Source: Verrucomicrobiota bacterium
Lineage (GTDB): Bacteria; Verrucomicrobiota; Kiritimatiellia; UBA8416
Length of the DNA: 34,080 bases
Reading direction: 5' to 3'
NCBI GenBank assembly: GCA_018645275.1
Contig: JABGOW010000359.1
Location: forward strand, 1-34,080
A program made the translations under genes and the position numbers. The notes beneath the pieces are model-generated. The model was not told the DNA's origin. It searched no databases and saw only the letters and a program-made list of their open reading frames with translations. Positions 1-34,080 of this stretch are shown here, piece by piece (the stretch's first letter is position 1; each line of letters opens with the position of its first letter).

Positions 1-427
1 TTACCGTGTGACCATTTTCATATCACAAGTGTTGCGCTGGCTTCTGGCGCGCGGGTATGAAACGTGGGTCAGGAAGGAGGCCTACGTGAAGGCCCTGGGG
101 AAGGGACTATCCATCTCCTTGAAGGCGTTCAGCGTACCGCTGGAATCAGAAGCCCCCGTTTCGCTCCGCCCCGATGGCAACCCGTGGCGTTTCCACAGTC
201 TCACCGTTTCCCCAAACTATGCAGCCGCCCTGGCAACCCCCCATCCCGCCACCAGCATCCATAGCTATCATTGGCGGCCCCTTGCGGAGGCATGATAAGC
301 ACACGCGAGACAATTATCCCGTTTCATTTCCCAAAAGCAGGATAGCCTTGTGTTTACAGGTGCTCTTGACGAATGGCACCTCAAAACGGGGGATACTCCT
401 ACATCGGTTTCTGCAAGCAGCCGAGCG
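1..427. other. Non-coding or unrecognised stretch at left edge
   Basis: This stretch lies downstream of nnr. The only open frame of any length is 95 codons on the plus strand (8-295). It has no purine-rich ribosome site, no recognisable motif and odd composition. Minus-strand frames, which would continue the nnr operon, are broken by stops every 30-45 codons. I see no tRNA, RNase P, tmRNA or terminator signature. It may be spacer or a decayed gene. Confidence 0.4.
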
Positions 428-1996
428 CTATCGTCCCAGGATGCCGCGGAAGACTTGGGGAATCTCGTCGATCACGTCCGTTGCTGCCATCCCGGCCTGG
501 GACGTCAACCGGGCAACCGCGTCACCAGCACGACCATGAATGTGAACCGCGGCACGCGCAGCGTCAAAGGGGGCCATGTTCTGGGCGGCCAGTCCCGCCA
601 TCAGCCCGGCAAGCACATCGCCCATCCCTCCTGTTGCCATACCGGGATTGCCGGCAAGATTCACGCAAAGCGGCGAGTCCTTCCCGGCCACCACGGTGCC
701 TGCCCCCTTGAGCACAATGGTCGCGCCAAACTGCTCTGCAGCACTGAGCGCCACGGCAAACCGATCCTCTTGGACGCTCGCAACGGTGCGCTCGCACAGG
801 CGCGCCATCTCGCCGGGGTGCGGAGTCAGAATGATACCCTCACGATCCGCCGGGATAAGCCCCGGGGTGGTGGCTAGAACATTGAGTGCATCGGCATCCA
901 GAATGACGCTAGGAATTTCGGATTGCAGAACCTCCCCAACGAGAACCGCCGTGTCCGGATGAGCTGTCATGCCCGGCCCGATCAAGACGGCATCAAAACG
1001 ATTGAGCTCATGTTCGAGTGGCTTGAGCGCAGCGGCCGAAAGGCTTCCGGCGGCATTGGCTTCTCCCGCATGAACCATGGCCTCGGGAACCAGTCCGGCA
1101 ACCACGGCCGTCACGCTCTCAGGCGTTAGCACAGAGACAAGCCCAACTCCAGAGCGGACAGCGGCCATTGCGCTCATGGCGATCGCCCCGGCGTAGCCCG
1201 GAGCCCCACCGACCAGTAGCACGTGCCCATACGAGCCCTTGTGCGAGGTGCGCGCCCGGCGCCCAAGCGCCCGGCTGACATCTTCAATCGTGATCAACTC
1301 AGCCGGCGACCGGATCGGATCGGTCAGCGCCTCGGGAATCCCGATGTCGATAGTCTCAACATTGCCCACAACATCAACAGCACAGGGCTCAAGTAGGCCC
1401 CGCTTTGGCATGCCCATCGTAACGGTGACATCTGCAGCGACAACGTCACCATCGGCAACGCCAGAATCTGCATTTAGGCCCGAAGGCACATCAATCGCAA
1501 CAACGAGGCCCCGCCGGGCAAAAGTATTGATCACCTGAATGGCACCGACAACCGGCCCGCGTGCAGGCCCGGTGATTCCGGTTCCCAGAAGTCCATCAAT
1601 CAGAATATCCCCCGCCGCCTGCGGCGTCGCCTGCAGTTGGCCCCACTCGTCGAGTGTTGCAAGCTCGCGCAGCTCAATGCCATCTGCACGCATCTGAAGC
1701 AGGTGCTTTAGCGCATCACCGCGTACGGCGGACGCCTCCCCCGCAAAGAAAACCTCAACCTCGAAACCCATCTTCTTCAAATAGCGTGCTGCAACGAAGG
1801 CATCGCCCCCGTTGTTGCCGCGGCCGGCGAAAAGCTGAACCAGGACATCGCCAAAACCACAAGTCCGGGCAAGGTGGCGCGCCACATCCGCAACGCCGTA
1901 GCCGGCACGATCCATCAACACCTCTCCAGGCACACCAAACTCGGTGATCGTGCGCCGATCCAGCTCCTGCATCTCAGCAGTCAGAACGGTTTTCAT
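428..1996 (-). CDS. nnr: Bifunctional NAD(P)HX epimerase / ADP-dependent NAD(P)HX dehydratase
   Basis: This enzyme repairs hydrated NADH and NADPH. The N-terminal YjeF_N-type domain (about residues 1-225) epimerises R- and S-NAD(P)HX. The C-terminal ribokinase-fold domain (about 240-520) dehydrates S-NAD(P)HX using ADP. Visible motifs are GRGNNGGDA at 58-66 and the DVPSG loop at 169-173 in the epimerase half. In the dehydratase half they are HKGSYGHVL near 252-260, LTPHPGEMARL at 390-400 and GNPGMATGGMGDVLAG at 449-464, the last holding the catalytic Asp460. The length of 522 residues is normal for the fused bacterial protein. The ATG overlaps the acpS stop as ATGA, so translation is probably coupled. 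It is the last gene of pdxJ-acpS-nnr. Confidence 0.95.
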   Translation of the reverse strand: MKTVLTAEMQELDRRTITEFGVPGEVLMDRAGYGVADVARHLARTCGFGDVLVQLFAGRGNNGGDAFVAARYLKKMGFEVEVFFAGEASAVRGDALKHLLQMRADGIELRELATLDEWGQLQATPQAAGDILIDGLLGTGITGPARGPVVGAIQVINTFARRGLVVAIDVPSGLNADSGVADGDVVAADVTVTMGMPKRGLLEPCAVDVVGNVETIDIGIPEALTDPIRSPAELITIEDVSRALGRRARTSHKGSYGHVLLVGGAPGYAGAIAMSAMAAVRSGVGLVSVLTPESVTAVVAGLVPEAMVHAGEANAAGSLSAAALKPLEHELNRFDAVLIGPGMTAHPDTAVLVGEVLQSEIPSVILDADALNVLATTPGLIPADREGIILTPHPGEMARLCERTVASVQEDRFAVALSAAEQFGATIVLKGAGTVVAGKDSPLCVNLAGNPGMATGGMGDVLAGLMAGLAAQNMAPFDAARAAVHIHGRAGDAVARLTSQAGMAATDVIDEIPQVFRGILGR

Positions 1997-2409
1997 GAAT
2001 CAACTCCTGATGATGACTCACCGAGTAGGACGGCATTGGCAACGGCGTAGTGTCGCGTGTGGGCGAGGCTGATCATCATGCGGGACACCCCCAGCTCCTC
2101 GGCAAACTCGGCGGCCTTGCCATGAAACTTGATCGACGGCGCCCCCGATTCAGCGTTGCGCTCCACCTCAAGATCCAACCACCCAAAACGGGGGCCAATG
2201 CCCGTACGAAAGGCCTTCGACACCGCCTCCTTGACAGCAAAGCGCCCTGCCAAGTGGAGGCTTGGACGGGCCTTCTCAAGACAGTAGGCCTGTTCGGCCG
2301 GCAGAAAAACCCGATCCAGGAAGTGCTCGGACCAACGTTTGATCATCGACTCAATGCGGTCGTTTTCGACGATATCAATGCCCGTTCCGAGAATGCGCTC
2401 GCAGCTCAC
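1993..2409 (-). CDS. acpS: Holo-[acyl-carrier-protein] synthase
   Basis: AcpS transfers 4'-phosphopantetheine from CoA to apo acyl carrier protein, switching on fatty acid synthesis. The protein of 138 residues is typical of the short bacterial AcpS type. The N-terminal GTGIDIVENDRI segment supplies the Mg-binding Asp12. GRFAVKEAVSKAF at about 55-67 contains the conserved Lys60-Glu61 pair. The C-terminal half has the usual SLAHTRHYAVANAV strand. The start is GTG at 2409, overlapping the pdxJ stop as GTGA, and the gene runs into nnr with an ATGA overlap. The acpS-nnr pairing is common in bacteria. Confidence 0.94.
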   Translation of the reverse strand: MSCERILGTGIDIVENDRIESMIKRWSEHFLDRVFLPAEQAYCLEKARPSLHLAGRFAVKEAVSKAFRTGIGPRFGWLDLEVERNAESGAPSIKFHGKAAEFAEELGVSRMMISLAHTRHYAVANAVLLGESSSGVDS

Positions 2410-3137
2410 GCTTCGCCTCCACGGTACGCACCCATGGCCGCGATCATCGCGCGCACTGCATTCTCCAGACCCACGAAGACGGCGTGAGCCACAATACTGT
2501 GGCCAATGTTGAGCGTATCCAGGTGCGGCATGTGCAGTATGCCGGCAATATTGTCCAAGTTGATGCCATGCCCCGCATTCACCTTGATCCCTGCTGATGA
2601 TGCCAATCGAGCCCCCTCGATGAGCCGGTTCAGCTCGGCCTCGGCAACCGAGCCCTCTGCGTCACAGAAGGTGCCGGTGTGGAGTTCAACATAGGGAACC
2701 CCCAGGGAAGCAGAAGCCTCAATCTGAGCGGGATCAGGGTCGATGAACAGGCTAACGCTCACCCCCTCCGCAGCCAGCGACTCAATCGTCGGGCGCAGCT
2801 CATCGAGCTGCCCTGCAACATCCAGCCCGCCCTCGGTCGTGAGCTCTTCGCGTTTCTCGGGAACAAGACAGACTTCGTGCGGTTTCACGTCCAACGCAAT
2901 CCCAACAATCTCGGGTGAGTTCGCCATCTCCAGGTTCATCGGAACCTGTAAACGCTCCCGGAGTGTGTAGACGTCCGCATCCTGGATATGGCGACGATCT
3001 TCGCGGAGGTGGATCGTAATCCCCTCAGCACCTGCAGCCTCACAACTGCGCGCCGCGGCCGTCATGTCGGGATAGTCCGTGCCCCGCGCCTGACGCAACG
3101 TTGCTACATGGTCAATATTGACACCAAGTTTCAGCAT
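2406..3137 (-). CDS. pdxJ: Pyridoxine 5'-phosphate synthase
   Basis: PdxJ condenses 1-deoxyxylulose 5-phosphate with 3-amino-2-oxopropyl phosphate to form pyridoxine 5'-phosphate, in the DXP-dependent vitamin B6 pathway. The whole 243-residue sequence matches the family: LGVNIDHVATLRQARGT at 4-20, IHLREDRRHIQD at 42-53 with active-site His43 and Arg45, MNLEMA with Glu70, NAGHGINLDN with the second catalytic His, and a C-terminal NIGHSIVAHAVFVGL phosphate-binding segment. The ATG at 3137 has AGGAG nine bases upstream. It is the first gene of pdxJ-acpS-nnr. Confidence 0.96.
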   Translation of the reverse strand: MLKLGVNIDHVATLRQARGTDYPDMTAAARSCEAAGAEGITIHLREDRRHIQDADVYTLRERLQVPMNLEMANSPEIVGIALDVKPHEVCLVPEKREELTTEGGLDVAGQLDELRPTIESLAAEGVSVSLFIDPDPAQIEASASLGVPYVELHTGTFCDAEGSVAEAELNRLIEGARLASSAGIKVNAGHGINLDNIAGILHMPHLDTLNIGHSIVAHAVFVGLENAVRAMIAAMGAYRGGEA

Positions 3138-3163
3138 GATGATAGTCTCCTGAGTTGCGTCCC

Positions 3164-3192
3164 AGTGTCAAATCGACCGCATCAGGTGTCAA
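3164..3192 (-). promoter_or_regulatory. Candidate sigma-70-type promoter for pdxJ-acpS-nnr
   Basis: On the minus strand, a perfect -35 TTGACA (3187-3192) is followed after 17 bases by GACACT (3164-3169), a weak -10. It sits 27 bases upstream of the pdxJ ATG in the divergent gap. The -10 matches only three of six consensus bases. Confidence 0.4.
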
Positions 3193-3211
3193 CTCCGAAA
3201 CGCGTTTAGCC

Positions 3212-3240
3212 TTGCATTTGTGCGGTGCGAACAGCATAAA
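3212..3240 (+). promoter_or_regulatory. Weak candidate promoter for the TPR gene at 3277
   Basis: TTGCAT (3212-3217), a 17-base spacer and CATAAA (3235-3240) lie 36 bases before the ATG at 3277 on the plus strand. Both boxes are imperfect, so this is only a candidate. Confidence 0.28.
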
Positions 3241-3276
3241 CTGTTGCTCTTTTCTGATGCCAAATTGAGAGGGACC

Positions 3277-4071
3277 ATGACCGAAACACCAAAGACTCCG
3301 GAAGAAACGACGCCACACAGTGATCGCCACGATGAACTGGCTGAAGTCAAACGGCTCATTGAGACGTATGGGAAGCCCGTTGTAACCGTTCTTCTGGTCT
3401 TCATGATTGCGGTGGCCGGCTTCCAACTCTACACAAGCCGCAAGCAGTCACACGCCGAGGAGGCTGCACGTCAGCTTGCCGCCGCCACGTCCATTCCCGA
3501 CTACGAGGGCATCCTTGATCGTTTCGGAAATACCGATACCGCCCCCGCCGCACTCCTCGCCGTTGCCAAGCTCTACTTCGACAATGGAAACTACGAGATG
3601 GCGTTGACGAAATACGACGCGTTCATTGAGACATACGCGGAGGACGGGATGGTCTCCACGGCTGAATTGGGCCGCATCTTCTGTATCGAAGCGCGAAATA
3701 TTGGGTCCGCGCTTCAGGAGGCGGCCGAAGCCTACGCGGCCTTTGCCACCAAGTACCCGGACAGCTTCCTGATGCCAGAGGCTGTTTTCGGAGAGGCACG
3801 CTGCTTTGAGCAGCTAGGAGCATTTGAAGAAGCGAGAGTGCTCTACGAGGATTTCATCGCGGACCATGCCGAAAACCCGTCACGATATCGCGCGGAGGAC
3901 CTGCTTGAGCAGATCACGCACAGAATCGAGATGAAGGCACAACCTGCAGCTGTCGCCGCCGAAGTGAGCCCGACCAAGGCAATGCCCGCCGTCGTCACGC
4001 TCCCAGCCGTTGAGGCTCCTGAGGTAACGGAAGCTGTAGAAGAGGCTCCAGCCGCTGTCGAGCCGAAGTAG
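3277..4071 (+). CDS. Membrane-anchored tetratricopeptide-repeat protein (YfgM/BamD-like)
   Basis: This is a single-pass protein with a soluble repeat domain, probably periplasmic, that may act as a scaffold or chaperone partner. The first 33 residues are charged and cytoplasmic. Residues 34-52 (PVVTVLLVFMIAVAGFQLY) form one membrane helix. About 60-215 contains helical TPR-like pairs such as AAALLAVAKLYFDNGNYEMAL and a later AVFGEARCFEQLGAFEEA. The last 40 residues are a low-complexity Ala/Val/Pro/Glu tail. I chose ATG 3277 because GAGAGGG precedes it. A start at 3220 would add 19 residues with no family-like features. The layout resembles YfgM/Ancillary SecYEG-type proteins, but that assignment is loose. 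Confidence 0.75.
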   Translation: MTETPKTPEETTPHSDRHDELAEVKRLIETYGKPVVTVLLVFMIAVAGFQLYTSRKQSHAEEAARQLAAATSIPDYEGILDRFGNTDTAPAALLAVAKLYFDNGNYEMALTKYDAFIETYAEDGMVSTAELGRIFCIEARNIGSALQEAAEAYAAFATKYPDSFLMPEAVFGEARCFEQLGAFEEARVLYEDFIADHAENPSRYRAEDLLEQITHRIEMKAQPAAVAAEVSPTKAMPAVVTLPAVEAPEVTEAVEEAPAAVEPK

Positions 4072-4103
4072 AGGCAACCCGATTCAGGAACCCTCAGGCA
4101 TCC

Positions 4104-4334
4104 TTACGAATCGCTCTTCTCTGGCGCTTCGTCCTTTTCAGGATCGAGCGCTTTGGGGGGCTCAGCGGACTTGAGACCCTCCTCGCGTCCCTTCTTGAAC
4201 TCACTGAGACTCTTGCCCAGTGCGCGAGAAAGATCGGGGAGTTTCTTGGCCCCGAAGAGCAACAGGATGATAAATAGGACCAGTAAGATCTCAAAGGGAC
4301 CCGGTGTCCCACCAAATAATATTCCTAGAGGCAT
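4104..4334 (-). CDS. tatA: Sec-independent protein translocase subunit TatA/TatE
   Basis: TatA forms the size-adjustable pore of the twin-arginine translocase, which exports folded proteins. The 76-residue protein has the family layout: a short N-terminus, one membrane helix (about 12-27), the Phe27-Gly28 hinge, an amphipathic helix (AKKLPDLSRALGKSLSEFKKG) and a polar acidic/lysine tail. The ATG at 4334 has AAGGAGA about eight bases upstream. It follows smpB by 61 bases on the same strand. No tatC is present in the window, so the rest of the system is elsewhere. Confidence 0.92.
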   Translation of the reverse strand: MPLGILFGGTPGPFEILLVLFIILLLFGAKKLPDLSRALGKSLSEFKKGREEGLKSAEPPKALDPEKDEAPEKSDS

Positions 4335-4395
4335 AGCAAGGTCTCCTTCTTGATATCAGAGTATTACGCGCAGGATCGCCCGAATCAAGGCTTCT

Positions 4396-4860
4396 CTATC
4401 GGCGGCGTGCATTCGCGATTGCCCGTCCCGCTTCGCGGTCGGCTGTCTTGCGCTTGAGAGTTTCACGCTTGTCGACCACATTCTTGCCTCGGCAAGAGCC
4501 CAGCTCCACCTTGACATTGCGCCCCTTGAAGTAGAGCCGCAGGGGAATTAGGGAGTGGCCCTTCTGCTCAGACTCCGCCTTAAGGCGCAGAATTTCGCGT
4601 TTGTGGAGCAGGAGGCGGCGAGGGCGGTCCGAATCGTGATTGAAACGGTTGCCAAACTCGTAAGGTTGAATGGTCATCCCCTCGAGAAACACTTCGCCAT
4701 TCTTGATCTGCGCGAAGGCACCCACAAGGCTGACGTGGCCTTCGCGGAGTGATTTTACCTCAGTCCCCCGCAGCTCAATACCGGTCTCGAATCGTTCGAG
4801 AACGTGGTAGTCGTGCAGGGCCTTACGGTTAGAGGCGATGTTCGAAGCGCCGGAGGCCAT
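4396..4860 (-). CDS. smpB: SsrA-binding protein SmpB
   Basis: SmpB binds tmRNA and delivers it to stalled ribosomes for trans-translation. The sequence is canonical: NRKALHDYHVLERFETGI, LRGTEVKSLREGHVSL, a central KREILRL segment, IPLRLYFKGRNVKVELG and a basic C-terminal tail (GKNVVDKRETLKRK...NARRR) that folds in the decoding centre. Two starts are possible. ATG 4860 gives 154 residues, and GTG 4869 overlaps the rpoZ stop as GTGA and adds three. I prefer ATG because neither has a strong ribosome site and the family motifs begin after both. The tmRNA gene is not in this window. Confidence 0.94.
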   Translation of the reverse strand: MASGASNIASNRKALHDYHVLERFETGIELRGTEVKSLREGHVSLVGAFAQIKNGEVFLEGMTIQPYEFGNRFNHDSDRPRRLLLHKREILRLKAESEQKGHSLIPLRLYFKGRNVKVELGSCRGKNVVDKRETLKRKTADREAGRAIANARRR

Positions 4861-4865
4861 TAGTC

Positions 4866-5087
4866 TCACTCGCCAAGCGAGGGAGCGTCGGAGAAATCAA
4901 TCTCGGCAATGAGCTTGCCTTCGCCGATTTCGCGCATCGCGACATCCGTCTTCTCTTCACCAACTTTGGGCTTCACAAGCGGGCGATGACCAGCCTGAAG
5001 CTGGCGAACACGCTTCGATACCATGTTAACCAGGACTGGAATGCTTGGAACGCGTTCTTTTGCGGCGGCAATAAGCTCAATATTCAA
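4866..5087 (-). CDS. rpoZ: DNA-directed RNA polymerase omega subunit
   Basis: Omega is the small subunit that helps the beta-prime subunit fold and join RNA polymerase. The 73-residue protein has the expected features: VNMVSKRVRQLQAGHRPLV, the conserved arginine/glutamine-rich helix of omega, then KVGEEKTDVAMREIGEGKL. The start codon is TTG at 5087, supported by GGGAGAAG at 5092-5099. No ATG or GTG in frame would keep the N-terminus. It leads rpoZ-smpB-tatA and lies 70 bases after groEL, which has its own terminator in the gap. Confidence 0.88.
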   Translation of the reverse strand: MNIELIAAAKERVPSIPVLVNMVSKRVRQLQAGHRPLVKPKVGEEKTDVAMREIGEGKLIAEIDFSDAPSLGE

Positions 5088-5100
5088 TGTTCTTCTCCCA

Positions 5101-5137
5101 GAAAGATAAAACGGGGCGCATGATATGCGCCCCGTTT
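5101..5137 (-). terminator. Rho-independent terminator of the dnaK-groES-groEL cluster
   Basis: A perfect 13-base-pair stem (5109-5121 with 5125-5137) closes a three-base loop. Read on the minus strand it is followed by TTTTATCTTTC, a U-rich tail. It starts 21 bases after the groEL stop. The G+C-rich core (ACGGGGCGC) and the tail make this a convincing intrinsic terminator. Confidence 0.85.
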
Positions 5138-5148
5138 CATGAAGTCAA
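5120..5148 (-). promoter_or_regulatory. Sigma-70-type promoter for rpoZ-smpB-tatA, overlapping the groEL terminator
   Basis: On the minus strand, TTGACT (5143-5148), a 17-base spacer and TATCAT (5120-5125) match the sigma-70 consensus in five of six bases at each box. The -10 covers the hairpin loop and transcription would start near 5112-5114, inside the distal arm. The rpoZ mRNA would then carry only half of the hairpin and escape termination. The leader would be about 25 bases and include the rpoZ ribosome site. Confidence 0.6.
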
Positions 5149-5157
5149 CCCATTAAC

Positions 5158-6825
5158 TTACATCATGCCGCCCATACCGCCCATGCCACCAGGCATGCCG
5201 CCACCCATGCCGCCGCCCATGTCAGGCATAGCAGGAGCAGGATCGGAAGGTAGGTCAGTGATCATGCACTCGGTCGTCAGCAGAAGACCGGCGATGCTCG
5301 CTGCGTTCTGCAGTGCAGAGCGCGTCACCTTGGCTGGATCCAGAACACCATCCTTGATCAGGTCGGTGAACTCCCCTGTAGCCACATTGTAGCCAAACGC
5401 GGCTGAGCGGTTCTTCTTCACCTCAGCAACGATCAACGCACTCTCGATACCAGCATTGGCAACGAGCTGACGCAGAGGAGCTTCCAGCGCTACACGAATG
5501 ATCTCGACACCAACGGCCTCATCACCCTCGGCTTCAACCTTGTCGAGTGCCTTCTGAGCATTCAACAGCGCAACACCACCGCCGGCAACAACGCCCTCTT
5601 CCACAGCAGCGCGGGTTGCGTGCAGTGCGTCCTCAACGCGAGCCTTCTTCTCCTTCATCTCGGTCTCAGTCGCGGCACCAACGTTGATGACAGCCACGCC
5701 ACCAGCCAACTTTGCCAGACGCTCCTGGAGCTTCTCGCGATCGTAATCGGATGTCGTTTCGTCGATCTGACGCTTGATCTGAACCACGCGTCCCTGGATG
5801 TCAGAGGTCTTGCCTGCGCCTTCGACAATCGTGGTGCTGTCTTTGTCGATCGTGATGCGCTTCGCGCTACCCAGATCTTCCAGCGTCACGTTCTCAAGCT
5901 TGATGCCGAGGTCTTCCGTAAGAAGGCGACCACCAGTCAGAACGGCGATGTCCTCCAGCATAGCTTTGCGACGATCACCAAAGCCCGGGGCTTTGACGGC
6001 GCAGCAGGACAGCGTGCCACGGAGACGGTTGACCACGAGGGTTGCCAGGGCTTCGCCCTCGACGTCCTCAGCGATGATCATCAGAGACTTGCCAGTCTTT
6101 GCTACGCTCTGGAGCAAGGGCAGCAGATCCTGAAGATTCGAGATCTTCTTCTCGTGGATCAAGATGTATGCATCCTCGAGGATTGCATCCATGCTGTCGG
6201 CGTTCGTCACGAAGTAGGGGGAAAGGTAGCCCTTGTCGAACTGCATACCCTCAACCACGTCGAGCGTCGTTTCGATCGTCTTGGCTTCTTCAACCGTGAT
6301 CGTACCGTCCTTGCCAACCTTGTCCATGGCGTCAGCAATGATGTCACCAATCGTGGTGTCGCCATTGGCAGAAATCGTTGCAACCTGGGCAATCTCTGTG
6401 TGTTCTTTCACACGCTTGCTCATCTTTGCAATCTTCTCGATCACAACACCGGTTGCAGTATCAATACCACGCTTCAGGCTCATGGGGTTTGCCCCAGCCG
6501 TAACGTTCTTGAGACCTTCACGATAGATGGCTTCAGTCAGGAGCGTCGCAGTCGTCGTTCCATCACCAGCCACATCACTCGTCTTGCTTGACACCTCACG
6601 CACCATCTGTGCGCCCATGTTCTCAAACGGATCGGGAAGCTCAATCTCCTTTGCAACCGTAACACCGTCCTTGGTCACCGTTGGGGAACCAAACTTCTTG
6701 TCCAAGACCACGTTACGTCCACAGGGACCCAGCGTCACTTTGACAGCGCGACTCAACTTCTCAACACCGGCCAGAACGGCCTGCCGAGCATCGGCATCGT
6801 ACTTCAACTGTTTTCCATCAGCCAT
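5158..6825 (-). CDS. groL: Chaperonin GroEL (Hsp60)
   Basis: GroEL is the 60-kDa ring chaperonin that encloses unfolded proteins and folds them with ATP and GroES. The 555 residues match throughout: [19 protein letters not shown] near 30-48, the ATP-site [10 protein letters not shown] with Asp88, the [16 protein letters not shown] segment, and the classic C-terminal Gly-Met-rich tail (about 20 residues of GGM repeats). The tail makes it some ten residues longer than E. coli GroEL. The ATG at 6825 has GAGGAGA upstream. It follows groES by 62 bases. Confidence 0.98.
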
Positions 6826-6887
6826 TTCGGGAATCTCCTCTTTTTCTTATCTCAATAGGGTTGGCGTGAAATCACGCGCAACAATGA

Positions 6888-7175
6888 CTAGCCAATCACG
6901 CCGAGAATGTCGTCTTCACGTACGATCTGGTATTCGACATCGTCAATCTTAACTTCGGTTCCGCCGTACTTCGGCAGCAACACGCGGTCGCCCTTTTTCA
7001 CGTTGAACGCGATGACCTTACCGCTGTCATCAAGTTTGCCTGTGCCAACAGCGACAACCGTTCCCTCTTGGGGCTTCTCTTTGGCTGTATCCGGAATGAT
7101 AATGCCGCCCTTGCTCTCTTCGGACACGCCTGCCGGCTTGACCAAAACGCGATCACCTAATGGTTTGATCTTCAT
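6888..7175 (-). CDS. groES: Co-chaperonin GroES (Hsp10)
   Basis: GroES is the heptameric lid of the GroEL chamber. From ATG 7175 the protein is 95 residues, the standard length, beginning [14 protein letters not shown]. The mobile-loop segment ([20 protein letters not shown]) that contacts GroEL is intact, as are [20 protein letters not shown] and the C-terminal DDILGVI. A GTG at 7184 would add three residues (MKY), but it sits too close to the AAGGAG site, so ATG 7175 is preferred. The gene lies between dnaK and groL. Confidence 0.96.
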
Positions 7176-7200
7176 GTACTTCACCCTCTCCTTGTGTTGC

Positions 7201-7247
7201 GGCTCGCGTTGTGCGAGCCCATCAGTTGTAAAATGCGCACAGTGCGC
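7201..7247 (-). other. Two small hairpins between dnaK and groES
   Basis: GCGCAC/GTGCGC (7235-7247) pairs across one base right at the dnaK stop. GGCTCGC/GCGAGCC (7201-7219) pairs across a five-base loop just before the groES ribosome site. Neither has a U-tract on the minus strand, so they look like mRNA-processing or stability elements rather than terminators. Confidence 0.4.
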
Positions 7248-9175
7248 TACTTCTTGTCGTCGTCAACCATCTCGAAGTCAGCGTCGATGACTTCGTCGTC
7301 GTCTTTCTTTGCCTCTTCCTTCGGCGCATCCGAGGGAGCCTCTCCAGCGGAGCCATCGGCACCATCCTGAGGCTGAGCCGCCTGAGCCTTCGCATACATT
7401 TCCTGGGAAATAGCCTGCATCTCGGTGTTGAGCACTTCCATCTTCGCTTTCATTTCATCGGTGCTATCCGACTCAATGGCCTTCTTCAAATCAGCAACGA
7501 GCCCCTCGACCTTCGTCTTCTTCTCGGCGTCTATGCTCTCAGCCTGCTCCTTTAGGAGCTTCTCGGTCTGATAGGCAACATTCTCCGCCATGTTCTTGGT
7601 CTCTACCGCTTCGCGGCGCGTCTTGTCTTCCTCGGCGTGGCGCTCAGCATCATCAACCATCGTCTTGACTTCGTCGTCGCTAAGACCGCTGGATGCCGTA
7701 ATCGTGATCTTCTGTTCCTTGCCGGTGCCCAGATCCTTGGCCGATACATTGAGAATGCCGTTCGCATCAATGTCGAAGGTGACCTCGATTTGCGGGACGC
7801 CGCGGGCGGCTGGGGGGATGCCATCAAGATGGAAGCGACCGATGGATTTACTGTCAGAAGCCATCTTACGCTCGCCCTGAAGCACATGAATCTCGACCGT
7901 GGGCTGATTGTCAGCCGCCGTTGAGAATATTTCACTCTTCTTCGTCGGGATCGTTGTGTTGCGCTCGATCAAGGGTGTCATAACGCCACCCAGAGTCTCG
8001 ATGCCCAGCGAAAGCGGGGTCACGTCGAGCAGAAGCACATCCTTAACGTCGCCAGCGAGAATACCGCCCTGGATACCCGCGCCAATAGCAACCACCTCGT
8101 CTGGATTCACGCCCTTGTGCGGCTCTTTGCCAAACAGTTCTTTAACCATCTCCTGGACTTTGGGCATACGGGTTGAGCCACCCACAAGAATGACCTCATC
8201 AACCGAGCCAACTCCAGAATCACGCATCGCAGCACGACAGGGGTCAGAAGCGCGGCTTACAAGACTCTCGGTGAGCTGCTCAAGCTTCGAGCGGGACAGC
8301 GTCACATTCAAGTGCTTCGGGCCACTGGCATCTGCCGTAATGAACGGCAGATTGATATCGGTCTGCTGCGAGCTCGAGAGTTCACACTTTGCCTTTTCTG
8401 CGGCCTCCTTGAGGCGCTGCAGGGCCATGCTATCCTGGGAGAGGTCGATACCGTTTTCCTTGGAGAACGCGTCAACCAACCAGTCGATAACAGCCTGGTC
8501 CAGATCGTCTCCACCCAAGTGCGTGTCACCGTTGGTGGCCTTCACCTCGAAGACGCCATCACCAATATCGAGAACGGAGACATCAAAGGTGCCGCCACCG
8601 AAATCGTAGACCGCGATGTTCTCTTCTTTCTTCTTATCAAGGCCATAGGCCAGGGAAGCCGCCGTCGGCTCGTTGATAATACGAAGCACTTCGAGGCCGG
8701 CAATCTTGCCCGCATCTTTTGTGGCCTGGCGCTGGCTATCGTTGAAGTAGGCCGGAACGGTAACAACCGCCTGAGAGATCTTCTCACCCAGGAACTCCTC
8801 GGCATCCGCACGCATCTTCTGGAGAATCATGGACGAAATCTCCGGGGGCGAGAACGTCTTGTCATCAATCTTGACGTGCGCATCGCCGTTGGCCGCTTTC
8901 ACGACCTCGTAAGGAACCAACGAGATTTCATGCGCAACCTCATCATACTTGCGGCCCATGAAGCGCTTGATCGAGAAGACCGTGTGCTTTGGGTTCGTAA
9001 CGGCCTGACGCTTGGCAGCCTGACCAACCAGACGTTCGCCGTTCTTTGCAAAAGCCACAATCGAAGGGGTCGTGCGAGTTCCTTCAGCATTGGGAACCAC
9101 GACGGGCTCTCCACCTTCCATTACACTCATGCACGAATTCGTCGTACCCAAGTCTATTCCAAGTACCTTTGACAT
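7247..9175 (-). CDS. dnaK: Molecular chaperone DnaK (Hsp70)
   Basis: DnaK binds exposed hydrophobic peptides in an ATP-driven cycle. The nucleotide-binding domain opens with [20 protein letters not shown] and contains [45 protein letters not shown] and [12 protein letters not shown]. The linker [16 protein letters not shown] leads to the substrate-binding domain, and the tail ends in the conserved EVIDADFE motif. I trimmed the start to ATG 9175 (642 residues) because AAGGAG lies eight bases upstream. The 19 extra residues of the longer frame are not family-like. grpE and dnaJ are not adjacent. Instead groES-groEL follow. Confidence 0.98.
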
Positions 9176-9200
9176 GTCATTTCTCCTTTCAAATCCAAAT

Positions 9201-9215
9201 CGACAACTTTTGTCG
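9201..9215. promoter_or_regulatory. Short inverted repeat in the dnaK leader, possible operator
   Basis: CGACAA and TTGTCG pair perfectly across three bases, 26 bases upstream of the dnaK ATG. Just upstream on the minus strand there is a weak TTGCTG-N16-GCTAAT promoter-like pair. The repeat could be a repressor site or a small leader hairpin. Confidence 0.25.
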
Positions 9216-9404
9216 TGCCCTTCTATTAGCAATGCCTATGCCAAGACAGCAACACCCACTCACACCGGAATACCTAACTGGCTATTGTACAGCATGTTAC
9301 ACAATCTGCAGGCAACCATGACGGAGATGATACCCAACAACAAAAAGCGCCACTATGTCCCACATTGGGTTCAGAAGGCGGAAGAAGGGTCATTATGACT
9401 CACC

Positions 9405-9470
9405 TGTCATCCTGAGCGCAGTGCTCGCATCCCGACGAACGTCGCGGACCAAAGGATCTCATGCGACAAG
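9405..9470. repeat. Structured intergenic repeat of the TGTCATCCTGAGCG type
   Basis: TGTCATCCTGAGCG opens the element, CGACG-AA-CGTCG (9433-9444) forms an inner hairpin, and AAGGATCTCATGCG closes it. This arrangement resembles a dispersed intergenic repeat seen in many bacterial genomes. Only one copy is visible here, so its repeat nature rests on recognition, not on counting. Confidence 0.45.
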
Positions 9471-9607
9471 CGGGACGAACCGGGGAACGTCCTAAGCAAT
9501 TCCAACTTGTGCTGGACCTTCGCATTTCGATAGACTCTTCGCTCATGATGTGCTCTTCACTTAGAAGAGTGGTGTGAATAGAGGAACGCCTACGAACGGG
9601 AAATCGT

Positions 9608-10825
9608 ATGGAGACGGGGCAGAAAACCATTATTTTTCTTGGCGATGGGATGGCGGATGAACCCATCGCATCACGCGGACACAAGACGCCTCTTCAAGTC
9701 GCCAACACGCCGGCCATGGACTCCATTGCCCGTAAAGGGAGAAGCGGAACACTCCTTACACTCCCGGAGGGATTTCCCACGAGCAGCGATGTGGCCAATA
9801 TGTCCGTGCTGGGCTGCCATCTGCCAACGGAATTCTGTGGACGTGGCCCTCTCGAGGCTGCAGGCCAGGGGATTGTACTCGCTCCTGGCGATATTGCATT
9901 CCGAATGAACCTGACAACGGTTGTCGATGGCATTCTGACCGATTTCTCGGGCGGACATATCGAACAGAGCGATGCCGAGGCACTCATTGAAGCGCTGAAC
10001 GGGGCACTGGGTTCTGAATCGGTAAAATTCCATTCCGGAGTCAGCTACCGGAACCTCATGATACTCTCGGGAGACGCCTATTCGGCCGACCTGAAAGCCG
10101 AGAAGCCGGATGACAATCAAGGAAATCCCATTGCAGAGCACCTGCCACGCCCCGTGGATCCTGGTAGCAAAGCCACAGTGGATCTTATGAACGACCTAAC
10201 CGCCAAAGCGGCGGCCATATTGGAATCCCATCCAATCAACCAGAAAGCGATTGCCGAGGGACGCCCCCCCGCCAACGCCATCTGGCTCTGGAGCGGAGGC
10301 TCTGCCGGTGCCATCAGGACGCTGGCAGATAAATACGGCATCGCGCGCAGTGCCGTCATTTCAGCCGTTGACGTCATCAATGGGCTCGGACATTGCCTGG
10401 GGATGGACGTCATCAAAGTCCCCGGGGCAACCGGCTATATCGACACCAACTACGAGGGCAAAGCCGATGCCGCCATTGAAGCACTGCGGACACATGATTT
10501 CGTCTTCCTGCACGTTGAAGCCGTTGACGAAGTCTCGCACGCCCAGGATCTGGAGCTGAAGATCAAAGCGATCGAGGACTTCGATAAACGCGTCGTGCGC
10601 CGCGTCCTGGATGCGATCGGGCCTGAAATTGCCACGGCGGTACTGCCGGATCATCCCGTTCCGATTGCGACCGGCAAGCACACGCGCACACCTGTCCCCG
10701 TCTCCGTCTATCAACCGGGAGTTGAGGCCGATACCGTCCAGACCTTCGACGAAATCGCCTGCCCCACCGGTTCCATCGGCGCCATCAAAAACGGAGACCT
10801 GATGGCGTTGCTCTGCTCGGTGTAG
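9608..10825 (+). CDS. apgM: Cofactor-independent phosphoglycerate mutase, archaeal type
   Basis: This enzyme interconverts 3- and 2-phosphoglycerate in glycolysis and gluconeogenesis without 2,3-bisphosphoglycerate. It belongs to the alkaline-phosphatase superfamily and uses two metal ions and a serine nucleophile. Visible features are FLGDGMADEP at 10-19 with metal-binding Asp13, PTSSDVANMSVLG at 57-69 with the likely nucleophile serine, WLWSGG in the middle, HVEAVDEVSHA, and LPDHPVPIATGKHTRTPVPV near 346-365 with Asp348, His349 and His358. At 405 residues it fits the archaeal/bacterial ApgM group rather than the 510-residue GpmI. The ATG at 9608 has GGGAAA upstream. It stands alone on the plus strand. 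A homoserine-kinase-like role is known for some relatives. Confidence 0.88.
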   Translation: METGQKTIIFLGDGMADEPIASRGHKTPLQVANTPAMDSIARKGRSGTLLTLPEGFPTSSDVANMSVLGCHLPTEFCGRGPLEAAGQGIVLAPGDIAFRMNLTTVVDGILTDFSGGHIEQSDAEALIEALNGALGSESVKFHSGVSYRNLMILSGDAYSADLKAEKPDDNQGNPIAEHLPRPVDPGSKATVDLMNDLTAKAAAILESHPINQKAIAEGRPPANAIWLWSGGSAGAIRTLADKYGIARSAVISAVDVINGLGHCLGMDVIKVPGATGYIDTNYEGKADAAIEALRTHDFVFLHVEAVDEVSHAQDLELKIKAIEDFDKRVVRRVLDAIGPEIATAVLPDHPVPIATGKHTRTPVPVSVYQPGVEADTVQTFDEIACPTGSIGAIKNGDLMALLCSV

Positions 10826-10909
10826 GAGAACGGGGACATATCAGAATGGCACTAGGACATGGGCCGGTTCCGTCCTGCTGCCGAGAATCGGGATGCCTGT
10901 GTTGCGCCG

Positions 10910-12073
10910 CTACTCGACGTCAAGTTCAGCATCGTCCTGGTAGGGCACCGGCAGCGTTCCGACGAACGAGACCAACTTGCCAACCACAAGACCTGTCAGC
11001 GCTGCCAGGGCAACGGTAATACCAATGCCCTTGACCTGAACCCCGGCATCAATCCCGCTGACGACGAATAGCGCGGCAAAACCACCGAGTAGGCCAGGAA
11101 GACCGTGCAAGTATAGAACACCGCAGGTGTCCACTTTCTTGAGGACCTTCTGGAGGCGTTCTTGAATGACGGCAAAACCAAATGTGGATAGGACTCCGGC
11201 GAGTATTCCAATCACGAAAGCACCTGACGCATTTGTCTTGTCGCAGGTAGAGCCAATGGCCACACCACCGGCAAGCGCTGCATTCGCAATGTCAGCAACT
11301 GACACCTTCTTTCTCAGGATCAGCGAAGCAACATAGGTTGCTACAGTTGAACCACAGAGGGCGAGGATGACATTGACGATCGTCTGCTGCAGCATTTCCG
11401 GTGCCACAAGGGCTGCGCAGAAACTGGGCCAGAAGACCCACAGCACCATGCTGCCCAGCAAGGAGAACCGCTCACTCGTGGCATCAGCCTCGATCTCGGT
11501 TTCAAACGCCTTCCTACTTGTCAGCGACAGCATTGCTGCTGTTCCGAAAAGTGCGCCAAAGGTGTGGATGACGATGGATCCGCCCGTATCAACAAAGGCG
11601 CCCTTGGGAATCATGCTGAGACCAGCATCCAACAGTATCCATTCATTCATGGCATAGCAGGGAACAAAGAGCAGCCCGAGAACGATATACTGAATCAGCT
11701 TCAGGCGCCCCAGAACAGCACCAGCGCAGATCAACAGACCTGCAGCCGCAAATTCAGCGAGGATTAGCCTGTCGATATCACAGCCGGAGTGTCCCATGAT
11801 TCCTCTGGCATCCTTGAGAAAATACAGCGGGATTGCGACGCTGACGAGAAGGTAGGTCGCCGTGAGGGCAGAACGCCCGTACTTCCTGACAAATACCATC
11901 AGGAATCCAAAACCGACCAGAAGCATCGCCATGATGTGAATGGCTCGATAGTATTTCTGTACGGTGACTAGGTCAGACAGTGAAACGGTGACTTCCGTTT
12001 CTGCACCGAAGGCCGCTCCAACCATCATTATTGTTGCGACTACAGTGGCCAGAATTCTCGTTTGCTTGCTCAT
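10910..12073 (-). CDS. Rh-type ammonium/ammonia channel
   Basis: This protein conducts ammonia or methylamine, and perhaps CO2, across the inner membrane as a trimer. It is 387 residues with a cleavable-looking signal (MMVGAAFGAE) and about eleven hydrophobic helices. The sequence is closer to Rh50/Rhesus proteins than to AmtB: IHIMAMLLVGFGFLMVFVRKYG, DTGGSIVIHTFGALFGTA with the first pore His, LGSMVLWVFWPSFCAAL, NAALAGGVAIG, and DTCGVLYLHGLPGLLGG with the second pore His. No glnK lies beside it. The ATG at 12073 has AAGGA upstream and a good promoter 29 bases further out. Confidence 0.88.
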   Translation of the reverse strand: MSKQTRILATVVATIMMVGAAFGAETEVTVSLSDLVTVQKYYRAIHIMAMLLVGFGFLMVFVRKYGRSALTATYLLVSVAIPLYFLKDARGIMGHSGCDIDRLILAEFAAAGLLICAGAVLGRLKLIQYIVLGLLFVPCYAMNEWILLDAGLSMIPKGAFVDTGGSIVIHTFGALFGTAAMLSLTSRKAFETEIEADATSERFSLLGSMVLWVFWPSFCAALVAPEMLQQTIVNVILALCGSTVATYVASLILRKKVSVADIANAALAGGVAIGSTCDKTNASGAFVIGILAGVLSTFGFAVIQERLQKVLKKVDTCGVLYLHGLPGLLGGFAALFVVSGIDAGVQVKGIGITVALAALTGLVVGKLVSFVGTLPVPYQDDAELDVE

Positions 12074-12101
12074 ATATGTGTCCTTGGTTGATTGGCGCGC
12101 C

Positions 12102-12129
12102 AGTATAGCCCCATACCATCATTAGTCAA
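12102..12129 (-). promoter_or_regulatory. Sigma-70-type promoter for the Rh channel
   Basis: On the minus strand, TTGACT (12124-12129), a 16-base spacer and TATACT (12102-12107) each match five of six consensus bases. Transcription would start near 12095, at a GGCGCGCC palindrome, leaving a leader of about 22 bases before the ATG. Confidence 0.65.
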
Positions 12130-12151
12130 CTGGCACTCAGTTAAGCGGAAC

Positions 12152-12183
12152 GCGGCCCCCCACCGGGCTCGCCCCGGTGGAGC
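12152..12183. repeat. REP-like palindrome, copy 1
   Basis: CCACCGGG and CCCGGTGG pair as a perfect 8-base stem over the loop CTCGC (12160-12180), with C-rich and AGC flanks. It is the inverted partner of the element at 12322-12350. Confidence 0.7.
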
Positions 12184-12321
12184 TATGATTGGATACTCAC
12201 TACTGCCGGGTGCTGTAACTTTTCGAGCCCGTATCGAGCGACAAGGGGGCTCTGCACTCTTATCGATCCTGTTCGGGCTCTTCGTTTCTTGTTCATGGCT
12301 TCCCAACAGCCGCAAATCACC

Positions 12322-12350
12322 GCTCCACCGGGGCAAGCCCGGTGGGGGCG
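12322..12350. repeat. REP-like palindrome, copy 2 (inverted)
   Basis: Core 12325-12345 has the same 8-base stem as copy 1. Its reverse complement matches copy 1 at 26 of 27 positions, including flanks. The two copies face each other across about 140 bases, between the Rh channel promoter and the hemerythrin gene. Confidence 0.7.
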
Positions 12351-12430
12351 TGAGCTCCAACCGTGAATGCTGAAAGCCTCTGCCCAGGTCTGAGTTTGAC
12401 GGCGAGAGGGGGTTATCGGATGATGGCGGC

Positions 12431-12832
12431 ATGAAAGGACCGAATACAAGACCACGTCTCGGTATCCCCGAGATGGACGCTCAACACGACTATCTCTACG
12501 GGCTATTTGATCGTATCGAAACGGAGACATCCCAGGGCGAAATGGCCGCTCTATTACACGAAATCGAGGGCTATCTCGATTTTCACTTCACCAGCGAAGA
12601 GCATTTCATCCGACACTACAAGGTGCCAAATGTTGCGGCCCATCAAGGGGATCACGAGCAGGCGGCGGAGGCATTCTTCAGGCATGTTGCTTCCTTCGAG
12701 AATGGGAGCCTGAATCCCGCCCGCTTTCACAACGCCATGGTGGGCTGGCTGAGCGAACACACCGAAGCCGTAGACATGAAGTACGCGGAGCTCGTCAGGA
12801 AACTGCGTAGCGAAATCGCGGAAAGCCCCTGA
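12431..12832 (+). CDS. Bacteriohemerythrin (single domain)
   Basis: This is a di-iron oxygen-binding four-helix bundle, used for oxygen storage, delivery or sensing in the cytoplasm. All seven iron ligands of the family are present: His19 (DAQHDYLYGLFD), His52 and Glu56 (FHFTSEEHF), His71 and His75 (AHQGDH), His110 and Asp115 (SEHTEAVDMKY). The length of 133 residues is typical. The ATG at 12431 lacks a strong ribosome site, the nearest purine run being GAGAGGGGG about 20 bases upstream, so expression may be low or the start may be uncertain. A second hemerythrin gene lies at 32776. Confidence 0.93.
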   Translation: MKGPNTRPRLGIPEMDAQHDYLYGLFDRIETETSQGEMAALLHEIEGYLDFHFTSEEHFIRHYKVPNVAAHQGDHEQAAEAFFRHVASFENGSLNPARFHNAMVGWLSEHTEAVDMKYAELVRKLRSEIAESP

Positions 12833-12841
12833 TTCCCTCAG

Positions 12842-12857
12842 GTGTTATCCCTAACAC
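12842..12857. other. Small hairpin between convergent genes
   Basis: GTGTTA and TAACAC form a 6-base stem over TCCC between the hemerythrin (plus) and VWA (minus) stops. There is no U-tract on either strand, so a terminator role is doubtful. Confidence 0.3.
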
Positions 12858-12890
12858 TCTCCCTCGGTCCACTGCGCCCGTTCGGGCAAA

Positions 12891-14657
12891 TCAGAACAGG
12901 CTTCGCTTGTACGGAATGGGCTCTTTGTAGGACTTGGACATGCCGCGCAGTTCCGCAAGGACTTCGGCATCGCGGGTACGGGCATATTCGCCTATGAGGT
13001 GGTAGATCTTCTGCTGCGCCCACTGCTGTCGGATCGTTTTGTCAGAGCTACGACTATCCAGCGTGTTCAGGGGTAGATCGAAGATGAGATCGCAGGGGAC
13101 ATCCCCTGCTTGCCCCATGGCCTGAAACACGAGCTTCTCTTCGCCCTTGCGGCAACGCCCATAGAGGACAAGCGGTCGGTCCAGATAGAGATTGCTCACC
13201 TGCCGGGGATAGACCTCACATGAAGAGTCGGTAGCAAACTGTAGCCGCAAATCTCCCAGTACTGGTCGACTGATTCCCCGCATAACCGCTTCTGCAGAGT
13301 CCGGAATGTCCCAGCGACCTTTGGAAATCACATTGACGTATCCCTTATTGCAGTAGCTAAGGAGGTCTATGAGATAGCGGTTTGCCAGTTGCGAAGCCCC
13401 CATTGTGAATACCGAGATTTTTCCTGCATTCCGGCGGCTGAACTCGCCAATAATCTCGGAGTTATCCGTCAACCCTTTGTTTGCCAAGCCATCCGTGATG
13501 ACGAACGCAATGACGGGACGGGTCGATTCGCATTCCAATGACAGAAGGTCCTGCATGGAAGCAAAGAGGTCGGTGTACCCTTGCGCCTTCATGCCGTCGA
13601 TGTAGGCCATAGCCTTTGCTATCGTTTCGGGCGTTTTCGTCACCCAACCATCGAAACAGGTTTCCGTGTGATCGGCAAACCTGGCGATATTGAAGCGGTC
13701 CGATGGACGAATGTGTGCCAGCGAGCGACGTAGGCCTTCCCTGCAGAAGTAGAGGCGCTGTTCAGACATACTCGCTGAACAATCCTGCACCAGGATGATG
13801 TCCTTGGGACGCACGGGAAGGAGCTCCTCTCCCGCCCGCTCCACTTCAAGCCTGAAGTAGGAGTAGCGAAAATCACGCGAAGACGAATAAGTCTGGACCC
13901 GCGCGGTGAGCACACGCTCGATGGCTTCAACATCGGTCACGTCTTCGACGCTTTCCTCGAATAGTTCCTGCGCCCCCCCCGGTGCCATGGCCTCGTTGAT
14001 CGCCTCAGGCAGTGGCTTGGGATCATCCATCCCCCCCACCACGGCCCCCACGATTTCGGAAACCGTTGGCGGAGCGACGGGAAGCCGACCGGACCCCCCG
14101 GCGGCAACGCTATCCCGGCTGGCTGGCAGCACAATGTCAGGGGCATTCGCCACACGTTCAATCGCGGGAATCATACGACGCTCAAGTCCCGGATTTGAGT
14201 CCCCGACTGCAATGTTCTCGATGGCGAGGATTTCCTGGCGAGGCACCCAAGCAACTTGCTCTGGAGGAGGAGTAGGCTCGGCGACATGCTCCATTTCCTC
14301 CATCAGAGCGTTGTCCTCAAGTGCGGGTGGCTCCGTCACAGCCTCTTCGGGGGCAATGCTCATCTCGTCTACGGCCTCGGCGGCTTTTCCGCCCACATCG
14401 CTACCAATCTCCCGCAGAGCAGAGAGCACCCGCTCTTCGATCTCTGGGGTGGTTTCTACCGTTCCGAGGTGCACGGGTTCATACTTGCGCTCCAGAGGCT
14501 TGGCCCCACCGCCAGAAATGAGTTCCAAATCAATCTGAGCAGCAAAAATCAATAACCCGATGTGCACAGCAACAGAGATGATGGCAGCGATGCTTGCCGC
14601 AGGAATGTGGCCCGTGCCAAACGTGAACTGTCTGTCATGATCGGTCAGTTCTGCCAT
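12891..14657 (-). CDS. VWA-domain protein with TonB-like N-terminal membrane anchor
   Basis: The first 20 residues are cytoplasmic. Residues 20-42 form one membrane helix containing Ser28-Val-Ala-Val-His32. The same Ser-x3-His spacing is found in the TonB helix (Ser16, His20 in E. coli), where it couples to ExbB/ExbD. A proline/glutamate-rich linker follows to about 250. Residues 284-460 are a von Willebrand factor A domain with a full metal-ion site: DCSAS (Asp292, Ser294, Ser296), Thr362 in GYTDLF and Asp389 in ITDGLANKG. The C-terminal 120 residues form a beta-rich plus helical end with no TonB_C motif. It is the last gene of the exbB-exbD-TPR-VWA operon and overlaps the TPR gene by 13 bases. 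I infer a PMF-energised complex. The function is unknown. Confidence 0.85.
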   Translation of the reverse strand: MAELTDHDRQFTFGTGHIPAASIAAIISVAVHIGLLIFAAQIDLELISGGGAKPLERKYEPVHLGTVETTPEIEERVLSALREIGSDVGGKAAEAVDEMSIAPEEAVTEPPALEDNALMEEMEHVAEPTPPPEQVAWVPRQEILAIENIAVGDSNPGLERRMIPAIERVANAPDIVLPASRDSVAAGGSGRLPVAPPTVSEIVGAVVGGMDDPKPLPEAINEAMAPGGAQELFEESVEDVTDVEAIERVLTARVQTYSSSRDFRYSYFRLEVERAGEELLPVRPKDIILVQDCSASMSEQRLYFCREGLRRSLAHIRPSDRFNIARFADHTETCFDGWVTKTPETIAKAMAYIDGMKAQGYTDLFASMQDLLSLECESTRPVIAFVITDGLANKGLTDNSEIIGEFSRRNAGKISVFTMGASQLANRYLIDLLSYCNKGYVNVISKGRWDIPDSAEAVMRGISRPVLGDLRLQFATDSSCEVYPRQVSNLYLDRPLVLYGRCRKGEEKLVFQAMGQAGDVPCDLIFDLPLNTLDSRSSDKTIRQQWAQQKIYHLIGEYARTRDAEVLAELRGMSKSYKEPIPYKRSLF

Positions 14658-17014
14658 GTTTCATCCACCTTTCCCGCCCACACACTTTGCGGATAGCGCT
14701 CAGCAAGCTCCTCCACGGCCTTGAGACGATCCTCTTGCCGCTTCAATCGGTCGAATGCCAGTGCAGCCCGAAAAAGGCTCTCCGGCACAAGCTCATCGTG
14801 GTCATACAGAATAGCGACACTCATGTAGTAGCGCGAGGCATCTTCATCAAAGCCGCCAAGCTCGGCCGCACGACCCAGGCCAAAGAAAGCCCGAGCACGA
14901 ACCGCGCCCCCATCCTCTGCACCGCCCTTGTCGGAAGCAATCCGAAAATAGGTCTCAGCGTCCTCGGCATTCTTCTTCGCCAGCGAAAGGTCGCCCAACC
15001 GCAGGGCCGCTTCAGATGCATAGTGCGTGTTGACATCCTGATCCAGTGCCTGCTTCAGAGCATCCTCGGCTTCAGCATTGCGACCACGTGCCATCTCGGC
15101 TCGTGCGAGAAGGACACATCCGGACTGCACCCAGGCCGGCTCAGTCGCCGTCTCGACGAGCAACTCCGCAGCTGCCGCAGCCTTGTCATGGGACTTCTTC
15201 TCTCCATGATGCACTGCAAGCCATTCGAGTAGCGCCGACGGAAACTTCCCGCTGAGCGGGGATGCCAGAAGCGCCTGAAGCAGCTCGGCCGCCTCCTCTT
15301 GGCGATCCAACTTCTGCAGCACGAGCCCAAGCTGAAAAGTCGACTCGCACCGCAGCTCATCGCGGGACGTGGTTTCCATCGCATTGCGCAGGGACTGCTC
15401 GGCCTCGGCAAAGGCCTCCTGCTCGCGCAGCAGCATTCCTTTCCAATAGTGGGCGTCCGGGCCAAAGCGTCCTTCGGGAAAACGCCGGAGCAGCTCAGAC
15501 AGAGAGGCGGTGGCATCGTCACGACGTTCCAGGCGAATTTCGCTCATGGCCTTCTGATACAGAGCATCCTGCACCAGTTCGTGCTCGGGGTACTCGTAGA
15601 CCAAGCGCCGCCAATCGCGAGTGGCCTCATCGTGGATCTTGGCGGTTGCCAGGCAGAAGGCCGAAGCATAGAGGGATTGCGGCGCAAGAGGATCCTCCGG
15701 AAACCCGGTGACGAGCGCGTTGTAAAACTCCGAGGCCTCGCGATACGATTCCTCTTTCTGCAGCTGGTGCGCCAGCCGATAGGTAGCATCGCGGGCACGA
15801 TCGGTACCAGCGGCCTGTCGTATGACCATGCGATAGTACTGCGTGGCTTCTGCGCCACGGTCGAGGGCGGCATAGGACTCCGCCAACAGCCAGCAAACTT
15901 CCACGCGCAGGGAATCTGTGAGGCGAATTCGCTCGGCATGAGAAATGGCGCTGCCGTACTCCCCCATTTTGAAGAAGGCAACCGAGATTTCGTAGCGCGC
16001 GGCTTCGGCGAAACGACTCGCCGGAAAGCGTGTCAGAAGCTCGAGGTAGGACTTCACCGCTACTCGATTCTGGAGCAACTGCCGTTCAGCGTTGGCTCGA
16101 ATGTAGAGCCACTCGTCAAGGCCACTCGTGACATTGGGATCGTTGAGCGCCTTTTCGGCCAGCGAAACGGCATCTGCATACAGGCCGGCGTTACTCGCAG
16201 ACCACGCCGCCTGCATACGGGCCACAGCGGAACGTTCATCGGCAGGATAACGGCTCATCAGTTGACGATAACACTCCGAGCTCTGCTCAAAGTCATGCAG
16301 CCGGAAATATATCTCGGCCATTTGGAAAAGGGCCTCTGCAGCAATGCGATCTGTACCCGGGCGCTCCAGGGCTTGTTTGAAAAATGCGATGGCCTGTTCC
16401 GCCAGCCCCCCGTCCCCATCTTGCTTTGCCTCAAATGCAGCCGACCAGCGATCGCGGTGGATATCGCCGCGTTTCATGAGCGCGTAAACACAGAACATGG
16501 AACTCGGATGCTCCGATACGACCCGCGCCAGCGTGGCATCAGCCTGATCCACGTTGTCCGCTCCGAGAAGAGACTCGCCAAGGTAGTAGAGTGTAGCGGA
16601 GGCCAGATCGGACGGGGGTTTTTCACTGATAATCACATTAAAATGCGCCACCGCAGAGGTGAAGTCCCCATCCTCCATGTAGAGGCGGGCACGACGGTAG
16701 GCCGCTCGCAACCGAAACGGGCTCTGCCTGTGGTCAACGACAACACGTGCATACAGTCGCCCCGCTTCGGACGAGAGGCCCTGCAGCCGCATACACTCTG
16801 CCATACGAAAGGTTGCGGCGTCGCGCTGAGTGCCATCGGGATAGGCCTCAAGAATCGCGGCATACTCCTTCATGGCGAGATCATGCATCCCACGCGTGTA
16901 TAGCCCGTCTGCAAATTGCATGCGGTCGCCATACGCATCAGCCCACACAAGGCTGGACGTCGCGAGACAGAAGCTGAGAATGGCCAACCCGAGTTGGCCG
17001 TAGCGCGAGTTCAT
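14645..17014 (-). CDS. Exported tetratricopeptide-repeat protein, 789 residues
   Basis: A signal peptide (hydrophobic segment about 8-25, cleavage after VWA) directs it to the periplasm or outer membrane. Almost all the rest consists of TPR/Sel1-like helical pairs, roughly 15-18 units. Examples are FADGLYTRGMHDLAMKEY near 34-51, EALFQMAEIYFRLHDFEQSS near 235-255, and DALYQKAMSEIRLERRDDA later. Such arrays are protein-protein scaffolds, like YbgF/CpoB or BamD relatives. It begins five bases after the exbD stop and overlaps the VWA start by 13 bases, so the four proteins are probably made together. I infer that it links the VWA/ExbBD complex to envelope partners. No enzyme motif was seen. Confidence 0.85.
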   Translation of the reverse strand: MNSRYGQLGLAILSFCLATSSLVWADAYGDRMQFADGLYTRGMHDLAMKEYAAILEAYPDGTQRDAATFRMAECMRLQGLSSEAGRLYARVVVDHRQSPFRLRAAYRRARLYMEDGDFTSAVAHFNVIISEKPPSDLASATLYYLGESLLGADNVDQADATLARVVSEHPSSMFCVYALMKRGDIHRDRWSAAFEAKQDGDGGLAEQAIAFFKQALERPGTDRIAAEALFQMAEIYFRLHDFEQSSECYRQLMSRYPADERSAVARMQAAWSASNAGLYADAVSLAEKALNDPNVTSGLDEWLYIRANAERQLLQNRVAVKSYLELLTRFPASRFAEAARYEISVAFFKMGEYGSAISHAERIRLTDSLRVEVCWLLAESYAALDRGAEATQYYRMVIRQAAGTDRARDATYRLAHQLQKEESYREASEFYNALVTGFPEDPLAPQSLYASAFCLATAKIHDEATRDWRRLVYEYPEHELVQDALYQKAMSEIRLERRDDATASLSELLRRFPEGRFGPDAHYWKGMLLREQEAFAEAEQSLRNAMETTSRDELRCESTFQLGLVLQKLDRQEEAAELLQALLASPLSGKFPSALLEWLAVHHGEKKSHDKAAAAAELLVETATEPAWVQSGCVLLARAEMARGRNAEAEDALKQALDQDVNTHYASEAALRLGDLSLAKKNAEDAETYFRIASDKGGAEDGGAVRARAFFGLGRAAELGGFDEDASRYYMSVAILYDHDELVPESLFRAALAFDRLKRQEDRLKAVEELAERYPQSVWAGKVDETWQN

Positions 17015-17019
17015 GTCGA

Positions 17020-17436
17020 CTACTCCTCGACGGTCGATGTGGCAAACGAGATGTTCCAGATGTCCACTTGGCGGCAGAGGTCAAGTACGCCAATCACGTG
17101 TTCATAGGGCGTCCGCTTGTCCGCGCGAATCAGGACAGGCTGTCCGGGGTAGATTTCGACGACACGCCCCAGCAGATTCAGAAGTCCATCGTGGGCGAGC
17201 TGGCGTTGGTTCACAACGGTGACCCCGTCAGCGCGCACGTTGACGATAATCTCTGACGGCAGTCGGTCGGGAATCTCACCCGTCTCCGCTGTGGGCAATT
17301 TGATGTCGATCTCGGTTTCCCACTGTGCATAGATCTGTGCAGCAATAAAGAAGCACAGCAGCAGGAACATGATATCAATCATGGGCGCGAGCTGGAAGCC
17401 GGTGTTGGGGGGCTTTGTTTTTCCACGGAAATTCAC
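17020..17436 (-). CDS. ExbD/TolR-family biopolymer transport protein
   Basis: ExbD proteins form the dimer inside the ExbB ring and use the proton gradient to drive TonB, TolA or similar partners. The 138-residue protein has the standard layout: short cytoplasmic N-terminus, a membrane helix with LAPMIDIMFLLLCFF whose Asp21 matches the essential proton-binding Asp of the family, and a periplasmic domain with the PVLIRADKRTPYEHVIGVLDLCRQ segment. The start is GTG at 17436, overlapping the exbB stop as GTGA. It does not separate clearly into ExbD or TolR. Confidence 0.93.
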   Translation of the reverse strand: MNFRGKTKPPNTGFQLAPMIDIMFLLLCFFIAAQIYAQWETEIDIKLPTAETGEIPDRLPSEIIVNVRADGVTVVNQRQLAHDGLLNLLGRVVEIYPGQPVLIRADKRTPYEHVIGVLDLCRQVDIWNISFATSTVEE

Positions 17437-18191
17437 TTCGCCGTTCTCCTACTCAACAGAGCCATGAAGAGGTCAGCAGAGGCTGACTCCAGCAGGGACA
17501 CCAGTTTGGAGGAACAGCGCCGAAAATAGGCGTAGAACATCATGGCGGGTATGCCGACGACCAGGCCAAAGGCCGTGGTAAGCATGGCCTTGTTCACGCC
17601 GGCAACAAGGGCGGTTGGCCGCACCACGGCAATCTGATCAGAAACGGCATTGAACGCGATCATCATGCCAAACACGGTTCCGAGCAAACCAATCATCGGA
17701 GCCACCACAGCGATATCCATCAGGTACTGGGTTTGCCCCTGAATGGACTCGGACTGACGCGCGCCCTCGGCCTCAACCACATCTCTCAGCAACATGGGGT
17801 CTGCATCCGGGATGCTCTTCATGTGATCGAGCGCCGTCAACATGACCGCCGTCAGTGGCCCACGCCGGAAACCGCAAAGCCGGCGCGCATCGTCAAGCTC
17901 GCCCGCGCGAATCTTCTCCATCAGCTCACTGCGGAACGGCTCTGGCACGACCTGCCGTTTGCGTAGCACAACGCAGAAATAGAGAATGAGTGCCAGCGTT
18001 CCGATCGAAAGCGCTCCCAAGACGCCATAGACGGCTTTGACGGCGATGTCCATCGCCTCAGGAAATGAAATGCCAACCTGAGCGGCCACATCAGAATCCA
18101 TCGTTGAATCCTGCGCAAGGCACGGCATCAACTGCGCACTACCAAAGATCAATCCCACAACCAACAACCCACCAAACCATCGTCTTTTCAT
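17433..18191 (-). CDS. ExbB/TolQ/MotA-family proton channel protein
   Basis: ExbB-like subunits form the pentameric ring of the energising complex. The 252 residues include an N-terminal signal-like segment and an extra ~30-residue periplasmic stretch (QDSTMDSDVAAQ), then the usual three helices (about 52-76, 157-181 and 203-223). Conserved signatures are APMIGLLGTVFGMM with Thr172 and NKAMLTTAFGLVVGIPAMMFY with Thr205/206, matching the polar residues lining the ExbB pore. The ATG at 18191 has AGGAG six bases upstream. It is the first gene of the four-gene operon and follows a 161-base gap after argH. Confidence 0.93.
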   Translation of the reverse strand: MKRRWFGGLLVVGLIFGSAQLMPCLAQDSTMDSDVAAQVGISFPEAMDIAVKAVYGVLGALSIGTLALILYFCVVLRKRQVVPEPFRSELMEKIRAGELDDARRLCGFRRGPLTAVMLTALDHMKSIPDADPMLLRDVVEAEGARQSESIQGQTQYLMDIAVVAPMIGLLGTVFGMMIAFNAVSDQIAVVRPTALVAGVNKAMLTTAFGLVVGIPAMMFYAYFRRCSSKLVSLLESASADLFMALLSRRTAK

Positions 18192-18352
18192 ATCAACTCC
18201 TATTCACCCACAGAGAACAACCACTCGCGGTGGTCATCCGAATTCCATTCCAAAATGCCAACGCCCGCTCCAGGACGTTCCCCTCGCTCCACACGTGTAA
18301 CCGTATCTCCAGAACCCACCGACTGTTTTGTAGCCGCCCTGGAGAAGGGCTC

Positions 18353-19735
18353 CTACTTCCCTAACTCCGGATAGGGCACCCCCAACAGTTTTGAGAGAGC
18401 CGAATAGTAGCGTTTTCGGCGCGTCCTAACAAAGCGTATTCCGTCTGAGGCTCGTTTCTTCAGCCCGCTGAAATCCAATCCGGCAGGGGCGCCTTCATGA
18501 ACCTTTGCGGCAATGGCAACCACAGGATCCACATCTCCCAACTGATCCAGACCGGCCTTTACCTCGTTATAGGCGTCGCGGAATGGGACGCCGGAGGCCA
18601 CCAGTTCCAAAGCACGATCCGTCGCGAAGACCCCGGGATTGAACCCTCGCTTGAGCGCTGGAGCATCAACTTCAACGTGGCCCATTACCAGGGCCACGGC
18701 TCGCAAAGCATCGCGGGTCACGCCTACCCCCTCAAGGAAGGGCTCCTTGGTTTCCTGGAGGTCGCGCTGATATCCCCCGGGCAAGCCCTTCAAGATACCG
18801 GCAATGGTATTTGTGCAGGCCAGTACCTTGGCCGTGCGCGCCCGAACCAGCTCAAAGACATCCGGGTTCTGCTTCTGCGGCATGATACTACTTCCCGTGC
18901 AGTACTCCGGCGACAACCGAAAGTAGCCAAACTCCGGCATCATAAACAGAATCATGTCCTCAGCGAGACGCGAAAGCGACAGCATCACCTGCGAGGCCGC
19001 AGCAAGGACAACGCTCTCGCACTTTCCTCGCGCCATGCTGGCATACATCACATTGTGGATTGGGCGCTCGAACCCGAGCAGCCGCGACGTAAGCGCCCGA
19101 TCTATCGCCAGCGGAACCCCATAGCCAGCGGCCGATCCAAGTGGACTGCGATCATTCTGAGCATAGGCCCCCAGCAGCACTTCAACATCGTCCAGCAAGC
19201 TCTCTGCGTGGGCGGAGGCCCACACGCCTACGGAGCTTGGCATTGCGGGTTGGAGGTGCGTACGTCCCACCATGGGCACGCGCGCATGCCGCTGCCCCAG
19301 CGTCAGCAGCAACCGGGCAAGCCCGGCGGCCTCCTCAATCATGCCAAAAAGCTGTTCTTTGGCGTAGAGCCTCAGGTCGAGGGCCACCTGATCATTGCGG
19401 CTACGGGCCGTGTGGACACGCTTCCCGGCATCCCCGAGTTTGCTACTCAGCGCGCGCTCTACGGCGAGATGAACATCCTGATCATCCGGACGGATGGGAA
19501 AGCGGCCGGCACGTGCGCGTCGCATGATCGCCACCAGCTCGCCGATAACGGCATCGCATTCCGTCTCCGAGAAAAGCGGTTTCTCCAGCTTCAGCTTGGA
19601 GAGCATACGCACATGAGCAGCAGATCCGATGCAGTCTGCCTCAACCAGCGCACCGTCCAGGATGACGTCCTTGCCTGCGGTGAATGCCAATACGTCGGGA
19701 TGGATCTTTCCAACTAGTGTCTTCTGGCCCGCCAT
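18353..19735 (-). CDS. argH: Argininosuccinate lyase
   Basis: ArgH splits argininosuccinate into arginine and fumarate, the last step of arginine synthesis. It is a member of the fumarase/aspartase superfamily. From ATG 19735 the protein is 460 residues, the usual length, and contains DQDVHLAVERAL, HTARSRNDQVALDLRLY, VGRTHLQPAMP and the signature GSSIMPQKQNPDVFELVR with the catalytic flexible-loop serine. A longer frame back to 20074 would add 113 non-homologous residues that overlap the upstream gene, so I rejected it. GGAG precedes the chosen ATG by nine bases. It begins 16 bases after the preceding exported-protein gene. Confidence 0.96.
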   Translation of the reverse strand: MAGQKTLVGKIHPDVLAFTAGKDVILDGALVEADCIGSAAHVRMLSKLKLEKPLFSETECDAVIGELVAIMRRARAGRFPIRPDDQDVHLAVERALSSKLGDAGKRVHTARSRNDQVALDLRLYAKEQLFGMIEEAAGLARLLLTLGQRHARVPMVGRTHLQPAMPSSVGVWASAHAESLLDDVEVLLGAYAQNDRSPLGSAAGYGVPLAIDRALTSRLLGFERPIHNVMYASMARGKCESVVLAAASQVMLSLSRLAEDMILFMMPEFGYFRLSPEYCTGSSIMPQKQNPDVFELVRARTAKVLACTNTIAGILKGLPGGYQRDLQETKEPFLEGVGVTRDALRAVALVMGHVEVDAPALKRGFNPGVFATDRALELVASGVPFRDAYNEVKAGLDQLGDVDPVVAIAAKVHEGAPAGLDFSGLKKRASDGIRFVRTRRKRYYSALSKLLGVPYPELGK

Positions 19736-19751
19736 GGTTCCACACTCCGAT

Positions 19752-21017
19752 TCAATTATCTGTTTCCTGTGCATCGCTGTCGACAAGGGCGCCACCGGCA
19801 GCCCGTACACGTGCCGCCAAATAGTCCAAGGCTGCCTCTGCTGTATCCAAACGCTGCAACAGTACGATGTCTGATGCGTCACTTTCAAGGGCCGAAAGAA
19901 TCTCGCCCAGCTCTGCAACAATGGACTGAAACGCTTCCGCACGGCCGGCAGCAAGCAAATCAAGCCGACGGCGCTTGCTGCGTATAAACGCGGAAACCCA
20001 GTCACTCCGCCGGAATGGCAACAGCCTCGCCAGGGCTGCTCTCCGGGGGAGTTCAACATCAAGGGGAATACCACAGGCCCCTGGATAAATCAACAGTTCG
20101 GACCTCAGCTCATCAATCGTGCGTGTCGAGACAGACCCCAACGTACGTACAACATGACGCTGTCGAAGCAGCCACAGATCCCAAGCCTCATCAGCCCGTG
20201 TCGGGGCGTCCACAGGGACCACGAGCGACTGTAGGCTCTCTACCGTGACGGGAACCCCCGACACCAGCCGCTCGAACAACACCTGGAAGCGTTTCTTACG
20301 TCCGGGCAGCGCGGAGAGCCAACGCACAAAGACCCCGTAGGCTGACAGCCTATCCTGCCCTTCAATCGCCAACTGGCGAGGGTCCTCGCCCTCTCCGTCG
20401 CCAACGATTTCCCAGATGGAAGCCAATTCCCCGGCACGCCAGGCCGAGAGGACGTGTTCGATATTCTCATTGCGGGCAGAGGGCAGCAGGTTCTGCTCAA
20501 CGCCCTTCCACAACCACGGCGGCAAGGCGAGCACGGCAGAAAGGGACTTGTCGACGTAGCTCGAGAGCATCACGCGGCAGAGCGCCTGCCGACCACGAAG
20601 GGCGTAGGCAGCATCGTAGTCACGCAGACTGACCCGGTGCAGACAACGCCCCGCCTGCAAGCCGTGACGTACCGCAACACCCCCCGGAGCAGCCGTCACC
20701 CCCGCCTGAACGACAAGCCGGACCGCGCGTTTCTCAAACGGGAGGGGTACCCCTGTGATCGACTCAACCCGATCGGCAATATCCTCACACCACCCCATGA
20801 GCGAGGCATTCTCGAGGCGATTGGTTCCATTGACCGAGAACCGACCGGTAGTGCTGCTGGCACGCTTCGCAGAGAGTGCTGCAATGCGGGACTGAATGGA
20901 TTCCAACGAATCGTCGGTGGCCGCACAGAACGCGGGCACCACCAAGACAAGCGCGCAACACGTGAGAACCGTGGGCAAACCCGACATGGTTGATATTGCG
21001 CTGTGCTGTTGAGACAC
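19752..21017 (-). CDS. Exported protein resembling a catalytically dead Peptidase_MA-like domain
   Basis: I do not recognise a functional family. The protein is 421 residues with a signal peptide (hydrophobic segment VLTCCALVLVVPAFCA). Residues near 125-180 read RQALCRVMLSSYVDK...LALPPWLWKGVEQNL. This parallels the HELTH...LPxWLxEGLAxY pattern of gluzincin (Peptidase_MA/DUF1570) proteins, but with the zinc and catalytic residues replaced. The remainder is helix-rich. The start is GTG 21017, supported by AGGAG overlapping the FmdB stop. It is co-transcribed with the zinc-ribbon gene and argH. A structural or binding role is inferred. Confidence 0.7.
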   Translation of the reverse strand: MSQQHSAISTMSGLPTVLTCCALVLVVPAFCAATDDSLESIQSRIAALSAKRASSTTGRFSVNGTNRLENASLMGWCEDIADRVESITGVPLPFEKRAVRLVVQAGVTAAPGGVAVRHGLQAGRCLHRVSLRDYDAAYALRGRQALCRVMLSSYVDKSLSAVLALPPWLWKGVEQNLLPSARNENIEHVLSAWRAGELASIWEIVGDGEGEDPRQLAIEGQDRLSAYGVFVRWLSALPGRKKRFQVLFERLVSGVPVTVESLQSLVVPVDAPTRADEAWDLWLLRQRHVVRTLGSVSTRTIDELRSELLIYPGACGIPLDVELPRRAALARLLPFRRSDWVSAFIRSKRRRLDLLAAGRAEAFQSIVAELGEILSALESDASDIVLLQRLDTAEAALDYLAARVRAAGGALVDSDAQETDN

Positions 21018-21028
21018 AGCGCGGACTC

Positions 21029-21325
21029 CTACTTGGACGCCTCTGCGGGCGTCTTCTTTGCGGACTTCTTAGCCTTCGAACCACTTGACGCAGTCGAAGA
21101 GGACGCCGCGCTCTTCGCCTTGCTCTCTCCGTCGCGGTAGTTCTTACTGCGATAGTCGGTCTCGTAGAAGCCGCTCCCCTTGAAGATAATCCCGGCCCCC
21201 GTTCCGAACAGGCGGCGGACCTTGCATTTGCACTTGGGACAGCGCTTGACCGGTTCGTCCGTCATGCTCTGAAAACGCTCAAACACATGATCGCACTTCG
21301 TGCACTCATACTCATAGGTAGGCAT
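21029..21325 (-). CDS. FmdB-type zinc-ribbon protein
   Basis: This small protein has an N-terminal zinc ribbon of the FmdB/CxxC_CxxC_SSSS type. It starts MPTYEYECTKCDHVFE and places Cys8/Cys11 and Cys29/Cys32 to bind one zinc. GTGAGIIFKGSGFYETDYR follows, as in the family. The last third is a low-complexity Ser/Ala/Lys tail. Some members are putative regulators of formamidase or amidase genes, but most have no known role. The ATG at 21325 has AAGGA upstream. It is the first gene of a three-gene run ending in argH. Confidence 0.9.
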   Translation of the reverse strand: MPTYEYECTKCDHVFERFQSMTDEPVKRCPKCKCKVRRLFGTGAGIIFKGSGFYETDYRSKNYRDGESKAKSAASSSTASSGSKAKKSAKKTPAEASK

Positions 21326-21413
21326 GACTCATTCCTTCGCCTCTGGGACCTTTAAAACAGGGGATTCACGCTATCCTCACCAACCCACAATGTCAACGTC
21401 CGGTTACGAAAGG

Positions 21414-22370
21414 CTACTCCTCTGAAGGCGAGCGCTGAAATGGGGCCGATAGCCGATAGCGCGCAGACTTCCAAAAGGTCCTGAGGCCGGAATCCCCCCA
21501 GAGTCGGTCCGATCCGTCCTTGTGTACAAGGTACATGGTGTCATCAAAGTCCCAGAAGACCACCGTCTTTCCCTTGGGCTTCAACTTCAGCAGATCATCA
21601 ATATTGCGCAGGTTCGAGACATGCAGCATAAGGTAGTCGGCCTCGGTCTCGCGGATATCGTCATAGAGTTTCTGGGTCAGTCCGTCAAAGTGTAGATAGG
21701 TGGATGAGGTCAGCCAGAAGATCTGTCCTGTGGGCATCTCGGGATAGACGCGGTTGACATATGCCACGACATCACTCGATATGGAGCTGATCAAAACGTC
21801 CTTGTCGCGCTTGCGCGCTCGGAGATCTGCGACGATCTCATCAACCAACCGTGCATCATCGTGAACGTCATCCTGGGATTTGATCTCAATATTGAGCCTT
21901 TTGGTGAGCGCGCCCATGACATTGCCGTAGACCGCAATCTCCCCACCCGCAATTTCCTGCATCTCAGAGACGGTCGTGTCACCAACTGCCTTCATGCTGC
22001 CGAAACGCCTGAACAGGGTTCGGTCATGAAAGACAACAACCTGCCCCTCTTTCGAGTACTGAACGTCGAACTCGATAAAGGCGTATTTGCGATCGAGCTC
22101 CGCCGCCTTCAGTGCCGCCATCGTGTTCTCGGGGTAGCGTTCCGAAGCGCCGCGATGGGCACCCACGGTGCAGCGGTAGCCGTACCGGGTGCGCGGACGT
22201 TTCCCCTCCTGCTTGAGCGCATCGTCAAGGCTCATCGCGTAGCGTGGCATACTGCAGCCACCCCCGGAGAGGGACAGCAATGCGATCAGGACAGACGAGG
22301 CCACCCAGACTCCGCGCCGCTTGCTTCGAAGCCGCGGGGCATCGCTGTTATACTGTTCAAGTGCGCTCAT
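21414..22370 (-). CDS. Glycerophosphodiester phosphodiesterase, envelope-anchored
   Basis: GDPD enzymes cleave deacylated phospholipids to glycerol 3-phosphate and an alcohol. Numbered from the TTG-inclusive frame, the catalytic pattern is complete: HRG at 73-75, PENT at 81-84, Glu101 and Asp103 (FIEFDVQYS), His116-Asp117 (VFHDRTL) and Glu163 (NIEIKS). A hydrophobic N-terminal segment ends in SGGGC (Cys40). It resembles a relaxed lipoprotein box, so the enzyme is probably a periplasmic lipoprotein. A charged 20-residue leader precedes it. ATG 22370 follows AGGAAGG, and a TTG codon just before it is less likely. It is the last gene of psd-pssA-udg-gdpd, fitting phospholipid turnover. Confidence 0.88.
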   Translation of the reverse strand: MSALEQYNSDAPRLRSKRRGVWVASSVLIALLSLSGGGCSMPRYAMSLDDALKQEGKRPRTRYGYRCTVGAHRGASERYPENTMAALKAAELDRKYAFIEFDVQYSKEGQVVVFHDRTLFRRFGSMKAVGDTTVSEMQEIAGGEIAVYGNVMGALTKRLNIEIKSQDDVHDDARLVDEIVADLRARKRDKDVLISSISSDVVAYVNRVYPEMPTGQIFWLTSSTYLHFDGLTQKLYDDIRETEADYLMLHVSNLRNIDDLLKLKPKGKTVVFWDFDDTMYLVHKDGSDRLWGDSGLRTFWKSARYRLSAPFQRSPSEE

Positions 22371-22407
22371 CAAGCAACCTTCCTCACCAGGCGAAGCATC
22401 CTCGGCG

Positions 22408-23202
22408 TTATGCCTTTTTCATCTCGGGAATGGGTTTCCCCAAGCGGCGCAGCACATTCTTGAGGTCCTCCCATACGGGACGCTTCATATTCGGGTTGCG
22501 GAGCATGTAGGCGGGGTGAAAGGTCGGCATGAGCGGAATCCCTTCAAACTCAAGCCAGCTGCCGCGCACTTTCGTAATGCCCATTCCCTTTGGCAAATCG
22601 ACAAGACCATTGATGGCGGTTGCACCAAGAGCCACGATCAATTTGGGTTCCAGCAGAGAAATCTGCCGCTTGAGATAGGGAATGCAAACCTGCATTTCGG
22701 CTGGAGAGGGTGCGCGGTTTCCGGGCGGCCGACACTTGTTGATATTGGCGATAAAGACCGTGTCACGGGAATAGCCCATCGCCTCGATCATCTTCGTAAG
22801 AAGCTGTCCCGAGCGACCCACAAACGGGATGCCCTGTGCATCCTCGTCTGCGCCCGGGGCCTCACCGATGAAGAGAATGTCGGGGTGCATGCAGCCCTGC
22901 CCAGGCACCGTGTTCGTTCGAGCTTCGTGGAGCTCGCAAGCCGTGCACTCAGCAATCTCTGCCGCAACGGCTTCCAGCGAATCGCCCGGTTTGGCGGGTG
23001 TACGCGGCGTGGACGATGAAACGGCAGGGGTAGGGGGTGCCTGCGGCTTTGGTTTTGGCTCTGGCATTTCAGTCTCTACCTTTCCGGCGGCATCTCCAAG
23101 CTCTGCAACCACATCGGGAGAAACCGATACAGTGCGACGGCCTTCGTCGAGCTCCCATTCTAGATAGGCACTCACGTCATTCAGAATACCATCAAGCTCC
23201 AC
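22408..23202 (-). CDS. Uracil-DNA glycosylase, family 4 (Fe-S type)
   Basis: This base-excision repair enzyme removes uracil from DNA. Numbered from GTG 23202, the catalytic motif GEAPGADEDAQGIPFVGRSG begins at 113 and the second motif is FHPAYMLRNP near the C-terminus. Four cysteines fit the family's [4Fe-4S] cluster: Cys86 and Cys89 (CTAC), Cys157 (NKCRPPGNR) and Cys173 (QVCIPYL). An N-terminal helix (LNDVSAYLEWEL) and a Pro/Lys-rich linker precede the domain. The GTG has AGGGG five bases upstream. A TTG at 23220 would overlap pssA by ten bases and is less likely. Confidence 0.92.
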   Translation of the reverse strand: MELDGILNDVSAYLEWELDEGRRTVSVSPDVVAELGDAAGKVETEMPEPKPKPQAPPTPAVSSSTPRTPAKPGDSLEAVAAEIAECTACELHEARTNTVPGQGCMHPDILFIGEAPGADEDAQGIPFVGRSGQLLTKMIEAMGYSRDTVFIANINKCRPPGNRAPSPAEMQVCIPYLKRQISLLEPKLIVALGATAINGLVDLPKGMGITKVRGSWLEFEGIPLMPTFHPAYMLRNPNMKRPVWEDLKNVLRRLGKPIPEMKKA

Positions 23203-23210
23203 GGATACCC

Positions 23211-24014
23211 CTATTCGCAATCCTCTGACGCCGGACCTTCGCGCCGCGCCTTGTGTCTCTCAATGCCCCTCACAAAGAGCGGCCCCAGCATCACATACAA
23301 CAACCCCATCCCAAGCATCAATACAGCAACATAGGCTGCGCTTCCCTTTTCCAGATAGACAAAGAGCATCACCAAAATGACACAGGGAATAAAGAGCGCT
23401 GCCTTCTTCGTGGGCTTTGGGAATCGGACATTGGAAACCTGCAGGCTGATGAAGACAATAATGCCGACAAGAAAGAGCATGGCAAACCAGCCGCCCTGGA
23501 GTGAGAAAACACCACCGGCAATATTCTCAGAGGTCGGCACCTGGCTAATGTAGACCAGCATGGCTACCCAAGCGGCATTGGTCGTGATGGGGAGCCCCGA
23601 ATAACCGCCCTGCCCCCGCAACGGATCAGTCACCTTGAAGCGGGCCAGCCGTACAACACCAGAAAGCACGACAACCGAAGGCAGTAGTATGCGCAGGATC
23701 GAGTCCTGTGTTTCCATCGTCACCGCAAAAATCAATACGGCCGGTGCGATTCCGAAGGCCGTCATGTCCACATAGGTGTCGAGCTCGGCGCCAAACTCGC
23801 TCGACCCCTTCAACCAGCGCGCGACGTTACCATCAAGTCCATCCAGGATCATCGCCAGCATGATCATTTTTGCGGACAGGCGATACCAATGCGCAGGATC
23901 CTCGCCATGAAAGCCCTGAACCACGTAAAGAATGCTCAGCAAACCACAAAGCATGGCCGCCAACGTGAAGAGCGTCGGTATGAGCTGGCGCCAGTTGAGA
24001 AACGATTTCATCAT
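23211..24014 (-). CDS. pssA: CDP-diacylglycerol-serine O-phosphatidyltransferase
   Basis: PssA joins serine to CDP-diacylglycerol to make phosphatidylserine. The CDP-alcohol phosphatidyltransferase signature is complete: Asp61-Gly62-x2-Ala65-Arg66-x8-Gly75-x3-Asp79-x3-Asp83. About seven further hydrophobic helices span the 267 residues, and the tail is charged. Phosphatidylserine specificity, rather than phosphatidylglycerol phosphate, comes from the neighbouring psd gene and from overall resemblance. ATG 24014 and ATG 24011 are adjacent, with AGGA upstream. It starts 28 bases after psd and is followed at once by udg. Confidence 0.92.
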   Translation of the reverse strand: MMKSFLNWRQLIPTLFTLAAMLCGLLSILYVVQGFHGEDPAHWYRLSAKMIMLAMILDGLDGNVARWLKGSSEFGAELDTYVDMTAFGIAPAVLIFAVTMETQDSILRILLPSVVVLSGVVRLARFKVTDPLRGQGGYSGLPITTNAAWVAMLVYISQVPTSENIAGGVFSLQGGWFAMLFLVGIIVFISLQVSNVRFPKPTKKAALFIPCVILVMLFVYLEKGSAAYVAVLMLGMGLLYVMLGPLFVRGIERHKARREGPASEDCE

Positions 24015-24042
24015 TAAGATCTATCCTTACGCATCTACGGAC

Positions 24043-24762
24043 CTAGCGGTAGCGCCCGATGATGCTCTCTCCGGCACGCACCTTCTCGCCTACGGATACC
24101 AGCACTTCGACATCTCCCGCCGGGAAATACATATCCAATCGGGAGCCAAACTTCATCATACCAAAGTCGTCACCAGCGGCCACAGCAACCGGGGCATCAT
24201 GATCCAGCCAGTAGACGACACGACGGCAGACCGGCCCCACAATCTGATTCACCAGACAGCTCGTTCTCTCGTTTACAATCAAAATTGAATTGTGCTGGTT
24301 CACATCGGAGGACTTCTCATCAAAGGTAAAAAGGTGCTTTCCCGGAAAATACCCAAGAAAACGAGATGTGCCGCTGATTGGGGTCCGATTCACATGCACA
24401 TCGAATAGACTCAAGAAAATGCTGATCCGCAGGACATCGCCATTTCGGAACACCGCCATGTCCTCAGGCTTCAGGCCCGCAAGCATCGAGATCGAACCAA
24501 ACTCCTCAACGGTAAACGTGGTGATCTTGGCGACAACGCCGTCAGCCGCGGCGAGCACAGCGTCGGGATCCTTCGGTGGCACACGCTCGGGGTCCCGGAA
24601 GAACCACAGAAAATAGCCCCCAAAGACAAGGATGAGCACGAGGCCCACACCAGCGGCCCAAGCCCCGCTCAGCGACGAGAAACGCCCCAGCGCGAGGGCC
24701 AACAGAACGCCTACGAGTACCGCAAGCGAAATGAACGGCCATATTTCAATTCGGATTCCCAT
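24043..24762 (-). CDS. psd: Phosphatidylserine decarboxylase (short, PSD-A type)
   Basis: Psd converts phosphatidylserine to phosphatidylethanolamine. The proenzyme cleaves itself before a serine that becomes the pyruvoyl group. The self-cleavage site is MKFGSRLDMYFP, with Gly206-Ser207. Two N-terminal helices (about 9-28 and 35-55) anchor it. FFRDPER, DGVV, SIFLSLFDVHVNRTPISG and the C-terminal GEKVRAGESIIGRY are all family features. At 239 residues it is the short archaeal/bacterial type rather than the 320-residue E. coli form. ATG 24762 is the first gene of psd-pssA-udg-gdpd. Confidence 0.94.
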   Translation of the reverse strand: MGIRIEIWPFISLAVLVGVLLALALGRFSSLSGAWAAGVGLVLILVFGGYFLWFFRDPERVPPKDPDAVLAAADGVVAKITTFTVEEFGSISMLAGLKPEDMAVFRNGDVLRISIFLSLFDVHVNRTPISGTSRFLGYFPGKHLFTFDEKSSDVNQHNSILIVNERTSCLVNQIVGPVCRRVVYWLDHDAPVAVAAGDDFGMMKFGSRLDMYFPAGDVEVLVSVGEKVRAGESIIGRYR

Positions 24763-24896
24763 CCTTAACCCACCTTCTCATCTGTTGGCAAAGTAGAGAT
24801 TCTGTTTGAAACCCCATGCGATGTCAAGCGGCTCACACTCGGGATGGAAGCCCCCGGCAAAACCCCGCCTGTGTAGTGGACTCTCTGCGGCTCGTA

Positions 24897-25079
24897 TTAA
24901 CGGGCGCCCTTTATCTGGATTGCCAGAGAGCATTTCGCCCACTCGATCAGGGCTTCAGGCGCTTCGAGAACATCAGGAGGGACCTCATAGTAGGACATCA
25001 CCGTATCCCTGTCCGCGTACGGCTTAAACGGCCCCGAGCCAGCAGCCTCGAAAGCACTCCGGTTGACATCGTCAACAAG
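24897..25079 (-). pseudogene. 5'-truncated TfoX N-terminal-domain remnant
   Basis: Read in a frame different from tag, this stretch gives LVDDVNRSAFEAAGSGPFKP...SYYEVPPDVLEAPEALIEWAK and ends in TAA. That is the second half of a TfoX_N domain, which normally runs about 100 residues and starts with a RMFGG-type segment. The first 35-40 residues are missing. The intact part begins almost exactly where the tag stop codon falls (25072-25074). The frame has no plausible start codon with a ribosome site, so I read it as a gene remnant. Confidence 0.7.
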
Positions 25080-25632
25080 CCCCATATCGAAAGCAGTCAG
25101 TGGTGTGGTCATTGACCATGCCAACAGACTGCATAAAGGCATAGCAAATCGTGGATCCAACGAAGTTGAAGCCGCGACCTTTCAACTCCTTGCTCATGGC
25201 ATCGGATTCAGGCGTTGTGGCAGGCAGCTCCGCCATCGACTTCCACGCGTTCTTCCACGGCTCACCCTCCACAAAGCGCCAGAGAAAAACACCCAGTGAC
25301 CCGAATTCCTCGCAGATCGCAATGGTTCCCCGAGCATTTCTGATGGCCGACTCGATCTTCAGTCGATTTCGAACAATACCCGCATCGGCCATAAGGCGTT
25401 CAACGTCGCGGTCCGTGTATGATGCGATCTTCTGCCAATCAAACCCATGAAACGCCTGGCGGTAGTTCTCGCGCTTCTTGAGAATCGTCAACCAACTCAG
25501 CCCTGCTTGAGCCCCTTCCAGAATCAGCATTTCAAACAGATGTCCGTCATCATGGGATGGCACCCCCCATTCGTCATCGTGATACGCGACATAGAGCGGA
25601 TCCTCTCCGCACCACTCACAACGTGTCTTCAT
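25072..25632 (-). CDS. tag: DNA-3-methyladenine glycosylase I
   Basis: Tag removes 3-methyladenine from alkylated DNA. The 186-residue protein starts MKTRCEWCGEDPLYVAYHDDEWG and carries the family's structural zinc ligands: Cys5 and His18 at the N-terminus, His176 and Cys180 near the C-terminus (NDHTTDCF). Helices with LILEGAQAGLSWLTILKKRENYRQAF and ADAGIVRNRLKIESAIRNA form the base-binding domain. The ATG at 25632 has GGGGAT upstream. It is monocistronic. Its stop overlaps the start of the TfoX remnant. Confidence 0.96.
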   Translation of the reverse strand: MKTRCEWCGEDPLYVAYHDDEWGVPSHDDGHLFEMLILEGAQAGLSWLTILKKRENYRQAFHGFDWQKIASYTDRDVERLMADAGIVRNRLKIESAIRNARGTIAICEEFGSLGVFLWRFVEGEPWKNAWKSMAELPATTPESDAMSKELKGRGFNFVGSTICYAFMQSVGMVNDHTTDCFRYGAC

Positions 25633-25743
25633 ATCCCCATCCCTTCCCCTGCGGTTCGTACTGTCAAGAATTCTTGACCTCTGGCACCCATAACGGCCAG
25701 GTCATCAGAGAGTTGCGACGATATTGTCGTTCTCCCCCGTTTT

Positions 25744-25934
25744 CTCCACACTTAATCGCACACTTAAGCCCATTCTTGAACGCCACCCTTACTTGGTTAC
25801 GCTTAAACGCCTTCCCTCCGTAGCCTCGGCGAAGGAGGGACCCGCTTCGTCAAGACGCCAAACGATCGATTAGGCAGGTGGTTTAAGCGTAACCAAGTAA
25901 GTGTGAGATTAAGTGTGCGACAAAGTGTAGGAGT
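25744..25934. repeat. Large nested inverted repeat
   Basis: A perfect 21-base pair (25788-25808 with 25881-25901) extends to 25 with one mismatch. An outer perfect 12-base pair (25756-25767 with 25909-25920) and an outermost imperfect pair (about 25744-25754 with 25924-25934) enclose it. A central TCCCTCC/GGAGGGA hairpin (25813-25840) sits in the loop. It looks like a non-autonomous mobile element or a long folded RNA. No flanking target duplication was found. Confidence 0.75.
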
Positions 25935-25962
25935 AAGTGTCTTTCATGCCTTCTAACCATTT

Positions 25963-26048
25963 CGGTTGACGCGAGCGGCGACGAGATTGGTGGACGATTG
26001 AGAGAATCTCTACTCGTAATCCGCTCGCGTCGCCGCTCTCGTTAACCG
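25963..26048. repeat. Second interrupted palindrome, GAGCGGCGACG type
   Basis: Arms 25963-25986 and 26025-26048 pair at 21 of 24 bases, including GAGCGGCGACG/CGTCGCCGCTC, around a 38-base loop that itself holds AGAGA-A-TCTCT. It lies 48 bases after the stop of the next minus-strand gene (26096), so it may also act as a 3'-end structure for that mRNA, although it lacks a U-tract. Confidence 0.65.
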
Positions 26049-26095
26049 ATCCCTGTTCTCATACTTTTCATAGAATTTCTAACAGTACCTTTGTG

Positions 26096-27052
26096 CTACG
26101 ATGGCGGCGCAACAACAAGATCGACAATCAGGGGGTAGTGATCCGACCCCACGTCTTCGCCGATTCGGCGATCCACAATGGACACACCGGAGGTGTGCAG
26201 GCAGTGGTCAATTGGAATCCGAAAGAGCGGGTTAAGACTCGACCAAGAGGGCTGAACTCCCCAGCCCTTCGCGCTATCGCTGAGCCCCCCTCGCTTCAAT
26301 AATCTTCTAAAATGGTAGCTCCAGGGCGTCGCATTAAGATCACCAACCAGAATCGCAGGATGCTGCTCCTTGACGAAGTTCGGCAAAGCCTCAAGATGCT
26401 CATCACGACAGAGCGAATATTCGACGCCGCTGGGTGGCAACGGATGGGTTGCCACCAGACCCAGCTCTAAGCCCCTTATGTTGACGGTAGCCACGATAGA
26501 CGGGACTTGCGCCGCACCAATGTGGACGACCCTGCTCTCCGAGAGAGGGCGCCTGCTAAAAACCCCAATGCCAAAGTTGTCAGACCGGGGCTGAATACAC
26601 GAATGCGGATGTGTCTCGAAAAGCCAGACCAGATCGCGCACCCAACGGGTGTTGATCTCTTCAAGCACAACGACGTCGGGACTGATTTCCTGGATCGCCT
26701 GCTTGACGCGCTCGGGGTCACCACGCTCCGTGTTGACGTTGAGCAACATGACGCGGAGCAGTTCCCCCCCTTCGGGGGCAATCGAGGTGCCTCCCACATA
26801 GAGTGGCAGCACCACGCCCGCGTTGACGCATGCCACCACAAGAAAGATAACGGCAGTGCGATGTCGACGGACGACAGCAAAGAGAATCGCCAGGGCAGCG
26901 AGACCGAGAAGGTATTGGACGCGAAAGTGGGAAAAGAGGTCCAGCACCCACGAAAATTTTCCCAGGAACCCGAACAGCGTCGCCAGGCAAACCATGAGCC
27001 CACCGGCGACTAGGAGATTCCAAAGGTGATTCAGTTGTGATCGCTGCCCCAT
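26096..27052 (-). CDS. Membrane-anchored endonuclease/exonuclease/phosphatase-family protein
   Basis: Three hydrophobic helices (about 12-30, 46-61 and 67-86) precede a C-terminal EEP domain (about 98-312), as in YafD-type proteins. Catalytic features are complete: Asn105 in LNVN, Glu131-Glu132, His203, Asp238 and Asn240 in VGDLNATPWS, Asp282-His283 and Asp304-His305 in GSDHYPL. Relatives include nucleases, phosphatases and sphingomyelinases, so the substrate cannot be named. The domain should face the periplasm. ATG 27052 follows GAGAAGG. Confidence 0.85.
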   Translation of the reverse strand: MGQRSQLNHLWNLLVAGGLMVCLATLFGFLGKFSWVLDLFSHFRVQYLLGLAALAILFAVVRRHRTAVIFLVVACVNAGVVLPLYVGGTSIAPEGGELLRVMLLNVNTERGDPERVKQAIQEISPDVVVLEEINTRWVRDLVWLFETHPHSCIQPRSDNFGIGVFSRRPLSESRVVHIGAAQVPSIVATVNIRGLELGLVATHPLPPSGVEYSLCRDEHLEALPNFVKEQHPAILVGDLNATPWSYHFRRLLKRGGLSDSAKGWGVQPSWSSLNPLFRIPIDHCLHTSGVSIVDRRIGEDVGSDHYPLIVDLVVAPPS

Positions 27053-27165
27053 CCGCCTTCTCCCCCATTCACTTCAGCTTGAGACCTCCGGACGAACCGC
27101 GCCCTGACGGCAGTCCATCCGGGAAGTGTGCCCCGCTTCCCCGGAAACATCAAGCGGTGAACGGA

Positions 27166-27390
27166 TCAGCTCAACGGCCTCAGCAGATGCTCGAGGCCGT
27201 TGAGTTTGATTTCGCGCACGAGTTCAAGCATGCGCCCAAGCTCCCCCTTGGGGAAGCCCCGTTTCTCGAACCAGATCACGTACGGTTCCGGAAGGTCGAT
27301 CAGAAGAAGCCCTTTGTACTTCCCAAAAGGCATGCGCATTCGCGCCACCTTCACCAAGAACGCTTGATCAGGATTAAGCTCTGCGTGCAT
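27166..27390 (-). CDS. DUF3820 family protein
   Basis: The 74-residue protein carries the DUF3820 signature: RMPFGKYKGLLLIDLPEPYVIWF, then KRGFPKGELGRMLELVREIKLNGLEHLL. The FGKY-x-G pattern recurs in exonuclease-associated and putative quorum-sensing-regulated proteins, but no activity is established. It is a small cytoplasmic protein with no membrane segment. The ATG at 27390 has a poor ribosome site. It lies between the EEP gene and a divergent hypothetical gene. Confidence 0.8.
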   Translation of the reverse strand: MHAELNPDQAFLVKVARMRMPFGKYKGLLLIDLPEPYVIWFEKRGFPKGELGRMLELVREIKLNGLEHLLRPLS

Positions 27391-27460
27391 GCTCGATTCT
27401 CTGCCGGTCGGTTACGATTCTCTGTACAATCTCATGCCCACAACGTAGTATACGCGCCCC

Positions 27461-27910
27461 ATGAGTAGCGCCAACGCACAACATAGCTGGTTAGAGACGT
27501 TCTACAAGGACCTTCAGACCCTTGTCGACACGACATTCCCCAAGAAGTGCACAAAGTGCGGTCTGACATTCGCCTCGCAAGAGGACTTCCTGAAGAACAC
27601 CATTCCCGTCAGAGACCTTCAGCTTGAAGATAAAAGCGGACTCTTCGCACTCGAGGGGGGCGACGAAGAAACCACGGTTGGCGTCTTTCGGAACTGCAAG
27701 TGTGGCACCACGCTGATGGCTGACTTCCAGAATCGGCGCGATATCACCGAGGTTGGTTTACGACGCCGTAAGCAATTCAGCGATCTACTCCAGATGCTCA
27801 CCGAACACGGGGTCGACGCGCAAGCTGGACGCAGTGAACTACTTCGCATCTTACGTGGCGAGCGCAGTGCCATTATCGAGGACCTCCTCGGCGACATCGA
27901 ACTCCCATAG
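27461..27910 (+). CDS. Hypothetical protein with two Cys pairs
   Basis: I do not recognise a named family. The 149-residue protein has Cys30-x2-Cys33 (CTKCG) and Cys79-x-Cys81 (CKCGTTL), which could bind one zinc or other metal. NRRDITEVGLRRRKQF and a helical C-terminus rich in Leu/Arg/Glu follow. There is no signal peptide or membrane helix. The ATG at 27461 has no clear ribosome site. The reading frame is supported by normal coding-like composition and by the paired cysteines. Confidence 0.65.
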   Translation: MSSANAQHSWLETFYKDLQTLVDTTFPKKCTKCGLTFASQEDFLKNTIPVRDLQLEDKSGLFALEGGDEETTVGVFRNCKCGTTLMADFQNRRDITEVGLRRRKQFSDLLQMLTEHGVDAQAGRSELLRILRGERSAIIEDLLGDIELP

Positions 27911-28032
27911 ACCGCCGCACAAGGCTCTTCAGCCCTTGCCGGGAGTCCTTGCCACCTCTCCAATCGCAAGATCTCAGATGGGCTTCGAGTTTGACTGGTA
28001 GCATGCCGCAAAATGGGGCATGATCTCCTCCT

Positions 28033-29142
28033 ATGAAAGCAGCTCTAGTCGCCCCTCAGTTTGATGTTGCCGGAAGGCTTGTTCGCGTCGTTCCCCATAG
28101 TGGCGGAAACGTCAATGACACCTACCTCGCAATTTTTCGGACAACGTTCTCCGAAGAACGCTTCATTCTACAGCGTCTGAACCGCAACGTCTTCGCATCC
28201 CCCGAAGCGGTAATGGGAAACATGAAAACCGTCACGGAACACGCTCACCGCCGCCTTGAATCCGAGGCGCACCAGGCAGACCGCATCTGGCAATTGCCGC
28301 GCGTGATCCCGACCAAATCCGGCAGTGATTTCATGGTCGATTCCGATGGCGATTTCTGGCGTGCCATCTCGCTAATATCCTCAGCCCACGCTTACGAGCA
28401 GGTTCAGAACATCGAGCATGCGCACGAAGCCGGGTTTGTACTGGGCCAGTTTCAGCGTATCATCAGCGATATCCCTGTCGACAAGCTCTCTGATACGTTG
28501 CCCGGTTTTCACATCACATCCCAGTACCTTGAGCATATGGACGAGGTCGTCGCCACACCAGAGGGTCAGCAGCGTTTGAAGAGCTCAACTGAGGCCGAAC
28601 ACTGTTATCGCTTTATTCAGAAGCGACGCGATTGGGCAGACGTTCTTGAATCCGCAAAAGCCCGGGGCGAACTTCAGGATCGCCCCATTCATGGCGATCC
28701 CAAGATCGCGAATATCATGATCGACGACGAGACGGGAAAAGGGACGTGCATGATTGACCTCGACACGGTTAAGCCCGGACTTGTGCACCACGATTTCGGC
28801 GACTGCCTCCGCTCGTGCTGCAATGCCTCGGGCGAAGAAACACTCGACCTTTCGCGGGTGGTATTCGACACGGACCTATGTGAGGCCATCGTCCGCGGCT
28901 ACATGACCTTTGCGCGCAGTTTTCTCACGGATGCCGACCTGCACTATCAGTACGACAGCATCCGGCTCATCACCTTCGAGCTCGGGGTGCGTTTTTTCGC
29001 CGACTTCATTGCAGGAAATGTCTACTTCAAGACCCAGCACGAAGCCCAGAACCTAAACCGTGCGCTCGTGCAGCTCAAGCTGTGCGAGAGCATTGAGACA
29101 CGCGAATCCATCATTCGAAAGCTCCTGGAGAGGCTCGCCTAG
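28033..29142 (+). CDS. NahK-like sugar kinase / phosphotransferase-family protein
   Basis: This is a kinase of the aminoglycoside-phosphotransferase fold, close to N-acetylhexosamine 1-kinase (NahK) proteins that phosphorylate GlcNAc or GalNAc for salvage. ILQRLNRNVFASPEAVMGNM near 45-64 resembles the NahK N-terminal lobe. The catalytic loop is HGDPKIANIM with His220, Asp222 and Asn227, and the metal-binding motif is IDLDTV with Asp242/Asp244. The 369 residues fit the family. The bases before ATG 28033 (TCTCCTCC) lack a purine-rich site. A HATG-like CATGCC/GGCATG hairpin lies just upstream. Substrate specificity is inference. Confidence 0.75.
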   Translation: MKAALVAPQFDVAGRLVRVVPHSGGNVNDTYLAIFRTTFSEERFILQRLNRNVFASPEAVMGNMKTVTEHAHRRLESEAHQADRIWQLPRVIPTKSGSDFMVDSDGDFWRAISLISSAHAYEQVQNIEHAHEAGFVLGQFQRIISDIPVDKLSDTLPGFHITSQYLEHMDEVVATPEGQQRLKSSTEAEHCYRFIQKRRDWADVLESAKARGELQDRPIHGDPKIANIMIDDETGKGTCMIDLDTVKPGLVHHDFGDCLRSCCNASGEETLDLSRVVFDTDLCEAIVRGYMTFARSFLTDADLHYQYDSIRLITFELGVRFFADFIAGNVYFKTQHEAQNLNRALVQLKLCESIETRESIIRKLLERLA

Positions 29143-29222
29143 CAGCCTTTCTGCCCTTGCGCCTGCGGGGCGCTTTTCCATACACTTGGCCCCGTAACAC
29201 AAAGGAAAGAGGGAACGAGAGC

Positions 29223-29663
29223 ATGAGCGACGACTGCATCTTCTGCAAACTGGTGGCGGGTGAGATCCCTTCGACGAAGGTCTATGAGGATGAGCATACT
29301 CTCGCCTTTATGGATATCAGCCCGCTGATTGAGGGTCATACCCTCGTGATCCCCAAAGCCCACCATGACCCCATTACAGAAACGCCGGTGGACGTTCTTG
29401 GGCGCTGCATGGCCGTCGTGAAACGCGTCGCCCAAGCTCAAATGAGTCTATTGGGAGCAGACGGCGTGAACCTGCACCAGGCAAATGGGGCGGCGGCAGG
29501 ACAAGTTGTTCCACATCTGCACTTCCATGTGATTCCTCGATTCGAGGACGACGGACACCACTGGAACTGGAGCCACAAACAGTATGCATCCACGGAGGCG
29601 ATGGCCGCCATGGGAGCAAGACTGAAATCGGAAATTGAGGGCGCGGACACAGGAATCGCGTAG
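29223..29663 (+). CDS. HIT-family nucleotide hydrolase
   Basis: HIT proteins hydrolyse nucleoside phosphoramidates or dinucleoside polyphosphates. The 146-residue protein starts MSDDCIFCKLVAGEIPS, with Cys5/Cys8 that may bind zinc, followed by GHTLVIPKAHH and the active-site triad PHLHFHVIPR (His98, His100, His102). I chose ATG 29223, with GAGGGAACGAGAG upstream. The longer frame from 29157 adds 22 residues unlike the family. It is followed 37 bases later by the Minf_1886 gene. Confidence 0.92.
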   Translation: MSDDCIFCKLVAGEIPSTKVYEDEHTLAFMDISPLIEGHTLVIPKAHHDPITETPVDVLGRCMAVVKRVAQAQMSLLGADGVNLHQANGAAAGQVVPHLHFHVIPRFEDDGHHWNWSHKQYASTEAMAAMGARLKSEIEGADTGIA

Positions 29664-29700
29664 CAACCGCAGACTCAGAACCCATAACCCCGAGAGACTT

Positions 29701-30138
29701 ATGCGCGAAACCGCCTTCATGGAAGTGGTCAAGAAGATCTGCAATGCGGATCCTCGTTTTGACATTGAAGCCTATGTCTTCATCCGAGAGGCCTTGGACT
29801 ACACGATCAAGATGCTTGAGAAACCCGAAAGCGGGCCCGCTCGCCACGTGAGCGGGCACGAGCTGCTGGAGGGTGTACGTCGATACGCCCTCTCAGAGTT
29901 TGGGCCCATTGCGCTGAAGACCCTCAACAGTTGGGGCATTACAGAAACGGATGATATCGGCGCTATCGTCTTCAACCTGGTCCAGGCTGGCGAGTTCGGA
30001 AAAACAGATGAAGACAAGAGCGAGGATTTTACCGGCGGCTATGACTTCCACGAAGCATTCGCGAAACCGTTTCTGCCAACTTCGCCACCGAATGGAGCAT
30101 CCGACACGCCTACGAAACCTCCGAGGAAGCGGTCATGA
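29701..30138 (+). CDS. Minf_1886 family protein
   Basis: This is a family of uncharacterised proteins largely restricted to Planctomycetes and Verrucomicrobia (TIGR04138-type). Recognisable segments are DPRFDIEAYVFIREALDYTI, HVSGHELLEGVRRYALSEFG, LKTLNSWGITETDDIGAIVFNL and FGKTDEDKSEDFTGGYDFHEAF. The tail after 130 is a low-complexity Pro/Thr/Arg stretch. No function is known. I chose ATG 29701 because the family motif starts there. Its stop overlaps the M16 peptidase start as ATGA, so the two are probably co-expressed. Confidence 0.88.
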   Translation: MRETAFMEVVKKICNADPRFDIEAYVFIREALDYTIKMLEKPESGPARHVSGHELLEGVRRYALSEFGPIALKTLNSWGITETDDIGAIVFNLVQAGEFGKTDEDKSEDFTGGYDFHEAFAKPFLPTSPPNGASDTPTKPPRKRS

Positions 30139-32768
30139 GGAAAACCCTAGCCCATCTTGCGTGCATCCTCCTCGGCATCTCGGTTTCACTACCCGTCGCC
30201 TCCGGTGACGTTATGGAGAGAACCCTGTCGACGCTGAAGGCAGCCAACGACCGCCTCTGCCGCTTCACGCTCCCAAACGGTATGGTCTGCCTTCTCAAGG
30301 AGGACCACACGGCACCTGTCGTTTCCGTTCAGATTTGGGTGGGCACCGGTTCTATCCATGAGGAGGAGTATCTCGGCGCAGGTCTCTCTCACGCCATTGA
30401 GCACATGATCTTCAAAGGCACCCCGACCCGCGCCCCGGGGGATATCACTCGAGAAATCAATGATGCCGGCGGGCGCATCAACGCGTACACGACACTGGAC
30501 CGCGTCGTGTTTCACACCGATTTGCCGTCTCGGCACTGGCGTGTCGGATTTGACGCCCTGGCGGACTCCGTCATGAATGCCAACTTCCCTGCCGAGGAAT
30601 GGGAGCAAGAACGCGACGTGATTCTCCGTGAATTCGCCATGGGAAAAGATGATCCCGGGCGAGTCATGAACAAGCTGCTCTGGCGGACCGCATTCCGAAA
30701 GCACCCATACCGCATGCCAGTGATCGGTTATGAGGACATCTTCAAGGCCATCACACAAGACGATCTCGTTGCGTTTTTCTCCCGTCACTATGTTTCCGAC
30801 AACATGTTCCTGGTCATCGTAGGCGATGTTGATGTGAATGCTGTCAAACCCGTTGTGGAGGCGACCTTCGCCCCTTTCATTCGGCGCCCTCGAGCCCCCT
30901 CGCTCTTGCCAGCGGAACCCCAGCAGATTGCACCACGCATCGTCCGCGAAACCGGAGCTTACAAAGTATCCCGCCTTAGCTGGGCTCACCACACTGTTTC
31001 TCTGGATCATCCCGATGCCGCCGCGCTCGACGTCCTTGCCAACATCGCGGGCCAGGGGCGCTCTTCCCGCTTGGTTAAATCGCTTGTTGAGGATCAGCGC
31101 CTCGCGCACCAGGTCAGCGTTTGGTCCTACACCCCGGGAGAGCCGGGATTGTTTGGCATCAGCGCCACGTTTGATCCAGAGAACGAAGCCGCGGTGCTGA
31201 GCGCGATCGAAGCAGAGGTGCGAGCGCTCCGCCATGAGCCCTTCACAGAGGCCGAGCTCCAGAAGGCAACACGAGCCGTTCTGACCGGAGAACTGTCCGC
31301 TCTCTCCACCATGAAAGGGCAGGCATCAAGCTACGGTTCCGGGCAGTTCTACGCCGGTGACCCCCGGTTTGGTGAGACGTACATACGACAGCTTCAGGCC
31401 ATCACACCAGAGGAGCTGCAACGCGTCGCCAACACCTACCTCAATGTCGATACCCGCAGCGTGGCCTTGCTGACACCTGAGGCAGAGATCAAGGGCCAGG
31501 AGCCCACGGAGCTTGATGCCGTCGGAAACAGCCCCTACCTCATCGAACTCGACAACGGTATCCGTTGTGTCGTGCGCGAGGATCACAGGCTGCCGTTTGT
31601 CTACCTCACGGTAGCTCTGCGGGCTGGACTTCTTTCTGAAAACGCGGCCAACGTCGGCATCACGGCCATGATGTCTGAGCTACTCCTCAGCGGGACTCGT
31701 TCTCACTCCCGCGAGGAAATCGCCCGAATGACAGAAACCCTCGGAAGCCGCCTTTCAGCCTATTCTGGAAACAACGGCTTTGGCCTTCGGGCGAAGTGTC
31801 TTGCGGGAGATCTGGAAACCGTCGCCGCACTACTCGCCGACTGCCTCCAGAACCCCGTATTTCCTGAAGACGAGATTGAAAAGCAGCGCACCCTTCAGCT
31901 GGCCGCGATTCTACGACAGGAAGAGAAACCCATGTTCCTCGCGCAGCGCAATCTGCGTGAGGCCATTTTCGCAGGACACCCTTACCGCTGGGATCGCCTG
32001 GGAACAAGGGACTCCGTGAAGCAGCTCGCACGCGAACAGCTCCAAGAGCACCACAGCAGACATCTTTTGACTGGAAATCTCGTTGTCTCCGTTTTCGGAG
32101 ATATCACAGGGCAAGAGGCTCGGGAGCTGACAAACCGCACGTTTGCTGCCATCCCTCTCGGCAACCTCACGGCAACTCCGAATGAAGGCGTCCAAGCAAC
32201 CCTGCCCACTCGGATTGAACAGGAGGAACCTCGACAGCAGGCCATCGTTCTGGCGGGCTTTCCTGCCGTCTCGCTGTTCGACCCGCGGCACGATGCGCTC
32301 AACGTACTGCAAACCGCCATGAGTGGGCTCTCTTCAGATTTGGCCATATCCGTTCGAGACAAACGTGGGCTGGCCTATTTCGTTGGAGCCTATCAGCACG
32401 CAGGGGTCGATCCCGGCCTATTCGGCATCTATGCCGGCACTCGGCGCGGGGCCGCAAAGGAGGTCGAGACCCTCTATCTTGAGGAGATCCAGCGCGTCAC
32501 GACCGAGGGACTCCGTGAAGAAGAGCTTGCGCGAGCCAAGAACCGCATCATTGCAGATCATGAAATGCAGCTTCAGAACAACATGAGTGTTGCGATGACC
32601 TGCGGTCTGAACGAACTGTATGGTCTGGGCTACGACTATGCATACAGCACCGCAGACCGAATCAACGCACTAACCATCGAAAGCGTGCGAACTGCTGCTG
32701 CAAGCGTGCTTCGGACGGACCGCATGGCTGTTTCGCTGCTGCTGCCAGAAGTCAAACAGGCCGAGTAG
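30135..32768 (+). CDS. M16-family zinc metallopeptidase, two-domain, exported
   Basis: The 877-residue protein has a signal peptide (about 1-23, ending PVASG) and two M16 halves. The first (about 45-470) has the inverted zinc motif His86-x2-Glu89-His90 (LSHAIEHMIFKGT), with a third ligand in EQERDVILREF (Glu166). The second half (about 490-870) lacks HxxEH but has the substrate-side RDKRGLAYFVGAYQ segment. The layout is that of PqqL/processing-peptidase-like proteins that degrade peptides in the periplasm. Translation is coupled to Minf_1886 by ATGA overlap, and the gene converges on a hemerythrin seven bases later. Confidence 0.93.
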   Translation: MRKTLAHLACILLGISVSLPVASGDVMERTLSTLKAANDRLCRFTLPNGMVCLLKEDHTAPVVSVQIWVGTGSIHEEEYLGAGLSHAIEHMIFKGTPTRAPGDITREINDAGGRINAYTTLDRVVFHTDLPSRHWRVGFDALADSVMNANFPAEEWEQERDVILREFAMGKDDPGRVMNKLLWRTAFRKHPYRMPVIGYEDIFKAITQDDLVAFFSRHYVSDNMFLVIVGDVDVNAVKPVVEATFAPFIRRPRAPSLLPAEPQQIAPRIVRETGAYKVSRLSWAHHTVSLDHPDAAALDVLANIAGQGRSSRLVKSLVEDQRLAHQVSVWSYTPGEPGLFGISATFDPENEAAVLSAIEAEVRALRHEPFTEAELQKATRAVLTGELSALSTMKGQASSYGSGQFYAGDPRFGETYIRQLQAITPEELQRVANTYLNVDTRSVALLTPEAEIKGQEPTELDAVGNSPYLIELDNGIRCVVREDHRLPFVYLTVALRAGLLSENAANVGITAMMSELLLSGTRSHSREEIARMTETLGSRLSAYSGNNGFGLRAKCLAGDLETVAALLADCLQNPVFPEDEIEKQRTLQLAAILRQEEKPMFLAQRNLREAIFAGHPYRWDRLGTRDSVKQLAREQLQEHHSRHLLTGNLVVSVFGDITGQEARELTNRTFAAIPLGNLTATPNEGVQATLPTRIEQEEPRQQAIVLAGFPAVSLFDPRHDALNVLQTAMSGLSSDLAISVRDKRGLAYFVGAYQHAGVDPGLFGIYAGTRRGAAKEVETLYLEEIQRVTTEGLREEELARAKNRIIADHEMQLQNNMSVAMTCGLNELYGLGYDYAYSTADRINALTIESVRTAAASVLRTDRMAVSLLLPEVKQAE

Positions 32769-32775
32769 GTGCCGC

Positions 32776-33183
32776 CTACAGCCGTTCCGCGAGGAACGCA
32801 CCAAGCTTGGTGTCGATTTCACGGATGTGTGTAATCAGCCAATTGCCAAGAAACGTGTCAACGGCCTCGGCAAGCTCCTCGGTCGGACCGTCTTCACGAA
32901 AATCCTGCACGAGACCGTCCAGCGTCTTGCGGAGCTCGTCGTGCTTGGCCCTGTGCGCTGCTTCGGCGGGATAGTGATGCTCCGCCATGCGCGCCTCTTC
33001 CGTGGCAAAGTGCTCCTCGGTGTATTCAACGAGAAAACCCAGGATCTTCGAAACCATTTCGGCGCCATGTCGCTCCGCAATCGCGTCGGCAACACTGTTG
33101 TAACGGGCGATCCACGTCCGATGCTGTTCGTCAATCTCATCAACACCAACCGACAGACTCTCATTCCATTCGAGTATTTTCAC
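32776..33183 (-). CDS. Bacteriohemerythrin (second copy)
   Basis: This is a di-iron oxygen-binding protein of 135 residues from GTG 33183. All ligands are present: His21 (DEQHRTW), His58 and Glu62 (EEHFATEEA), His77 and His81 (AHRAKH), His119 and Asp124 (ITHIREID). It opens with ILEWNESLSVGVDEID, the classic bacteriohemerythrin start that the copy at 12431 lacks. A strong GGGAGG site lies eight bases before the GTG. A TTG at 33216 would add 11 residues and has no such support. It is monocistronic and converges on the M16 gene. Confidence 0.93.
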   Translation of the reverse strand: MKILEWNESLSVGVDEIDEQHRTWIARYNSVADAIAERHGAEMVSKILGFLVEYTEEHFATEEARMAEHHYPAEAAHRAKHDELRKTLDGLVQDFREDGPTEELAEAVDTFLGNWLITHIREIDTKLGAFLAERL

Positions 33184-33332
33184 GTCACATTCCTCCCTGA
33201 CTACAGCAAACAACAAGACCCTAACGCTCTCTCGATAGAGGCGGGGTTGTATTTCAAGCTATCCATGACTCCGCCAAATCAATGTCATATCACACCGTCT
33301 TGTCAAGGTGTTTAGCACAGCACTCGTGGCGA

Positions 33333-33749
33333 CTACCGCACCAGAACGTAGGCCCAATCCACGAGCACAAGTAGCAACAGAAGGGAGAGCATCGCCCAGC
33401 GGGCTCGGGGTGAAACATCGACCAGACGAACTGCGGGGACTCGCCCGAAGACAACGGAGAAGGCATATACAGAATAGGCAAAGGCCGCCACAACTCCAAG
33501 AATGACGAATGGTTGTCGACAGAATGCCGCCCACAGTTCGCCAGAGCACAGCAGTTGTATCGCCCGGAATCCGCCGCACGCGGGGCAGGGAATGCCTGCT
33601 GCACCATTCAGCCAGCAGCGAGGCCTAAAGCCCTCCGGAAGAAAGACCATCCCGATGCTCAGGATCAAGAACATCGGAATAAAGAGAACCCCAACCGCAA
33701 GCTCGACATCGCGGTCTCTCTCTTCGGTCCGCTGGCGAACGATGCGCAT
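33333..33749 (-). CDS. DUF2752-like membrane protein
   Basis: The 138-residue protein has three hydrophobic helices (about 18-38, 76-96 and 117-135). The motif CPACGGFRAIQLLCSGELWAAFCRQP lies near residues 55-80 and matches the CPxCGxTRA signature of DUF2752. The function is unknown. Many members sit beside DUF4870-type genes, as here. The ATG at 33749 follows the upstream stop by five bases, so the pair is probably translated together. Confidence 0.8.
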   Translation of the reverse strand: MRIVRQRTEERDRDVELAVGVLFIPMFLILSIGMVFLPEGFRPRCWLNGAAGIPCPACGGFRAIQLLCSGELWAAFCRQPFVILGVVAAFAYSVYAFSVVFGRVPAVRLVDVSPRARWAMLSLLLLLVLVDWAYVLVR

Positions 33750-33754
33750 TCAGA

Positions 33755-34080
33755 TCAGGCGTTGGTTTTCGTAATGCCCTTGAACCACTCATCAGCGTAC
33801 TTCCCGATCACGGGAAGGGGCTTCATTTCGCCATTCACTGCATTGATAATGCCCAGGATTTCGACGACCAGGATGAAGACACCCAACGCCATTCCTGTGA
33901 TAACGCCAAGACAGAATACCGCCACCAGAACACTTGAGATCATGCCTCCGGCCATGCCGACAAGCCAGATCATGAGACACTGCTTCGCGTGGTAGAGGGA
34001 ATACGTATTGTTCCGCATAATGAGCGGAATCAAAAAGAAGGGCAGGCCGAGAAAACCAAGCACATAAGAGAGAATGGCGA
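33755..34080 (-). CDS. DUF4870-like membrane protein, 5' end beyond the window
   Basis: The frame is open to the right edge: AILSYVLGFLGLPFFLIPLI continues through the possible GTG at 34063, so the start lies outside. The visible part has hydrophobic helices at both ends of a YHAKQCLMIWLVG segment, then VVEILGIINAVNGEMKPLPVIGKY, the typical DUF4870/Tic20-like C-terminus. It is a small integral membrane protein of unknown role, coupled to the DUF2752 gene. Confidence 0.75.
   Translation of the reverse strand, partial: AILSYVLGFLGLPFFLIPLIMRNNTYSLYHAKQCLMIWLVGMAGGMISSVLVAVFCLGVITGMALGVFILVVEILGIINAVNGEMKPLPVIGKYADEWFKGITKTNA

Follow-up and report, generated by a model that had tools for sequence, protein, structure and literature searches.

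An ExbB-ExbD-TPR-VWA operon of Verrucomicrobiota probably encodes a proton-driven envelope machine with a VWA transducer

How ExbBD-type motors pass force from the inner membrane on to the outer envelope has been studied well for Ton and Tol-Pal only. A further kind of machine has been proposed in the PVC group (PMC12204202; Mol Biol Evol 2025, msaf138), where tethered vWA force transducers with SHLS-type helices are encoded in the neighbourhood of TPR and tolQ-like genes and a pair of tolR-like genes. AF3 models of the vWA transducer bound to the motor were presented there. Since only "many" members of this first family are said to have SHLS, the full motif is not strictly defining. The operon described here is a member of the kind of machine already proposed in that paper. 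New here are a Ser-x3-His in 69 of 69 VWA orthologues, a VWA gene that is unlinked yet co-inherited, OmpA and GT51 alternatives to it, and a motor that is additional to Ton and Tol.

The operon resembles the Tichowtungia-type vWA family of PMC12204202 in its transmembrane helix with motor-binding Ser/His, its disordered linker and vWA head, its tolQ-like, tolR-like and TPR neighbours and its occurrence in the PVC group. It differs in having one ExbD rather than a heterologous pair, a linker of ~200 aa rather than ~100 aa, and an L/S half of SHLS that is not conserved; the VWA gene is unlinked in most relatives, and among solved structures the nearest fold is that of inter-alpha-inhibitor heavy chain 1, whereas YfbK was named there. 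With TolQ-TolR-TolA (Tol-Pal with CpoB) it shares the motor subunit families, the S-x3-H transducer helix and a CpoB/YbgF-type TPR protein, but the operon lacks the TolA C-terminal domain, TolB and Pal. From ExbB-ExbD-TonB, whose motor families and transducer topology it shares, it is set apart by a VWA head in place of the TonB C-terminal domain (TonB_C).

The window, i.e. the whole 34,080-nucleotide stretch of DNA analysed, contains four minus-strand ORFs at 12891–18191, encoding ExbB, ExbD, an exported TPR protein and a membrane-anchored VWA protein. By their coordinates, ExbB and ExbD overlap by 4 bases, ExbD and TPR are separated by 5 bases and TPR and VWA overlap by 13 bases, so that the gene set, lengths, strand and spacing given in an earlier note on this DNA were exact to the base. 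A purine-rich stretch resembling a ribosome-binding site lies upstream of all four starts, and a promoter/terminator scan detected sites no more numerous than in shuffles. Matches of the operon proteins to Pfam PF01618, PF02472, TPR families and VWA_3/VWA were all above the curated cut-offs. The identical four-gene order was found again in many relatives, indicating that the arrangement was far beyond chance. The features are as follows.

17433–18191, minus strand: ExbB/TolQ-family proton-channel subunit, 252 aa (PF01618, E 1e-26; profile matches to ExbB and TolQ structures; orthologue set A3)
17676–17678, minus strand: ExbB Thr172, aligned with the conserved pore Thr of ExbB (7ajq) and at least 90% conserved in orthologue set A3
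17574–17576, minus strand: ExbB Thr206, second conserved pore Thr, aligned with 7ajq and invariant in orthologue set A3
17020–17436, minus strand: ExbD/TolR-family motor subunit, 138 aa, GTG start (PF02472, E 3e-25; matches to ExbD and TolR structures)
17374–17376, minus strand: ExbD Asp21, predicted proton-carrying residue, invariant in 16/16 and aligned with the ExbD P-x-I-D motif
14645–17014, minus strand: periplasmic TPR protein, 789 aa, with CpoB/YbgF-type repeats (TIGR02795; AF2 model)
12891–14657, minus strand: putative VWA transducer, 588 aa, comprising a transmembrane helix, a ~200-aa linker and a VWA/beta-sandwich head (Pfam; AF2 model; orthologues)
14535–14609, minus strand: VWA transmembrane helix, aa 17–41 (AF2 helix 17–41; hydropathy peak)
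14562–14576, minus strand: S28-x3-H32, the S..H half of the TonB/TolA SHLS motor-binding motif (69/69 orthologues)
14445–14477, minus strand: weak candidate for a D-box-like strand, PVHLGTVETTP, aa 61–71, between two prolines
13923–14534, minus strand: low-confidence Pro/Glu/Ala-rich linker, aa 42–245 (AF2 pLDDT mostly 45–70; composition)
12894–13910, minus strand: VWA plus hybrid-like beta-sandwich head, aa 250–588 (pLDDT mostly >90; Foldseek; profile search)
13770–13784, minus strand: metal-site motif D292-x-S294-x-S296 (D292 and S294 in 69/69; position 296 Ser in 67 and Thr in 2)

We consider it probable that a third proton-driven envelope machine, beyond Ton and Tol-Pal, is encoded here, with VWA as the transducer, the TPR protein in the motor core and a job at the cell wall or outer membrane. 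ExbB and ExbD would form the inner-membrane motor, and the VWA protein would act as a TonB/TolA-like transducer, its N-terminal transmembrane helix binding the rim of ExbB via Ser28 and His32. The ~200-residue linker would extend into the periplasm, where the VWA plus hybrid head may hold a ligand by its metal site, and proton flow would be turned into a pull on that ligand. The TPR protein may be a CpoB-like periplasmic part of the motor core, probably coupling the motor to peptidoglycan synthases or to an outer-membrane partner. The reading draws on sequence, namely the gene set, the conserved motor residues, S-x3-H, the metal site and co-inheritance; from these we infer the binding, the force, the topology in the cell, the TPR role and the client.

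S28 and H32 of the VWA helix were invariant in all 69 complete orthologues, 26 of them found beside ExbD and 43 not. Together with co-inheritance with the motor and a TonB/TolA-like topology, this invariant pair supports the earlier suggestion that VWA is the motor-driven partner. The positions corresponding to the Leu and second Ser of SHLS, H+7 (aa 39) and H+11 (aa 43), were variable among the same 69 proteins. Outside the class, S-x3-H was kept in 11 of 13 VWA loci. The two exceptions (L279 and L280, family f49), both near murJ, have T-x3-H in one and T-x3-Y in the other, and motor coupling may differ there. Beyond the helix, aa 61–71 were compared with the D-box motif of TonB as defined in PMC10907165: hydrophobic positions 62, 64 and 67 recurred in orthologues and no strand was present in the AF2 monomer, a weak D-box likeness.

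The metal site of the head was complete (D292-x-S294-x-S296, T362 and D389), and D292, S294, T362, D363, D389 and G390 were found in 69/69 orthologues. The site had been called intact from the letters of the window, and this was borne out, its residues being as conserved as S28 and H32. The best Foldseek match of the head was 6fpy, inter-alpha-inhibitor heavy chain 1 (E 2e-22), and by sequence profile, single sequence and fold alike the nearest solved structures were inter-alpha-trypsin inhibitor heavy chains. The match covers the VWA/beta-sandwich part only; the heavy chains are eukaryotic and secreted and have no motor helix. A second VWA family (L221, G003:C139, 4889–7075, and similar loci) is longer (700–1100 aa), without the motor helix pattern and probably secreted; it is 24–30% identical to the window VWA, in the head only.

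The best curated family of the TPR protein was the CpoB/YbgF repeat TIGR02795 (206.9 bits against a cut-off of 90.1). Its N-terminus has a hydrophobic, signal-like segment, and the AF2 model is one long all-helical solenoid (pLDDT 91.5), for which the fold search gave generic solenoid matches only, including a flagellar periplasmic scaffold of C. jejuni. The TPR protein had been taken as the scaffold of VWA, a conjectural role; across relatives its gene stays with ExbB-ExbD rather than with VWA. Because of this linkage and the CpoB/YbgF assignment, it looks, by sequence criteria, like a motor-side component. In E. coli, CpoB, itself a TPR protein, links TolA with PBP1B (PMC4458516), and this analogy is a basis for the cell-wall role suggested below. 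At one locus (L049, G055:C33, ~12.8–18.2 kb of the locus), a ~5.4-kb block with a DNA-methyltransferase-like gene and others separates ExbD from TPR, which gives the operon the look of having been interrupted by a restriction-modification-type island.

No TonB, TolA, TolB or Pal was identified among the genes adjoining the operon. Their absence, as first described, thus holds locally but not for the genome, where contig C217 has a TolA-like gene with a TonB_2 domain, TolB and Pal together, and contig C486 has a TonB. Further ExbB-ExbD operons are also present in the genome. With Tol-Pal and TonB genes thus present at other sites of the genome, the VWA motor is additional to Tol-Pal and Ton and no substitute for them. 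Replacement of Tol-Pal was considered and rejected: 94 of 97 class genomes gave TolB-like matches, whether or not they have the VWA system, and the source genome has TolB and Pal of its own. One of the further operons (L210, G000:C421, 1917–7538) is a TPR-ExbB-ExbD-ExbD operon in which the two ExbD genes differ from each other and beside which VWA was not found; in another (L212, G000:C154, 89–4554), the gene after TPR-ExbB-ExbD encodes a protein of 254 aa that has a hydrophobic N-terminus and matches nothing in Pfam. In the window itself, a 421-aa protein without a Pfam match (19752–21017, minus strand) is encoded upstream of argH, and elsewhere in the order a relative is encoded ahead of argH-ExbB-ExbD-TPR.

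The ExbB-ExbD-TPR core is distributed widely across the phylum, and lineages that lack VWA have either a transducer-like protein tipped by an OmpA peptidoglycan-binding domain or a peptidoglycan glycosyltransferase gene adjoining TPR. At 5/5 loci of family f43 and 1/1 of f51, the three core genes are followed by one for a protein of 334–358 aa that combines an S-x3-H helix and a linker with an OmpA domain at its C-terminus, and in f45, f50 and f59 an unlinked protein of the same plan was found. The unlinked OmpA-tipped protein of f42 has Ala in place of the Ser, the His being kept. These unlinked proteins were chosen by a three-sequence profile and are candidate partners of the core. In genus g72 of f42, a GT51 peptidoglycan glycosyltransferase gene follows TPR in 17/17 loci, one of them cut by the contig end. 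In several class members the core comes after ftsK, an HTH_25 (RodZ-like) gene and pgsA; murJ adjoins VWA in 4 of 13 outgroup loci, too weak a signal alone, and the other neighbours (argH, thrS and rho/tig/clpP/clpX) gave no functional hint. Since the core in relatives pairs with an OmpA-tipped transducer or GT51, often beside ftsK/pgsA, the task of the machine is likely to be the coordination of peptidoglycan with the outer membrane, as suggested by gene neighbourhood and domain swap. At somewhat less than even odds, ExbB-ExbD-TPR would be an ancestral, widespread motor core of the phylum with a modular transducer, the head on its S-x3-H anchor being a metal-dependent VWA domain in one version and a peptidoglycan-binding OmpA domain in the other; the core would act on cell-wall synthesis (with GT51 as partner) and would run alongside Tol-Pal as a CpoB-like system. 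Such a widespread additional system, if it exists and its head is interchangeable, would show that the motor and its load are distinct modules, and candidates for the load are indicated by the GT51 and OmpA associations. Complete genomes exist among the families in which the core goes with an OmpA-tipped protein or GT51, and deletion mutants may be easier to obtain there than in the uncultured relatives of the window.

A role in surface motility or gliding, with the VWA head as an adhesin, was suggested in PMC12204202 (for gliding) and accords with the use of VWA folds in adhesion. We regard it as unlikely for this machine, since the head is tethered to the inner membrane by a ~200-aa linker, and both the OmpA domain replacing the head and the pairing of the core with GT51 fit cell-wall work better.

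Linkage of VWA to the motor genes was followed by a gene-neighbourhood search in relatives, in which the VWA gene was away from the operon in 39 of 65 scorable cases, its other sites including one next to DUF1015/thrS and one between rho and tig-clpP-clpX. On the VWA tree the VWA/ExbD linkage state changed ~5 times, at least three changes being forced by well-supported branches. A scan of genome contigs with the single VWA sequence matched nothing, and an alignment query succeeded. Among 97 class genomes, 66 had both VWA and the orthologous ExbD, one VWA only, four ExbD only and 26 neither of the two (Fisher p 2.5e-18, with no correction for phylogeny), with which the distribution of TPR agreed; the genomes are samples, many of them incomplete, and the thresholds were set by the score gap. 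When VWA was not found beside ExbD, the orthologous ExbD and TPR were present elsewhere in 22 of 23 genomes, together in nearly all, with scores of 131–244 bits for ExbD (other ExbDs, 86 bits or less) and 238–941 bits for TPR. The VWA-only genome (G094, 88% complete) is without this ExbD or TPR. In a sample of the phylum outside the class, 13 of 13 VWA-bearing genomes also carried this ExbD. Thus, given co-occurrence within the class and beyond it, VWA depends on the ExbB-ExbD-TPR core, and the core can exist without VWA. The expectation that the four families are conserved as a set therefore stood in one part, VWA almost never occurring without ExbB-ExbD-TPR, and fell in the other, VWA lying elsewhere in most relatives; on genome sequences, conservation is by co-inheritance and not by strict linkage.

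The frequent unlinking, often into housekeeping contexts, could be taken to mean that VWA is an inner-membrane-anchored adhesin or chaperone-like binder merely sharing the operon, while ExbB-ExbD-TPR energises something else, e.g. a TonB encoded elsewhere. Such a binder seems to us slightly less probable even than the motility role: S-x3-H is invariant even in unlinked VWA, VWA occurs nearly never without this particular ExbD and TPR, and in f43 and f51 its position in the operon is filled by a transmembrane protein that likewise has S-x3-H but bears another head. It is highly improbable that VWA turns inside the ExbB pentamer as a pore-inserted subunit rather than binding at the rim, for although tethered vWA proteins replacing TolR in TolQ complexes are described in PMC12204202 as a second family, these are without SHLS residues, have an Asp in the helix and have no ExbD partner, whereas the helix here has Ser/His and no Asp in its hydrophobic core (aa 19–41) and a bona fide ExbD with Asp21 adjoins VWA. 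A VWA transducer bound at the ExbB rim is the reading that we prefer.

The operon holds one ExbD only. Beside the VWA gene of one locus (L052, G094:C116, 12596–14425), repeated translated motifs (e.g. VSIHARVVRAT and FNPRPRGAGD) were observed, with the look of a CRISPR array read as protein.
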